A DNA stretch of 52,677 nt from a virus. Shown here piece by piece: positions 1-52,677 of this stretch. The number at the start of each line of letters is the position of its first letter. The stretch's first letter is position 1. Location: the IMG/VR virus record IMGVR_UViG_3300010157_000085, positions 1 to 52,677 of that record; one strand, given 5' to 3'. The notes below the pieces were generated by a model that was not told the DNA's origin, searched no databases, and saw only the letters and a program-made list of their open reading frames with translations. The position numbers were made by a program, and so were the translations under genes.

Positions 1-592
1 GAAGTCTTTGCTGCAGAAAGATGACATTCATTCCAGTGTCACCCTGAGCAATCGTAGGCCGTACCTTTGCTGGAGGCTGGACGACTGGCTTTGGTGGGGT
101 AGCAGGGCTAGCAATAACCTGCTTGACGTCATAAACAATATTAAGACCAGGACACATTGGGTGGTTTCCACCATCTGTACCCAACAGGCCATGACTGGTT
201 ACACCGGCAGGACCATAACCGTCATTACGCCACTCCAGAGGAATCTTGTAGTGACCACTAATCCATTCGAGCAGTGGCTTCAGAGTCTTCTTCTGAGCAT
301 CCGTAAGGTGATCACCGCTCATGCCACAGTGTTCGATACTAATTGCCCGATCATTCCAGTTCATTTCAGCATAGGCAGTCTGATCAGTGTCTACGTACTG
401 GTGAACTGCTCCGTCCTTGCCAATGCTAAAGTGGGCGGAAACAATAGCGGCGGGGTTGTTGAACCAACCGTCTACACCGGCCTGGTTGTTGCCCTGAGTA
501 ACGTGGACCACAATGTACTTGGGTGTGATCTTTCTCGTGCTGAAATTGTTAGGGTGTGCACCCTTCCAGGTAGCGCCGGGGTAACGTGCCAT
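1..592 (-). CDS. Endolysin, N-acetylmuramoyl-L-alanine amidase (C-terminus cut by window edge)
   Basis: The 197 readable codons form an Amidase_2 domain (about residues 20-155), which cuts the bond between the glycan strand and the stem peptide of peptidoglycan. Likely zinc ligands are His30 (in IVVH), His134 (TSHG) and Cys147 (MCPG), with Glu87 in SIEH near the active site. A Pro-rich linker (163-178) leads into the start of a PG_binding_1-like domain (motif IAQGDTGMNVIFLQQRL) that continues beyond position 1. The ATG at 592-590 follows AAGGA at good spacing. No signal peptide is seen, so release would need a holin. It is the last gene of the late block visible here, after the fibre genes. 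Family assignment is confident; the C-terminal extent is unknown. Confidence 0.93.
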   Translation of the reverse strand, partial: MARYPGATWKGAHPNNFSTRKITPKYIVVHVTQGNNQAGVDGWFNNPAAIVSAHFSIGKDGAVHQYVDTDQTAYAEMNWNDRAISIEHCGMSGDHLTDAQKKTLKPLLEWISGHYKIPLEWRNDGYGPAGVTSHGLLGTDGGNHPMCPGLNIVYDVKQVIASPATPPKPVVQPPAKVRPTIAQGDTGMNVIFLQQRL

Positions 593-647
593 GATATCGT
601 CCTTGTCTTTCTGTACTATCTAGTATGAACTCAGCGAGGTTTTACAT

Positions 648-1172
648 TCAGGTCGGGACAGTATCGCCACCGGCTGGGTAATTTGGTTCAGCGTAATCTT
701 CTGGTACGGTTTGTTCTGTGTTGGTACGGTTGAGCATCTCAGTGATTAGTTCTACTGAGAAGTCACCGGATGGCAAGTCATACTCATTGGTAATATTACC
801 AACCGTGTCAACATTATTCTGCACTGTATAACCACCAACAGGAACTGCCAGGATGCTTATATTCTTTGTAGGGTTGGTAGTCTTGATCTTGAATGAGAAG
901 ATCAAGGTCTTACTAGCAAAATCGGTCAGCTTGAACAGCTCGTTAAGCTTGACAATAAGCTTTGATTTTGTCCTTACGCTATCTACCAGGATGAGCTCAT
1001 CGCTTGTAAAAGTCTGTAGGTGCTGTACTTTTATAAAGCTAGCAGAGTCAGGAACAGGAATGTTAAATCGTTGGCCACCCAGCTTGAATGAGCCCAGTGG
1101 TGTAAGCCCTATCTGTGGTGTGACTGGCCTGCCACCGGTCAGGTAGTCATTGGTTCTTCTGCTAGTGCTCAT
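648..1172 (-). CDS. Putative virion-associated protein, unrecognised
   Basis: This 174-residue protein is not one I recognise. It starts basic (SRRTNDYLTGGRP), has a central beta-rich stretch with alternating hydrophobic residues (about 65-115), and ends with an acidic, Pro-rich tail. No signal peptide, membrane helix or Cys pair is present. It lies between the SGNH-bearing fibre gene and the endolysin on the same strand, so a fibre-tip, fibre chaperone or baseplate role is possible, but only position supports this. The start codon lacks a strong Shine-Dalgarno site. Confidence 0.75.
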   Translation of the reverse strand: MSTSRRTNDYLTGGRPVTPQIGLTPLGSFKLGGQRFNIPVPDSASFIKVQHLQTFTSDELILVDSVRTKSKLIVKLNELFKLTDFASKTLIFSFKIKTTNPTKNISILAVPVGGYTVQNNVDTVGNITNEYDLPSGDFSVELITEMLNRTNTEQTVPEDYAEPNYPAGGDTVPT

Positions 1173-1193
1173 AATTTTCTACCAGCATGACCA

Positions 1194-3509
1194 TTAGTAA
1201 TTACCAGTTAGAGTCATATAAACTTGGGGAGACCAGTCTAGCACATTAAAACTAGTGTTAAATAATTGGCCTGATGGAGTCACTGCATAAGTGGGAAGTC
1301 CACTTGCTTGAGAGTCAACATAGATGCAGCAACCGTTTGCTGCAGGACCAGTAGTAGTACCAGGATCAAAATTAGGTACAAGAGGGTCAATCCCAGTAAG
1401 CGCAGCTACTCGTAGGTTTGTTGAAGTAGTTGAAGAGCCTATAAGGTACATTGCCATCCAATAGACTCCAGGGGTAGAGATTTCAATTGGGTCTGGACAA
1501 GTAACACTCTTATTAAGAGTGGTATTATTAGAGGTAGTACCAGCATCGTATATTAGGTTTCCAGGTAGTCCAAGCCAGTCATAGTATAGTCCAAATCCTG
1601 TAGAACCCGCCGTAGCTGCTGCATTGCTTACACAAGTAAACTTTGTTATAGTGCAAGGTTCTACAATTTTTACTGGTATAAGATATGTAGTCAGTCCTCT
1701 TGGTGCTAAATACTGTGGGCTAAAACTACTTACATTTGATGTGGTGCTCCAAGTACCCAAGGGAGTTACACCGGTTTGGCCTAGCACCAGGGATTTAGTT
1801 GTAGTGCTACCATGGTTTCTAGTCATTCTAAAGTTGGCCATTGGGTATGTAGATAGACCAGACTTTATATTACTAGAAGATGAAGATATGAAGCTTCTTA
1901 ATGGTACACTCATACGAGTGTATGATTTACGTATCTCTTCGGCTATATAGATACCACCTAGTTCACTGGGGTGTATACCATCATTGGATCTAGCGAATCC
2001 ATAACCGTAAAGTAGATCTTGTATGTTGGCTACGATTATTGGCTGTGGAAACTCGCTGACTACACCACTGATTGCAGTATTCCATGCTTGTATACTGGCA
2101 TAATCACTAGATGATATACTGGCAATATTGGCTATGATTACAGGGTTTGGGAATGAACTCTCTATTTGCCAAGAATCAAAGTCCATTTGATTACTTGTAC
2201 TAACTGTACAAGTGAGTGTGTGCGGCCCAGTATAAATATTAGTGCTAGTTAGTCCAGTAATTCTAGCAACTTGCCCTACTCGTGGAGTATTACCACTATA
2301 ATTTAACCCGTACCCGCTAGCTGTGAATTGGTTGGTGGCTACTCCGTTGATTGTAAACGAGTTATTAAGACTGTCTTGTATTGTTACCGTACCACCAACA
2401 TTCGTTCCACCACCAATGAAGTTGAGCGCTACGGGCCCCCCATCGTAGTCACTGGGGAGCGTAATAGAAAAGATGTTTCCGTTGGTAAATGACTTATAAC
2501 TAGTTCCCGTATTTATTTGAATTTGAGTGTTTCCACTTACGGTTATTCCATCACCAGTTGTTGTCTTTGATACTGTAGAAGCTCTAAAACGAGAGATTGT
2601 AGTGCGTAGAGCGTCAATAAAGGGTGGCAACCAAACAGTGCCTGCCCATGCAGAACTTAAAGCATTAGTATTTACTACAAGTCCAGGTTGACTAGTATTT
2701 AATATAGTAAAACTAGAAGTAGAGAGTATGGTGTCAATAGTGTAGGAACCATCATAGTTTCCTATTAGATTGTTGGGAGAGCTAAGTATAACTCTTTGCC
2801 CAGCTTGTAGTGATAGAGCTTTGGTAAGAGTAACAGTCCAGTATGCACCATTAGTTGTAATGCTAGAGATAGACCCGCTACCCATCATATCATTGATGCC
2901 CCACATACCAATACATAGACCATTATCGTTAGTGTATGGAGCGCGCGCTCTACTCGGAGTAAGCGCTCTAAGTATACTGACCCACCCGCCAATACCGTTG
3001 CTAACTGAATTAAAACTAAGGTCATACTGTAGTACAGTGCCAGCAACTCCAAGATAGTTGACATTACCAGAATCAAAACCTAGTGCACTTACAATATGGC
3101 TATATGTGGACTGATCAGTGTTGTAGTAACCACCATTGGTTGATGTAGTGGAGTCTTTGTAACCTGAAAAATTGTCAGTATATGAGTGCCCACCGATAGT
3201 AAGTTTTTGTATATTAACTTGACCGGGAAAATAACCAATACCAGTACTAGAAGACGGCATTGCAACTATTGATTCACCCTCATTCCCTACAGGCAGTCGT
3301 GCTTGAGTCGTAGAGAATGTGTATACATCACCCTTAGTAGTAAGCGGTGATATTGTTCCAGGTGTTCCACTAATGCCCTGGTAACCTTGAGGGCCTTGGT
3401 ATCCTTGTGGTCCTTGAGCACCCTGATAGCCTTGTACTCCTATGATTGCAGGTACCCATGCACCTGCACCACCACTTGCTGTAGCGTCCCAAACATTTGC
3501 TATTGGCAT
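1194..3509 (-). CDS. Collagen-like tail fibre with SGNH/GDSL hydrolase domain
   Basis: A 771-residue fibre. After a short N-terminal head comes a brief Gly-X-Gln collagen-like segment (about residues 24-46), then an SGNH-hydrolase fold. The family blocks are visible: GGHS with nucleophile Ser109, a Gly block around 157 (LGVAG), GIND with Asn206, and DGIH with Asp510 and His513. The usual GDS is GHS here. The stretch between blocks III and V is about 300 residues, far longer than normal, and holds beta-rich insertions (about 215-450). The C-terminal 230 residues are beta-rich and probably form the tip. SGNH enzymes on fibres usually deacetylate or de-esterify surface glycans; the substrate here is unknown. 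I chose ATG 3509 because GGAG lies 6 nt upstream; ATG 3521 has no ribosome site. Confidence 0.85.
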   Translation of the reverse strand: MPIANVWDATASGGAGAWVPAIIGVQGYQGAQGPQGYQGPQGYQGISGTPGTISPLTTKGDVYTFSTTQARLPVGNEGESIVAMPSSSTGIGYFPGQVNIQKLTIGGHSYTDNFSGYKDSTTSTNGGYYNTDQSTYSHIVSALGFDSGNVNYLGVAGTVLQYDLSFNSVSNGIGGWVSILRALTPSRARAPYTNDNGLCIGMWGINDMMGSGSISSITTNGAYWTVTLTKALSLQAGQRVILSSPNNLIGNYDGSYTIDTILSTSSFTILNTSQPGLVVNTNALSSAWAGTVWLPPFIDALRTTISRFRASTVSKTTTGDGITVSGNTQIQINTGTSYKSFTNGNIFSITLPSDYDGGPVALNFIGGGTNVGGTVTIQDSLNNSFTINGVATNQFTASGYGLNYSGNTPRVGQVARITGLTSTNIYTGPHTLTCTVSTSNQMDFDSWQIESSFPNPVIIANIASISSSDYASIQAWNTAISGVVSEFPQPIIVANIQDLLYGYGFARSNDGIHPSELGGIYIAEEIRKSYTRMSVPLRSFISSSSSNIKSGLSTYPMANFRMTRNHGSTTTKSLVLGQTGVTPLGTWSTTSNVSSFSPQYLAPRGLTTYLIPVKIVEPCTITKFTCVSNAAATAGSTGFGLYYDWLGLPGNLIYDAGTTSNNTTLNKSVTCPDPIEISTPGVYWMAMYLIGSSTTSTNLRVAALTGIDPLVPNFDPGTTTGPAANGCCIYVDSQASGLPTYAVTPSGQLFNTSFNVLDWSPQVYMTLTGNY

Positions 3510-3552
3510 TGGTTGCTCCATATACTATTTTGACATTTTTTAAGTTTTATCA

Positions 3553-4818
3553 CTAGTTGATACCCACTGCACTTATTTGTATATTGTTAATCACCATATT
3601 ACCCGTAGTATTTTTGAGTATATCTAGATAGATCGTGACATTAGAGGTAGTACCAGGGTTGACAATCCAGCTGCCCGAAAATGCATATGTTTGACCACTG
3701 GGGACTACGGTAGTCAAGAATGGATTAGGCGGGAAGAATGGACCCCCACCTGTACTGCTAGTGGTCATTGTGTGAGTAATAATACTAGTAGTTGTAGGAG
3801 CAGTAGTGATATTAAAGTTCCAAGTAACTAGGTAGTTACTAAACCCACTTACTGCTATACTATTAACTATATTGGGTATTCCAAACCCACCAGAAGTACC
3901 ACCAGTTACTGTAACATTAGTCGGAACAGGAAGAGTGCCACTAAAGCCTAAGTTACTAATACCAGCTGATCCCTGTACACCCTGGTAGCCTTGAACACCA
4001 GATTGATATCCCTGATTACCCTGATTTCCTTGCGACCCCTGTGGGCCTATAAAGCTTTGAGTGGTAGCACTGGTGTTAACCCAAATAGATGAGGTGGGGA
4101 CCCCAGATGAAGTTGAAGAGTAGACAACTCCCTGATTACCTTGGGTACCTTGCCTACCCTGTGAGCCCTGAAAACCCTGGTAGCCCTGAGTTCCTTGGTA
4201 GCCCTGGTATCCTTGGAATCCCTGAGTTCCTTGGTAACCTTGGTAGCCTTGATACCCCTGGTTGCCCTGGTAGCCCTGGGAACCAATAACGCCTTGGTAA
4301 CCTTGAAAACCTTGGAAACCTTGGTTTCCCTGGTAGCCTTGTGACCCTTGAACACTTGATTGATAACCTTGTGAACCCTGGTAACCCTGACTGCCCTGAT
4401 AGCCAGATGGGATACCAAAGTAAAGCAGTGCATTACCCGGGCTACCAGAATTGTTTACGTAGGCTTGGGATCCTGGCGGTAGGGTAGCTGTACTGATTAC
4501 GGATAGACCACCTTGTGGGCCTTGGTTCCCTTGAGCACCGGCTGCAGTGCCTTGAGGGCCTTGGGCTCCTACCACGGCACTTACCCAAGTACCTATGGTT
4601 AGAGGTGTGCTAGTGGTTATACCTGCAGCATTTGCGACTATGAATGAATTGGGATTTACTACACTAGCAACCGTAGTGTTAACATTAGAATTATAGTTAA
4701 TAACTGACATGCCCTGGACTACAGCAACTGTACCAGGAAAAGTTATAGTAGTACCACTAACTGTTAGTGGAGTAGTGGGGCTACCGGTTGTTGGTTGGAA
4801 GTATTTGAGTTGTGTCAT
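3553..4818 (-). CDS. Collagen-like tail fibre protein
   Basis: A 421-residue fibre with an N-terminal beta-rich module (1-80), Gly-X-Gln triplets at about 84-102, 137-230 and 258-286, and a C-terminal domain (about 294-421). The C-terminal domain is clearly paralogous to the end of the upstream fibre: both carry the patterns YLVTWNF, ITTAPT, VPSGQTY and INNIQ in the same order. Collagen-like stretches in phage fibres form triple-helical rods, so this is probably a trimer. Its ATG overlaps the stop of the upstream fibre (TAATG), indicating translational coupling. The repeats are Gly-Tyr-Gln and Gly-Ser-Gln rather than Pro-rich. Receptor unknown. Confidence 0.87.
   Translation of the reverse strand: MTQLKYFQPTTGSPTTPLTVSGTTITFPGTVAVVQGMSVINYNSNVNTTVASVVNPNSFIVANAAGITTSTPLTIGTWVSAVVGAQGPQGTAAGAQGNQGPQGGLSVISTATLPPGSQAYVNNSGSPGNALLYFGIPSGYQGSQGYQGSQGYQSSVQGSQGYQGNQGFQGFQGYQGVIGSQGYQGNQGYQGYQGYQGTQGFQGYQGYQGTQGYQGFQGSQGRQGTQGNQGVVYSSTSSGVPTSSIWVNTSATTQSFIGPQGSQGNQGNQGYQSGVQGYQGVQGSAGISNLGFSGTLPVPTNVTVTGGTSGGFGIPNIVNSIAVSGFSNYLVTWNFNITTAPTTTSIITHTMTTSSTGGGPFFPPNPFLTTVVPSGQTYAFSGSWIVNPGTTSNVTIYLDILKNTTGNMVINNIQISAVGIN
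4129..4410 (-). repeat. Collagen-like Gly-X-Gln coding repeat tract
   Basis: The DNA repeats in 9-bp steps that encode Gly-X-Gln triplets with X mostly Tyr, Phe, Ser, Asn or Thr (residues 137-230 of the fibre). One interruption (SSV) breaks the triplet register near residue 155. Such tracts commonly change length by slippage or recombination, and they match those in the neighbouring fibre gene well enough to allow exchange between the two. Confidence 0.85.
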
Positions 4819-7520
4819 TAGTTCAAACCGACTGCGTTCATCTGTATATTATTAATTACAATATTGCCATTAGTATTTTTTAGAACATCTAAATATAGCG
4901 TTACGTTCCCAGTGGTGCCAGGAGAAACAATCCAGTTTCCAGAGAATCCGTAAGTCTGGCCGCTTGGGACGGTAACAGTTAGATATGGGTAAGGCGGGTA
5001 GTATGGGCCACCACCTGCGCTTGTACTGCACAGTGTATGTGTAATCAAACTAGCACTTGTAGGAGCAGTAGTAATACTAAAGTTCCAAGTAACTAGGTAT
5101 GTATTAAACCCAGTCACTGATATGTTATTTACTATGTTTGCGGGTGGCGAGATGCTATTGCCAGTTACAGTAACATTAGTAGCAACAGTGCCAGAAAAAA
5201 CGCTATTAGTAACTGGTAGCTGACCAAATGCTGCAGCATCTGTACTAGCTGTACCATTAGCAAGGCCAGTGATCTTGTTGGATCCCATGGCAATAGCTCC
5301 GGCCATGGTCCCACCGGCCAGTGGAAGCTTGGTAGTGTCTGTGGCTGCACCGGATGTAACTGCTGTTACTCGACCCTTTGTATCCGTAGTTATGATGGGA
5401 ACGTATGTAGAAGAACCATATGTACCTGCAGTACCAGCTGTGGTAAGAGTCGGATTAGGGTAAGTTCCCGTTAGATCTCCACTGGCAGTGTAACCACTAG
5501 TCAGCACAGCATTACCACTGACGCTCACTGTACCACTAAAAGTAGTATTACCTATCAGTGTACTAGTACCCGTGACCGTAAGGTTACCCTGGTTAGTAAG
5601 ACCGCTAACTGTTGTGGCTCCACTAACTGTGAGCGTTCCAGTTACTGTAGTATTACCTTGGGTAGATGTACCACTAATGGTTTCATTGCCCTGATTGATT
5701 ACACCACTAACAGTTGTAGTTCCAGCTACAGTTAGTGTACCACTAATGGTCTCATTGCCTCTATTAGTAACACCACTTACAGTAGTTGAGCCACTGACTG
5801 TTAGACCACTGGCCACTGTAAAGTTGCCACTTGCACTTACTACAGTTGCTGCTCCGGTAGGCCCAACAGTTACATCACCAGTCATTATTTGAGGACTAAT
5901 CATTGTAGCATAAATGTTGTTGTTGCTAATAGCAGTATAAGACATCGAAGTACCCGGAGCAAGTGTGTACGATGATGAACTACTGATAGCAGTTGTTCCA
6001 ACATAAAGAGTTGCACCAGTTGGTGGTGCAATGGTTATATTATATGCCGAAGCATTAGTGATAGAATGTGCAACACCAATATTATTGGCTGTAGAAGAGT
6101 TCATTGTTAGTGCTGAAGTAGAACTCCCAGTATATATTGCTTTATAGCCTAGTGAAAGTGTGGCTGTAGATGTTGTTATAATTTGGGTAGTTGTGAGATA
6201 TCCAGCAGCTGTAAAGTTTCCTGCTGCGATTGGTACTTCTACGTAGTAATTACTAGCACCATCAGTCCAAACAATTGCCGGTAACTGTGTTGGAATATAG
6301 TAGTTAGTACTGGTTACACCGTTTAACCTGGCTGGTGAAGTAGCAGATAATACTAGTGTACCACTGCTTGTATAGGTGGAGAGCCAAGGAGCTGCTGGTG
6401 GAGTTGCTGGTAAAGTAACTGTTGCTCCACTAGAAAAGTTTATCATCTTTCCATTGTCAGCAGATGAGGCTGTCCAAGTACCAGATGAAGAAGTAGCTAC
6501 AGTTCCAGCTATCTGTACGGCCCCCTGGTAACCTTGAAAGCCCTGGTAGCCTTGACTGCCTTGGAATCCTTGACTGCCTTGGAAACCTTGGTAGCCCTGA
6601 CTACCCTGAGCACCACTAATTCCTGTTAATCCTTGATAGCCTTGATAGCCCTGGTAGCCTTGACTGCCTTGATAGCCCTGTGGTCCTTGTGTTCCATAGC
6701 CGCTAGCGGTAGTATCTAGCCATAGTATACTAGTGTCAGTAGGAGAAACAGTACCCGATACTACTCCTTGAGTACCTTGAGCACCCAGTACTCCTTGATA
6801 TCCTTGATAGCCTTGGTATCCCTGATACCCCTGATATCCCTGCACACCTGATTGGAACCCTTGGGAGCCTTGGCTGCCTTGTGTACCTTGGAAGCCTTGG
6901 CTGCCCTGCATTCCCTGGTTGCCCTGGTTGCCTTGATTGCCTTGGAATCCTTGCGTGCCTTGGGTGCCTTGAAACCCCTGACTGCCTTGGGAACCCTGAT
7001 ATCCTTGTACACCCTGAGTTCCTTGTGGACCAGGTATTGGCACAAAGATAGCTGTCTTGTCTGTATACCAGGTATTATTAGTAGCAGTGAAAGCAGCGGC
7101 GCCGGGCACATAGATCTCACCGATCAGCATTGCCCCTGATGGCACAGCTGGCTTGACAGGAGGATCAGTGACGCTACCGTTATTCCATCCAGCCAGAGTA
7201 ATGGCTGTACCCTGGACTACTGATACTGTTGTGCCACTGGCAACTACAATATCGCGTCGGTCTCCGGTGCTAGCAGCAACTGTTTGAAAGCCTGCTGCTG
7301 ATACATTGGTGTATGTTCCACTGATGGAATATGTTCCTGATGTTATATTGCCACTGATAACCGTACTACTGGGGTTGGTCAGGTTGCCGGATAGCTGGAA
7401 GCCGCTGATAACACCTGTAGCCTGACCCAGCAGGTACAGAGAATTAAGGTCAGTGTTATCCAGTACAGCCTGAGCTGGCCAGGTGGGATTATTCTGTGAT
7501 TCAGGGATTATCAGAGCCAT
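4818..7520 (-). CDS. Large collagen-like tail fibre protein
   Basis: A 900-residue fibre. The N-terminal 160 residues are beta-rich and probably attach to the virion. Gly-X-Gln triplets fill about 164-253 and 276-333. Then follows a beta-rich region with short repeats of the pattern TVSG...NETISGT (about 575-670), as in beta-helical or beta-prism fibre shafts. Next is a stretch typical of phage fibres: DLTGTYPNPTL, then KGRVTAVTSG, then LPLAGGTMAGAI and NKITGLANGTAS. The last 125 residues are a domain shared with the next fibre gene. It ends in a TAATG overlap with that gene. A host-receptor or shaft role is inferred. Confidence 0.9.
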   Translation of the reverse strand: MALIIPESQNNPTWPAQAVLDNTDLNSLYLLGQATGVISGFQLSGNLTNPSSTVISGNITSGTYSISGTYTNVSAAGFQTVAASTGDRRDIVVASGTTVSVVQGTAITLAGWNNGSVTDPPVKPAVPSGAMLIGEIYVPGAAAFTATNNTWYTDKTAIFVPIPGPQGTQGVQGYQGSQGSQGFQGTQGTQGFQGNQGNQGNQGMQGSQGFQGTQGSQGSQGFQSGVQGYQGYQGYQGYQGYQGVLGAQGTQGVVSGTVSPTDTSILWLDTTASGYGTQGPQGYQGSQGYQGYQGYQGLTGISGAQGSQGYQGFQGSQGFQGSQGYQGFQGYQGAVQIAGTVATSSSGTWTASSADNGKMINFSSGATVTLPATPPAAPWLSTYTSSGTLVLSATSPARLNGVTSTNYYIPTQLPAIVWTDGASNYYVEVPIAAGNFTAAGYLTTTQIITTSTATLSLGYKAIYTGSSTSALTMNSSTANNIGVAHSITNASAYNITIAPPTGATLYVGTTAISSSSSYTLAPGTSMSYTAISNNNIYATMISPQIMTGDVTVGPTGAATVVSASGNFTVASGLTVSGSTTVSGVTNRGNETISGTLTVAGTTTVSGVINQGNETISGTSTQGNTTVTGTLTVSGATTVSGLTNQGNLTVTGTSTLIGNTTFSGTVSVSGNAVLTSGYTASGDLTGTYPNPTLTTAGTAGTYGSSTYVPIITTDTKGRVTAVTSGAATDTTKLPLAGGTMAGAIAMGSNKITGLANGTASTDAAAFGQLPVTNSVFSGTVATNVTVTGNSISPPANIVNNISVTGFNTYLVTWNFSITTAPTSASLITHTLCSTSAGGGPYYPPYPYLTVTVPSGQTYGFSGNWIVSPGTTGNVTLYLDVLKNTNGNIVINNIQMNAVGLN
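6522..7031 (-). repeat. Collagen-like Gly-X-Gln coding repeat tracts (two blocks)
   Basis: Two blocks (7031-6762 and 6695-6522) of 9-bp-periodic DNA encode Gly-X-Gln triplets, with the runs GYQ and GSQ dominant. A non-collagen spacer of 22 residues separates them. Proline is nearly absent from the triplets, unlike typical bacterial or vertebrate collagens. Confidence 0.85.
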
Positions 7521-7522
7521 AC

Positions 7523-8251
7523 CTATGGTCCAGTAATCTGCTCGGTTACTGTTATCTGGTCACCAATCGAGCTCAGGTTAGCACTAGTACTAAAAGGTGT
7601 AGCAAACATAAGCCCGGTATAACCGGTGCCGGATGCTGTGCCACGAGTATTGAAGATGCCAACACCATTGATAGTCGCTGGTATAGTATCGGATGCACCG
7701 ACTGTGAACACGCTTGTAAGCGTTACAACAGTGCTACCACTGGTCGCTGTAGTGGTTGGAGCAGCACTGATTGCAACCACACTAGGCCTGCGCTTCAATC
7801 CACTGGTTGTGATCTCACCGGGTAAGTTGGTAGTGCTGTTAGTCACAGCATTCATGTTGCCACTACCCAGTGCCATGTACCAGCTTGGAGTTGTGCCGGT
7901 GAACAACATATAGTTGCTAGTTGCTCCAGGTGTGCTGCCGGGAGTACTACCATCTGTGCCAGGCGTGTACCACTGGTCAATCGCTAGTAGACAAGAAGTA
8001 CCAATAGCAGTTGGATTGTTAACAACATTTGCATAAACAACTGCACCGGTTCCAGATGTTACTACCATCAGTGTATAACCCTGTAGAGCTCCACTGGTAA
8101 CAACAATATTATTAATAGTATAGCTATTAGATGTTGTAGTGCTACCAGCACCAGCCCATGAAATTGGAGTGCCACCAGATACAGTTGTACTCCAGCTGCC
8201 AGCACCGAATAGCCCACGTGCCCACATCAAACGACCTTGATTAACAATCAT
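7523..8251 (-). CDS. Putative minor virion protein near fibres
   Basis: A 242-residue Thr/Ser/Gly-rich beta protein I do not recognise. It begins IVNQGRLMWARGLFG and contains an ITTSGLKRRPS segment at about 147-157. Its C-terminal part (GVGIFNTRGTASGTG, then LMFATPFS) resembles in layout the NIGLFNGQASSADTMLAS stretch of the protein two genes upstream, so the two may share a small structural domain that often sits beside fibre genes. The start follows GAGGGG and overlaps the upstream stop by ATGA. A fibre-connector or minor tail role is inferred from position. Confidence 0.75.
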   Translation of the reverse strand: MIVNQGRLMWARGLFGAGSWSTTVSGGTPISWAGAGSTTTSNSYTINNIVVTSGALQGYTLMVVTSGTGAVVYANVVNNPTAIGTSCLLAIDQWYTPGTDGSTPGSTPGATSNYMLFTGTTPSWYMALGSGNMNAVTNSTTNLPGEITTSGLKRRPSVVAISAAPTTTATSGSTVVTLTSVFTVGASDTIPATINGVGIFNTRGTASGTGYTGLMFATPFSTSANLSSIGDQITVTEQITGP

Positions 8252-8619
8252 TGTTGCCCCTCAAAGACTGGACCACTGTCTAGTGTGTAGTGAGTCTGTT
8301 CGTAATCAAGTGGACGACCACCTACACCATAGAAATCCTGCAACTGCTTTTGCAAGATAGCATTGTCGCTCCATACCCAGGTAGGAGTACCATATCCATG
8401 AGTATCCCAAGCACCGCTACCATGGATAATAGCGATAAACGCTTCATGCCCAGGTAGCTGAGTAATATCAGGGTTCCTAGCAAACTCTAGGGCGATGTCG
8501 CGAGCATCTTCAGCTGTAACTGTATAGCTATCAGGGACTGTTATGTAAGTTACTGTTGCTGCAGAGTCGTTAGGGATAGCGGCGAATTTTGGGTACTGGT
8601 TTCCTAGTTGTACCTGCAT
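8248..8619 (-). CDS. Hypothetical virion-region protein
   Basis: A 123-residue protein, mixed alpha/beta by appearance, with a mid-region rich in aromatic residues and His (HGSGAWDTHGYGTPTWVW) and a Tyr/Asp-rich C-terminus. I do not recognise the family. The ATG follows AAGGTGG at normal spacing. It sits between two probable minor tail proteins and overlaps the downstream gene by 4 nt, so it belongs to the same translational unit. Confidence 0.72.
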   Translation of the reverse strand: MQVQLGNQYPKFAAIPNDSAATVTYITVPDSYTVTAEDARDIALEFARNPDITQLPGHEAFIAIIHGSGAWDTHGYGTPTWVWSDNAILQKQLQDFYGVGGRPLDYEQTHYTLDSGPVFEGQQ

Positions 8620-8627
8620 CTTCCACC

Positions 8628-9251
8628 TTAAATAAACTCAATACTGGCACTGATAACCATGGTATCACCAGGGTTAAGCACTACCCCATCTGTAAAACTC
8701 GACTTAAGAAACAATTTGCCATTAGCAGTATTGTTCCCACCTACTACGCGAGTTCCAGCGGGTATTACATTGGTGCTCACTGGGCTATCATTGCTGGCAC
8801 GCTGTACGGTCCAGGTGTTACCAGTACCTGTTACAACAGTGATAACTTCGCTAAATGCTTGTACAAAGAATGGATATGAACTAGGAAAGCTACTAGCGTC
8901 TGTTACCACCAGAGTTGTAGCGCCAGGGTTCAGCTGAGACGCCAGCATTGTATCCGCAGAACTGGCTTGGCCATTAAACAGACCAATGTTAGTTATAACC
9001 TGTGGCCCATTGCTTGTAAGAGCAGCAGTTAGCACCAGTGTATCGTTAGTTGTTAGAGTGCTTGCAAACGTTCCGGATACTGCAACGCGGTTACCAGCGG
9101 GGCTACTAATTGTTACGTCTGTTCCTAGTGCTGGTGATATGCCAGTTCCCCACTGCATGTAACGTGGTTGAGCTGCTGTGTATCCACTTCCAACTATAAC
9201 TGCAGCCAGATTATTTCTCACCTGGCTGGTCAAGGCTGTTGTTATCATCAT
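8628..9251 (-). CDS. Putative minor tail/virion protein with GLFNG segment
   Basis: About 207 residues beginning MMITTALTSQVRNNLA. It contains YMQWGTGISPA, a beta-rich core, then NIGLFNGQASSADTMLASQ and a C-terminus ending in DTMVISASIEFI. This layout (a WGTG segment, then an IGLFN segment, then a short beta C-terminus) is seen in small phage tail-tip or fibre-adaptor proteins, but I cannot name the family. AAAGGA lies just before two consecutive ATGs (9251 and 9248); the second has the better spacing. A GTG at 9299 would extend it by 16 residues but lacks a ribosome site and would cover most of the small upstream gene. Confidence 0.75.
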   Translation of the reverse strand: MMITTALTSQVRNNLAAVIVGSGYTAAQPRYMQWGTGISPALGTDVTISSPAGNRVAVSGTFASTLTTNDTLVLTAALTSNGPQVITNIGLFNGQASSADTMLASQLNPGATTLVVTDASSFPSSYPFFVQAFSEVITVVTGTGNTWTVQRASNDSPVSTNVIPAGTRVVGGNNTANGKLFLKSSFTDGVVLNPGDTMVISASIEFI

Positions 9252-9351
9252 CTTCCTTTGATAAAGTAACGGCACCCAGGATTTCCCGAGTACCGTCACT
9301 TCTTATTATTTCAATTGATACGACGCTTACGTTCGCAACTATGTCATTCAT
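9211..9351 (-). CDS. Small 46-residue protein
   Basis: A small reading frame starts in a TAATG overlap with the stop of the upstream gene and ends inside the start of the next gene. The product begins MNDIVANVSVVSIEIIRSDG and ends with an acidic, soluble-looking tail (KEDDDNNSLDQPGEK). The tight junction and protein-like composition favour a real gene. The 41-nt overlap with the downstream gene and the lack of an independent ribosome site count against it. Confidence 0.5.
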   Translation of the reverse strand: MNDIVANVSVVSIEIIRSDGTREILGAVTLSKEDDDNNSLDQPGEK

Positions 9352-10100
9352 TAGTTCTGCTGACGGTAGGTTCTTTTCTGTGTTGTCTGAAACAGGTTAC
9401 CACTGTAGGTAGCAAAGTATCCATCATATTCCTGGGTCTCACTGGCCTGGGTAATAATCTGACGAACCTGTTGCTGTCCAGTAATTGTACCAGTTGTAGT
9501 AACCGTTGTGCCACCTGTTAGGATGGTAGAGTTGGAAATCATTCCACCAAAACCAACAACGTAGGTGTGAACTGTTACGTCATCGATCCAATTGGGTGTT
9601 GCATTAGGCGTGCCAACATAGTTAGGATAAGTAGTGCCAAGAGCACCAGTGATTGTTACAGCTGTAAGCGTAGGAGCCGTACCGCTACCACTTACAACTG
9701 ATAGCACGATACCGCTAGGGACAATGATATCTACTACAGCACCACCGTTAGCTGCACCAGTGTTACCCTTGAGAAGCTGAGCAGGGCCAGCATTGACAAA
9801 GAATGTACTTGAGCTGAGTGGCCCAGCACCGAGAGCTGTTACCAGGTCACTAACCTTACCGGTGCTACCAGTAATCGTAGCGGTTTTAACGCCAGTGCCA
9901 GTACCACTGATTGTAAATGTACTACCACTAAGAACACCCGTTAGTCGAAGAATACCACTAGCCTGAGCAAAGGCATTTACCAGAAAGGCTTCATCAATTG
10001 GTGGGTCGGGGTTGGCAGGAGTAACACCAGCACGCGTCTGAGCACGTAGTAGCGCCTTGTTACCCTGCTCCTGTGGTACGTTAGGAGTTGGAATTGCCAT
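9351..10100 (-). CDS. Putative virion structural protein
   Basis: A 249-residue Gly/Thr-rich beta protein with a hydrophilic N-terminus (PTPNVPQEQGNKALLRAQTRAG) and a basic, Gln-rich C-terminus (KRTYRQQN). The middle is a run of short strands typical of phage structural domains. I do not recognise it. It lies downstream of the capsid genes, which suggests a head-tail joining, tail or decoration role. No conserved catalytic pattern is visible. Confidence 0.77.
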   Translation of the reverse strand: MAIPTPNVPQEQGNKALLRAQTRAGVTPANPDPPIDEAFLVNAFAQASGILRLTGVLSGSTFTISGTGTGVKTATITGSTGKVSDLVTALGAGPLSSSTFFVNAGPAQLLKGNTGAANGGAVVDIIVPSGIVLSVVSGSGTAPTLTAVTITGALGTTYPNYVGTPNATPNWIDDVTVHTYVVGFGGMISNSTILTGGTTVTTTGTITGQQQVRQIITQASETQEYDGYFATYSGNLFQTTQKRTYRQQN

Positions 10101-10154
10101 TGTATTTCACCTATTCTTTTAAGATATTTTCCGTATTAGTAAGGACTCTATAAG

Positions 10155-10433
10155 TTAGAAGCCGCGAGTAGTGGTGTTGTACTGGTCATTCTGGAATACA
10201 AAACCATTGTTATTACTACCGGCCCAACCGTTACCACTCAAAGTTGGGGTAGCGTAACCACTAACAACAGCACCTGCAAAAGTCTGAGGAAGCCAGACGT
10301 TGTAAAGTGCTGAGCTGGTTGGTGAAAGGCCACTAAGCGTGGTATTTGGAGGCAGAACTGCCTTGACTGCTGGCTGGCTAGTTACAACTTCATCCTCTAC
10401 GGGGGCTGCTGCTTGTGATGTCTTGTCGCTCAT
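10155..10433 (-). CDS. Small virion-region protein
   Basis: A 92-residue protein with an Ala/Pro/Glu-rich N-terminus and a C-terminal half rich in Gly, Asn and aromatic residues (GWAGSNNNGFVFQNDQY). The start MSDKTSQ is chosen because AAGGAGC precedes it at good spacing; a start nine codons earlier lacks this. I do not recognise the family. Its place in the capsid gene run suggests a minor head component. Confidence 0.72.
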   Translation of the reverse strand: MSDKTSQAAAPVEDEVVTSQPAVKAVLPPNTTLSGLSPTSSALYNVWLPQTFAGAVVSGYATPTLSGNGWAGSNNNGFVFQNDQYNTTTRGF

Positions 10434-10472
10434 TTGTGCTCCTTGATATAAGTAGAGCAACAGCCCTACTAT

Positions 10473-11039
10473 CTACTTGGTCGGTTTAGGCTTTGAGTTA
10501 CTAGTGCTATTGTTCCAAACTTGCTCCCAGCTCTGGCTTGGGCCCTTGGGCTCAGCCTCGTCTGGCAGATCAATCTTGTACATTCCGTTGTTATCGCTAG
10601 CACCAGCATTCAGGCTCTCACGGAGTCGGTCTGCATGGCTTTCGTTTGCATCGCTCTCATCCACAAGAGTAGAGATCTTGTCCATGGCATCGTCTTCACT
10701 GAGAAAAGCGATCTTGCCACGTTGTACGGCACGCAGAAGATATGGGTCCTGACGGATATCATCTGAAATAGGTTGAACACTGCCGTGATAACCAGCTGCT
10801 GTAAGCTTGAAGCTGCCTTTTGCACTGGTAAAAACTGTACTGCTTGTCATCATGTTTTCGATCCAGTCATTTGTCTGGATACTCTTGAGGCCCTGAAAGT
10901 TAACAGCTGATGATGTCCTTGCAGCACTAAGGTCTGCGGGGTCTGCATGGTGTTCTTCATAGTGACCACCCAGATCAACTACTGGTACTGCTGTGCTCTC
11001 GCTGCTGACATCGCTTGATTTTGATACTGTTCTTGCCAT
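10473..11039 (-). CDS. Hypothetical protein immediately downstream of capsid gene
   Basis: A 188-residue hydrophilic protein with strongly charged ends, probably largely helical in the middle (DDIRQDPYLLRAVQRGKIAF, then an acidic stretch). I do not recognise the family. A strong AAGGAG precedes the ATG. It follows the major capsid gene after a hairpin that probably lowers read-through, so it may be made in smaller amounts than the capsid protein. A head-completion role is possible from position only. Confidence 0.77.
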   Translation of the reverse strand: MARTVSKSSDVSSESTAVPVVDLGGHYEEHHADPADLSAARTSSAVNFQGLKSIQTNDWIENMMTSSTVFTSAKGSFKLTAAGYHGSVQPISDDIRQDPYLLRAVQRGKIAFLSEDDAMDKISTLVDESDANESHADRLRESLNAGASDNNGMYKIDLPDEAEPKGPSQSWEQVWNNSTSNSKPKPTK

Positions 11040-11115
11040 TTTATTCTCCTTGTTTCAAGGGGCTATTTGCCCTAACAGATCTAGGAATTCTAGATGTGCT
11101 TTATAATTTAGAAAT

Positions 11116-11152
11116 GATCTGGGCCCCATACCGGCAGGCGGTAGCCCAGATC
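11116..11152 (-). terminator. Hairpin after capsid gene, probable partial terminator
   Basis: In the minus-strand transcript GATCTGGGC pairs perfectly with GCCCAGATC (9 bp), and an inner TACCG/CGGTA stem extends the hairpin. It lies just past the capsid stop codon and is followed by an A/T-rich stretch (ATTTCTAAATTATAAAG) without a clean U-run. It is therefore more likely a partial terminator or RNA-stabilising hairpin than a full intrinsic terminator. Confidence 0.65.
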
Positions 11153-11167
11153 CTATCTAGGTTAATA

Positions 11168-12178
11168 CTAAGCCTTGACGATCTTGCCGAGGCCACGTGG
11201 GTTAAGAACAATCTCTGAAACGAGTTCGTCCATGACCCAACCCTTGTGGAACTTCTCAGGGGTGTGGTTCTCTTCGACGTCGAGGGAGTACATGACTGGG
11301 AATACACCGAGGAATTCGGGGCTTGGGGTCATGTAAACAGTGCCCTGAGGAACTTCGATCGAACGTTGGACTTGGAATCCACCGAACTGAACGATGCGCT
11401 CACCAGCGACAACGCGGTCCTTGAAGGCCCAACCGGTCTGGTTGATGTCCCACTTGTAAAGGTCACGGTAGTCAATTGGGTTGAACAGCAAACGGCTGGC
11501 TTCCAACTGGTGAACTTCGATGAGGGCAACAAGGTCGTACATCGAGTCAGGGGTGATGTAACCCGACAACTCGTTGACAACGTGGTTAGGGCTAACCGTG
11601 TGGTTAGGGTCAACAGCGTAGTTGTTGATAGCAGCTTCAAGAACAGTGATAAGACGAGCGTCTTCCTGCATCATGATGGCTTGCTTGCTCATGTCCTGAG
11701 CATATTCTACGATGTTAACTCGCAGGTACCAAAGGTCTTCCTTCTTGATCTGTGGGAAGGTGGCAATACGGAACAGGCGGACCGGAACCTTCTTACCTTC
11801 GAAAGGAGTCACACGGACTTCACCTTCGTTACCCGACAGGATGTAGGCCTGACCGTACTCGTCCAAGACGTCGTACATGACAGGGACACCCGGGGTTAGT
11901 GGGTCTTCCAAAAGAACGTTACGGGTCATACCCTGGTAACGAAGCTTCAATTGGATAGGACCAATCATACCCTGGCCCAAACGGACCATGTAGTTGTCCT
12001 TGTCAGCAAGGATACCAGCAAGACGACGTTGCTTCTCTTCACGTGTTGCAGTCTTACGACCGGTTGCAGAAGCGAGACGCTCTTGAGCCTCTACGATTCC
12101 GGCGACATAGTCGTCCGACTTACGAGCTGTGCGAGGAGCCAGGTGGTCCGCTACAGCGCCATTAGGTGAAATACTCAT
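11168..12178 (-). CDS. Major capsid protein (probable HK97 fold)
   Basis: 336 residues. Its place two genes after the maturation protease and scaffold candidates, the strong ribosome site, and codon use that looks more biased than its neighbours all fit the major head protein. The N-terminal 60 residues are charged and helical (AHAPRTARKSDD-like region, then REEKQRRLAGILADKD), as expected of a delta-domain or scaffold-interacting arm. A beta-rich core follows (EDPLTPGVPVMYDVLDEYG, then VRVTPFEGKKVPVRLFRIA), with a long helix near 155-180 and a C-terminal segment GRIVQFGGFQ-like with VPQGTVYMTPSPEFLGVF. Fold assignment is by layout, not by a diagnostic motif. Hairpin downstream. Confidence 0.85.
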   Translation of the reverse strand: MSISPNGAVADHLAPRTARKSDDYVAGIVEAQERLASATGRKTATREEKQRRLAGILADKDNYMVRLGQGMIGPIQLKLRYQGMTRNVLLEDPLTPGVPVMYDVLDEYGQAYILSGNEGEVRVTPFEGKKVPVRLFRIATFPQIKKEDLWYLRVNIVEYAQDMSKQAIMMQEDARLITVLEAAINNYAVDPNHTVSPNHVVNELSGYITPDSMYDLVALIEVHQLEASRLLFNPIDYRDLYKWDINQTGWAFKDRVVAGERIVQFGGFQVQRSIEVPQGTVYMTPSPEFLGVFPVMYSLDVEENHTPEKFHKGWVMDELVSEIVLNPRGLGKIVKA

Positions 12179-12197
12179 GATTAATTTACCTTTCTAA

Positions 12198-12731
12198 TTA
12201 GTTGGCGGTAGCCAGGCCATTGGCTAGACGGACAACAATTTGTGTTGGGCTGATGACGTCGATCAGCTCAGCGACTGGAACGGCACAGATCGTACCTGTA
12301 GAGGCGCTGGTGTCAGATTTCGAGGTTAGCTGACCAGTACCACTAGTGGTGTAAAGGTAGTTACGGGTGCCGCTTGTGCTGACCGTGTACGCCTGAGTGG
12401 TGTCAAATGCAGGAGCCGTGATGGTGAAGAAGGCATTGCTGCCACCCAGCCATACTGCCCAGCTGTTGATACCAACCTGGGTTACATCGTCAATGTTGGG
12501 GTTGCGGTCAAGTGCGCTAAGGCCAAAAGGCTTTGCACCATTTACCGTAGCAACGCTACCAGCATTGGCAACTGTGTCAGGTCCACTGCGGTACATAACC
12601 ATGCCCGAGTAGATGTTGGTCGTGTCACTGGGGTCCAGGAACGTGTTGTATGGAGTAGCCTCATACTTTTCGTACAATGGGGTGCACGTACGGTGTACCC
12701 CAACGTTTGCTACGCTATTGAGTTGCAGCAT
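12198..12731 (-). CDS. Putative head decoration or minor capsid protein
   Basis: 177 residues, beta-rich, with a Thr/Ser/Gly-rich C-terminal half ending in a small hydrophobic strand domain (VPVAELIDVISPTQIVVRLANG). It has no Cys pairs and no membrane segment. It lies directly upstream of the major capsid gene and has its own strong AAGGAGA ribosome site. Small beta proteins here are often decoration or stabilisation proteins, but I do not recognise the family, so the role is inference. Confidence 0.77.
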   Translation of the reverse strand: MLQLNSVANVGVHRTCTPLYEKYEATPYNTFLDPSDTTNIYSGMVMYRSGPDTVANAGSVATVNGAKPFGLSALDRNPNIDDVTQVGINSWAVWLGGSNAFFTITAPAFDTTQAYTVSTSGTRNYLYTTSGTGQLTSKSDTSASTGTICAVPVAELIDVISPTQIVVRLANGLATAN

Positions 12732-12758
12732 CTTTCTTTCTCCTTGTAGGGGGTTTGG

Positions 12759-14198
12759 TTAAAGTGTCATCAGCCAGTCGTCAGAAGCAATGTCCTGACG
12801 AGTAACTGTTGAGGCCGTTGTCAACCGACCCATCTCTGGCAGGCGGCTGTTGCCACTTGCCAATTTTTGGCTCCGGGGTTGACGTGCCCCAGACTCTTCA
12901 AACAGGTCCAGGCTAGCTACAAAACCTGCTAGCTTTGCACTGTCCATCTGCTCGAACTTTGCCAGGTGCTTGGCACGGTCATCTTCTTGGACCATGCCTA
13001 GCTTCTCCAGGCGCTCAACGAGAGCCAGGCTCTCAAAGATCTTCTCACGGCTAGCTTGAACAGCACCGAGAGCATTCTGATAGGGAACGAATGCCGGGTT
13101 AGTGGCGTCCATGGGGAAAACCTCCTGCTTGTGTGGCTCTTGGCCGGGGACGATCCCCGTACCGCTGCCATCGTTGTAATAGGGAACATAACCAGCGTCT
13201 TCAGCGTTAAGCTCTTCGCCTTCAAGTACGTTAGTTGTGAAGTCAGGCATCATTGCCCGAGCGCGGTCCCAGACACCAGCCTGGTCATCAAGGTCGCGAA
13301 CGTCAACAGTTACACCAGTTTCCTGGTTACCATTCGTGGCTTCCTTCTTGCCCTTGCCCTTCTTTTTCTTGTTCAACCAGGGTGGCTTGCCATCGCTGTC
13401 TTCGTCATCCTTGTCTTCGTCCTTCTCGTCCTTCTCTTCCTTCTTGCAGCTCTTGCAGCCCTTGCCCTTGCAGTCCTTGCAGTTCTTCTTGGCAGCAAAC
13501 TTGTTAATCTCATCTAGCAAGCCTTCAAGCTGCTCAAGGTCAGCACTGGCCTGCTTGTAGTCACCGGTGTTGACCAGGTCGTTCTCGATGTCAAGAACAA
13601 TAGAAGCGACAGTACCAACAACCTCATTGACATCACTATCGGTGTTAGCAAACTTGCTAACCGTTGAGGCTTCGTTGCTAGCAGTGATAATGTTGGAAAA
13701 GTCGAAGTCGACTTCTTCCTTGATAGCGGTACGGATATCACGACTGGCCTTGTAAACCTGGTACAAGCTCTCATCGATGGGGTCAATGCTTGCAGCTCGT
13801 GTTAGCTTAGGAGCACCAAGACTACCCTCTGGTAGGCCCTCAATATTGCCACCAAATCCAGTGCTAGGAGCTAGTGTGCCTGGACCATTTTCTGGGTCTG
13901 GGCCACCGAGAGCATAAACCTGACTCATGCCTGGCATGCCAACAATTTCTCCAGGCTGTCCACCGCTTGGGTCAGCAGCTTCAAGGTCAGCAACCTGAAG
14001 CTGGCGCTTCATCGGGTTAGAAAGATTACCAACCTGGTTGATAACAGGAACTTCTGCGGGTACCATTGCATCGGCATATGGTTGAATATTTTGCAGGTGT
14101 GGCAACTGGCGAGCAGGGGTTGCACTGGTACCTGATAGGCCGTTCATCTGGAAAGCATTGTCTGCTTCCTTGATCAGCTCATTATCGAAACGACTCAT
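12759..14198 (-). CDS. Probable capsid scaffold/assembly protein with Cys4 knot
   Basis: 479 hydrophilic residues with low-complexity and helical segments, in the usual scaffold position between maturation protease and capsid. The centre has CxxC-x4-CxxC (Cys240, 243, 248, 251), followed by an extreme Lys/Asp/Glu stretch (252-286), unusual for a scaffold and suggestive of metal or nucleic-acid binding. The region 355-479 is helical and may contact the capsid protein. Its ATG overlaps the upstream stop (ATGA) with GAGGAG just before. Candidate cleavage target of the adjacent protease. An alternative is a minor capsid or internal protein. Confidence 0.72.
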   Translation of the reverse strand: MSRFDNELIKEADNAFQMNGLSGTSATPARQLPHLQNIQPYADAMVPAEVPVINQVGNLSNPMKRQLQVADLEAADPSGGQPGEIVGMPGMSQVYALGGPDPENGPGTLAPSTGFGGNIEGLPEGSLGAPKLTRAASIDPIDESLYQVYKASRDIRTAIKEEVDFDFSNIITASNEASTVSKFANTDSDVNEVVGTVASIVLDIENDLVNTGDYKQASADLEQLEGLLDEINKFAAKKNCKDCKGKGCKSCKKEEKDEKDEDKDDEDSDGKPPWLNKKKKGKGKKEATNGNQETGVTVDVRDLDDQAGVWDRARAMMPDFTTNVLEGEELNAEDAGYVPYYNDGSGTGIVPGQEPHKQEVFPMDATNPAFVPYQNALGAVQASREKIFESLALVERLEKLGMVQEDDRAKHLAKFEQMDSAKLAGFVASLDLFEESGARQPRSQKLASGNSRLPEMGRLTTASTVTRQDIASDDWLMTL

Positions 14199-15022
14199 TG
14201 TAGCTCCTCGCTAGTTTTCTTGTCGGTGTTATCTTGATCAGTAGCATCGCCCATTGCACCTTCTGTTTTCATGGTTGCATCGAGCTGTAATGCTTGTTGC
14301 ATTCGAACTACTGGTTGTTTTGGTAGAATCATTTGACTATCTAAAAACATTCCAGGGCTTGCTTGCATCTGTGGTTGTTGTGGCTTTTCCGCTAAAGCAA
14401 GTCTTTGTATCGTTGCTTGAACTTTTTTTGTAGGTTTGTTTTTATTAGGATTGCTATTCTTAGACTTGCTATTATATACTTCAAAAGTTTGTGGTATGTT
14501 AAATGGCACACTAGCAAGGCCATCAAGTTTAAATCGTTTAAGATCAATTCCCGTTGCTGGTGCTGCTGGAGTTCTAAAAGCTTTTGGTGGCAAAGTGCCA
14601 TAGCATGCCTGTGTGGTACAAGTACCATCTACTATACTCGTGTTACCACATACTTTACATTTCTCTTTTTCAACTTTTTCTGAATTTGGAGAAAATTGAT
14701 CAATTATAGCAACAGGTGTCTGACCATCAACAAAAGCTTTTTTCTTGGTCTTCTTCTTTTGATCAGGAGCGCCACCCATTGCATCATTGGCAGCATCAGC
14801 AATTGCAGCATTTTGAACCATTGTTGCCATAGCGTATTCCTGGTAGGCTTGCTCTAGCCTGGGATCAAGGTAGTTGCAGGCAGCATTAGCACAGATTCCA
14901 TCACGGTAGCCACCGGATCCACATTGTGGGCAGTTGTCAATAGGCTGGCTGACAACGGGCAAGCGCATTCCGCTGTAACCCTGCTTTGGATCCAGGGCTT
15001 CACTTACCTTGAGGATTGGCAT
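14195..15022 (-). CDS. Double zinc-ribbon protein in head assembly cluster
   Basis: 275 residues with two Cys4 knuckles of the same design: CPQCGSGGYRDGICANAAC near the N-terminus and CKVCGNTSIVDGTCTTQAC in the middle, each C-x2-C-x10or so-C-x4-C. The rest is Lys/Gln/Pro-rich and probably disordered. The ATG is in a TAATG overlap with the protease stop, and its own stop overlaps the next gene, so all three proteins are co-translated. No known function. A scaffold partner or a core protein cut by the protease are possibilities. A start nine codons upstream would overlap the protease and is less likely. Confidence 0.77.
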   Translation of the reverse strand: MPILKVSEALDPKQGYSGMRLPVVSQPIDNCPQCGSGGYRDGICANAACNYLDPRLEQAYQEYAMATMVQNAAIADAANDAMGGAPDQKKKTKKKAFVDGQTPVAIIDQFSPNSEKVEKEKCKVCGNTSIVDGTCTTQACYGTLPPKAFRTPAAPATGIDLKRFKLDGLASVPFNIPQTFEVYNSKSKNSNPNKNKPTKKVQATIQRLALAEKPQQPQMQASPGMFLDSQMILPKQPVVRMQQALQLDATMKTEGAMGDATDQDNTDKKTSEELQ

Positions 15023-15699
15023 TAGTAGCGCCTCTTGTCTGTAAGCCAAGCGCTCTCATCTGCTGGATCAAATACAAAACTAAGTTCGAAGAAGTTTGGC
15101 TTGATGCAGCTTTCGAATACCAGGCTCTCACTGCGGCTACCCTCTTTATAGACGGTAACTGTACGGCCCTTCATGCGTGGGATGTGAACACAGTACTCAC
15201 TGGGCTTGCTAGCATACTTACCGCATGCACTGCACTGAGTGCCTTCTACGTCAGCTCCCATGCTTACAGCCTTTAGCTTGCCATCCATGATTGCGCTAGC
15301 TAGCTTGGGGAATGACTGAGCGTCAACTTCCATCAAGCAGTAAACACTGGCATCGATAACGCCACTGTCCAGCTTGGCTTCTTTGTACATGGCATCCAGG
15401 ATCACTCCACGAGCACGATCTGGGTCACTGTTGTTGTGCTCAACATAGATAGGGCGACCAATAAAGGTCTTATAACCCTTCTTGATCTGATCTACAGGCC
15501 AGCCATCATAGTTTGCATTAACACGGCTACTGATAGCACGGCTAGCAGCGTAAACGTAACCTTTTTCAGGTTTAAAGTTTGGGAAGTCTTCTAGCTTGAC
15601 CTGAGCAAGGTCAATGCTTTGAGTGCGTGCAGACAGAGACATCAGGCTGCTACGTCCCATAAGTCCAACAGTTGGTGCGCTATACTTTATCATATTCAA
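15022..15699 (-). CDS. Prohead (capsid) maturation serine protease
   Basis: 225 residues. It has the layout of phage prohead proteases: IYVEHNN with His88 (general base), then GVILDAMY, then a variable segment and LKAVSMGADV with nucleophile Ser146. The next stretch CSACG-x10-CVH (Cys156, Cys159, Cys170, His172) is a small zinc-like knuckle that follows the SMG box in a sub-branch of this family. It would cleave scaffold and capsid N-termini inside the prohead. It is followed by overlapping genes for a double zinc-ribbon protein and the probable scaffold, then capsid. Upstream is an A/T-rich gap that may hold a promoter. Confidence 0.87.
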   Translation of the reverse strand: MNMIKYSAPTVGLMGRSSLMSLSARTQSIDLAQVKLEDFPNFKPEKGYVYAASRAISSRVNANYDGWPVDQIKKGYKTFIGRPIYVEHNNSDPDRARGVILDAMYKEAKLDSGVIDASVYCLMEVDAQSFPKLASAIMDGKLKAVSMGADVEGTQCSACGKYASKPSEYCVHIPRMKGRTVTVYKEGSRSESLVFESCIKPNFFELSFVFDPADESAWLTDKRRY

Positions 15700-15751
15700 C
15701 GCCTAGTTTATTCAAAGAAGCATTTTACATTGTTTTAATGTTTATTTTGTG

Positions 15752-16144
15752 TTAAATCTTCTGATTGTTTTGATTTTTTAGAATCTGAGTTAGGTCCTCA
15801 AGAATAATCTTGTGCTCTTCACTGACATACAGATGGTACTCTGCTAGCTCAGCGGCTATCCTGTCAGCACGCTTGGCTGCAATAAGCAGGATTGCCCCCT
15901 GCAGGCCAGCCAGTGTAGATAGACATAGGTTAAGAAGGATATAAGGATAAGGATCAAAATGATGTTGATTCGCTCCGTTATATACCATCCATACCGCCAT
16001 AAAAAAACAGAAAGCAGCAACAAAAGGCCAGCTGCCCATGCTACGGCGCATAACATCAGCACTTTTTTCTCCGAACGTTCTTTGGTCACCACTACGTACG
16101 TTGGGATGAAAGTCCCAGTGACCAACACGTTTTACAACGCGCAT
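15752..16144 (-). CDS. DUF1003 family membrane protein
   Basis: 130 residues matching the DUF1003 pattern: RTFGEKSADVMRRSMGSWPF, a first membrane helix (about 41-56), then the signature FDPYPYILLNLCLSTLAGLQ leading into a second helix (about 68-90), and a soluble helical tail. The biochemical role of DUF1003 is not known; in phages such two-helix proteins are sometimes considered holin candidates. Its ATG overlaps the stop of the upstream membrane protein (ATGA), so the two are coupled and may act together at the membrane. It sits oddly between portal and protease. Confidence 0.85.
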   Translation of the reverse strand: MRVVKRVGHWDFHPNVRSGDQRTFGEKSADVMRRSMGSWPFVAAFCFFMAVWMVYNGANQHHFDPYPYILLNLCLSTLAGLQGAILLIAAKRADRIAAELAEYHLYVSEEHKIILEDLTQILKNQNNQKI

Positions 16145-16500
16145 CAGTCTTCTCCGTCTATTAAACCCTTGTGATAACCCTTGTGCTCTGCAAAATCTTC
16201 TTTGATAGTATCAATACGCATGTTGAGTATGTCCTGGCCATGCTTTAGATCATCCACTGATCGTTCTATCCGGTTCATCTGGTCCTTGACACTGCTTCCA
16301 CCGTTGGGCTTGTACTGTGCCAGTATCTCGGTGAAGCGCTCTCCCTGAGCCTCAATGATCTCATCAACCTTGTTATCATAGTGTTTGGTGATTAGTTTAT
16401 ATACTAACCTGCCCAACACTGAGAAGAAGGTTGCGGCAAAAAAGAAGTTGGCAATATATCCAAACCAACTGTTACTGGTATCAAAGAAGCTGGCCAACAT
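16144..16500 (-). CDS. Single-span membrane protein with coiled coil, holin-like
   Basis: 118 residues: a hydrophobic helix (about 12-36, rich in Phe) followed by a charged helical C-terminus with heptad character (about 65-105, MNRIERSVDDLKHGQDILNM). This layout resembles small phage membrane proteins annotated as holins, but no diagnostic motif is seen. It is coupled to the DUF1003 gene by an ATGA overlap. A lysis or membrane-attachment role is inferred. Confidence 0.75.
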   Translation of the reverse strand: MLASFFDTSNSWFGYIANFFFAATFFSVLGRLVYKLITKHYDNKVDEIIEAQGERFTEILAQYKPNGGSSVKDQMNRIERSVDDLKHGQDILNMRIDTIKEDFAEHKGYHKGLIDGED

Positions 16501-16501
16501 A

Positions 16502-16696
16502 TTAGAACTCTTCGTCTATCTTCTCATAGATACTGTTCTCAAGGTTGAGCTTGTGGGCATTGCGTGCCTTTACGCCTTCACCTTCTTTGATAATATCTAT
16601 CTTGACAAGGGGGCTAACAATATCCAAGAAGCTTGTCTTGTTGAAAGATACCTTGGGAAGGATGCTGGGTGAACGATCATCAAACAATCTGCTCAT
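16502..16696 (-). CDS. Small 64-residue hypothetical protein
   Basis: A short soluble protein (SRLFDDRSPSILPKVSF at the start; acidic end YEKIDEEF). It is joined to the portal gene by an ATGA overlap and precedes the membrane protein by one base, so it is part of the same translational chain. No family recognised; possibly a portal or head-completion partner. Confidence 0.7.
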   Translation of the reverse strand: MSRLFDDRSPSILPKVSFNKTSFLDIVSPLVKIDIIKEGEGVKARNAHKLNLENSIYEKIDEEF

Positions 16697-19053
16697 AGGT
16701 TTTCCTCTTTAGTGGGATCGATATGTGTTTTACGTGCTGGTTGATCCATACCACCCTCACCACTGCTGTGCTCATCCATGTTCGTTGGAGTAGGAATCAT
16801 TGCATCATCGCTAGCTTCTATAAGTGCCGCAAGGTGCTTTTTAAACTCATCTTCATCAAACTTTTCATAACTATCATCAAGTGTTACCTTGATGCCATGA
16901 GCCAGCTTCATCTTCTTGCGTTTACGACTTTCTGAAGGTGTAGCAAACTTCATACGGCCACCATACTCAACACGTTCAGGAATAACACTTCCATCGCCAA
17001 AGCTCGTGCTTAGGATTTCATCTTCATTACCAGCTGTTTTCTTTTGTGGGCCATTCTTTGGTCCCTGCTTGCTGGGCTTGGGTTGCGTCTTTTTCTGGTC
17101 GTATGATTCGCTAGGACGCTGACGCTCTGTTCCACGCTGAGTCTGTTGCTGCTGCTGTGCTTGCTGGTTTATCATTGGGAATATCTGAGCACCCAGGGCA
17201 GCATCGCTGTTCTGCGCTGGTACGCCTGTCATGTTAGGAGCAGCTGGTGGTGTTACAAGGCCAGCAATTGCTCCAGGGGCTAGCTGTGCAGCAAGTCCTG
17301 GGTTCTCTAGGATGGACAGGTATGCCTGATATTCCTGAATGTATTCTGCTGGAATTGGTAGCTGTTGCACTAATAGCTGTTGAAATAGTTCGCGCTTGAA
17401 CTGCTGTTCAGCTACAACTGTCTTGACCTTTTCTTCACGACGAGTTTCAAGCTCATCATCAAAGTCAATAGGAATGTTGACTGCAAGTGTCCCCAGGCTG
17501 ATTGGGAATCCTGCTCCCATAAGGTTCTGCAAGAAGCCACGCTCAATGCTTTCATCGCGTAGGTTCATGCTGCGGAAGCGTACTTCTGGGATTGCTAGCT
17601 TTGGGCGTTCTTCAATGTACTCAGCACCGGTTTCTTCATCAACCATGAGCACTGTTTCCATGATTGGCATGGTACGACCATTTACGGTGCGCATCTCATA
17701 GTGACCCTGTCGTTCAGCTACAGGCTCCATACGACTACGGATAAAGTCATTGATCTTGTGCTGGTAGGTAGAGAGCATTTGAGTGATGAGCTCACGGTTA
17801 AGAGCACCACTAGCATAAGTTCCACCGTTACCACCCTGCAGTAGGTCAGAACCAATACCGAATACCTGCATGACCTTGCTCTCTACTCGCATAAAGTCCT
17901 GGTCCAAGCGAGGCATACTCTCTCGCCCAAAAGCATTCTGGATCTGTAGGCCATGGTGGTAGGTCATCAATCGGAAGTCCGAGTTGATTGCCATACTAAG
18001 GTCGTCTCTCAGGGCTTGTAGCTCAGTAGCATCAGGAATCCATGGCCCGTCTTGATCGACATCAGGAAGACCAAGTGTTGCAAGAATAAGAGGAGAATAA
18101 AGTCTGTCAGCAATAGCATCCTGAGCAGCGTTGAGGCTCTCCTCCAGCATAAGCATACGAAAAGCACGAAGAAGAATAGGAGTGCCATGCTCGCTCCAAG
18201 GGTTAGTCTTAAACTTGATCTGCTTCATGATCACATCACTAACAGGGATCTCCTTGTCTTGACGTGCCCAGGCTACAACATCAGGGTACATCTGCATGAG
18301 CATCTGGTATTCCTGTGATGGATCACGAGTCTCAATAAGTTTTTTGATCTCCTGAGGAACCTTGATGTGGTACTGGTAGGTTCGAAGCGCACGGTTCTTT
18401 GCAACGATAACATCGTTGGGGTTGATGATCTCATCATCTTCCCATGCGCCAATACCATCGTGCCAGCTGCCCATTGCAAATACTTCGCCTACGGTCCAGT
18501 GCTCACGGCCCAGGTCAAACAAGAATTCTTGATAGTTTAGTCCATCAAAGAATAGTTCGTTATAGAAGTCACTGATTCGCTTGTCATGATGAACTAGCTC
18601 AATGTCCAGAAGTGGAAAACGAGTATAGATATCAATCAGACCCGGGACCAGGTAGTGAGTTGTATAAAGCAAACGAGCCCAGTCGCGAATCTTACGCGTC
18701 TGCTCATCTGGGTCCTCCATGTTGAACCACCAGGTACGCTCACGCCAGTACTCGAATGGGTCATGTAGTTTTGGCATAGCCCACTGGGCATCGCTACCGT
18801 GAGCAGCACCAGTCTTACGTCCAACGGTGCGTGACATACGGTTTTCACCAAGGAAGTCACTGCCACTCAAGTTATTGAGCCTCTGACGGCCTTCTGGTGG
18901 CATACCAGAGACGTCACCGGTCAGAGAACCGGTACGAACATTCCGTAGCATCTCCTGGGTCTCAAGCCGATGGCGCAGTGGGTTACTAGAGCCGGTAATA
19001 CCAGCCGTGCGCATACGGTTGAGCTCTGCTGAAGCGCTCCAGTCATTGGACAT
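16693..19053 (-). CDS. Portal protein
   Basis: 786 residues. The segment from about 95 to 560 has portal features: an aromatic-rich wing (EYWRERTWWFNMEDPDE), LLYTTHYLVPGLIDIY, then IKFKTNPWSEHGTPILLRAFR, and the late motif FGIGSDLLQGGNGGTYASGALN preceding the long stem and crown helices. The portal ring is the DNA entry and exit channel of the head. The C-terminal 200 residues are low complexity: a poly-Gln tract, a Lys/Pro-rich stretch with KKTAGNEDE and an acidic tail. This is longer than many portals and may be processed or sit inside the head. AAGGAAC precedes the ATG. It starts the head gene run ahead of the protease. Confidence 0.88.
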   Translation of the reverse strand: MSNDWSASAELNRMRTAGITGSSNPLRHRLETQEMLRNVRTGSLTGDVSGMPPEGRQRLNNLSGSDFLGENRMSRTVGRKTGAAHGSDAQWAMPKLHDPFEYWRERTWWFNMEDPDEQTRKIRDWARLLYTTHYLVPGLIDIYTRFPLLDIELVHHDKRISDFYNELFFDGLNYQEFLFDLGREHWTVGEVFAMGSWHDGIGAWEDDEIINPNDVIVAKNRALRTYQYHIKVPQEIKKLIETRDPSQEYQMLMQMYPDVVAWARQDKEIPVSDVIMKQIKFKTNPWSEHGTPILLRAFRMLMLEESLNAAQDAIADRLYSPLILATLGLPDVDQDGPWIPDATELQALRDDLSMAINSDFRLMTYHHGLQIQNAFGRESMPRLDQDFMRVESKVMQVFGIGSDLLQGGNGGTYASGALNRELITQMLSTYQHKINDFIRSRMEPVAERQGHYEMRTVNGRTMPIMETVLMVDEETGAEYIEERPKLAIPEVRFRSMNLRDESIERGFLQNLMGAGFPISLGTLAVNIPIDFDDELETRREEKVKTVVAEQQFKRELFQQLLVQQLPIPAEYIQEYQAYLSILENPGLAAQLAPGAIAGLVTPPAAPNMTGVPAQNSDAALGAQIFPMINQQAQQQQQTQRGTERQRPSESYDQKKTQPKPSKQGPKNGPQKKTAGNEDEILSTSFGDGSVIPERVEYGGRMKFATPSESRKRKKMKLAHGIKVTLDDSYEKFDEDEFKKHLAALIEASDDAMIPTPTNMDEHSSGEGGMDQPARKTHIDPTKEENL

Positions 19054-19063
19054 TATTTGTTCC

Positions 19064-19255
19064 TTAGAAGGCTACACAGCTGCAAGAGTTAATACCGCTA
19101 CCAACTTTTTGGTGACCACATGAGTAAAACTCAAGACTATTACTAAAGCGGATAACACCACCGCTGTCGTTCTGGTCGATAGGATTGCCATTGAAATCAA
19201 AGTTAGCAGCAACATGACGAGTACGAGCTGTTCTGATGTTTTGTGATCTTTCCAT
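19064..19255 (-). CDS. Small 63-residue protein with C-terminal Cys cluster
   Basis: A short protein beginning MERSQNIRTARTRHVAANF and ending with a Cys/His cluster (YSCGHQ, then NSCSCVAF). The first residues resemble the T-A-R motif at the start of several larger late proteins. The three Cys and one His could bind zinc. It lies 10 bases upstream of the portal gene. No family recognised. Confidence 0.62.
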   Translation of the reverse strand: MERSQNIRTARTRHVAANFDFNGNPIDQNDSGGVIRFSNSLEFYSCGHQKVGSGINSCSCVAF

Positions 19256-19266
19256 AGTATTACCCT

Positions 19267-20010
19267 TTAGCCGTAGTAGTCAACATTATTCTTGGTTGCT
19301 GTGTAAGGAACGCTGCCATTAACTGTGTTAGTGACCTGTCCACTCGAGATCGTCAGATAACGAGGCCCTTGGATGCTGATCTGTCCGATGCTACCGTTAG
19401 CATCTGCTGCATTAGTACCAATGCCCATGGCGTTGTAGTCAACGAACAAGCCTGGGATAGCCCAGTCAACAATGCCACTGGTTGTAGTGGTACCACTAGC
19501 AATAACACGATATGCTAGTTTTGGGTACTCTGCAATGCTTACAGAGTTATTAAGCGTGAAAGATTGACCTACGCCTGTGCTGGTGGCTGTTCCGCTGAGG
19601 ATAGTTATCCAGTTGGATGCTGGATAGGTAGTATTGTTCTGAAATCTGTTGTTGCTACCTTGCAGCTCAAGATATACAGTGCCAGAGAATGTTGGGTTTA
19701 GCCAGAAGTCAACAAACATGGTTTCCATGTCTTGCACGCTCAAGCTTGGGCTTGGTGCACAGACAAACCCAACATCAATCTTACCATTACCATTAACATT
19801 GATATTAAGACCGGGGACAACGCTACCAACCTGACCACCATTCCAGGTTTGGCCGCTAATAGTGACAGCACCTTGAACAGCTGTGTAATTACTGCCAGTA
19901 AATGCAGCAGCACCACCTGGAACGCCATCATAAGCGTATATGGTCTGGAAGTTGCCAAGCACGTATGGCTTCTTTACCTGCTTTGGTCCTTTGCCTTCTG
20001 CTGATTGCAT
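19267..20010 (-). CDS. Putative beta-sandwich virion protein
   Basis: 247 residues with a basic N-terminus (KGPKQVKKPYVLGNF) and a long beta-rich body with alternating hydrophobic and Thr/Ser residues and few helices. A carbohydrate-binding or virion-surface domain would fit, but I see no diagnostic residues. Good ribosome site (AGGAGA). It lies upstream of the portal gene, an unusual place for a fibre-like fold. Function unknown. Confidence 0.77.
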   Translation of the reverse strand: MQSAEGKGPKQVKKPYVLGNFQTIYAYDGVPGGAAAFTGSNYTAVQGAVTISGQTWNGGQVGSVVPGLNINVNGNGKIDVGFVCAPSPSLSVQDMETMFVDFWLNPTFSGTVYLELQGSNNRFQNNTTYPASNWITILSGTATSTGVGQSFTLNNSVSIAEYPKLAYRVIASGTTTTSGIVDWAIPGLFVDYNAMGIGTNAADANGSIGQISIQGPRYLTISSGQVTNTVNGSVPYTATKNNVDYYG

Positions 20011-20018
20011 TTTATCTC

Positions 20019-20597
20019 CTATAGGCTCATATAATCTATGCCAAGATCTGGTACGCTTGATTGTTGTAAGTATCTCATTGCATTGGCACTGATATCATCA
20101 TCAGCAACACTTATAGCCGGTACGTCGCTTGAAGGAACTGACTGAACCGACTGCGGCCTTGGAGCTGACTGCTGTGGAGCGGGTGCTGGCTTGCTGTTGA
20201 TTCTATTTTCTAAAGATTTGATAGAGCCAACGATTGGTGCTAGTGCTACTTTTAATGCTTCTGCAATTTTTAATTCAACTGGTATTTCTGTTGCTTTTGG
20301 TTCTGGCCGCACCCAGTACTTTGTTAGTACAGTGCTGCACAGCTCCCAGATCAAGCTATCAACTCTTTCTCCAGCTAGAGTTTCGATGCGCTTTATCTTT
20401 TTATCCCAAACGTATTCATATTCTTTACCATACCCATCAATCAAAGTCCCATAAGCATGACTATCTGTTTGATTAATCACAGTTAGCTGCTGTAGGTTTG
20501 ATACTGTTTGTAGTTCTGGCTCTGGTTCTTGAACAATAACCTCAAGGACCTCTTCGGCTGGCACCGAGACGATCTTGGTTCTGCGTGTTTTAAACAT
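20019..20597 (-). CDS. Hypothetical late protein
   Basis: 192 residues: a basic start (MFKTRRTKIVSVP), an acidic stretch, a compact domain at about 35-110 (YGTLIDGYGKEYEYVWDKKIKRIETLAGERV), a Pro/Gln/Ser linker (about 133-160) and an acidic C-terminus. I do not recognise it. Nine bases separate it from the next gene. Its ribosome site is weak, so it may depend on coupling to the upstream gene. Confidence 0.72.
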   Translation of the reverse strand: MFKTRRTKIVSVPAEEVLEVIVQEPEPELQTVSNLQQLTVINQTDSHAYGTLIDGYGKEYEYVWDKKIKRIETLAGERVDSLIWELCSTVLTKYWVRPEPKATEIPVELKIAEALKVALAPIVGSIKSLENRINSKPAPAPQQSAPRPQSVQSVPSSDVPAISVADDDISANAMRYLQQSSVPDLGIDYMSL

Positions 20598-20602
20598 ATT
20601 TT

Positions 20603-21178
20603 TTACTCAGCAAATACCAGTTCGTAGTCGGCCTTGCGCTCAACGCTAGCAGTGCGGTCATCCCAGACAACAGCAAATTCGTTATCACCGACAGCTAGAA
20701 CTGTTCCAGCAATCTTGGTGCTAGGTGTTTCAACGACAACTCGCGATTGAACAAGCGTTCCACGGTTAACATTAGCTACAACACCCATGGTAAATTCAGC
20801 ATGTGGTTGAGTGGTGTTAAAACCACCAGCTTGATTTTGGATCTTGCGAGCAGCACGTTGCAACTGTGGTGGCATGTTCATCTCAGCCAGGTCTGGAGTG
20901 CCAGCTACTTCTGGCTCCATGACCATAAGCGCACGGTCTTGTGCAGGGTTTGGAGTGCTACTAAACCCCGTGTTCTGAGCATTGTTGTCTAGGTGAGCGC
21001 CAATACCCTGTTGCTGTTCCAGGTATGCCCGCATGTTGCGTTCATAGTCGCTTTTCTCATTAAGATAGTCACCGACCCATTGTTCTCCTGGCTGGATGAA
21101 GTTTGGGTCAGCACCCATCTCATTGCCCTCGGCTGCCTCAAAGATCTGAGAAATTTTAATATTCAAACGGGGTTCCAT
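20603..21178 (-). CDS. Hypothetical late protein with KOW/SH3-like C-terminus
   Basis: 191 residues from the ATG that follows AGGAG (a GTG two codons earlier is less likely). It begins MEPRLNIKISQIFEAAEG, close to the N-terminal tags of other late proteins. The middle is Gln/Asn-rich. The last 60 residues look like a small beta-barrel (GTLVQSRVVVETPSTKIAGT, then VVWDDRTASVERKADYELV), similar in style to KOW/SH3 domains that bind RNA or protein. Function unknown. The gap before it holds tandem repeats and a palindrome. Confidence 0.72.
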   Translation of the reverse strand: MEPRLNIKISQIFEAAEGNEMGADPNFIQPGEQWVGDYLNEKSDYERNMRAYLEQQQGIGAHLDNNAQNTGFSSTPNPAQDRALMVMEPEVAGTPDLAEMNMPPQLQRAARKIQNQAGGFNTTQPHAEFTMGVVANVNRGTLVQSRVVVETPSTKIAGTVLAVGDNEFAVVWDDRTASVERKADYELVFAE

Positions 21179-21193
21179 AAACACTCCTGTTTA

Positions 21194-21236
21194 TCAAGTA
21201 CATACACTCAAGTACATACACTACTGTATATACAGT
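21194..21236. promoter_or_regulatory. Tandem 14-bp repeat and perfect palindrome in gene gap
   Basis: The 77-bp gap between two minus-strand genes contains TCAAGTACATACAC twice in perfect tandem (21194-21207 and 21208-21221), followed by the perfect 14-bp palindrome ACTGTATATACAGT (21223-21236). Such an arrangement is typical of a protein-binding operator or promoter. The protein is unknown, and a clear -35/-10 pair is not seen. Confidence 0.55.
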
Positions 21237-21255
21237 CTATTATTACATTGTCCTG

Positions 21256-21630
21256 CTAGAAAGGCTTGGGTGGCACTGGCGCACCATCGCTAGACTTTTG
21301 TTTTACTTCTGTTGTCATCGCTGGTTCTTCTTTTGGCATGTCAACGCTAGGGAATGTTTCTTGCACAGTTGGCTCTGGACTTTCTGAATTCATTGTATTG
21401 GCATAGTACTTAAACTTGCTAGCAAATGCCCAGATGTTTTCAGCACTACTTTGCCTTGGTTCAATATACATACAGCGCGCATGAACAAAATTAACCCTAC
21501 CACTATTATCTATTCTTTTACTGACAGGCATTAGCCTGCCTCGATCGCCTTGACCAGTAACGTCCTCACAAATCATGCAAGTGGCATCTGATGGTACTGC
21601 TTCAGTTACTTCTGTGTAGTGAGATTCCAT
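21256..21630 (-). CDS. Small protein with treble-clef-like Cys motif
   Basis: 124 residues starting MESHYTEVTEAVPSDATCMIC. The N-terminal half has CMIC, then after about 28 residues VHARC, a spacing that would suit a small zinc-binding fold like those of phage Zn-finger proteins. The C-terminal half is Glu/Pro/Ser-rich and probably disordered. The chosen ATG follows GAGGA and nearly abuts the upstream stop; an earlier in-frame start lies inside the upstream gene. Confidence 0.72.
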   Translation of the reverse strand: MESHYTEVTEAVPSDATCMICEDVTGQGDRGRLMPVSKRIDNSGRVNFVHARCMYIEPRQSSAENIWAFASKFKYYANTMNSESPEPTVQETFPSVDMPKEEPAMTTEVKQKSSDGAPVPPKPF

Positions 21631-21631
21631 T

Positions 21632-23743
21632 TTATTCCTCGTCCCATATGTCATCGCCATGCCCAATAGCGCTTGGATCAATTGCTTGATGGGCTTTTTC
21701 TAGGTCCTTAGTCCTAGCAAAAACATCTTTGAAAGTTTCAAACTCTCCAGGTTTCAGCGCACGGTCCATTCTTGAAGTAAGAACTTGTCGCAAGTAATCT
21801 TCATGCTCTGGCGATAACAACTTTTCACTAACGCTGCTAGCATCTGCTGGTTCTTTAGCTTCTCTATCTGTTTTTATACCAAGGTTTTTCAATGTACTGT
21901 TTAGCTCTGAGCTCGCACGCTCAGCATTAAGCTGCTTGACATTTGATGGCAATATAAATGTGCTGTTAGAACGAACCAGGACTGTTCCAATGTTTTGTGT
22001 TTGTGGGACCAGGTTCAGTGGGTGATCATACTGAGGAGCATCAGAGTTGATACTACTGCTCGGCACCCCATTCCTACGGTTCATTGAAGATAGAGTCTCC
22101 ATCAACTTGTTCTTTGAATCTGCATCTTTCATATTGTGGAATGCTTCATGCAGATTAGACAAACTCCATGGGTTTGCACCACGATAGAATTTAACAACTC
22201 TTTCGCTTTTTGCATAGGTTGAATCAGCATATGGCTTGCCGGTTCTTTGCAGCATGCGGTTGCCTCTATGATCAAGAATATCACCATAGGGTGCTGTTTG
22301 ATATATATGGCCACGAAATTGCAGGTGTGGTTCAATAATTGGATTTAGTTTAGACACTCTATCTCCACCAATGTTTTCCACCCAACGCATTTCAGTGGGT
22401 TTACGATCAACTGTAGTGATGTGGACTGCACTGGCTCGACGGTTAGCACCCGCTGCTGTACTAAGACGCTTGCCAAATGTGTCTACCAGACTATTAGATA
22501 AATCTTGGTCTTCTGGGCTGGTTGCTATTGAACTAAAGCTATTTTTAGGATCAGAATGCATCAGCTCAAGTGATAGCCCAGGCTTGCCGTTGACATCAAC
22601 GCCTCTGGATCGATCTCTACGATCTTGAATTTCTGCATCTGCAGAAGCAAAACTTATTGCGTGATAGTGTCCATTCAAGCTACCATCAGAATTAACTGAA
22701 TGCACAAGCATGGTTGCGCCAGGGTCAATGCCTACACCATGAACACTAACAAGATCACCGGGTCGTATGTTATGAGTGAGTGCGCCTTCAAGATTTGTAT
22801 GCGTTGAATGAGCACGGATACCCGGAGCAGTAGGCTCCCAGCGGTCTTCTACAACAATAGGTGCTAGTATTCGCCTTAGCGCTTCACCATATCCGCTTGC
22901 TTCACCATATCTGCCATGCTGATATTTAATATGGTGATCTTTTACCGTGTGGCCTCTTTCAGTTAAATCTTCTCTGATGTGCCTTACATGTGGTTCAACA
23001 GCACAGCCAGCAAAGCAACTTGGTCCGGTGCAATAAAAGTTATGCGCATGTAGTGCAGCGTTCCACGCACCGGCAGAGTGCTTTAATCCTGCCATACCAG
23101 TATGCCCAGTAGTATCAAAAATTGTATGCCCACGGCCTTCACAACCGGCACATGGCATCGGGTTGCCGTTCTTATCAACAAGGCCTGAACCTTTGCATTC
23201 ATCATGCGCATGGTCTGTAAGCGTTGGCGCAATATTCATTGCCAGCGTTAGTGCCTTGGTAGCAGCATGATTGGAATTTACTATAGGTTGAGAGCGGGCA
23301 TACTCCATGGTATGGCGACGATCATGTTCTTCATCACTTAATGCTGGCATGAGTGATGAAAGATCAGTTCCACTTGTTGGTAGATAAAGCGGTGCTATTG
23401 GACGAGTGAAATCCGGCTTGCCAAATTCTTCTTCACTCTCTTCATGCCGATTACGACGAAGAATTGTATCAATATTATTAGTATGTATAATATCTGTTGG
23501 TTTTATACCCGATAGATCAACATCATCAGGATGAACACCATATATTTCTGCATAGCCTTCAAGGATTTTTGATGAAGGCGCTTGAAGGAAAAATGGGTCT
23601 GGTTCTTCTGAATCTGGTTCTTCTGAATTGGTAAAACTACTGAAGTCACCGGGTGGGTAGATTTGCCCACTGTCATCAGCAGCAGTTTTTGAGTTAAAAG
23701 TTTTTTTAAGCATTGTATGTTGATTTCTCATTTGATCAAGCAT
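21632..23743 (-). CDS. Large late protein with N-terminal FNSKTA tag and DnaJ-like Cys motifs
   Basis: 703 residues, unrecognised. Near the start is LKKTFNSKTAADDS, the motif shared with neighbouring large proteins; the true start may be the third ATG, which would place the motif at residues 5-10. At about 183-205 a DnaJ-zinc-centre-like stretch reads CKGSG...CAGCEGRGH, and at about 236-250 another Cys/His group follows (FYCTGPSCFAGC). The remainder is soluble, His-rich and of mixed fold. Its start overlaps the upstream gene by 8 bases. An internal virion protein or a component made late is inferred from position. No enzyme motif recognised. Confidence 0.8.
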   Translation of the reverse strand: MLDQMRNQHTMLKKTFNSKTAADDSGQIYPPGDFSSFTNSEEPDSEEPDPFFLQAPSSKILEGYAEIYGVHPDDVDLSGIKPTDIIHTNNIDTILRRNRHEESEEEFGKPDFTRPIAPLYLPTSGTDLSSLMPALSDEEHDRRHTMEYARSQPIVNSNHAATKALTLAMNIAPTLTDHAHDECKGSGLVDKNGNPMPCAGCEGRGHTIFDTTGHTGMAGLKHSAGAWNAALHAHNFYCTGPSCFAGCAVEPHVRHIREDLTERGHTVKDHHIKYQHGRYGEASGYGEALRRILAPIVVEDRWEPTAPGIRAHSTHTNLEGALTHNIRPGDLVSVHGVGIDPGATMLVHSVNSDGSLNGHYHAISFASADAEIQDRRDRSRGVDVNGKPGLSLELMHSDPKNSFSSIATSPEDQDLSNSLVDTFGKRLSTAAGANRRASAVHITTVDRKPTEMRWVENIGGDRVSKLNPIIEPHLQFRGHIYQTAPYGDILDHRGNRMLQRTGKPYADSTYAKSERVVKFYRGANPWSLSNLHEAFHNMKDADSKNKLMETLSSMNRRNGVPSSSINSDAPQYDHPLNLVPQTQNIGTVLVRSNSTFILPSNVKQLNAERASSELNSTLKNLGIKTDREAKEPADASSVSEKLLSPEHEDYLRQVLTSRMDRALKPGEFETFKDVFARTKDLEKAHQAIDPSAIGHGDDIWDEE

Positions 23744-26321
23744 TCATCTTATTAGTACTCTGGATATAAGGTGATACCATTTCTGCAATGGGTCGCATTA
23801 CTATCTTTGCAGTGTCTTCACCATAGGTCTTGGCCACATGTTGTGCAAGCCCGACTGCGTTCTTGAATAGCACACTAGAAGTTCCTCCGGAGTCAACAGA
23901 GATAGAACCAAAATTGTGCATGTCTCGTGCTGACTGCGATGACCCCTCATAAATATTTTTTAGTAGTTTATTAAAATGTTCATCTGATGGATTGATAATG
24001 TTACGCTTTTTTAATTTATTTACTTTATCTTCGATACCAGCAATATGTGGCAAAACAAATTCATGGTAACCAATGAAGGCTGGTGAGTCAATATCTACAT
24101 CTGGGCTTGACAGAAATTTTTGTGCGACATACTTCAATCGGTTTGGCATCCTGATAGCCCTGCTAGGTATGTCTGGTAGTGCTCCAGCAGTTGGTGCAAG
24201 GTTATCCAAGCTGTTTTGAAGAAAGGTAGAAATAGCTGACAGCTGTTCAGAATGAGCACATTCTTTAGCATTTGGTGATGAATTAATCTGAGCACGTATC
24301 TTTTTGAATTGCTCTCGTTGATCTGGTGACATAACAACACCAGATGGTATGCTGGCAGCAACACTATTTTGTTGTTGGTCATTCAATGCTGGTTTTCCAT
24401 TAGAAAGCACCCAGCTGGACCAGGTGCCAAACTTTCCTCTAAAGCGCTGGATCCCTCGCTTTCTATCAGCAGCATTGTTGTTCTCTGTAACAATAAATTC
24501 AGGTTTGCCTGATGACAGCTGTTCATTTGGCAAGATTTTTTCGCTGTTGGCACGATACTCTTTAAATAGGTCCGGTGCTTCTTTGCCTTGAGATTTATAA
24601 ATCCCTCTGAGCAGCTCTAGCGGTACATGAAGATTGCCTTCTTCGTCAATTGGCTCTTGCTGAGTGCCGGGTATTGCTACTGGATTGTTAACATCAAGAT
24701 GGCTGGGGTCAGCTATTCTGCAATCACATGGTTTGCCATCATCACGATGTTCATGAGAACCTCCACATGTGGTGCAATTTGGATCAGGTTTTCCATACGC
24801 CACGCCAGCATCATCTGGAACAGCACCGGCTAGATATACTGGGTTGCCGGGTTGATGATCAATCATTTGCCTTACAAAAGCAACGTCACGAGTTCTTTTT
24901 GGTTTTCCAACGCGTAGCTTTTTACCAGGGTTTTGTCTGAGTGATTCCACAACTTCTTCAGGAGTAATATTACCCTTCCTGTAGTTTTTAATAAATTCTT
25001 GTACGTCTGATTCTGATACATTTCTATGGTCACAAACTGGACAAATGTTTGGCGATGTACCGCGTGAAGCCCATTCATTTGCATTCTTGCCACTGGTTTG
25101 TTTTAGAGTGAGTTCTCCAGTCTCTGGATCTATATCATCTTCATAGCCATGCATACCATCAAGCATTGTTGGATTATCTAAAACACCTACTCTTGCTTGA
25201 TGAATTTTACCTGTTGCATCGCAGGCTGTACATTTAACAAAATCTGACCCTATAGCTGCTAGCGTAGTAGATTGTGCTTTTCTATTCAATGTTAGAGTTA
25301 GCTTATTATTAATTCTCTGGTTAAAAGGTGTTTGGTCACTAATAAAAACCATGGGGACATGTTTTGCAGGGTCAGCTTCATTAGAAACAAAAATGTCTGG
25401 ATGATCTTCACGGTAAACACCCTCAAGAGCATGCTGCAGAGTATCCTCTTGCATTCCTGGCATTGCGCGTAACGGTGATTGACTGGCACGATATTGATTG
25501 CCATTAACATAGTTACCAGAACTGTCTGCTACAGTAATGGGCAAAAAATTACGGCAGCTGGTATTGCTATGGTTGTTACGATGCTGCCCACAAACACAAT
25601 AGTCAACACCAGTTCTTGTAGTGTTTAATGTTTGTGGTTTTTCACTATAGAAGGATTGAACCGCAGTGGTTAAAGGATTTGGCTCAATGAGCATCCTCAT
25701 AGCAGGGTCGTCAACATCACGGATGCTATCCGATGTAAACTCATGGCCAGCGGCGGCAGCGGCGGCAAGATTCTTGTGAAGTTCTTCCTCGTTCACATGG
25801 CGAGTGAATGGTTGGAACATTCTATCAAGCATGTTTTTGTGTTCACTACTAACATATACTGGCAACGAGCTCATACCGTTTGCTCGTAAGAACTTTTGCA
25901 CTCTGGGTTCACCCGCCAGTTCAGACATCGGGTGATCCATTATAGTATATTTCCCAGACTCTACCAGATTATCCAGGCTTTGCCTGTAGGCTGCTGCCTT
26001 GGGGCGTCCAACCTCATCGATGTCGAGTTTACCATCACCGTCCATGTCACTCGTAATAACACGAATGTTCCCACCAAACGATCCAGGGCTAGCACTGGTA
26101 TGTGGTTGATAGCTATTCAGATCAAAAACACCGTAAGGTGCTTGCTTTAGCTTTTGTTCACGTTTTTGCTGTGTTATCTCACCAACGTTTTTTAAAAGCT
26201 GCTCAGCCTGGCTGGTGGCACCCTGCTGTTGTGCAGTTTGCACTGATCGAACAAATTCAGGCAGTGAGTCTTCAACCTGATCTGAAGCTACCCTTATGAG
26301 TGTTTTGCTGTTAAAAATCAT
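23736..26321 (-). CDS. Large late protein with EF-hand loop and multiple zinc-like knuckles
   Basis: 861 residues, unrecognised. It opens MIFNSKTLIRVASD, the shared late-protein tag. Residues 92-103 (DMDGDGKLDIDE) are a perfect EF-hand calcium loop with ligands at Asp92, Asp94, Asp96, Lys98 (backbone), Asp100 and Glu103. Cys groups follow: CVCG with a later C (about 236), CTAC (about 358), CPVC (about 420) and CTTCGG...CDC (about 525). The C-terminal 250 residues look helical. The start overlaps the upstream stop (ATGA). Calcium- and zinc-stabilised architecture suggests a secreted or virion-internal structural role, as inference. Confidence 0.82.
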   Translation of the reverse strand: MIFNSKTLIRVASDQVEDSLPEFVRSVQTAQQQGATSQAEQLLKNVGEITQQKREQKLKQAPYGVFDLNSYQPHTSASPGSFGGNIRVITSDMDGDGKLDIDEVGRPKAAAYRQSLDNLVESGKYTIMDHPMSELAGEPRVQKFLRANGMSSLPVYVSSEHKNMLDRMFQPFTRHVNEEELHKNLAAAAAAGHEFTSDSIRDVDDPAMRMLIEPNPLTTAVQSFYSEKPQTLNTTRTGVDYCVCGQHRNNHSNTSCRNFLPITVADSSGNYVNGNQYRASQSPLRAMPGMQEDTLQHALEGVYREDHPDIFVSNEADPAKHVPMVFISDQTPFNQRINNKLTLTLNRKAQSTTLAAIGSDFVKCTACDATGKIHQARVGVLDNPTMLDGMHGYEDDIDPETGELTLKQTSGKNANEWASRGTSPNICPVCDHRNVSESDVQEFIKNYRKGNITPEEVVESLRQNPGKKLRVGKPKRTRDVAFVRQMIDHQPGNPVYLAGAVPDDAGVAYGKPDPNCTTCGGSHEHRDDGKPCDCRIADPSHLDVNNPVAIPGTQQEPIDEEGNLHVPLELLRGIYKSQGKEAPDLFKEYRANSEKILPNEQLSSGKPEFIVTENNNAADRKRGIQRFRGKFGTWSSWVLSNGKPALNDQQQNSVAASIPSGVVMSPDQREQFKKIRAQINSSPNAKECAHSEQLSAISTFLQNSLDNLAPTAGALPDIPSRAIRMPNRLKYVAQKFLSSPDVDIDSPAFIGYHEFVLPHIAGIEDKVNKLKKRNIINPSDEHFNKLLKNIYEGSSQSARDMHNFGSISVDSGGTSSVLFKNAVGLAQHVAKTYGEDTAKIVMRPIAEMVSPYIQSTNKMNA

Positions 26322-26926
26322 AGTCCAACCTGCTCAAAACCTGAAAAAAACTCGCCGTCATCTGGTCCGCTAGAGCCAATGTCTAAACGTTGCAAATCTT
26401 CTCTATCACGATTGCCAGCTGCAATTTCTCTATGATGAGCTTTCATTAGATCACTTGGCTCAACCATTTCAGCATTTTTTCGTGCTTTTTCATAAGCTGC
26501 TACATGCTCTGCAGGAATTGGGTTGGTCAAAGTAACCATTTTATCCATCAAGATCTGTAACAAACGATGAGTCCTTACATGATTAGCTCTGTGCCTGATA
26601 CAATTAACTGCTATTGGATTATTCCACAGATTAGAGATTGTAAGCTTTGGGATGCCATCATTGTCATCCGAGCTATCAGCAGTTGATGATTTACCTGTTC
26701 CTGATCCAAATACATCTTCTGGTGACAGGCTGACGCCAATAGAATCGTCAGATGACATGGTGTCATCACTGTGTTCATGGTTAGAACAGTCTAAATCTTC
26801 CATGATTGCATGATCACCAAGATAAGCTTTCAATGCTTTTGCTGGATCTGCTTGGCCTTGAATGAAGTCTTTTAGTATGGCTTTATCACAGGCCATTCGA
26901 TTGTATGATACTGAACTACCACTCAT
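26318..26926 (-). CDS. Hypothetical late protein, acidic linker
   Basis: 202 residues: a helical N-terminus with two isolated Cys, a long Ser/Asp-rich acidic linker (about 50-90), and a helical C-terminal half (NCIRHRANHVRTHRLLQILM). It has no family I recognise. Its stop overlaps the start of the EF-hand gene by ATGA, so the two are probably made together and may interact. Confidence 0.75.
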   Translation of the reverse strand: MSGSSVSYNRMACDKAILKDFIQGQADPAKALKAYLGDHAIMEDLDCSNHEHSDDTMSSDDSIGVSLSPEDVFGSGTGKSSTADSSDDNDGIPKLTISNLWNNPIAVNCIRHRANHVRTHRLLQILMDKMVTLTNPIPAEHVAAYEKARKNAEMVEPSDLMKAHHREIAAGNRDREDLQRLDIGSSGPDDGEFFSGFEQVGL

Positions 26927-26932
26927 AGCGTT

Positions 26933-28360
26933 TTAACCTTCATCTGCTAGATCTGGGCAACGATAGAACTGTTGATTGATTTCATTGACCAGCCTTTTTA
27001 AGTAACCTGGGCGTGATCGTTGGTTTTTCAATTGACTAACTTGTTTTTGCGCTAGTTGAATAGCAGCAAGGCGCTCTGGGCTGTTGTTCATTGTTTTTAT
27101 TTGCTGACGTGCTTTGCTGTTTGATGAACCGATAATTGATCCATTAACACACCCGTATGAACATTTTTTTGAATGGTCCGCACGAGTTTGCACCGTAATC
27201 GGTTGTTGTTCAAATACATCTTCTGGTCCTGGTTGTTCCTCACCCTGCAACTCTTCGCTGGTGACTTCTTCTTCTTCTGGTTGTTCTTCTTCTTTGCCTT
27301 CTTCGCCAGGCTCTACAATTGGTTGATGGTTTTTTGCTAGCTCTGTAACAAAGTCTCCAAAGTTAACCTCATCTGGGTTTGTATCAAACTCTCCAGGTTT
27401 ACCTTCAATAACCTTCTCATAGTTATCGGGTCTTTTATCAACAACAACTCCAGGGTTAGAAATACCTTGTGCTACTGTGTCAATTATACCACTATCTATC
27501 TTAATAGCATCAGGATCATATGTTTGTGGCTCAGATTTTATTTGATCTGCAGATAGTGTACCGTTACGACCACATGTTGAGCAAGACTTTCCCTTTGCCA
27601 TGGGTAGATTTTCACAAGATGAGCATACCATTTCATTTTTATCACAACGTTTTTGTGATAGCATGTCAGGATCAACCCATTTTAATTCTGCCATGAGGTC
27701 TGACATGTTATGGCTGCAGTCAGCATGGTTGCAAGGTTTTTTAGCAGGAGCATCATCTACTATCCTGGATTTCAAACGATTCTTTGAATTTGGATCGTTC
27801 GGTAGCAAGATTGAAATATCTGGCGTCTCTGTGATCAACTTGCCAGGGTTCTGAATGCCCAGGCCTCGCAGCTTGTTTTCCCAGCTTGATAAAGTATCTT
27901 CGTTAAAATTAGTTGTGTCAAGAGCATCAGCAGCATCTGCTTCTGCATAATTATCATCAGGATCAGATACGTTATTCCAGTTAACGCTTCCGTCTTCATT
28001 ATACTGAGAAGCTTTGAATACAATTCTGGAAGCAGTGCGCTTGGCATTACGTTGATCATGGCGAACCTGCTCTGCCTTGCGTTTTTCAGCTTGCGCAGCT
28101 GGGCCACTCAACTCAATGATGTCAAGCATGCGCTTGAGCACGTCAGCGTTTTGCCCTGGCATAGCAGCAATGGCTTCTACCAATGAGCTAAGAGACCTAC
28201 CATCAGTAAGATGAGGTGTGGTGCGAAACTGTTCGTCTGCAGTCCCATACAATCTATCGGCTGAAAGAACAGATGGATCCATTGGTGGTGGAGCATCTGG
28301 TATATCATTGCTTTCTGCCAATACTGTTCTGGCTGTTCTACTATTAAATATAGTTGCCAT
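26933..28360 (-). CDS. Late protein with FNSRTA tag and zinc-like knuckles
   Basis: 475 residues, starting MATIFNSRTARTVLAE, the clearest example of the shared N-terminal tag. Cys/His groups include CNHADCSH (about 205), CSSC...CSTCG (about 244-262) and CSYGC (about 398). A strongly acidic Glu/Pro stretch (about 345-380) separates the zinc-like region from a basic helical C-terminus rich in Gln and Arg. Soluble, no membrane segment. Function unknown; virion-internal role inferred from its neighbours and tag. Confidence 0.8.
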   Translation of the reverse strand: MATIFNSRTARTVLAESNDIPDAPPPMDPSVLSADRLYGTADEQFRTTPHLTDGRSLSSLVEAIAAMPGQNADVLKRMLDIIELSGPAAQAEKRKAEQVRHDQRNAKRTASRIVFKASQYNEDGSVNWNNVSDPDDNYAEADAADALDTTNFNEDTLSSWENKLRGLGIQNPGKLITETPDISILLPNDPNSKNRLKSRIVDDAPAKKPCNHADCSHNMSDLMAELKWVDPDMLSQKRCDKNEMVCSSCENLPMAKGKSCSTCGRNGTLSADQIKSEPQTYDPDAIKIDSGIIDTVAQGISNPGVVVDKRPDNYEKVIEGKPGEFDTNPDEVNFGDFVTELAKNHQPIVEPGEEGKEEEQPEEEEVTSEELQGEEQPGPEDVFEQQPITVQTRADHSKKCSYGCVNGSIIGSSNSKARQQIKTMNNSPERLAAIQLAQKQVSQLKNQRSRPGYLKRLVNEINQQFYRCPDLADEG

Positions 28361-28384
28361 TTTATTAGTCAGTATCTAATAGTA

Positions 28385-28972
28385 TTAGTTGGTTGGCCCG
28401 CTGCCATGAGGGAAATCTTGATTATGATAAATAGATGTTTCATCAAACTTCGTAGGCGAGGTAGTGTGCGGTTGCATAGGCTTCTTGTTAGTCTTTGCTT
28501 CACAACCAGAGCAGATTGTCTTGCCGGTGTGCAAAGTTGGATTACCACATTGTGTGCAATCTGGTGACTTTGGTTTTTCAAAGATTAGACCATCATGAGG
28601 GTTAACAGGCTTAACATTCAAGATGTCGCGTTGTGGACCCTTTGGTTCTTTTGAATTTGAGTAATCAATCTCTGGGCCTGCGACCTTGCACATCTCACAG
28701 CTGGCGTGTCGCAGCTTCCATTCATCGTATGCAGCGTGAACAAGCTTGGCCTTGCTGTCACTGACACTGGCAAGACGACGGAAAGCAACCTTTTCAATGT
28801 CCCGTTCAACCATCTGGCAGCGGAGTGCGAACTCACGATCGGTGTGAGCTAGGAACAAGAAGTCACCAGTCTGATTAAGCAAATCATGCTTTGCATTAAC
28901 AAGGCTCTTACCGGCTTCCTTGGCCTTGTAAGCCAGATTGACCGAGTCATCGTAATCGAACATTGAAGCCAT
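28385..28972 (-). CDS. Late Cys-rich protein downstream of tRNAs
   Basis: 195 residues from MASMFDYDD. The N-terminal half is helical (residues 5-90). It is followed by CEMC (about 98-101) and a zinc ribbon CTQCGNPTLHTGKTICSGC (about 139-157). The ATG at 28972 is preceded by GGAGA at normal spacing; a longer frame upstream runs through two tRNA genes and is not credible. The gene is the first after the tRNA cluster. No family recognised. Confidence 0.8.
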   Translation of the reverse strand: MASMFDYDDSVNLAYKAKEAGKSLVNAKHDLLNQTGDFLFLAHTDREFALRCQMVERDIEKVAFRRLASVSDSKAKLVHAAYDEWKLRHASCEMCKVAGPEIDYSNSKEPKGPQRDILNVKPVNPHDGLIFEKPKSPDCTQCGNPTLHTGKTICSGCEAKTNKKPMQPHTTSPTKFDETSIYHNQDFPHGSGPTN

Positions 28973-28989
28973 CGTTATCTCCGTATTCT

Positions 28990-29024
28990 GCCCGTAGGGC
29001 GCTGGACATGTAGAAGTATCTACA
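28990..29024. promoter_or_regulatory. Palindromes in leader between tRNA-Ile and next gene
   Basis: The 82-bp leader contains TGTAGA-AGTA-TCTACA (29009-29024) and a short GCCC-GTA-GGGC hairpin (28990-29000). They could be an operator, or RNA processing signals separating tRNA from mRNA. No consensus promoter is obvious. Confidence 0.4.
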
Positions 29025-29054
29025 CTATCTAGGTGATACTGGAGGGGTTTTAAA

Positions 29055-29133
29055 TGGTCCGGGGAACAGGAATTGAACCTGTGACCACGAAGATATAAGC
29101 TTCGCTGCCGCAACCAACGCAGCACCTCTCCGG
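29055..29133 (-). tRNA. tRNA-Ile (anticodon UAU)
   Basis: The minus strand folds as a cloverleaf: acceptor CCGGAGA with TCCCCGG (one A-C mismatch), D-arm with GG in the loop, anticodon stem CGAAG/CTTCG with loop CTTATAT giving anticodon TAT, T-arm ACAGG/CCTGT with loop TTCAATT, discriminator A and an encoded CCA (29055-29057). Position 8 is G instead of the usual U. It reads the AUA codon, rare in high-GC hosts, and would help translate the A/T-rich late genes. Confidence 0.83.
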
Positions 29134-29139
29134 CTATAT

Positions 29140-29226
29140 AGGAAGGAGTCAGCACCCTGTTTGTAGAGGTCTCCTGCGCATTGATCAAACAGACTCCCTG
29201 CTCTCACGATACAGGGCATCCTTCCT
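29140..29226 (-). ncRNA. TRNA-sized structured RNA between two tRNAs, unidentified
   Basis: The segment starts 4 bases after tRNA-Asn and ends 6 bases before tRNA-Ile. An 8-bp perfect terminal helix (AGGAAGGA at 29226-29219 with TCCTTCCT at 29147-29140) encloses a 5-bp helix CCCTG/CAGGG (29216-29212, 29200-29196; 11-nt loop) and a 7-bp helix CTGTTTG/CAAACAG (29192-29186, 29163-29157; 22-nt loop). It lacks a T-loop consensus and a 7-nt anticodon loop, so it is not a normal tRNA. It could be a decayed or highly divergent tRNA, or a separate small RNA. Confidence 0.5.
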
Positions 29227-29230
29227 AAGG

Positions 29231-29303
29231 CTCCCTAGCCTGGACTCGAACCAGGAACCAGCTGATTAACAGTCAGCTGCTCTGCCAATTGAGCTACCAG
29301 GGA
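29231..29303 (-). tRNA. tRNA-Asn (anticodon GUU)
   Basis: A clean cloverleaf: acceptor TCCCTGG/CTAGGGA (one G-T pair), U8-A9, D-stem GCTC/GAGC, anticodon stem GCTGA/TCAGC with loop CTGTTAA giving GTT, T-arm CCTGG/CCAGG with loop TTCGAGT, discriminator G. The CCA is not fully encoded (CCTTA follows), so it needs the host CCA-adding enzyme. It precedes the unidentified RNA in the same transcript. Confidence 0.95.
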
Positions 29304-29310
29304 AAAACTA

Positions 29311-29694
29311 CTACTTGCCTGTTCTCTTTGGAATTACCTTCTTAACAGGAGCAGCCTTCTTTGCGGCTGTTGCCTTCTTGACCGGTGCCTTGGCAGCAGC
29401 TGGTTCATTTTCCTTGACAGGCACAGGAGGAGCAACCTTTGCAACTACAAGAACCTTTTGAGGAAGCATGCCAAGCAGCCATCCAGCCTTTGGATACTGC
29501 ACTTCAATCACATGAATAAGGCTGAAGTACAGGGACGAGATGATTGGAACAAGGTACGACAGGCTGCTTTCATTAAGGCTAGCCCATTGTACTGTTCCCC
29601 ATGAGACTAGTGCTCCAACGATTGTTGATACAGCAGCACGAGCAATATTACGTGCAGTTGTGGTTTGAAAGATTTGGTTGATGTTCAATGACAT
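29311..29694 (-). CDS. Two-helix membrane protein with Lys/Ala tail, holin candidate
   Basis: 127 residues: an N-terminus (NINQIFQTTTARNIARAA) resembling the late-protein tag, two hydrophobic helices (about 18-38 and 44-64) joined by a short loop, and a Lys/Ala/Pro-rich basic tail (about 85-127). Two helices plus a charged tail is a common holin layout, and holins form the membrane lesions that let the endolysin out. The endolysin gene is far away at the other end, so a structural membrane role is also possible. AAGGATAG precedes the ATG. The tRNA cluster follows immediately. Confidence 0.78.
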   Translation of the reverse strand: MSLNINQIFQTTTARNIARAAVSTIVGALVSWGTVQWASLNESSLSYLVPIISSLYFSLIHVIEVQYPKAGWLLGMLPQKVLVVAKVAPPVPVKENEPAAAKAPVKKATAAKKAAPVKKVIPKRTGK

Positions 29695-29705
29695 GGTTCT
29701 ATCCT

Positions 29706-29876
29706 TTAATTTTGGAACTTGACTGTTACTTGAGCATTATTGACTTGAGTACGCAGGCTATTCATCAAAGCACTGATGGTCTCGCTGATCTCCTGGCTAG
29801 CAAGTTCGTCACTTTGATTGTTTCTTGCGTCATAGCTAATAACTACAGTTATCTTCTTTTTCATGATTTTCATCAT
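29706..29876 (-). CDS. Small 56-residue protein
   Basis: A short frame fills the gap between the NlpC/P60-like gene and the membrane protein gene. After a Lys-rich start (KIMKKKITVVISYD) it has a helical middle (LASQEISETISALMNSL) and a final strand (AQVTVKF), a sensible small alpha/beta fold. Three in-frame ATGs (29876, 29873, 29864) precede it and none has a strong ribosome site. No family recognised. Confidence 0.5.
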   Translation of the reverse strand: MMKIMKKKITVVISYDARNNQSDELASQEISETISALMNSLRTQVNNAQVTVKFQN

Positions 29877-29896
29877 AATTCAAGAAACTGGCTCAG

Positions 29897-30439
29897 TCAA
29901 GCTTTTTTTATTTTTATGTCAAACGCGCATGCAAGGTCTGCTGGCATCATCTGGTAAGGGTTACTATCAAAGATAATACCACCAGCCCACAGGCTCTGTC
30001 CGACCAGTGAGCTACATATCATAGTGCTAGATTGAGTAACCTGTACCTTGACGCCAGTGAGCAACTCTATAGCAATACTAATGATAGTCATCCATGAGTA
30101 CTTGTCTTTTAAAAAACTATTTGCTGATGCAACAGCTTGCTCACGGCTTTGTTTGTTTAACTTGGTACTAACATAGTAGTACTCAACGTCGCTGTAGTCC
30201 TCAATCTTGCTGATAACAACACCACGACCGATTGCTTCGATTATCTCTCCAGATTCACTAATAATCATAGCGGTGTGGTTCCAGTAAGAATATGGACGCA
30301 TCTTTCCATGGTATCGTATGAACTGACCAAAGCGAATTAGCTTTGCAAGGATGCCCTTTGATGATACCAGTATAAAGTCTCCAGGAACATACTTGACAGG
30401 CGCTTCGCCAGATTCATATACTTTAAAACTCGTAGTCAT
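29897..30439 (-). CDS. Permuted NlpC/P60-like (YiiX-type) cysteine hydrolase
   Basis: About 180 residues. The order of motifs fits the permuted papain-like NlpC/P60 branch: an opening beta segment GDFILVSSKG, then YWNHTAMIIS with the catalytic His (residue 55), GEIIEAIGRGVV with a polar partner, and MICSSLVGQSL with the catalytic Cys (residue 142). Members hydrolyse amide or thioester bonds; in a phage, cell-wall peptide cutting during entry or lysis is possible. The ATG at 30439 lies inside the end of the upstream gene; a GTG three codons earlier is an alternative. No signal peptide. Confidence 0.77.
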   Translation of the reverse strand: MTTSFKVYESGEAPVKYVPGDFILVSSKGILAKLIRFGQFIRYHGKMRPYSYWNHTAMIISESGEIIEAIGRGVVISKIEDYSDVEYYYVSTKLNKQSREQAVASANSFLKDKYSWMTIISIAIELLTGVKVQVTQSSTMICSSLVGQSLWAGGIIFDSNPYQMMPADLACAFDIKIKKA

Positions 30440-31457
30440 CCTGATCACCCAGATAATCGTATGTTTCGTTTAGTCCAAAGTTATTAGCGTACCAGCCTTC
30501 TACTTGGCCACCGTCTGGCACAGCTTGACCGCCACCTCTGGCCTGTGGTATTGCTGTTGTACTTTCTTCATCTTCTGTAACTGGCTCATCTGCTTTGTTC
30601 GCACCAAATATGAGTGGCGCAGAGGTTGTTTCATCACCTCGCGATTCAGTTTCGACACCAGTTCTTGTGCCACGCTCAGTCTCTATATCAGTATTGAAAA
30701 AGTTACCCTTTGGTAGCATCGCAAGATCTTGATTGGTACGTTTCAGCTGATGCACATCATTTATATCAACACCATACTGATTGCCATTGTTTGGTGTGAA
30801 TGAGCCACCAGTATCGCTTTGAAATGATACTACTCTGAACCCCATAACGCGTTTTCCAGTTGCAAGCTCATCATTCGGTCCTGTAACCAGCTCGGTTGCA
30901 TCACTACTAAGACCTTCAGGGGTTAGACCCTTTACAAAAGCTTGCCCTTCAGAATTCATATCTGTTTTGTCAGCATAATGAACGATAGCAGTTTCGCCTA
31001 GCGTTGTTGGATCAGCGCCACCATCGATCTTATATTTAGCAGGGTGGTCTTGTGGCGTATCCAATTTTTCATTGACACCTGTGTCACCAACAATGGGATC
31101 AACATCCGGACCAAAGCCACCAACGCTACCCTTGCCTTCGATCCTACCGCCAAAGTCCATAAGGCCAGCCTGTGGGAGCCTGATGATTTGTATCTTACGT
31201 ATGGCATCCTGTGTGGTGACACGCTCGACGTAACGGTTCCAGAGGATCTTATCTCGCACCATCGTACTAGTTAGCTCAGAGCTTAAATTCAACGATAGAA
31301 CAAACCCACGGTCTATAATTGTAACTTCTGGTTCAGCAAAGTAACCTTGGAACTGTGAGATGATTGATTGAACAACTGAATCACGGTTATCCGTTGTGAT
31401 GTAATCGTTGAAGATACATTTAAAATTCTTGCGGCCAGAGCTTTTTATAGTATCCAT
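30423..31457 (-). CDS. Hypothetical late protein
   Basis: 344 residues. An N-terminal alpha/beta domain (about 1-95, FNDYITTDNRDSVVQSIISQF) is followed by a long Gly/Asp/Thr-rich region with little predicted order and an aromatic, acidic end (YDYLGDQDDYEF). No family recognised. The long flexible half suggests a structural or scaffolding role. It overlaps the following hydrolase gene by 17 bases, so the two are translationally linked. Confidence 0.77.
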   Translation of the reverse strand: MDTIKSSGRKNFKCIFNDYITTDNRDSVVQSIISQFQGYFAEPEVTIIDRGFVLSLNLSSELTSTMVRDKILWNRYVERVTTQDAIRKIQIIRLPQAGLMDFGGRIEGKGSVGGFGPDVDPIVGDTGVNEKLDTPQDHPAKYKIDGGADPTTLGETAIVHYADKTDMNSEGQAFVKGLTPEGLSSDATELVTGPNDELATGKRVMGFRVVSFQSDTGGSFTPNNGNQYGVDINDVHQLKRTNQDLAMLPKGNFFNTDIETERGTRTGVETESRGDETTSAPLIFGANKADEPVTEDEESTTAIPQARGGGQAVPDGGQVEGWYANNFGLNETYDYLGDQDDYEF

Positions 31458-31460
31458 ATA

Positions 31461-32294
31461 CTACATATGTGGATACTTGAGCTTTTTAAACCGTTCCAAG
31501 CTGGTTCCTTCATATCGCCTGCACAGATAGTCAAGGCTTACAAACATTGGATCATAGCTTCCATCAATGACCTGATGTTTCACAATGATGCCACGCCAGT
31601 GCGCATTGCCCTGTGGGCCCTTGTAATCTTCATCGTGCAAGTAACATGCTCCAGCTACAAGACCATGCTGGCTCTTGCCAGCAACGAATCGCAAGCCATA
31701 CATGAGTGTCTGTTGATGACCCATGGTGAATGAGTGGCCGACTGTCTTAAGACGCGTTTCGATATTACCACCGTATGGCATCCCACTCATTGGGTTATAG
31801 AAGAAGTGGCTGTATGCCACTCCATCCAGCCAAAGGATCTCCTTAAACTTAGAGACCTTCCAACCGGTGTGAGCATACTCTAGGTCATCTGTGCTGAACA
31901 ACCCATCAATCTGAGCATCATTCTCAGTAGCTCGATTGATACGATCTTCATGGTTACCCAGTAGGATATGACGCTCTGGGTTCCAGATAGCATGCTTTGT
32001 CCTACGACGATTATCATTGTAATCATACAGTGGCTTGTTCAGTACTTCCCAAGCTGCATTAGCTGCATCGATATCAGCCCGTACTCTACGGCCTTCCATG
32101 CTGCGCTTGCCCTTGTCATACATTGATAGGCTAGGCATATCGGCATGATCACCCAGGTGAACAATCTTGATATTCTTATTGTGGTACTCGTCAACGATAT
32201 ACTGACCTACCCAGGTAAGATGATCTGTTGGAACACCATCTTTTGATTGGGTATCAGGAATAACGATGTGTACTACTGGCTCTTGCTCGGCCAC
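31461..32294 (-). CDS. Calcineurin-like metallophosphoesterase
   Basis: 277 residues with the ordered metal-binding motifs of the family: Asp14 in IPDTQ (His of the usual DxH replaced by Gln), GDH at 48-50, GNHE at 113-116, His163 in YSHFF, and two late His in VGHS (187) and GHQQ (193). These proteins cleave phosphomonoesters or phosphodiesters; DNA, RNA, cyclic nucleotides and phosphoproteins are all known substrates, so specificity cannot be read here. The start is GTG after AAAGGA at good spacing. Three bases separate it from the next gene. A nucleic-acid processing or anti-signalling role is plausible. Confidence 0.85.
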   Translation of the reverse strand: MAEQEPVVHIVIPDTQSKDGVPTDHLTWVGQYIVDEYHNKNIKIVHLGDHADMPSLSMYDKGKRSMEGRRVRADIDAANAAWEVLNKPLYDYNDNRRRTKHAIWNPERHILLGNHEDRINRATENDAQIDGLFSTDDLEYAHTGWKVSKFKEILWLDGVAYSHFFYNPMSGMPYGGNIETRLKTVGHSFTMGHQQTLMYGLRFVAGKSQHGLVAGACYLHDEDYKGPQGNAHWRGIIVKHQVIDGSYDPMFVSLDYLCRRYEGTSLERFKKLKYPHM

Positions 32295-32303
32295 TATAGT
32301 CCT

Positions 32304-32444
32304 TTAGTTGTCATTAGCGTCTTCAGCATCAAGATCTAGCGCATCTTTTGCTTCAACACCGCCGCCTGTTGTTTTCATTGGCGCCGTTGGGCTGTTAGTA
32401 ATTGCTTTTGCTTCTGGTGATGGGTTAGTACTGTACTTAATCAT
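32304..32444 (-). CDS. Small 46-residue acidic protein
   Basis: A short frame beginning MIKYSTNPSPEAKAITNS and ending in an Asp-rich tail (DALDLDAEDANDN). It starts inside the end of the upstream gene (8-base overlap) with GGAAAG upstream and finishes 9 bases before the phosphoesterase start. Its composition is similar to the acidic linkers of nearby late proteins. Family unknown. Confidence 0.58.
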   Translation of the reverse strand: MIKYSTNPSPEAKAITNSPTAPMKTTGGGVEAKDALDLDAEDANDN

Positions 32445-32751
32445 TGTGCATCATCTTTCCGTGCATGTCAACCTTTTTAACAAGAGCTTCATTGAGAAGA
32501 TTGATTGAACGCACTCTGTCTTTTGGCATGGAGCTCTTCCAGGCTGGTGATGGGTTGCCAATTACCCTTATAACGCCTTCATTTTTCCCACTAGCAAACT
32601 TCACAAGCACACTTTCGAATGCCATGCTACAAATACTACAAGTTGTGCTGTTTGTTATTTCTTCTTCCATATCTAGAATGATTGATTCATTACTAGTGGT
32701 ATTAAAACTAATACCATCTGGTAGCTGCTCTAAACATTGATCAATATTCAT
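32437..32751 (-). CDS. Small protein with central CxxC
   Basis: 104 residues. A helical acidic N-terminal part is followed by STTCSICSMAF (one CxxC pair) and a basic stretch (VLVKFASGKNEGVIRVIGNPSPAWK) with a helical end. A single CxxC could bind metal as a dimer or act in redox chemistry. It overlaps both neighbours by about 10 bases. No family recognised. Confidence 0.75.
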   Translation of the reverse strand: MNIDQCLEQLPDGISFNTTSNESIILDMEEEITNSTTCSICSMAFESVLVKFASGKNEGVIRVIGNPSPAWKSSMPKDRVRSINLLNEALVKKVDMHGKMMHND

Positions 32752-32983
32752 TTTTTAATGCTATTCTACCAAGCTCTTGTAGGTATTGTTCTACTGTTAG
32801 GCCACTGCTATCTGACAACCGGCCAAGAACACCCAGCAAAACACCTGTTATGGCACTGAACAGCTCAATTGGGTCTGACTCAAGTACCATTTCATAAGCA
32901 ATCTCTTCTTGATTGCTTAGAACGGCTGTTAGTAGTGCAACAATCTTAGAAATATTTGCTGCGGTTGAATCCATCGATTTCAT
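32741..32983 (-). CDS. Small helical protein coupled to Dps gene
   Basis: 80 residues, nearly all helical by appearance (ISKIVALLTAVLSNQEEIAYEM, then AITGVLLGVLGRL). The ATG is taken at 32983 because it forms an ATGA overlap with the Dps stop codon. Earlier ATGs lie within the Dps gene. No family recognised; its tight link to the miniferritin gene suggests they are made in step, perhaps as partners. Confidence 0.7.
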   Translation of the reverse strand: MKSMDSTAANISKIVALLTAVLSNQEEIAYEMVLESDPIELFSAITGVLLGVLGRLSDSSGLTVEQYLQELGRIALKNEY

Positions 32984-33507
32984 CCTGTCGATGCCTCTAG
33001 GAACCATTGCCATTTCTGATGTGAATCAATTCTTTCAGCGATAAAGTTTGCTACACCCTGTTCATTATCAGAGTTTGCTTTATCAAACACTCGTTTTAGT
33101 TCATTAATAATAGTTTTGTTCAAACTACCAAGTGTTGCTGCTAGTGCAACAGCATTATCTGTTTTGATGTCATTATCTGGCAGTGTTGATTGCTTGAACA
33201 GCTCAGACATTCTGTATGCAGATTTTGCTCCAAGCTTACGGATGTTTTCTGCTATTGGATCAATGCTATTATATACGTCTTCAACAATCTCATCAAAGAA
33301 CTTGTGATACTGATAAAAATCAGCACCTGTTACATTCCAGTGAGCTTCATGAACAATATGATAAAAAGATGATACATCTGCTAGCAGCTGTTGTAATAAA
33401 GCTGGCAATGATGTGCTACCAGAATGTTCTGGCTGTTCTGTTTCTACCGCTCCAACAAATCTAAATTTTGTTAGGCTAGCAACATTGAGGTTATCAAGTT
33501 CTGACAT
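32980..33507 (-). CDS. Dps-family miniferritin
   Basis: 175 residues with the complete Dps ferroxidase pattern: His56 (AHWNV), His68 (YHKFFDE), Asp72, Asp83 (SIDPIAE) and Glu87, at the same spacings as in E. coli Dps (51, 63, 67, 78, 82). Dps proteins assemble into 12-subunit cages that oxidise and store iron with hydrogen peroxide and often bind DNA. The N-terminal 30 residues form a flexible tail (LNVASLTKFRF). It sits among virion-type genes, so it may protect phage DNA during infection or be packaged. No host Dps-like regulation is seen. Family assignment is very secure; its role here is inference. Confidence 0.93.
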   Translation of the reverse strand: MSELDNLNVASLTKFRFVGAVETEQPEHSGSTSLPALLQQLLADVSSFYHIVHEAHWNVTGADFYQYHKFFDEIVEDVYNSIDPIAENIRKLGAKSAYRMSELFKQSTLPDNDIKTDNAVALAATLGSLNKTIINELKRVFDKANSDNEQGVANFIAERIDSHQKWQWFLEASTG

Positions 33508-33508
33508 A

Positions 33509-34219
33509 TTAGAACCAGTTTATATTATCCCCGAATGAGTCGTCAAGAGCATCTTGTACAAAATTAGCCTTAAGCTTGCTAGAGCTAGCTACCTTGAGCT
33601 GACGGAAGCTGTTGCCAGCTGTCTTGGCACGACGGCAAATCTCTACGTTATCAACAAAGTTGTCAATGATAGCAGCACGCTTGGCAACGTCAAGGATAGG
33701 CAGGGTTTTCTTTTCAACGTAAAACACGGCTGCTTCTCTGGTATTAGTCTGACTGTCTAGCAACTGGTTGAACTGATCTTCTGTCCATACTTCTGCACCA
33801 GCAGTTACAAAGTTAATCCAGTCAGCATCATCGTATTCGGATTGAACTGCAGAAGCTGTCTTGAACAACAAGCTACCATCATCTTCGCCTAGATCATAGG
33901 TGCCAGCGCTGCTCAAACGGTACTCTTTAGCAACTGTTCCACCAGGGAGGCTGTTCAAGTAGTCATCAACGTCAAAGTCAACGTACTCTGATGCAATCTT
34001 TTCTAGCTGCTCTTTTTCGGCTGCTAGCTCAGTTATTGTGCTGGCATAACGCTCTAGGTCACCATCAGCAACATTTGGGTCACTAGCAGCAGTGCGTGTT
34101 CTGCTGAGCAGGTCCTCTAGGATGTCAAGACGATTAAAGATGCTTTCTGAAGTGCCGTTGAACCAGGACACGTTAGATGCAGCCGTCTTTATGTTTTGTT
34201 CAAAACTGTCGTATGTCAT
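33509..34219 (-). CDS. Hypothetical late protein with repeated KTA motifs
   Basis: 236 residues, mostly helical and acidic. Four segments share a K/R-T-A core: NIKTAASN (9-16), TRTAASDP (41-48), LFKTASAV (near 118) and RAKTAGNS (near 198). A coiled-coil-like stretch spans about 55-80. The repeated cores look like recurring linkers and could be protease sites. No family recognised. It directly precedes the Dps gene in the transcript. Confidence 0.77.
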   Translation of the reverse strand: MTYDSFEQNIKTAASNVSWFNGTSESIFNRLDILEDLLSRTRTAASDPNVADGDLERYASTITELAAEKEQLEKIASEYVDFDVDDYLNSLPGGTVAKEYRLSSAGTYDLGEDDGSLLFKTASAVQSEYDDADWINFVTAGAEVWTEDQFNQLLDSQTNTREAAVFYVEKKTLPILDVAKRAAIIDNFVDNVEICRRAKTAGNSFRQLKVASSSKLKANFVQDALDDSFGDNINWF

Positions 34220-34244
34220 AGTAAGTTCTTTCTGTTACTAGTTA

Positions 34245-34898
34245 CTAATACGGTTGGTCGACTATTTTACATTCGCCATAGTGATGTGAATTACATGAGG
34301 TACACAATGGCACACCCATATAATCACTAAACTCTCTGTCATTAGGATTGAGTTCTTGGAATAACGCAATCACAGTTTTGCTAACTCTTTTATTGAGATC
34401 GCTAGTAGGCTGGACTCCACTGGGTGCTGCTGCATTATCAATATTAATAATGCCTTGATCTGCTGCACTAGCTGGCCCTCCACCGGCGCTTGATAGCGTG
34501 GTAGGTGATCCAGTTCCACGGTCACGCTCACCAATTAAGTTGTAGCCAGGGTCAGCTAGATTAAACCCACTAGCATTAATAATCTTTGAGGCTCCCTTGC
34601 GGTGCTGGCTGCTGTAAGCAGAGTTCTTAGCACGTTGCATGGCATAATCTTTTTGCTTGTCATCACCTGGATCATAAAGATGACACTTTGCACGCTTGCC
34701 AGGTCCTTTATACCCTGGGCGCGGGTCAGAATCAGGACCTTTACACTCTTCTACGCCATCATCACCTGTGGCTGTAAATATAAAACCAAGAGTAGCACTG
34801 GCTACAATTCGACGGCATCCACTGCAGAAAGATTCTTCACCAGCGCTACTGGTCTTAACAACCAGCTCTCCAGTATCACAGATAGGACAGTTACTCAT
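34245..34898 (-). CDS. Zinc-ribbon protein
   Basis: 217 residues. A zinc ribbon at the very N-terminus (Cys4, Cys7, Cys25, Cys28) and a second Cys group near the C-terminus (CTSC, then GEC about 7 residues on) flank a basic, Gly/Lys/Pro-rich middle with two more Cys. Such ribbons are often nucleic-acid-binding. It follows the next zinc-ribbon protein in the same transcript, suggesting a joint function. Good AGGT ribosome site. No family recognised. Confidence 0.78.
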   Translation of the reverse strand: MSNCPICDTGELVVKTSSAGEESFCSGCRRIVASATLGFIFTATGDDGVEECKGPDSDPRPGYKGPGKRAKCHLYDPGDDKQKDYAMQRAKNSAYSSQHRKGASKIINASGFNLADPGYNLIGERDRGTGSPTTLSSAGGGPASAADQGIINIDNAAAPSGVQPTSDLNKRVSKTVIALFQELNPNDREFSDYMGVPLCTSCNSHHYGECKIVDQPY

Positions 34899-34900
34899 GG

Positions 34901-35764
34901 TTATACCTCAAAGAAGTTTTTAACAACGTCTACTGGGAATGGCAACTTGCTAGATACAGCTGCACGGCCTATCCCATCAGTAAGTTGAAGTGGCCCAGCA
35001 TCAACTTTTCCTGGGGTTAGCTGGCCTTCCCAGTTGCGTGGAATCAAGTTGCTATTAGGTTTCATGTCATGCAGCTGTTGACCAATACTCTGTTGTGGTG
35101 TTTTGTTATAGAACTTACGCTGTTCATAACCATTAAAGTAGTCACCACTGAGAAGAGCTAGGTCTTCATCTAGTTCTTGACCATTCATTGCTTCCATGTA
35201 ACCACGATTATAGTTGTCACTGTCTGTAGCAATTTTTTCTTTAAACAAATCCATGTAGTCTTCAGTGGTAGCTAGACCATTAGATGCTGCTCGTGTGGTC
35301 TTGATGATATCACGATCACCATCTTCATCGGTTACAGTTTCACCCTCTACATGTGAAAGATCTTTATCATTCGATCCACATTTTGCACAAGCAACTGTTC
35401 CAATGCTAACTGGCAGGTAGTAATCTTCACAGCTGTTGCAGAATGGCTGACCATTTTCCATAACGTATGCGATTCTTGCAGATAAACTCATTTTTTTTCC
35501 TTCACTTATTATTTTAGACAGTGATCCTGGGATAACACTGGCAAGCCCTTCATTTTTCACCATACCAGGTTCTTTTGTAAGATCCGTTTGACCAGTGCCA
35601 GTTGGGGCAGTTACTTCAGTAGGGTTTTCATCTTGAGTGGATATATTAGCTAGCAAAGTCTTAGCAGGAACAGTTAATGTCCATGGAAGATCTTCATTCT
35701 CAATGCTTTTCAGGTCATCATCAAGACCATGGTTGCCAGTTCCGGTTTCAGTCGCGTATTTCAT
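34901..35764 (-). CDS. Zinc-ribbon late protein
   Basis: 287 residues from MKYATETGTG; GAGGT lies upstream of this ATG, whereas the ATG five codons earlier has no site. A zinc ribbon at residues 109-129 (CNSC...CAKC) is followed by an acidic loop (DEDGDRD) and IIKTTRAASNG, another K-T-x-A core. The C-terminal 130 residues look folded and helical. Function unknown. Adjacent genes include another zinc ribbon and a membrane-like Ala/Gly protein. Confidence 0.78.
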   Translation of the reverse strand: MKYATETGTGNHGLDDDLKSIENEDLPWTLTVPAKTLLANISTQDENPTEVTAPTGTGQTDLTKEPGMVKNEGLASVIPGSLSKIISEGKKMSLSARIAYVMENGQPFCNSCEDYYLPVSIGTVACAKCGSNDKDLSHVEGETVTDEDGDRDIIKTTRAASNGLATTEDYMDLFKEKIATDSDNYNRGYMEAMNGQELDEDLALLSGDYFNGYEQRKFYNKTPQQSIGQQLHDMKPNSNLIPRNWEGQLTPGKVDAGPLQLTDGIGRAAVSSKLPFPVDVVKNFFEV

Positions 35765-35796
35765 CAATACCTCATACAACTTGTAATCATTTTTAG

Positions 35797-37107
35797 TTAT
35801 CGCCAGCTGGTTAAGCTGTGTTTTATATCTTCAGGGTACAATCCAAACTGCTCTACCAGGTCTAGTATTGTTGATGGTGAGCGTTTTTTGCTAGCAGTTG
35901 GCAACGGCATCTGGCCGATACTCATTGGATCTGTAGCCGTTGTTGAAGCTTCAGGAATTGGCACTGGTTGCACTGTTGGCTGAATTACAAGAGGTTTTGA
36001 TTCAGCTGCTTGATCTGCTCCAGGGGCACCTTGGCCTTGCAGGGTAGCATCAGTTTGAACTGGTGCGTAATTCGTTTGTGGCATGGTTGGTGGTGGTGGT
36101 GGTGGCGGCTCTGGTGCAGCAGGAGCATCAGGAGCATTCAAAGTTTGTACACCTTCAGCAGTTGCAGCCATTGGCGCTACTTTTTTGACTGTTTGTGCAC
36201 CAGGAACTTTATTCAAAAGATCTTTAGCCTTTTGAAATTTGCTGACATTACTTGCAGCACCAGCCGCATCTTCAGTAACTGCTGCAGCATCAGTAGTGGC
36301 TGCTGCAGCATCACTTTCTATCGCAGCAGGCAATGTGCTCTTAAAAGGAACTAACTCCATACCTTTAGTAACACCACTGGCTGCTCCACTTGCGGCATCG
36401 CTCTCTGCTGCAACTGGCAATGTGCTTTTAAAAGGAACCAGTTCTTTGCCCTTAGCAACACCTCTGGCTGCACCTCCAGCAAGATCTGTGGCTGTTGAGC
36501 CAGCACCTTCTACCGCAGCACCTTCTGCTCCTGCTGCTTCTGCTGCTCCTGCTGTTCCTGCTGCTTCTGCAGCACCGGCTGTTCCTGCTGCTTCTGCAGC
36601 ACCGGCTGCACCGGCTGCACCCTCAGCAAGAGCTGTTCCACCGGCTACAGCTGCGCCCTCAGCAGCACCGGCTGCTCCTGCAGCAGCAGCGCCTTCTGCA
36701 AGAGCTGCTCCACCTACACCGGCAGCAATGCCAGCATCAGCAAGCAGGCCAACACCCGTTAGTGCAAGTGCACCCATACCAACACCGATAGCAATGGGTT
36801 TCCAGTTATTCTTTACAAAGTTACCAGTTGCCTTTGCAGCTTGACCAACGTCATGTATGCCCTCATCTACAGATTTATTTACAGATCTGGCTGTACTCTT
36901 GACATCTTTACCAACATTAGAAAAATTACCGGTAGCAACATCTCCAACGATCTTACCAACGCCAGTAACCGAGTTCCAGGCATCTCCCCAGAATCCAGCT
37001 TCTCTAATGTCTATATAATCCCAGCTGGTTGCTCCGGCAACATGAACAGACTCAACCTCCATATCAGGCTGGTCATCAAACTCTTCAAATCTTTTTGGAA
37101 TACTCAT
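35797..37107 (-). CDS. Ala/Gly-rich protein with hydrophobic segment and internal repeat
   Basis: 436 residues. After an acidic N-terminus comes an amphipathic stretch and a hydrophobic segment (about 104-135), then a long Ala/Gly/Glu low-complexity region (about 135-210). The core ELVPFKSTLP occurs twice (222-231 and 251-260) within a duplicated unit of about 29 residues. Near 330 is a run of seven Pro. The layout (hydrophobic patch, disordered Ala/Gly, Pro run) resembles phage proteins that are ejected into or across the cell membrane, but this is inference. Start follows GGAGAA. Confidence 0.77.
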   Translation of the reverse strand: MSIPKRFEEFDDQPDMEVESVHVAGATSWDYIDIREAGFWGDAWNSVTGVGKIVGDVATGNFSNVGKDVKSTARSVNKSVDEGIHDVGQAAKATGNFVKNNWKPIAIGVGMGALALTGVGLLADAGIAAGVGGAALAEGAAAAGAAGAAEGAAVAGGTALAEGAAGAAGAAEAAGTAGAAEAAGTAGAAEAAGAEGAAVEGAGSTATDLAGGAARGVAKGKELVPFKSTLPVAAESDAASGAASGVTKGMELVPFKSTLPAAIESDAAAATTDAAAVTEDAAGAASNVSKFQKAKDLLNKVPGAQTVKKVAPMAATAEGVQTLNAPDAPAAPEPPPPPPPTMPQTNYAPVQTDATLQGQGAPGADQAAESKPLVIQPTVQPVPIPEASTTATDPMSIGQMPLPTASKKRSPSTILDLVEQFGLYPEDIKHSLTSWR

Positions 37108-37838
37108 TATAGTTTCTCCAGGTCAGCATACAGCTCGGCAAGGCGCATATCACCATATTTTCCAGCGGTTACTATTTCAGGCGTTATCAGAGCCCAACTC
37201 TCTTCCATATAGCTACGCAACCAGTCCCAGCTGATCGCTTGGACTTTACCCCAGGAGATTGAGTAGGCATAATCACTGTCATAACCTACAATCACAACGC
37301 AGTGACCACCTTCGATCTGATCGTCAGCAGGAGTACCGGTCAAAGCCCAGGGTTGGTTGTTAATAAACTGATCCTGGTATGTAACGGGCAATCTCACACC
37401 GATATAAGCCAGTCCAAAGCTTGCAACCACGCTTTTTAGCTCATCAAAGTCAGCATGGTCACTGGGAGCATAAGCAGCCAGCTTGCTACCAAAAATATCG
37501 TTCTGTTGCCAGTATTTGAGCAGGTCTGCCTCTACTGCACCCGCATCTTGACCATTTGTATAGCTCAGATAGGCTTGAACCACTTCATCATCGGTTGGCC
37601 AGGTCTCTGTGAGACCCAGGACAGCACTGGTAGCCATTCTGGCATGAACAATGCCAGCAAACGTACAATCACCGTACTTATCGTTAGCTAACATCCTCCA
37701 GTCACCAAAATTAGGCACATCGACTGACTCTGGAGCCGCTGGAAGAGGGTTAGTCTGATAGAACGCCAGCATGTGCAAACCAGCTGGGCGAGCTGGTGCA
37801 AGTTTACCTAGTTTACCTACGATTCGTTCTTCTGTCAT
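37107..37838 (-). CDS. Papain-like cysteine peptidase
   Basis: 243 residues. The C1 papain fold is recognisable by NDKYGDCTFAG with nucleophile Cys58, GGHCVVIVGYD with catalytic His179, and AYSISWG where the usual Asn-Ser-Trp-Gly reads Ser-Ile-Ser-Trp-Gly, so the supporting Asn is replaced. There is no signal peptide or long propeptide, so it is a mature-size enzyme acting in the cytoplasm or in the particle. Substrates may be phage structural proteins or host proteins. Its stop overlaps the start of the Ala/Gly-rich gene. Family assignment secure, activity likely, role unknown. Confidence 0.85.
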   Translation of the reverse strand: MTEERIVGKLGKLAPARPAGLHMLAFYQTNPLPAAPESVDVPNFGDWRMLANDKYGDCTFAGIVHARMATSAVLGLTETWPTDDEVVQAYLSYTNGQDAGAVEADLLKYWQQNDIFGSKLAAYAPSDHADFDELKSVVASFGLAYIGVRLPVTYQDQFINNQPWALTGTPADDQIEGGHCVVIVGYDSDYAYSISWGKVQAISWDWLRSYMEESWALITPEIVTAGKYGDMRLAELYADLEKL

Positions 37839-38237
37839 CTAATTATCCCAGTTTATGATTGGAGGGGCTGTACTTGTTGATTTTTCCTCTGGCCAACCGT
37901 ATAGTTCTGGATGTGCTCCACGCTCTTCATCCAGCTGTTGCAATTCTTCTATTGAATCTGTGTGATGCTTAACACGTTTTTTAAATGTATTGAAATGGTT
38001 TAGATACTCTGGACGCCTGGCCTTGCCATTTTTAAAATCGCACATCTGACCACTAACCCTTCTGCCCCTATCAGCTATTTCAAGCATGGTTTTATGGGAT
38101 GCAACGCTGTCAGAGTCATGTTTTACCAGATTGTCGCGATATTCTCCATCAATAATTTCTGCCTGGTTTGAGCCAGGGGTGGTATAGCTAGAGACCCTTG
38201 GAGTTTTGCTCTCAGCGTATCTGACGGCCCAGTTCAT
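37839..38237 (-). CDS. Hypothetical late protein with WxxRY start
   Basis: 132 residues starting MNWAVRYAESKTPRV, a variant of the W-x-x-R-Y start found in nearby genes. It is highly charged and probably helical (about 45-110) with a Pro-rich end. It shares an ATGA junction with the upstream gene and abuts the peptidase gene. No family recognised. Confidence 0.75.
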   Translation of the reverse strand: MNWAVRYAESKTPRVSSYTTPGSNQAEIIDGEYRDNLVKHDSDSVASHKTMLEIADRGRRVSGQMCDFKNGKARRPEYLNHFNTFKKRVKHHTDSIEELQQLDEERGAHPELYGWPEEKSTSTAPPIINWDN

Positions 38238-38584
38238 TTGACCGACAGGTATTGCTCAGGATGCAAGAGCTCTATTTTATCTTGCATGGTACTTGCAGCA
38301 TCAGAAAGCGCTATAGCTCTACCAGAGTACAAGATTGCGTCATCATTACCAGTTTTATGAGCTGTCGCAGCTGTTGAGTGAGCAGCAATAGCTTTGCCAT
38401 GAAGTTTTTCAGCGATGGCAACCAGATCATGTAAGGGATGACTGGGATGCAGGCCATCAATTGCTTGAACGTTCCTGGCAATTGCTCGTCCATGAGCATA
38501 TGTGCTCTGAGTATGACCGATTTCCGGTGAACCGTTAGAGTAATCATCACTAGAGTAGCGAAAATTCCAGTTTTTACTAGTCAT
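38234..38584 (-). CDS. Hypothetical late protein with WxxRY start
   Basis: 116 residues. It begins MTSKNWNFRYSSDD and is followed by a helical, His/Ala-rich body (about 30-110), possibly a four-helix-like bundle. The upstream DNA is the first copy of a 52-bp duplication, so its leader is the duplicated end of another gene. A GTG two codons earlier is an alternative start. Stop and next start overlap (ATGA). Family unknown. Confidence 0.72.
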   Translation of the reverse strand: MTSKNWNFRYSSDDYSNGSPEIGHTQSTYAHGRAIARNVQAIDGLHPSHPLHDLVAIAEKLHGKAIAAHSTAATAHKTGNDDAILYSGRAIALSDAASTMQDKIELLHPEQYLSVK

Positions 38585-38592
38585 ACTCACTC

Positions 38593-38644
38593 AATCCTGG
38601 AAACTGAGCAGAATCTGACTGTCTGCAGTGTAAGTTATGTCCAT
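38593..38644. repeat. 52-bp direct repeat, copy 1 (remnant gene end)
   Basis: These 52 bases are identical to 39200-39251, which encode the last 17 residues of the 92-residue gene at 39198-39476. Here the same stretch makes only a 17-codon remnant beginning ATGGACATAAC and ending in TGA just before the next gene. It records a partial duplication or a deletion/insertion event. Confidence 0.9.
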
Positions 38645-38648
38645 GGTT

Positions 38649-38711
38649 CTATGCCCACTCTGTAGAGTACTTGGTATTCCAAACGCTTGGGATCCAATTG
38701 TTCTCTGTCAT
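38649..38711 (-). pseudogene. 20-codon reading frame with ribosome site, possible truncated gene
   Basis: AAGGAACAAAC precedes an ATG opening a frame of 20 codons (MTENNWIPSVWNTKYSTEWA) that ends in TAG just before the duplicated 52-bp segment. The start resembles the W-x-x-R/K-Y starts of neighbouring proteins, so this looks like the leading end of a gene whose body was lost when the duplication formed. A real mini-peptide is the alternative. Confidence 0.45.
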
Positions 38712-38754
38712 GTTTGTTCCTTAAACTAAATTGTTTGTCTTAGTTCAAAAAGTC

Positions 38755-39129
38755 TTATCTCCAAAAAGGTTTTAGTTCATGACCAAACACACTGGCGTGC
38801 TCTGGTAGATTAGGACTGTATTTGGCATGATCAGGGCCAATGAAACCAGTTGTACCACAGCTCTTACAGAATGACCCAGCACCCTTACAATCTGGACAAA
38901 CTCTTTGTTTGTCGTTGACTCTTGGGTATGGATCCATACGAAGAGTTTTTTGTATGTCAGTTTGTTCGTGTTGTTCGCCTGGGCCATTCTGGCTCAACAA
39001 TGGTTTTGTTAGCGGGCTAAGCAAGCCACGTACAACACCCTTGCCAACTTCTTTGACGCCATCCCAGATCATGCCTGATTCTTTAATGTATCGTTGTTCC
39101 CAGGCTGACAGCTTGATATTTCCTGACAT
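38755..39129 (-). CDS. Small protein with DnaJ-like CxxC pair
   Basis: 124 residues. It opens SGNIKLSAWEQRYIKESG (W-x-x-R-Y start), has a short hydrophobic-basic helix (about 25-45) and a zinc motif CPDCKGAGSFCKSCGTTG (Cys78, 81, 88, 91), similar in style to DnaJ zinc centres and to the motif in the 703-residue protein. The C-terminus is His/Pro-rich. The ATG is preceded by AAGGAG. It may be a recruited, moved gene because it lies between the two copies of the 52-bp repeat. Confidence 0.75.
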   Translation of the reverse strand: MSGNIKLSAWEQRYIKESGMIWDGVKEVGKGVVRGLLSPLTKPLLSQNGPGEQHEQTDIQKTLRMDPYPRVNDKQRVCPDCKGAGSFCKSCGTTGFIGPDHAKYSPNLPEHASVFGHELKPFWR

Positions 39130-39197
39130 GTTTACTCCTTAAGTGTTCATAATATGGTATAGACTGATTGCATCATTAAATTGCCAGAGGATTTTGC

Positions 39198-39476
39198 TTA
39201 ATCCTGGAAACTGAGCAGAATCTGACTGTCTGCAGTGTAAGTTATGTCCATTGGAGCACCAGAAAACATCTTTATTAGTCTGGCAAAGTCAGAAATCACT
39301 ACATTATTGGAAAAACGCACTGAATAACCGTTGCTATCAGCATTATCACTCATGATGATGGTATATTCACGGGATTTTTGGGCAAAATCCTGCTTAAACC
39401 CTGTTGTTTTAGCTGTTTTTATAGCTTTTGTATTGTTTTTATCAGTTATAAAACTGAAATCATACTCTTTTTGCAT
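39198..39476 (-). CDS. Small hypothetical protein with its own promoter
   Basis: 92 residues beginning MQKEYDFSFITDKN; the ATG follows AAGGATAA, and an earlier in-frame start lies upstream of the promoter and is not credible. It appears mixed alpha/beta (VRFSNNVVISDFARLIKMF, then YTADSQILLSFQD). A consensus-like promoter lies about 20 bases upstream. Its last 17 codons are duplicated at 38593-38644. No family recognised. Confidence 0.78.
   Translation of the reverse strand: MQKEYDFSFITDKNNTKAIKTAKTTGFKQDFAQKSREYTIIMSDNADSNGYSVRFSNNVVISDFARLIKMFSGAPMDITYTADSQILLSFQD
39200..39251. repeat. 52-bp direct repeat, copy 2 (within intact gene)
   Basis: This copy encodes the C-terminal residues of the 92-residue protein and is identical to 38593-38644. 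The 607-bp spacing encloses the DnaJ-like small gene and the truncated 20-codon frame. It is the probable parent copy because its gene is intact. Confidence 0.9.
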
Positions 39477-39494
39477 GATTATCCTTAATGTTAT

Positions 39495-39524
39495 ATAATA
39501 TAAGAAGATTTTTTTGGCTGTCAA
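39495..39524 (-). promoter_or_regulatory. Sigma-70-type promoter
   Basis: On the minus strand TTGACA (39524-39519) is followed, after 16 or 18 bases, by TATATT (39502-39497) or TATTAT (39500-39495). This is close to the bacterial housekeeping consensus and would start transcription a few bases upstream of the ribosome site of the 92-residue gene, giving a very short leader. It is the best consensus promoter I can see in the window. Confidence 0.7.
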
Positions 39525-39550
39525 GCTCATTCATGTTAACAGATTGTTAA

Positions 39551-40918
39551 TTAGTAGTACTGTTGACCACCAAACATACCCTTTTCAGTGTTCATTTCTA
39601 ATTCACCATCACCAGCTGGTCGTCGTGTGAGTACTGGAATATTAGATTCTTGTACATCATTGATCCTCTGCTGAGTGACTGGACCATAGTTACCAAGTCC
39701 TGGCATGATCATCTTGATACCCGCTGAACCATGTTCCTTCATAACATTGAAAGTCTTTCTCATCTGGCTGAGTGTTGACTGGTTTGCACCGCTATCCCAA
39801 GCAAGCTTGCCCAGTGTGGCACTGCTTCTGGGTGTCATGCCAGTGAAATCAATCGATCCAGTGTTGTTTTCGGACTGACGGTAGTAACGGTGAGCTAGCT
39901 CTCTAACAACAGGGTCAGAACTTTCAAGAGCACGGAACACATGCTGGTAATCACGCACCATAAAGTTAGGGTTACCCTGGTGGTGAACAAAGTTCACAGG
40001 CGAAGTGTCAACAGCAAAACGTGCAGTTTGAGCAGCACGTGCCAGGTACTGTTCATAGCGACCGGTGTCACCCGTACTCCTGTTAGGATCAATCATGAGT
40101 CCAGAGTTACGAGGGTGGAAGATGTTCTTCAAGGTTGTTTCTACAGCAACATGCAGTGGGATGGGATTCTTGATTGAATCATATGCACTGCTGGTATTAT
40201 GAGATTGATATCCTCCGGAGCCATCACCGGCTGGTTCCCACATTGGTGCAACAGTATCAACTGCACCGGTGTATACCTGTCCGGAGTTTTCCGGTGTGTA
40301 GTCATCTCTTGAGAACTCACGTACGAGTGGGCTTACAATAAGACTATGCATCTGATCAATGTGAGCTTTGGGATCAAGGACTGTTCCCTCTAGGGATTGA
40401 AGGCCACTGGCGTTGGGTAACATGTGGTGACCAGCAGCAATATAAATGTCCTTATCTTTCCCAATCGGAACTTTGTGCACTGCCATGCTGCTATCATTAA
40501 ACCAGTGTTGCACAGCAGCATTAGGTGGTGAAGCCTGTCCAGCCAGACTGCCACTGGGATTAACAGCAAGTGGAATGCTCATCCAGTCCTGGAGAGGTGT
40601 ACCGGTGTGAGCCAGTAGTCCATGTTCTGGACGAACTGTGTGCTGTCCCGTTTGTGAGTCAGTGGTGATACCGTACAGCTCTCTGGCATCCTGGCTGGGC
40701 TGTGCACCGGTACGGTCCAGGTGCTCCATGTACTCTTCTGCTTGTAGTCGTGCAACCTGGCTGCGTTCACCCCCGGGGTTATAGGGGTTACCACTCAGGC
40801 CCATGTTTCCCATGCTGTCAATAATCGTACGAACAGTATGAAGCCCACTGGGACGTTGTTCAGCAGTACGCACCCGGTGCTTGCTATTAAAGGATTTTAC
40901 AGGGCTCACGCGTGTCAT
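39551..40918 (-). CDS. Late protein with FNSK-type N-terminal tag
   Basis: 455 residues, no recognised family. The start MTRVSPVKSFNSKHRVRTAEQ matches the tag found in the other large late proteins. The body is soluble and mixed, rich in His, Asn and Gly, with several HH and aromatic clusters (AAGHHMLPNAS; FVHHQGNPNF). No Cys pairs. Good GGAAAGGC ribosome site. Its upstream gap contains TCTAGTGCAGT, shared with the gap upstream of the small Cys protein. An internal virion role is inferred. Confidence 0.8.
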   Translation of the reverse strand: MTRVSPVKSFNSKHRVRTAEQRPSGLHTVRTIIDSMGNMGLSGNPYNPGGERSQVARLQAEEYMEHLDRTGAQPSQDARELYGITTDSQTGQHTVRPEHGLLAHTGTPLQDWMSIPLAVNPSGSLAGQASPPNAAVQHWFNDSSMAVHKVPIGKDKDIYIAAGHHMLPNASGLQSLEGTVLDPKAHIDQMHSLIVSPLVREFSRDDYTPENSGQVYTGAVDTVAPMWEPAGDGSGGYQSHNTSSAYDSIKNPIPLHVAVETTLKNIFHPRNSGLMIDPNRSTGDTGRYEQYLARAAQTARFAVDTSPVNFVHHQGNPNFMVRDYQHVFRALESSDPVVRELAHRYYRQSENNTGSIDFTGMTPRSSATLGKLAWDSGANQSTLSQMRKTFNVMKEHGSAGIKMIMPGLGNYGPVTQQRINDVQESNIPVLTRRPAGDGELEMNTEKGMFGGQQYY

Positions 40919-41078
40919 GCCTTTCCATTCCCGTAAGGGACGAAACTTCTATCTTCTAGTGCAGTAAACGGACCAGTTTACAGCCCCCAGGGCACACAGG
41001 GTTTGGAAATTTTTGATATGAGCTTTCGCTGAGAACCTGCGCCAGACTGATAAAGGTTTAGAAAATCCCGTTAGGGAG
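40919..41078. promoter_or_regulatory. Gene gap with hairpin and shared 11-mer
   Basis: The 160-bp gap between two minus-strand genes holds a perfect hairpin GTAAAC-GGACCA-GTTTAC (40964-40981) and TCTAGTGCAGT (40955-40965), an 11-mer also present at 42753-42763. Both copies sit about 32-36 bases upstream of a late gene start, which suggests a promoter or operator element shared by the two. I see no classical -35/-10 pair. Confidence 0.5.
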
Positions 41079-42563
41079 TTATTCGTAAGCAGTCCAACTG
41101 GAAAATGGTACAGGGTTCTGTAGTTCTCCAAACAGGTTTCCTATAATATCCAGGTGAGCATGCATGTGATCCCGGTGTGATTCACTAACCGGTGATCCAC
41201 GGTGGATTTCATCCCCGTGTTCATCACTGGCTCGGGTGTGCATGAGTATCAAGTTGTTTATGCCGGTGCGTACGTGCTCATTGTGCTCGGGGAATTCTGG
41301 GTGTTCGGGTTCATACAGGCTGCGATGGTCCAGAAGGCCTGTGAGGGTCTTACCGGCTCTTTGGATGCTTGCGCCCTGCCCGCAGGGGCAGTCCAGCACT
41401 CCCGCGATTTTGCTGGTTGCATATCTGGTGGCCCAACTGCTGCCCAGCTTGTCGGTACGGGCACCTGGATAGGCGGCTCTCAGCTCTTCATCTGTAGGGG
41501 TTCTCATGGCCCGGTCCAGAAACTCTCGGTGTTCCGGACTGCGAACTCCTTCTTCACCCAAGAGCACTCGTGCACCTTCACTGTGTTCGTTGGGCCAGTC
41601 ATATTCATCTTGTACCAGTGGTGATAGTCGAGACCAGGCTTCGTTCCTGGTCCGATCGCATTCCTGGTGATTACTGTGACGATCCGGCACGGCATTCTCA
41701 TTGGGTTTCAGGCAGATGTTACAAATGCTCGGCACCTTGCCAGCAATTTCGCTTTCATCTCGCAGTTTTGCACCCTGTTGATCAAGACTTGCTTGTTCTC
41801 TGGGGGTGGGTAACATGTTACTGGGATCTTCCATGTTCTTCTTGAGTGTGTCACGAATAAAACCGACCATATCTCGTGCCTGCTCTTCGGCACTCTTGGG
41901 TTTTGGACGATCCTCCGGATGCTCTTTATAGTGACGCTCAAGTTCAGCACGAACGTCGTGTTCATGGCAGGCTGGATTGCCGAGTGCGTCTTTGCCGCTA
42001 GCCTGATTGCCACAACCACAAACCTCACCGGTAGGAGATCTGTACTCGGGCCGTCCTGGTACGTAGGGGTACCAGCTCGGGTGCATTGCGTCTACTTCGG
42101 GATCTTCGGGATCTTTGGGGTCTTCACTGGCGGTCTTGCTGCCGAGATAGGTTGGCTTGTAGCCGTGCTGGATCTTGGCCGTTTCAAACTCTGTTGGAGT
42201 GAGAAAATGGTAGGCATCCAGGCTGTCATTATGGCTGTAACCACTAGTAAGACCATTTAGAGCTCGCATGTGATCGCTCATGCTGTTCTCGTTAGGATGG
42301 GTACGGTTGTGGATGCCTCGCAGTATCTGTCCCAGCTGATTCAGCATCTCAGGGTTGTTTGCAAACTGCTTGCCCAGCTGCTCGGCACGACGAGCTATCG
42401 CATCCATACCGGGATTAATACTACTAAAATCGCTAGCGATTTCTTCTGTAAGAGGTTTTGATCGTTCCAGATTCTGCTCCAGGCCATCCCCATCACCCGA
42501 CAGGTTGAAGTTTATTTCTGGACTGGCAGTCTTACGCGACCACATATCTGGTATCCAACCCAT
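41079..42563 (-). CDS. Large late Cys-rich protein with SRKTA tag
   Basis: 494 residues, unrecognised. It starts GWIPDMWSRKTASPEIN, a variant of the late-protein tag, and has a second copy LGSKTASEDP near residue 146. Cys groups: CGCG with a later C/H pair (about 182-199), CNIC with HQEC (about 282-304) and CPCG (about 389). A WxxRYATSK motif appears just before the last one. Mostly soluble and helical with long acidic and His-rich linkers. The ribosome site is AAAGGA. It looks slightly more GC-rich than the adjacent genes. Confidence 0.78.
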   Translation of the reverse strand: MGWIPDMWSRKTASPEINFNLSGDGDGLEQNLERSKPLTEEIASDFSSINPGMDAIARRAEQLGKQFANNPEMLNQLGQILRGIHNRTHPNENSMSDHMRALNGLTSGYSHNDSLDAYHFLTPTEFETAKIQHGYKPTYLGSKTASEDPKDPEDPEVDAMHPSWYPYVPGRPEYRSPTGEVCGCGNQASGKDALGNPACHEHDVRAELERHYKEHPEDRPKPKSAEEQARDMVGFIRDTLKKNMEDPSNMLPTPREQASLDQQGAKLRDESEIAGKVPSICNICLKPNENAVPDRHSNHQECDRTRNEAWSRLSPLVQDEYDWPNEHSEGARVLLGEEGVRSPEHREFLDRAMRTPTDEELRAAYPGARTDKLGSSWATRYATSKIAGVLDCPCGQGASIQRAGKTLTGLLDHRSLYEPEHPEFPEHNEHVRTGINNLILMHTRASDEHGDEIHRGSPVSESHRDHMHAHLDIIGNLFGELQNPVPFSSWTAYE

Positions 42564-42574
42564 ATTAGTTCCTT

Positions 42575-42721
42575 TTATTTATTTGCGTGTTGCTTGCAAC
42601 TAGGCTCGTCAATGCCATCCCGGTGTTCATTGCAGCCTTTTACGTTGCATTTTCCATACTGTTCATACATGTTAACGTCAGGGCGTTTACTGGCAATTCT
42701 AAAAAAATTCTCATATTGCAT
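42575..42721 (-). CDS. Small 48-residue zinc-knuckle protein, first gene of the late block
   Basis: A short frame with a strong AAGGAACAC ribosome site. Its product begins MQYENFFRIASKRPDV and contains CNVKGC followed by EH and CKQH, arranged C-x4-C-x11-C-x2-H, the style of small zinc-binding fingers. Composition and start are fully gene-like. It opens the minus-strand block; TCTAGTGCAGT lies 32 bases upstream. A regulatory or nucleic-acid-binding role is inferred. Confidence 0.75.
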   Translation of the reverse strand: MQYENFFRIASKRPDVNMYEQYGKCNVKGCNEHRDGIDEPSCKQHANK

Positions 42722-43300
42722 AAGTGTTCCTTAGAGACTTGTACTAACAACCTCTAGTGCAGTCTACTAGAACCTTTAAAACCCCAGGGTTTCAGAAAAT
42801 GACCAGCCCCCTGGCCCCGTTTTTTTAAAGAGCGGCTTTTCCACAGCAATGGGTCCCCTTTACGGTTAAAAACAGCTGACATCAGGCCGTTTAATGTGAG
42901 ACAGGTTTAACCGTATCGCCCCCCTCGTAAAAACCCAGTAGTTCAGAAAGTGCCAGGGCCTGTCTGCCGTTTTTACGCCTTAGATGAGGCCGTGCAGGCC
43001 ACTCGTTTGTAGATTATGAACTTGTGGCAGAGTCTGCGTGGCTTCTCTGGGCTCGGTAGCGGAAGTTACCGGCTCAGCAGCACAACGGGCTAGCAAAGTC
43101 AGGAGTGCAGCAGCACAGGCGTGTGCGGCAAAGTGAGTACCACGGGCCAGCAGCTCGCGAATGCTCACGGACACTCGCACGCCGGTTGTTTCTTGTGTGT
43201 TGTGCAGAGGTACAGCACGCAAGCAACTCGATGCTTGATGGAGTGGTTGGTCAAGCAAAACATCGGGTCCTACAACTCAGCCACAGAATGAGGTAGTGCA
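42722..43300. other. Divergent gene-free region with three inverted-repeat units
   Basis: No convincing gene is found between the two divergent blocks. The left half holds three successive units, each closed by perfect inverted arms: CTTTAAAA/TTTTAAAG (42774-42830), TACGGTTAAA/TTTAACCGTA (42861-42915) and CGTAAAAAC/GTTTTTACG (42926-42977). The first and third share internal similarity (ACCCAG, TTCAGAAA, TG-CCAG). The right half is GC-rich with no clear element. Such a divergent, structured region is a candidate for the main promoters and possibly a replication origin, but no initiator site is identified. Confidence 0.5.
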
Positions 43301-43549
43301 ATGCAAAGGATTGCCGTACGCACTCAAAGCGGTGCTGTTTATGTCATCGACCGAGAGAAGAAGTTGTTCGCTAGGACTGAACACATCCCAGGCACGACGA
43401 AGTACAAGTTCGACTCCTGGTACCGCTACCACAACGATGTGCAGATCAGGATTGGCCAATGGTTGCTGTTCACCTCAGAACCCAACGAGAACGGTGTGGT
43501 TGAGCTGCTCGCACGATCAACCCCGGTTGTTCGAGTGAAAGCAATCTAG
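43301..43549 (+). CDS. Small early protein, unrecognised
   Basis: 82 residues, basic and beta-rich (VRTQSGAVYVIDREKKLF; VQIRIGQWLLF). GAGGT lies upstream at normal spacing. It is the first gene of the right-hand block. A second frame in the same stretch was rejected because it is Ser/Arg-rich and not protein-like. No family recognised; it could be an early host-modifying protein. Confidence 0.7.
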   Translation: MQRIAVRTQSGAVYVIDREKKLFARTEHIPGTTKYKFDSWYRYHNDVQIRIGQWLLFTSEPNENGVVELLARSTPVVRVKAI

Positions 43550-43554
43550 CTCAA

Positions 43555-43582
43555 GCATCACTCACTCTACGGAGTGGGTGGT
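43555..43582 (+). repeat. 28-bp repeated hairpin, copy 1 (UACG tetraloop)
   Basis: The element folds as ATCACTCACTC-TACG-GAGTGGGTGGT, an 11-bp stem with two G-U pairs closed by a C(UACG)G loop, one of the most stable RNA tetraloops. An identical 28-bp copy lies at 43858-43885. It sits between two early genes, before a strong ribosome site. There is no U-run, so a stabilising or processing role is more likely than termination. Confidence 0.75.
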
Positions 43583-43610
43583 ATCTACGCCTTGAAAGGA
43601 GGTGATAACA

Positions 43611-43844
43611 ATGGCAAGCAGACACGACGAAGTCACCACGATGCCCAACCTCACGTTGAGACAGTGGGAGCACATCAAGATAGCTTTGTTGGAACGCTAC
43701 ATGCGTCTGTCCAATGAAGCTCGTGAGGCGGAGCAACCCCGTAAAAAGGAGATGCTCAAAAAGATGAGCGATGACTGCATGGAGATCCGTGCGATCATTC
43801 GCCCAGTAATCGATGAGCTCGAGGAACAAATATTCTGGGGTTAA
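43611..43844 (+). CDS. Small helical early protein
   Basis: 77 residues, highly charged and helical (LRQWEHIKIALLERYMRL; EMLKKMSDDCMEIRAIIR). It starts at the ATG after GAAAGGAGGTGAT (43594-43606), 13 bases that exactly match the complement of the usual Gram-positive 16S 3' end, implying very high translation. A GTG three codons earlier lies inside that site. No family recognised. Confidence 0.78.
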   Translation: MASRHDEVTTMPNLTLRQWEHIKIALLERYMRLSNEAREAEQPRKKEMLKKMSDDCMEIRAIIRPVIDELEEQIFWG

Positions 43845-43857
43845 CTCACTCCAGCTG

Positions 43858-43885
43858 GCATCACTCACTCTACGGAGTGGGTGGT
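43858..43885 (+). repeat. 28-bp repeated hairpin, copy 2 (UACG tetraloop)
   Basis: Identical to 43555-43582. Its 3' arm overlaps by three bases the next hairpin (43883-43934), so the two structures compete; this is a possible switch in the leader of the following gene. Confidence 0.75.
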
Positions 43886-43949
43886 GTAGGGGTCACAGGC
43901 TAACTCCCCCCCCAAGGTCTGTGGCTCCTACACCATCCACACTGGATGG
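43883..43949 (+). promoter_or_regulatory. Stacked hairpin leader before early gene
   Basis: GGTGTAGG (43883-43890) pairs with CCTACACC (43927-43934), with an inner CACAG/CTGTG extension, and CCATCC/GGATGG (43933-43949) forms a second hairpin overlapping it by two bases. Together with the UACG hairpin this makes a 90-base structured leader that ends just before a perfect GAAAGGAGGTGA site (43962-43973). It may tune translation or protect the RNA. Confidence 0.55.
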
Positions 43950-43978
43950 TAACTACACCACGAAAGGAGGTGAATAAC

Positions 43979-44305
43979 ATGCAGAACCAATCCAACAGCA
44001 ACTCTGAGGAGATGACTGATCAGGAGCTGGCCGACGCCATGGCGACGTCGTTCAATCCTGACATGGCCAAGGCTGAGTTCAAGGCCAAGCCCAAGGCAAG
44101 AGCTAAGGGTAAGCGCAAGCGCGCAAGCACCATCAGTGATGATGAGCTATTCGCTCGGATCCTTGACGACCTGCACCGTCAGTCCGTTGTCAAGCAGGGC
44201 AAGGCCAAGCTCAAGCAGCACACTGATGCTACTGCTCGGTACACAGATGTACCACGTACCAACAACAGCATGGCTGCTGCTTTACGCAAGGCTGGCATCA
44301 AGTAG
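43979..44305 (+). CDS. Small basic early protein
   Basis: 108 residues with a Gln/Asn/Ser-rich N-terminus, a strongly basic core (FKAKPKARAKGKRKRAS, about 35-51) and a helical C-terminal half (DDELFARILDDLHRQSVV). The basic stretch would bind nucleic acid or ribosomes. The ATG is chosen because it follows the near-perfect anti-16S site; an earlier GTG-type start lies in the hairpin leader. Family unknown. Confidence 0.78.
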   Translation: MQNQSNSNSEEMTDQELADAMATSFNPDMAKAEFKAKPKARAKGKRKRASTISDDELFARILDDLHRQSVVKQGKAKLKQHTDATARYTDVPRTNNSMAAALRKAGIK

Positions 44306-44326
44306 TGCCACCCATCCATATCCGTA

Positions 44327-44363
44327 GTGGAGTAGCTAGAGACCTAGCACCGGGGTACTCCAC
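44327..44363 (+). other. Intercistronic hairpin
   Basis: GTGGAGTA pairs perfectly with TACTCCAC (8 bp) and encloses an inner GCTAG-AGAC-CTAGC stem. It is placed 22 bases after one gene and 35 before the next. No U-run follows. It repeats the pattern of a hairpin before each early gene. Confidence 0.65.
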
Positions 44364-44398
44364 CCCTGCAGTATCCATCTAGTCCCTGAGGAGGGAAC

Positions 44399-44854
44399 AT
44401 GCAGAAGTTGCCGTTCGAAGTTAAGGATCTGAATGAGGGCATGCAATTGTACATGCTGGGGTTTAACCACAGCAAGGATGGGTACAGAGACATGGCTGTG
44501 AGCCACAATCGTAGCTATCTCATGGCTCTAGCCCAGCAGGAGAATGACCATCCAATCAAGTGGGTGTGTGATGCCAGTGGTGACAACTGGAAGGGCTGGA
44601 GCGAGTATCACTCTGAGTTCTACATCGATGTGGTCAGTGAAACCGATGTGAAGAACTATGGCTACATCAAGCTCACCTGGCACAAGGTACACATCCTTGA
44701 GGAGTATCTGGGCATGGATGAGGACACCTACGCTCCCATCATTGGTCACAAGCCAGGCATTGAGCTCAAGAGTGTGTGGGCAAAGCCTAGTGGCATCTCC
44801 AATGTGATCTCTGGTCCATGTTGGGATGCAGATCTTCTCTACAACTCGCTGTAA
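44399..44854 (+). CDS. Early protein, unrecognised
   Basis: 151 residues, soluble, rich in aromatic residues (WKGWSEYHSEFYIDVV) with a mixed fold. GAGGAGGGA precedes the ATG. One Cys near each half, no pair. No family recognised. Position in the early block suggests a role soon after entry. Confidence 0.77.
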   Translation: MQKLPFEVKDLNEGMQLYMLGFNHSKDGYRDMAVSHNRSYLMALAQQENDHPIKWVCDASGDNWKGWSEYHSEFYIDVVSETDVKNYGYIKLTWHKVHILEEYLGMDEDTYAPIIGHKPGIELKSVWAKPSGISNVISGPCWDADLLYNSL

Positions 44855-44867
44855 GTACTAGCTGATC

Positions 44868-45089
44868 ATGGGCTCAGTCCGTGGTCAGTCATGTGCGTAT
44901 AGCACACAGTTCTCCCTACTCATTGAAGAGCTGGGAGTTGCAGCAACCGAATGCTGGGAAGCATGCGGTGCAGTACCGCCACACTTGTGGCATTGGCGCA
45001 TCAGCAGTCTGATGCACGATCAGGAGTCATACATTGACGAACGGTCAGCCTACGGGCACCCAGAACGGAAGCACGATTGCTTCCACTGA
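44868..45089 (+). CDS. Small Cys/Trp-containing protein, uncertain
   Basis: A 73-residue frame that would fill an otherwise empty 180-base gap. It has a plausible helical core (FSLLIEELGVAATECWEACG) but a weak ribosome site, and it overlaps the next gene's TTG start by 56 bases. The content is protein-like; translation is uncertain. Confidence 0.4.
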   Translation: MGSVRGQSCAYSTQFSLLIEELGVAATECWEACGAVPPHLWHWRISSLMHDQESYIDERSAYGHPERKHDCFH

Positions 45090-45882
45090 CTCGGCAGCCA
45101 CCGAGAACAACACCGCAGCTGAGGCTATGATTGCAGATGCAATCGCAGCAGCGACGTGGGTCCGTGAGCACCTCGGAGAGATGCCACGCTCAGTCAGAGT
45201 CAGCCGTGTGCCGATTGACACAGTTGAGCTCTTTGCCACAGCAGGCATTGACTTCAACCGGGTGCTCCGCGACAGCATCAGTGCTGTCAACGGTATCGCA
45301 GTCGGTGAGGTGTACGAGCTGATCGACCACGATCTGCTGTCGTACTCACGGTCAGTTGCAGAACGCATGACTCGTGTCAAGCAGCTGCCAGCCGATGCGA
45401 CTGTGGGTGCGAGCTTCGCATACCGCAAGTCGTACCTCAAGCAGCGTCAGCTTGTCAAGGTTGTTGACAGCCTGCAGACCAACTCCAAGGGCGATCAGTA
45501 CTACGTGGTCCACACGGGTACTCTCGACCCAGAGCGTCCGCTTGACGAGCCAGTCTGGCGTACCCAAGAGATGGTTGCCAAGCAGGCTGTTGAGATGCGT
45601 CTCTACCTGCTTGAGACCCCCAAGGGTACTGCACTCTGGCGCTGGCACAACGGCAACAAGCAACCAGTTGGTCTGGGCAGCAGCAAGGTGTTTGCTGACA
45701 AGATCATGGACTGCCTGGAGAGCGAGCAGTACAAGCAGCTGCAACTGCTCGGTGCCAGCAGCCCTGAGCTCAAGGAAGACGACATCTGTCGCTTCCACGA
45801 GGGTCAGCTTGTGTTCTGGAAGGCTACCCACCTTGCAGTGCATGCAACGCAGGCTCTCAAGCCAGCACCATCAGCTAGCTAA
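45034..45882 (+). CDS. Early protein with TTG start, unrecognised
   Basis: 282 residues. The start is TTG preceded by CAGGAG at ideal spacing; the first ATG downstream would remove 31 residues of Ser/Thr/Asn-rich leader. The body is alpha/beta with a basic middle (SYLKQRQLVKVVDSL) and Trp-rich patch (GTALWRWHNGNKQP). It is the longest early gene here and looks GC-rich relative to the late genes. No family recognised. Confidence 0.77.
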   Translation: MTNGQPTGTQNGSTIASTDSAATENNTAAEAMIADAIAAATWVREHLGEMPRSVRVSRVPIDTVELFATAGIDFNRVLRDSISAVNGIAVGEVYELIDHDLLSYSRSVAERMTRVKQLPADATVGASFAYRKSYLKQRQLVKVVDSLQTNSKGDQYYVVHTGTLDPERPLDEPVWRTQEMVAKQAVEMRLYLLETPKGTALWRWHNGNKQPVGLGSSKVFADKIMDCLESEQYKQLQLLGASSPELKEDDICRFHEGQLVFWKATHLAVHATQALKPAPSAS

Positions 45883-45897
45883 TCACTAGCACTGTTT

Positions 45898-45951
45898 CCC
45901 TGTATCACTAACAACAGGGTCCAGCTGGCATACCTGGGTCAACAGTATGCC
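45898..45951 (+). other. Two intercistronic hairpins
   Basis: CCCTGT/ACAGGG (45898-45919) and GGCATAC/GTATGCC (45927-45951) are perfect stems in the 95-base gap before the next gene's AGGAGGGG site. The gap seems to be used for RNA structure rather than coding. Confidence 0.6.
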
Positions 45952-45977
45952 ACCCATCTATCCCTTAAGGAGGGGCC

Positions 45978-46415
45978 ATGAAGTATCCGTTTGACAGCAT
46001 GCCAGACTCAGCACAGATAGTTGAATACTATCGTGGGCTGCACTGTCCTCGCTACATCCCAGAGGATGAGAACACACTCTGGCGCAGTGAGGACAACAGT
46101 CAATACCTGTACATCGAGGTAGATACCTATGTTGACTGGGACCTGACGAACATTGCCATGCTGGACGTGCGCATCGACGACGGCAACAGTGAGATGCGTC
46201 ATAAGTTATACATTCAGAGTGGCTGCTACGAAAGAGCCTGGGAACAGTGCCAGATCACCATACCATTCTTTTGTGAGCACGGGTGCACAACAGGTCCCTG
46301 TGCTCATGAAGGACAGCGGATGCAGTTGATGGCCGCTGAGTACCGCTGGTTTGTCAGCATGATTGAGAAGCATGCTCTACCAGTTCCTACAACCAACATC
46401 CCAGAGGAGGGATAG
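45978..46415 (+). CDS. Early protein with CxHxC cluster
   Basis: 145 residues, acidic. The C-terminal half has CEHGCTTGPCAH (about 102-113), a compact Cys/His cluster that could bind zinc, after an aromatic-rich beta part (YLYIEVDTYVDWDLT). Good AAGGAGGGG site. No family recognised. The next gene follows after 2 bases. Confidence 0.76.
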   Translation: MKYPFDSMPDSAQIVEYYRGLHCPRYIPEDENTLWRSEDNSQYLYIEVDTYVDWDLTNIAMLDVRIDDGNSEMRHKLYIQSGCYERAWEQCQITIPFFCEHGCTTGPCAHEGQRMQLMAAEYRWFVSMIEKHALPVPTTNIPEEG

Positions 46416-46417
46416 CC

Positions 46418-46561
46418 ATGCTGATATTCAGCAAGTGTAAGCATTGCGGGCAGAGCATCTGCAACCGTGATGAGGTCAATTGGATCCATCTCACACCACA
46501 ACTACGTTACTGTAGTCGGAATGGTGTGGCACTGGACACCGTGGCAGAGCCGGTGGTCTAG
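46418..46561 (+). CDS. Small 47-residue zinc-knuckle protein
   Basis: A short frame after GAGGAGGGA, beginning MLIFSKCKHCGQSICN and containing a later isolated Cys (RYCSRNG). CKHC-x4-C and the later C make a small zinc site. It resembles the next protein in layout (CxxC, then a W with HT, then C), so both may derive from one ancestor. Family unknown. Confidence 0.7.
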   Translation: MLIFSKCKHCGQSICNRDEVNWIHLTPQLRYCSRNGVALDTVAEPVV

Positions 46562-46563
46562 AG

Positions 46564-46755
46564 ATGAAACCAATTAAGTTAGTTTGTAGATACTGTCACA
46601 AACAGATAGAGAATGACGTGGACGTACCACTCCTGTGGACTCATACTGCCACCAGTGATCCATTCTGTGGTAAAGATAACTTATCTACATTCCACCTGGC
46701 AGACTACCAGGGCACACTTAGCTACGAACAGATCATTGAAAGGATGAGCCGATGA
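46564..46755 (+). CDS. Small 63-residue zinc-knuckle protein
   Basis: Begins MKPIKLVCRYCHKQIEN, followed by LLWTHTATSDPFCG, giving C-x2-C...H...C. It lies three bases after the previous small Cys protein and overlaps the next gene by ATGA. No strong ribosome site of its own, so it is probably coupled. Related in layout to its upstream neighbour. Function unknown. Confidence 0.75.
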   Translation: MKPIKLVCRYCHKQIENDVDVPLLWTHTATSDPFCGKDNLSTFHLADYQGTLSYEQIIERMSR

Positions 46756-46985
46756 ATGTTTCACGTGAAACAATTGAAGGCCAGATAACAATCTGTAACC
46801 TGCTGGTTAACCAGATCGCAGGCATGTTCATACCCCTGCGAGAGACCTGTGAGAAACACACCTCAGAGTGGTGGGAGTATCAGGAGATGATTGATCGCAA
46901 CATGAAGATGATTCGAAAGTGTCAGGAATCTATCAAACATCTACAGGAAAATGTTTCACGTGAAACATCGGAGCCTGCGGATTAA
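46752..46985 (+). CDS. Small helical protein whose ends carry two parS sites
   Basis: 77 residues. The protein begins MNVSRETIEGQ and ends ENVSRETSEPAD; both NVSRET hexapeptides are what a parS palindrome encodes in this frame. The middle is helical and charged with five Cys or Met positions (FIPLRETCEKHTSEWWEYQEM). The start overlaps the upstream stop (ATGA), so it is likely translated, but selection on the DNA sites may be stronger than on the protein. It may be an ordinary gene used as a carrier. No family recognised. Confidence 0.7.
   Translation: MNVSRETIEGQITICNLLVNQIAGMFIPLRETCEKHTSEWWEYQEMIDRNMKMIRKCQESIKHLQENVSRETSEPAD
46757..46772. promoter_or_regulatory. parS-type ParB-binding site 1 (exact consensus)
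   Basis: TGTTTCACGTGAAACA is a 16-bp perfect palindrome identical to the consensus bacterial chromosomal parS site. ParB (Spo0J) binds it, loads as a CTP-dependent clamp and spreads. It lies 2 bases into the codons after ATG of a small gene. An identical copy lies 195 bp downstream. No parA or parB gene is visible in the window. Confidence 0.88.
46952..46967. promoter_or_regulatory. parS-type ParB-binding site 2 (exact consensus)
   Basis: TGTTTCACGTGAAACA again, identical at all 16 positions to the first site and in the same reading frame of the same gene, 18 bases before its stop. Two exact copies in 211 bp cannot be expected by chance and make accidental coding similarity unlikely. Confidence 0.88.
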
Positions 46986-47173
46986 GTTAATCGGGTCCTT
47001 GTTTATTACACAAACAAGTCCAAGGTTCTGGCTAGCTGTTATAAGTTAGCCTCATATATGTCTAGTGATTAACTATCACTGGATGCAACAAGGATCTAAC
47101 TGCAAGATGCGGTTGGATCATTGACCCCTGTGGATCGTCCACTCGGTCATCACTCAAACCCCTGGAGGTTATC
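46986..47173 (+). other. Hairpin-rich non-coding stretch next to parS sites
   Basis: No gene is seen in these 188 bases. There are three clear stems: CTTGTTT/AAACAAG (46998-47018), GGCTA/TAGCC with inner pairs (47030-47051) and AGTGAT/ATCACT (47064-47080), and a weaker GGATCTAAC region after them. Such a run may be RNA structure, a replication or packaging signal, or part of a partition centromere. It ends with the GGAGG site of the next gene. Confidence 0.5.
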
Positions 47174-47707
47174 GTGAGTGCTAGTAAGCGTAGTACCTGG
47201 AGCAGCAACGCTAGTTCCAATTCACAACAGGTTGAGATCCCCGTGTGGAATCTCATGGCTGACTGCTGGTCAGGTTATACCGCGCATGCTCTTGAGTATG
47301 TTCGTGCCGGTCGACCTGTTCACTACGGTCAGGGTCGTATCCATATCCACTGGGGTATCTTGTGGGCTTCCCGCCCAAGTTTATTCCAGCTGGAGGTAGT
47401 CACCAGTGCTCGTGGATCCAATGACTGGACTCCTGGCAGATTCAACTTTGCCAGTGTTGATAGCTGTCCGCCACTGGATGAGCTTGGCATCGTTCAGCAG
47501 CAAAAGATAGTCACTGGTCTCGTGGAACTGTACACCCTGCAGTGGGATCTTATCGATGAAAGCACTGAGAGTGGTGAGTGGGTTGCTGACACTCATGCTC
47601 TGCGCGATGGCACCAGTGAGCGTCGTGAGTGTCCCGCGCACAAGATCACTCGCTCTCTTGCTCACCTGTTCGAGACCAACAAGCTTGACAGGCAGGTACT
47701 CTCATGA
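47174..47707 (+). CDS. Early protein with GTG start, unrecognised
   Basis: 177 residues from a GTG preceded by GGAGG at good spacing. Ser-rich start, then an aromatic/His-rich region (VHYGQGRIHIHWGILWASRP) and a helical C-terminus. Mixed fold, no Cys pair pattern. The stop overlaps the next start (ATGA). First gene after the hairpin-rich stretch. Family unknown. Confidence 0.77.
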   Translation: MSASKRSTWSSNASSNSQQVEIPVWNLMADCWSGYTAHALEYVRAGRPVHYGQGRIHIHWGILWASRPSLFQLEVVTSARGSNDWTPGRFNFASVDSCPPLDELGIVQQQKIVTGLVELYTLQWDLIDESTESGEWVADTHALRDGTSERRECPAHKITRSLAHLFETNKLDRQVLS

Positions 47708-48162
47708 ATGAATCCAGCGGTTACAGCATCGGTATGTTTGTCAAGGATCGTATCCGTGCCCGGTTCGAAGTGGGTGAACTGGTACTCCTTGGCAAGTGGC
47801 GAGAGGAACTCTGCATGGTGATGGGTTATAAATACACATTCACCAGTGAGATCGGAACCACCAAAGAATTATCTGTTGGTGATGCCTATGAGAATGCCCG
47901 TATCGATCAAGGTGCTATCGAGTATCGGATTGCAAGCCTGAATGATCCTAGCAGAGGTCTCTTCTATCTCAATAGCAATCCGTTACGTGGCTTGTGCACC
48001 TGCCATCAGATTGAACTGCCGGAGGGCTGGACTGACTTTCGTCACTGCCCTGTCTGTGGTGATGTGATCACCCGCCATGTTCCCAACCTGCTGATCAAGT
48101 GCGAGAAGGCTATTAAATACTGGCGCGCTAACCCTGAAGACTGGTGGAGGTGCAGACCATGA
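47704..48162 (+). CDS. Early zinc-binding protein
   Basis: 152 residues. A beta-rich N-terminal domain (about 10-75, FEVGELVLLGKWREELCMVMG, resembling a small SH3-like barrel) precedes a zinc site CTCH...CPVCG (about 98-119). The C-terminal tail is Trp-rich. ATGA overlaps on both sides indicate coupled translation. A regulatory nucleic-acid-binding role is possible. Confidence 0.77.
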   Translation: MNESSGYSIGMFVKDRIRARFEVGELVLLGKWREELCMVMGYKYTFTSEIGTTKELSVGDAYENARIDQGAIEYRIASLNDPSRGLFYLNSNPLRGLCTCHQIELPEGWTDFRHCPVCGDVITRHVPNLLIKCEKAIKYWRANPEDWWRCRP

Positions 48163-48443
48163 AGCGTTTCAAGAGCTGGTTGGTTGATGAGATTGATAGT
48201 ATCAGTTGTGCCTTGCGCAACAGATTCAACCGTCGCAAGCATCATGCCTGGCAACAGGGATATGATGCCGGTTATCTGCAGCACGAGCACGACACCGATC
48301 CACAGACAGCCATTGATCGCATGGTGTTGTACGGCAGGCCTGGGGTGGGAAAGAACTTACAACCACCCACAGATCTACCAACAGAACTGGTCTGGAAGCT
48401 TGAGCTTCCTGACTCCGATCAACAACAAGGAGAACAACAGTGA
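48159..48443 (+). CDS. Small early protein, unrecognised
   Basis: 94 residues, beginning MKRFKSWLVDEIDSI, with a basic helix (RNRFNRRKHHAWQQGY) and a Gln-rich end. It contains GRPGVGKN, which superficially resembles a Walker A loop but lies in too short a protein for a P-loop fold. GGAGGTG precedes the ATG, which overlaps the upstream stop. Family unknown. Confidence 0.75.
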   Translation: MKRFKSWLVDEIDSISCALRNRFNRRKHHAWQQGYDAGYLQHEHDTDPQTAIDRMVLYGRPGVGKNLQPPTDLPTELVWKLELPDSDQQQGEQQ

Positions 48444-48832
48444 ATACTGTACATGTTATCACACTGAATGATCAGTTGCATGAGACTGAAGGTCATTTCA
48501 TTGCTGTCACTGACAGCCTGCAGTCAGCTCTTGAATGGATGCGCGCCCAGTTTCAAGGCGAACCATACAAGCAGGTATGGGATACCGGTCATGACTACAC
48601 CAGCTGCTGGATGCCTGATCTGGGATGGGAGTACGTGATCAACGAGCGCCCAGTGTATGATTTCAACACTGCCAGCATGCATCCCCTGCTGGATTACGAG
48701 AACAGACTGGAGCGTGGCACCTACACTCGCCACCTGGTCAACCTGGTGAAAAGTAATCAATTGAAGCGCAAGCGATTGGTTACTGCACCCGGTGGTAGAA
48801 ACAACCGATCCAACCAAGGAGAACAGCCATGA
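48440..48832 (+). CDS. Early protein with GTG start, unrecognised
   Basis: 130 residues starting at GTG in a GTGA overlap with the previous stop; AAGGAG precedes it. Soluble, alpha/beta (MNTVHVITLNDQLHETEGHF, then SALEWMRAQF) with a basic, disordered C-terminus. The N-terminal part resembles small domains that use an alternating strand/helix pattern but no motif is diagnostic. Family unknown. Confidence 0.76.
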   Translation: MNTVHVITLNDQLHETEGHFIAVTDSLQSALEWMRAQFQGEPYKQVWDTGHDYTSCWMPDLGWEYVINERPVYDFNTASMHPLLDYENRLERGTYTRHLVNLVKSNQLKRKRLVTAPGGRNNRSNQGEQP

Positions 48833-49296
48833 ACCATTCAACATGCAGCGTGTGTGAGCAGCCGGTAGAGCTCATGACAGATGATCCATACCATGTGGAC
48901 ACCGGCTTGCAGATCACAATCAACACCGGATACGGTATGTTCGCTGACGGTGATGCACTGGACCTGATCACCTGTCACTCCTGCAGCATTCGCTTGCTGG
49001 AATTGTTCCCCGAAGGTGTACGCAATCACTACCGTGGCGGTCATGACCACGACTACCCGGGTGCTATCTGTCAGGGTTGTGAGTACAATGAACCTGTGGT
49101 AATCCCTTCGGAGTTCTCACTAGAAGAACTCTGGCAGGAAGCCGATAAGCTCATGCAGACAATGGACATCCCCGAGCAACGGCGCAGGGATCACCGCTGG
49201 ATCGCACGTAATGCTCATGCCAATAACCGTGAGAACCCCGATCTACTTGCACTATGCATGCTGCTGGTAGAGATCAATGAACTGGAGAAACCATGA
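48829..49296 (+). CDS. Early zinc-binding protein with several Cys pairs
   Basis: 155 residues: CSVC near the N-terminus (6-9), CHSC (about 49-52), and CQGC (about 81-84), with His-rich stretches between (HYRGGHDHDYPG). This fits a small protein with one or two structural zinc ions. The C-terminal half is helical. ATGA overlaps on both sides. Family unknown. Confidence 0.78.
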   Translation: MNHSTCSVCEQPVELMTDDPYHVDTGLQITINTGYGMFADGDALDLITCHSCSIRLLELFPEGVRNHYRGGHDHDYPGAICQGCEYNEPVVIPSEFSLEELWQEADKLMQTMDIPEQRRRDHRWIARNAHANNRENPDLLALCMLLVEINELEKP

Positions 49297-49604
49297 CAGA
49301 ACAAACAGACACCCGCAAGCTACCAGTAGAACTAGGACAGGTGGTGATCACCAGCAACCTGTACAACCAGCTGGAAGCTGCTCACACACCTGCTGAGATC
49401 CTGCGAGAGATCGCAAGCCTTATCCTTCGTCATCAGCGGGGTGACTGGGGTGACGTTCACCCAGAGGATACTGGTGCTAACGATCAAGCACTAGAAGATG
49501 GCACACGCTTGTTGAGTGTGTATCCCTTGTTCGATTTTAAAGTGTGGATCATCACTGAAGCCGATCGAGGTGTGACCACTGTGCTCTTACCCGAAGACTA
49601 CTAG
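49293..49604 (+). CDS. Small protein of a family common in mobile elements
   Basis: 103 residues with the pattern LGQVVITSNLYN, then LILRHQRGDWGDVHPEDTGAND, then DGTRLLSVYPL and VWIITEADRGVTTVLLPEDY. From memory this order (RH-x-GDWG-x3-ED, then RLLS-Y, then W-ITEADR-TT-LLP-Y) recurs in many plasmids and integrative elements, sometimes called type I restriction subunit M-like, though it lacks methyltransferase motifs and is far too short. Its function is unknown; anti-restriction or host-interaction roles are only guesses. Confidence 0.78.
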   Translation: MTEQTDTRKLPVELGQVVITSNLYNQLEAAHTPAEILREIASLILRHQRGDWGDVHPEDTGANDQALEDGTRLLSVYPLFDFKVWIITEADRGVTTVLLPEDY

Positions 49605-49617
49605 CGAGGAAACAGCA

Positions 49618-49917
49618 ATGATCAAAGAAGATCCAAGCCCAGACCCACGGGGCGGCACAAGGAAAAAGGGTACAAGGAATGTGGCTACCCTGGAAAAGAT
49701 CAAGCAGCTGCATGAGAATCCGGGTGAATGGTTTGTCTGGTGTACAACCACGGGCAGAGGAGTGCAGAGCTCGCTCAAGTATGCTCTGCTGGGTAAAGCA
49801 CGAGGCGAGTCACTGGACTGGCAGAATGCTCCCTATGAGATAACCAGTCGTTCTCAACCCGGTGGGCTTCACCGGGTTTACGTTCGCTACCTGCCAGAAA
49901 AGGAGCAACACTCATAA
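49618..49917 (+). CDS. Small basic early protein
   Basis: 99 residues with a basic, Pro/Gly-rich start (DPRGGTRKKGTRNVATLEKI) and a compact alpha/beta body (WFVWCTTTGRGVQSSLKYAL). GAGGAAAC precedes the ATG. It has a fold layout similar to small phage proteins that bind nucleic acids, but I do not recognise it. Confidence 0.74.
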   Translation: MIKEDPSPDPRGGTRKKGTRNVATLEKIKQLHENPGEWFVWCTTTGRGVQSSLKYALLGKARGESLDWQNAPYEITSRSQPGGLHRVYVRYLPEKEQHS

Positions 49918-49991
49918 ACCAACACTGGTCCAAACGCATGCCTGTGTGATGAATTGCCTGCTTGGCGCGTGGGCTGCGCGTATCTGATTGA

Positions 49992-50069
49992 ATGACCGCC
50001 GAAAAATTTTTTACTGTCCTGGTTAGCTTACTAGCCTGGGCAGTAATCAATCCATACAAGGAGCAATAA
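49992..50069 (+). CDS. Very small membrane peptide (25 residues), uncertain
   Basis: A short frame MTAEKFFTVLVSLLAWAVIN... ending PYKEQ has a single hydrophobic helix of about 16 residues and charged ends, the shape of a small phage membrane peptide. It fills a 150-base gap and ends one base before the next gene, whose ribosome site it contains. No strong ribosome site of its own. Confidence 0.4.
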   Translation: MTAEKFFTVLVSLLAWAVINPYKEQ

Positions 50070-50070
50070 C

Positions 50071-50406
50071 ATGAACAACAATGAAACCCTCTGCTACACA
50101 GAGTACTACGATTGCCAGTGTCACGGTCACGTACTGACTGTTGATATTGAAGCATATGACAATGAGTTCTATGTGTCACTGGTGATGTACGAGCAGAGCT
50201 ACCGAGATGCTGGACGCTTGACCCGTGCCTGGCGTGCCCTGCGTGGTAAGGATCAGCTTGTGAGCGATGTTGTGCTTGATTCTATGAGTTCAGCAAAGCT
50301 TGCCAATCAAATCCAGGAAGCCTTGCGCATTGCTAACAGCAAGAAAGACCTGACCGGTGAAGGTTTGGCCTACATCCACAGCTACCCCGACATTGAACCA
50401 ATCTAG
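50071..50406 (+). CDS. Early protein, paralogue of a gene 1 kb downstream
   Basis: 111 residues. The opening CYTEYYDCQCHGHVLTVD and the middle RLTRAWRALRGKDQLVSDVVLD match in order the protein at 51154-51462 (CHCGCHFYKFTL; RIGWAWRILRRGYYGKASIEL). The two share a C-x-C-H-x-H-like start, a W-R-hydrophobic-L-R core and a helical end. Local duplication is evident. Function unknown; a small metal-binding adaptor is possible. AAGGAG precedes the ATG. Confidence 0.77.
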   Translation: MNNNETLCYTEYYDCQCHGHVLTVDIEAYDNEFYVSLVMYEQSYRDAGRLTRAWRALRGKDQLVSDVVLDSMSSAKLANQIQEALRIANSKKDLTGEGLAYIHSYPDIEPI

Positions 50407-50414
50407 GAGGCATC

Positions 50415-50624
50415 ATGCCAACTCAAGACTACAAGACTCCTAAGCTACTAGCGCTTTGGGATCAGATGCAAGCTACATTCAAAGAAATCTTCTTTGAAAT
50501 GAAAGCAATCAATGATGCAAAAGAAGCTGATGGCATTGCAACCAGTGATGCTGGTGCAATACCTGATTGGTTCTATCAAATCTGTCATCACGTTGCTGCA
50601 ACAAACCCCAAGGAGGAATTATGA
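50415..50624 (+). CDS. Small helical early protein
   Basis: 69 residues: KLLALWDQMQATFKEIFFEMKA, a short linker, then IPDWFYQICHHVA. The same order (LxLW...Q, then PEWF...C) occurs at the end of the DUF3846 protein at 51464-51973, so this is probably a stand-alone copy of that C-terminal domain. GGAGG precedes the ATG and the stop overlaps the next start. Function unknown. Confidence 0.75.
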   Translation: MPTQDYKTPKLLALWDQMQATFKEIFFEMKAINDAKEADGIATSDAGAIPDWFYQICHHVAATNPKEEL

Positions 50625-51139
50625 GTGACACGTTGACCCCCGAAGAGCTGGCTATTGTAGAACAGCTCACTGCTGACATGGATGCTGCATCCAAAGCATG
50701 GGATGAGGCTCGGTTTAAGTTACCAGAGTATTCAGCCATGCAAGCAGCATCAGCAGCTTTAAAGGCTGCCTCAAAAGATCCTCGCACAGAATTGATCACA
50801 CGCATGCGCAAGCAGGTTCAAGAGTGGTTGAATGAGTATGAGAGTCTTACCGATGATCTTGATTATGATCCTGATGATGATGATGATGAAGATGCTTGGT
50901 ATTCTGACAACTACCAAGATAACTTTGACAGCATGGAAGAAGCTGTGGCTGATCTTGAAGCAATCATTGAAGAGAGCCACCCTCTTGCAAAGGAATTCAA
51001 CAAGGCAAGAATTGCATTCTTCGATGCTGAACGAGCACTCCCAGAGTACGAGCTGTACAATGAGGCAACAGACGCCTGGTCAGATAGACCTGGTGCGCCG
51101 TACGGTTTCGGATCACGCAATGGTTGCGTAATACCTTAA
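50621..51139 (+). CDS. Acidic helical early protein
   Basis: 172 residues from MSDTLTPEEL after AAGGAGG; an earlier in-frame ATG lies inside the previous gene. Two similar helical segments (EARFKLPEYSAMQAA; KARIAFFDAERALPEYELYN) flank a very acidic stretch (YDPDDDDDEDAWYSD). The paired helices may form an antiparallel bundle; the acidic stretch could mimic DNA, a known trait of some anti-restriction proteins, but that is speculation. Confidence 0.77.
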   Translation: MSDTLTPEELAIVEQLTADMDAASKAWDEARFKLPEYSAMQAASAALKAASKDPRTELITRMRKQVQEWLNEYESLTDDLDYDPDDDDDEDAWYSDNYQDNFDSMEEAVADLEAIIEESHPLAKEFNKARIAFFDAERALPEYELYNEATDAWSDRPGAPYGFGSRNGCVIP

Positions 51140-51153
51140 GAAAGGACAGTAAC

Positions 51154-51462
51154 ATGAGTAAGAAAAACCTTGCCAGGCTTGGTACTACCACTGTGGTTGA
51201 ATGCCACTGTGGTTGCCACTTCTACAAGTTCACCTTGTATGATACCGGATATGATGAGGACAACCCTGAACTGATCATTGATTTCCTTGAGCCGAATGAC
51301 GGTAAGATCAGGGGCAGAATCGGATGGGCATGGCGTATCCTGCGCCGTGGCTATTACGGCAAGGCAAGTATTGAACTCACACTGGAAGACCGTGATCTTC
51401 TTGTTGAGCACTTGCAAAACCCAGTAACCTGGGGTGAAAACTTCTACGAGAAGGAGCAGTAA
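51154..51462 (+). CDS. Early protein, paralogue of the gene at 50071
   Basis: 102 residues starting MSKKNLARLG after AAGGACAG; the earlier ATG overlaps the previous gene. Cys/His group VECHCGCHFYKF lies near the start and the W-R-x-L-R-R core (RIGWAWRILRRGYYGKAS) matches its paralogue. The remaining part is helical and acidic. Function unknown. Confidence 0.77.
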   Translation: MSKKNLARLGTTTVVECHCGCHFYKFTLYDTGYDEDNPELIIDFLEPNDGKIRGRIGWAWRILRRGYYGKASIELTLEDRDLLVEHLQNPVTWGENFYEKEQ

Positions 51463-51463
51463 G

Positions 51464-51973
51464 ATGAAAGCAGTAATCATTCGTGCCGATGACTCACGTG
51501 AACTGGTTGAGTTCACCCGTGAGACCGAGTATGAAACAATCAGTGGTGCAGTCGATGGTTACATCGAGCGTATCCCTCTTCCCAGCCGTGGTGCTGACAT
51601 GTGGGTGAACGAGGAAGGCAAGCTCAAACACCTGCCACTCAACCACGGTGCCACTCGGTTGTGGGAAGAGAACTACGGCTGCACCGATTACACAGCTGGT
51701 GATGCCATTGTCACTGGTGCTGCTGATGGTGAAGGCTACATGACTGGTCTGTCTGATACACAGATTGAACAGTTGATGCCAGCTGCACCGGCAGTTGAAC
51801 TGCCAGAGGATGAATACATTCACCCGGACCTAGAACCACTTTGGAATGATGTTCTTCAAGCAGTACAACGTGTGCTGCAGGAAAGCGCCAAGCTTGAACC
51901 TGAAGAGTTCATTGTACCCGAATGGTTCGCAAGCATGTGTGAAGTGATCTTATCAAAGAAAGAGGAGGGCTAG
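51464..51973 (+). CDS. DUF3846 protein with extra C-terminal domain
   Basis: 169 residues. Residues 1-105 match DUF3846: an opening strand (MKAVIIRADDSRELVEF), a central G-A-V-x-G-Y-I-E segment, VNEEGKLKHLPLNHGAT with the invariant NEEG, and GDAIVTGAADGEGYM. DUF3846 occurs in phages and mobile elements; its role is not established. The last 50 residues (LEPLWNDVLQAVQRVLQ, then PEWFASMCEVIL) are related to the small protein at 50415. The ATG after GAAGGAGC is preferred to one 30 bases earlier. Confidence 0.83.
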   Translation: MKAVIIRADDSRELVEFTRETEYETISGAVDGYIERIPLPSRGADMWVNEEGKLKHLPLNHGATRLWEENYGCTDYTAGDAIVTGAADGEGYMTGLSDTQIEQLMPAAPAVELPEDEYIHPDLEPLWNDVLQAVQRVLQESAKLEPEEFIVPEWFASMCEVILSKKEEG

Positions 51974-51977
51974 TCAG

Positions 51978-52364
51978 ATGACTATCCAATCAATCAGTAC
52001 CCGGTATGCATACACTACCCTGATGTATCAGGACAGTGAACTGCCTATCTACCGTAGCTACACCACGGATGACCTGCTGCTTTCAGTGGCAGGTCGTTAT
52101 TGTTCAGACCGTGACAAGTCACTCAGTCTGATTCAGCCTAACCTGTACGGTTGGCGAGAGAACACCCGCACCATCTGTCTTCAGCCTGAGGACACAAACA
52201 TTGAGCGAATGGTTGAGATCATTCACCTGGTGTCTGATGAGATCGAATCGGTTACCGTGCTTGACAACAACTCACTGCGTGAAGTATTCGTTGTGATCAA
52301 CAAGGTTGAGGCCACGCCTGAAAATGAGATCGAGATCTACATCATGGAGAGAGAGGAAGACTAA
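51978..52364 (+). CDS. Early protein, unrecognised
   Basis: 128 residues, soluble alpha/beta with Tyr-rich N-terminal part (ISTRYAYTTLMYQDSEL) and a strand/helix C-terminal half (VTVLDNNSLREVFVVINK). No Cys pair and no membrane segment. The start is 4 bases after the previous stop; GAGGG lies 7 bases further up. Family unknown. Confidence 0.77.
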   Translation: MTIQSISTRYAYTTLMYQDSELPIYRSYTTDDLLLSVAGRYCSDRDKSLSLIQPNLYGWRENTRTICLQPEDTNIERMVEIIHLVSDEIESVTVLDNNSLREVFVVINKVEATPENEIEIYIMEREED

Positions 52365-52560
52365 TTAACTAAGTTATCCGTACACTATATCATGTAACAA
52401 TCGTACTGCATGCAATGATTCTCATGCTTGTAGCCCTGATAGATATTATATATATCAGACACGCAGCCACTGAAGCATCTATCATCAAGAGGTGATTGAT
52501 GTTATCAAGCATGCTGTACAAGTCCCAGTAAGAATAGTACCTACAACAGGAGATAATCTA
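52365..52560. other. Gene gap with A/T-rich inverted repeat
   Basis: These 196 bases hold no convincing gene. There is an A/T-rich inverted repeat CTGATA...TATCAG (52436-52458), which could be an operator or terminator-like stem, and a possible 26-residue hydrophobic frame (52415-52495) without a ribosome site. The final 15 bases contain the AGGAG of the next gene. Confidence 0.45.
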
Positions 52561-52677
52561 ATGAGTAAGATGACTGACACCATCAAGAAGGTCCAAGCCG
52601 CAGCAGAAGCAGTGCTCGAGCGCACTATCAATCCTGAAGAAGTTATTCAGGCCATCGAAGCCATCGAAGTATTGGTA
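52561..52677 (+). CDS. Start of a gene cut by the window edge
   Basis: 39 codons with no stop, opening MSKMTDTIKKVQAAAEAVLE after ACAGGAGATAATCTA. The visible part is helical and acidic (NPEEVIQAIEAIEVLV). Too little is visible to name it. Confidence 0.7.
   Translation, partial: MSKMTDTIKKVQAAAEAVLERTINPEEVIQAIEAIEVLV

Follow-up and report, generated by a model that had tools for sequence, protein, structure and literature searches.

The parS sites and their surroundings

The window, that is, the whole stretch of DNA analysed here, is a virus record of 52.7 kb (IMGVR_UViG_3300010157_000085, positions 1 to 52,677). It contains two copies of TGTTTCACGTGAAACA, the exact 16-bp parS palindrome, located at the two ends of a small open reading frame (ORF). 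The features of the locus are:

41079 to 43946, no strand: strand switch between a leftward structural block and a rightward small-gene block (ORF map, synteny)
44868 to 45882, plus strand: syntenic anchor genes on the left side of the parS sites (protein-level synteny table)
46564 to 46755, plus strand: 63-aa ORF, sharing ATGA with the start of the 77-aa ORF
46752 to 46985, plus strand: 77-aa ORF bracketed by both parS sites, with an ATG start and a coiled-coil-like interior
46757 to 46772, no strand: parS site 1, TGTTTCACGTGAAACA, at the 5' end of the 77-aa ORF; kept with its flanks in the relatives G029 and G002
46952 to 46967, no strand: parS site 2, exact, at the 3' end of the 77-aa ORF; kept with its flanks in G029 and G002
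47174 to 47707, plus strand: right syntenic anchor gene (50% identity in G029, 53% in G002)

A reading of this DNA from its sequence alone had reported two exact parS sites at the ends of a 77-codon gene, and our search of the window confirmed both positions. Under a first-order Markov model, 1.9e-5 exact sites are expected by chance in the window. No further copy was found in it at up to three mismatches; four relatives have two to four exact sites each. Site 1 occupies codons 3 to 7 and the third base of codon 2, and site 2 codons 68 to 72 and the third base of codon 67, with the stop five codons further on. Both sites are translated as NVSRET, as the sequence-only reading had it, although the shared frame is less telling than it had seemed because parS carries a TGA stop in one frame and leaves only two frames per strand open (VSRET or FHVK). 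With the codon usage of the window phage, NVSRET is spelled exactly as parS with a probability of about 3e-3 per site, so the parS spelling is not dictated by the peptide.

The ATGA overlap with the preceding 63-aa ORF makes the 77-aa ORF a credible gene, and the two ORFs are likely to be translationally coupled. Profile matches of the 77-aa ORF are of the coiled-coil type, weak and all sub-threshold. Pattern scans of viral_contigs detected no relatives of the 77-aa protein and no homologues of a 177-aa protein, and the neighbouring 70-aa ORF of G002, which we compared with the 77-aa protein, shows no homology to it. The parS sites are located in the rightward block, which consists of small, fast-changing genes, about 4 kb from the strand switch; the cumulative GC skew has its minimum at 39.8 kb, directly left of the switch. 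Promoter, terminator and Rfam scans around the sites returned nothing telling. RNA hairpins are predicted 3' of the 77-aa ORF (46985-47050, z = -2.9 for the stretch), one of which, with CTTGTTTATTACACAAACAAG, has a similar counterpart at the corresponding position in G002. Two genes that the family conserves, for a Ferritin/Dps-like protein and a metallophosphoesterase, lie within the leftward block (32980-33507 and 31461-32294).

The phage and its relatives

Judged by its structural proteins, the window phage is a relative of the lytic Ceeclamvirinae (Bxz1/Myrna-like) actinophages. Its portal protein (41% identity over 74%) and major capsid protein (64% identity over 96%) match those of Ceeclamvirinae and related actinophages, including Myrna, Bxz1-like Bixzunavirus, Rhodococcus E3 and Gordonia Skog, Pupper and Stormageddon. 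The tail sheath and baseplate are encoded in the relative G011 (132 kb), together with its own DnaB-type helicase, primase, helicase loader and RecA/UvsX. No similarity to cultured phages was found at the DNA level, and the window capsid, sought in genome_contigs as a lead toward the host, had no match there. A search with the portal protein gathered 77 related IMG/VR loci, many of them presumably from humic or other freshwater lakes, judging by the IMG sample numbers; on the same basis the window phage is taken to be a freshwater lake virus. Two of the related records, G029 and G031, overlap at 100% identity, by 53.6 kb at one end and 9.4 kb at the other, and so join into a circularly permuted genome that closes at about 136 kb.

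Conservation of the sites

Among 50 related records, exact parS was detected in four relatives besides the window: G029 (four sites), G002 (three), G017 (three) and G043 (two). Five distinct phages of one family thus carry 14 exact sites (two to four each), against 1.5e-4 expected. The clusters of all five are in one syntenic region, right of the strand switch (protein synteny table), and those of G029 and G002 lie between anchors that match window positions 44868 and 47174 (left anchor, 44868-45089: 87% identity in G029, 79% in G002). One site with a single mismatch, adjoined by a second degraded site, is found in G010/G011; apart from these, no relics with one or two mismatches were detected in the 15 relatives covered fully or almost fully. 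In nearly every relative with good coverage, parS is either exact or missing altogether.

Most records without parS do not have the region itself (G031, G001, G004, G007 and G008), and in G005 and G019 the contigs may break off at this point, whereas G023 has no parS although the record spans the region. Among cultured phages, no parS within two mismatches was found in Myrna, Sebata, Phabba, Tonenili, Skog, Pupper, Phrappuccino, E3 or Stormageddon. Since most cultured relatives examined and some family members are without exact parS, the sites are an optional gain and not essential for the lifestyle.

In a DNA alignment of the window, G029 and G002, both sites and the letters preceding them agree fully, but the gene that they enclose has been exchanged: a 77-aa coiled-coil-like peptide is encoded in the window and a short Cys-rich peptide in the two relatives. 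Genes surrounding the sites also vary among family members while parS stays, and at either G043 site and at two of the three G017 sites no ORF of at least 45 aa was found. That several sites are intergenic argues that the DNA, and not a peptide, is selected. Selection on the sites as DNA, independent of coding, is therefore supported by these comparisons, as the sequence-only reading had proposed: the sites are, with few exceptions, exact or absent, keep the same syntenic place and outlast the gene interiors. Its further suggestion that the gene serves to carry the sites is not supported, as most sites in G017 and G043 lie between genes and, its parS-encoded ends aside, the 77-aa gene has no counterpart in these phages or the other relatives.

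The same data bear on the idea that the sites are a side effect of the NVSRET peptide, of an RNA hairpin at gene starts and ends, or of chance. The parS palindrome can indeed fold as an RNA hairpin, but an RNA stem would allow compensatory change, and the parS letters hardly vary; given that they do not covary, a palindromic RNA structure is an unlikely cause. Most G017 sites and both G043 sites are outside any sizeable ORF, which speaks against the peptide, and chance predicts a minute fraction of one site where 14 were observed. This reading is scarcely credible and already largely refuted.

The variable neighbourhood also bears on a role as a local switch, in which spreading host ParB would silence, insulate or time the nearby small early genes, or tie the phage programme to the host cell cycle. 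The cluster is within the rightward block of small variable genes beside the strand switch, site 1 overlaps a gene start, and the Pseudomonas aeruginosa ParB is reported to repress promoters near parS (PMC5521831). However, the sites persist next to different genes in different phages, so there is no constant target for local regulation, and we consider this role improbable.

Two further observations concern the sequence around the sites. The parS pair brackets different small genes in the window (46752-46985) and in G029 and G002, resembling recombination ends for the swapping of ORFs. A DnaA-box pair, TTGTCCACA plus an exact TTATCCACA, is directly beside the outermost parS in G029 (L212:7679-7698) and G002 (L215:4316-4335) only; its absence beside parS in the window, G017 and G043 led us to reject DnaA boxes as the mark of an oriC mimic.

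Candidate readers of the sites

No parB (ParB_N, PF02195) over the cut-off was detected in 19 family records, including the closed genome of about 136 kb (G029 and G031), and the same records had no match to parA (ParA-type AAA_31, PF13614) or to the tyrosine Phage_integrase (PF00589). The ParB_N and ParA profile searches did give matches in control genomes. With neither parB nor parA, the family shows no complete ParABS system; parS without parAB is the configuration of hijacking elements of the phi29 or SGI1 type. As far as PF00589 and ParAB are concerned, these records also show no marks of a temperate phage or phage-plasmid. A phage-plasmid stage with ParA and ParB elsewhere in the genome, one of the meanings first considered, was rejected on these grounds.

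Two proteins of the family were considered as readers of parS. G029 encodes a 139-aa single-domain protein of the ParB/sulfiredoxin fold (L211:1417-1836, at about 73.7 kb), and G045 a 634-aa protein with a ParB/sulfiredoxin-like stretch (L210:439-2343). Both are below the Pfam cut-off and were ruled out by size or architecture. An unrecognised ParB-like reader, encoded by the phage or by a helper element, would make the sites part of a complete phage partition or operator system. The sub-threshold 139-aa protein is only about 8 kb from the parS cluster of G029, and many family proteins have no known function; 139 aa would, however, leave no room for a parS-reading helix-turn-helix domain as well. 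Moreover, the exact host consensus is common to unrelated phages of Firmicutes, Actinobacteria and Alphaproteobacteria, and only host ParB is common to all of these. We regard an own reader as very improbable.

The phage has the exact host consensus but no reader of its own, which makes host ParB the likely reader. Recruitment of host ParB, another of the meanings first put forward, is the best reading of the 19 records with their closed genome, and it is most likely that the virus borrows the chromosome-sorting machinery of its host. The property under selection is very probably the binding of host ParB.

parS in other phages

Few DNA addresses in bacteria are as conserved as the ParB-parS pair. 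In IMG/VR, parS was detected in at least 120 contigs, compared with five in the whole collection for a control palindrome of equal composition and with the same CACGTG centre. ParB_N over the cut-off is missing in 48 of the 50 parS-bearing contigs examined, most of which are fragments, so that each absence is weak evidence singly. In INPHARED, a parS probe (an 18-mer, with 16-18 exact bases accepted) had matches in 315 of 50,697 records, whereas the control probe had no match; the records are redundant, and 315 is thus not a number of independent gains.

Hosts of the parS-bearing INPHARED phages include Listeria, Microbacterium, Arthrobacter, Gordonia, Lactobacillus, Bacillus, Ruegeria and Butyrivibrio. 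Phages of Escherichia, Salmonella and Klebsiella, hosts that have no chromosomal ParABS, were found neither in the ten most frequent names nor among the INPHARED matches listed. Among those listed (H101-H220) are Microviridae, Spiroplasma phage 4, Listeria Pecentumvirus and Lactobacillus Herelleviridae, as well as phi29-like Bacillus, Gordonia, Microbacterium and Arthrobacter phages.

The statement that no lytic phage was known with host-type parS inside a gene is overtaken by these matches, which include lytic Herelleviridae and sites inside or overlapping a gene. The use of the host ParB Spo0J by the virulent phage phi29 is, moreover, already published (Meijer et al. 2005, cited in PMC9437464), so the principle that a virulent phage uses ParB is not new.

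ParB_N over the cut-off is missing in 13 of 14 parS-bearing isolates checked. Exact sites number four in Bacillus vB_BcoS-136, three each in DSS3P8, Bromius and Arian, and two each in Woes and PatrickStar; some cultured phages carry a single one. This suggests a general class of parS phages with cultured, testable members, such as Rhodococcus Finch, Gordonia Woes, Lactobacillus Bromius and Roseobacter DSS3P8.

A second, large family, with terminase and portal unrelated to those of the window family (phrog_38, phrog_1216), has exact parS at 36 of 78 terL loci and two or more sites at 30 of the 78, with a maximum of five. Its arrays occupy the same place, within about 1.5 kb upstream of terL. 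Because terminase and portal are unrelated, the two families keep parS arrays independently. The second-family loci (terL phrog_38: L306-L383, L018, L045 and L054) have an array region rich in GGTACC and G-run repeats. A shared motif around the arrays was sought and rejected: the top k-mers of the second family are GGTACC- or G-run-rich, and the GTTAGC-type words present there are not enriched near parS of the first.

Whether capture of the host centromere is a common, repeatedly evolved strategy of virulent phages of Actinobacteria, Firmicutes and Alphaproteobacteria, with the sites in the phages studied here also serving as fixed ends for small-gene swapping, is in our estimation evenly balanced. 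If so, exact parS arrays without ParAB would put host ParB, ParA and condensin on the DNA of unrelated phages, and phages that do not integrate would gain a host-run partition or genome-folding system outside sporulation. Given the conservation of ParB-parS, host-type sites on hundreds of phage records would imply that phages routinely plug into the segregation and condensin machinery.

Possible function of the sites

Once loaded at parS as a CTP clamp, chromosomal ParB spreads; ParA uses ParB for positioning, and SMC uses it for folding. These roles are treated in PMC8367383 and PMC7022226, and in P. aeruginosa one parS is reported to be enough for the chromosome to segregate (PMC4368675).

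We consider it rather probable that the parS pair is a captured centromere, a cluster of host-ParB binding sites in a virulent actinophage without its own ParAB. After infection, host ParB would nucleate on the phage pair and spread as a CTP clamp across the adjoining phage DNA, where it would bring in host ParA for positioning and segregation and host SMC condensin for loading and folding. The most plausible gain would be that phage genomes are positioned and split between daughter cells during slow or delayed lysis, comparable to phi29 and Spo0J in sporulating Bacillus. Speculatively, in a presumed non-spore-forming, slow host the corresponding benefit would be this sharing of genomes or the folding and positioning of replicating phage DNA. 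We infer all three steps, namely that host ParB binds the sites, that it acts on the phage DNA and that this confers an advantage.

The same sequence evidence also speaks for a decoy, in which multiplying phage genomes titrate host ParB, and with it SMC loading, off the chromosomal origin and halt segregation and division during takeover. Two to five sites on many genome copies would exceed the number of chromosomal sites, and the parS sites of SGI1 both stabilise SGI1 and expel its helper plasmid, so the two effects can coexist (PMC10954446). Yet a titrator needs no packing of its sites into 0.05-1.5 kb at a fixed place, which both families keep, and single-site cultured phages exist, in which one site would be too few to outcompete the chromosome early. 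Sites that are clustered at one locus, not scattered, are better explained by a nucleation centre than by titration alone, and a decoy seems to us possible but unlikely.

As a captured centromere, the sites would offer a possible route to long-lived infection without integration; the phi29 case has so far been treated as part of sporulation. In a literature search without most subscription papers and preprints, we found no description of virulent actinophages that have no ParAB yet conserve a cluster of exact parS sites, nor, within the same limits, of the recurrence of such clusters in unrelated lineages or of the strength of the general enrichment.

Comparison with known systems

Chromosomal parS clusters near oriC have the identical 16-bp sequence and are likewise clustered, but the window sites are on a virus genome, with no parAB and no consistent DnaA boxes. 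Rhodococcus phage Finch (MG962366) is a cultured relative whose major capsid is 63% identical and which has no ParB_N match; unlike the window phage, Finch has a single exact parS (97852-97867) and no cluster. This site is at the end of gene 150, ahead of gene 151.

Extrachromosomal cluster A mycobacteriophages of the RedRock type are also actinophages with centromere-like sites, but they are temperate and encode their own ParA and ParB, and they have an array of 8-bp direct repeats as parS (PMC7157519). None of these features was found in the window family. Like the window phage, SGI1 is a mobile element with no parAB; it has two 'stolen' parS sites that bind the IncC ParB and stabilise SGI1 through the partition proteins of another replicon. 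It differs from the window phage as an integrative element that relies on a plasmid and not a chromosomal system, and on another parS sequence (PMC10954446).

Another parallel is phi29, whose DNA is taken into the spore by host Spo0J (Meijer et al. 2005, according to PMC9437464). Like the window phage, phi29 is virulent and without its own ParABS, and it exploits the segregation ParB of its host, as is proposed for the window phage. In the phi29-like B103, one parS is exact and another has a single mismatch; B103 shares with the window phage the presence of host-type parS in its genome, also within coding sequence. In contrast to phi29, a small podovirus of a spore former that gains entry into the spore, the window phage is a myovirus of about 136 kb with a presumed non-spore-forming actinobacterial host and a tight cluster of exact sites.
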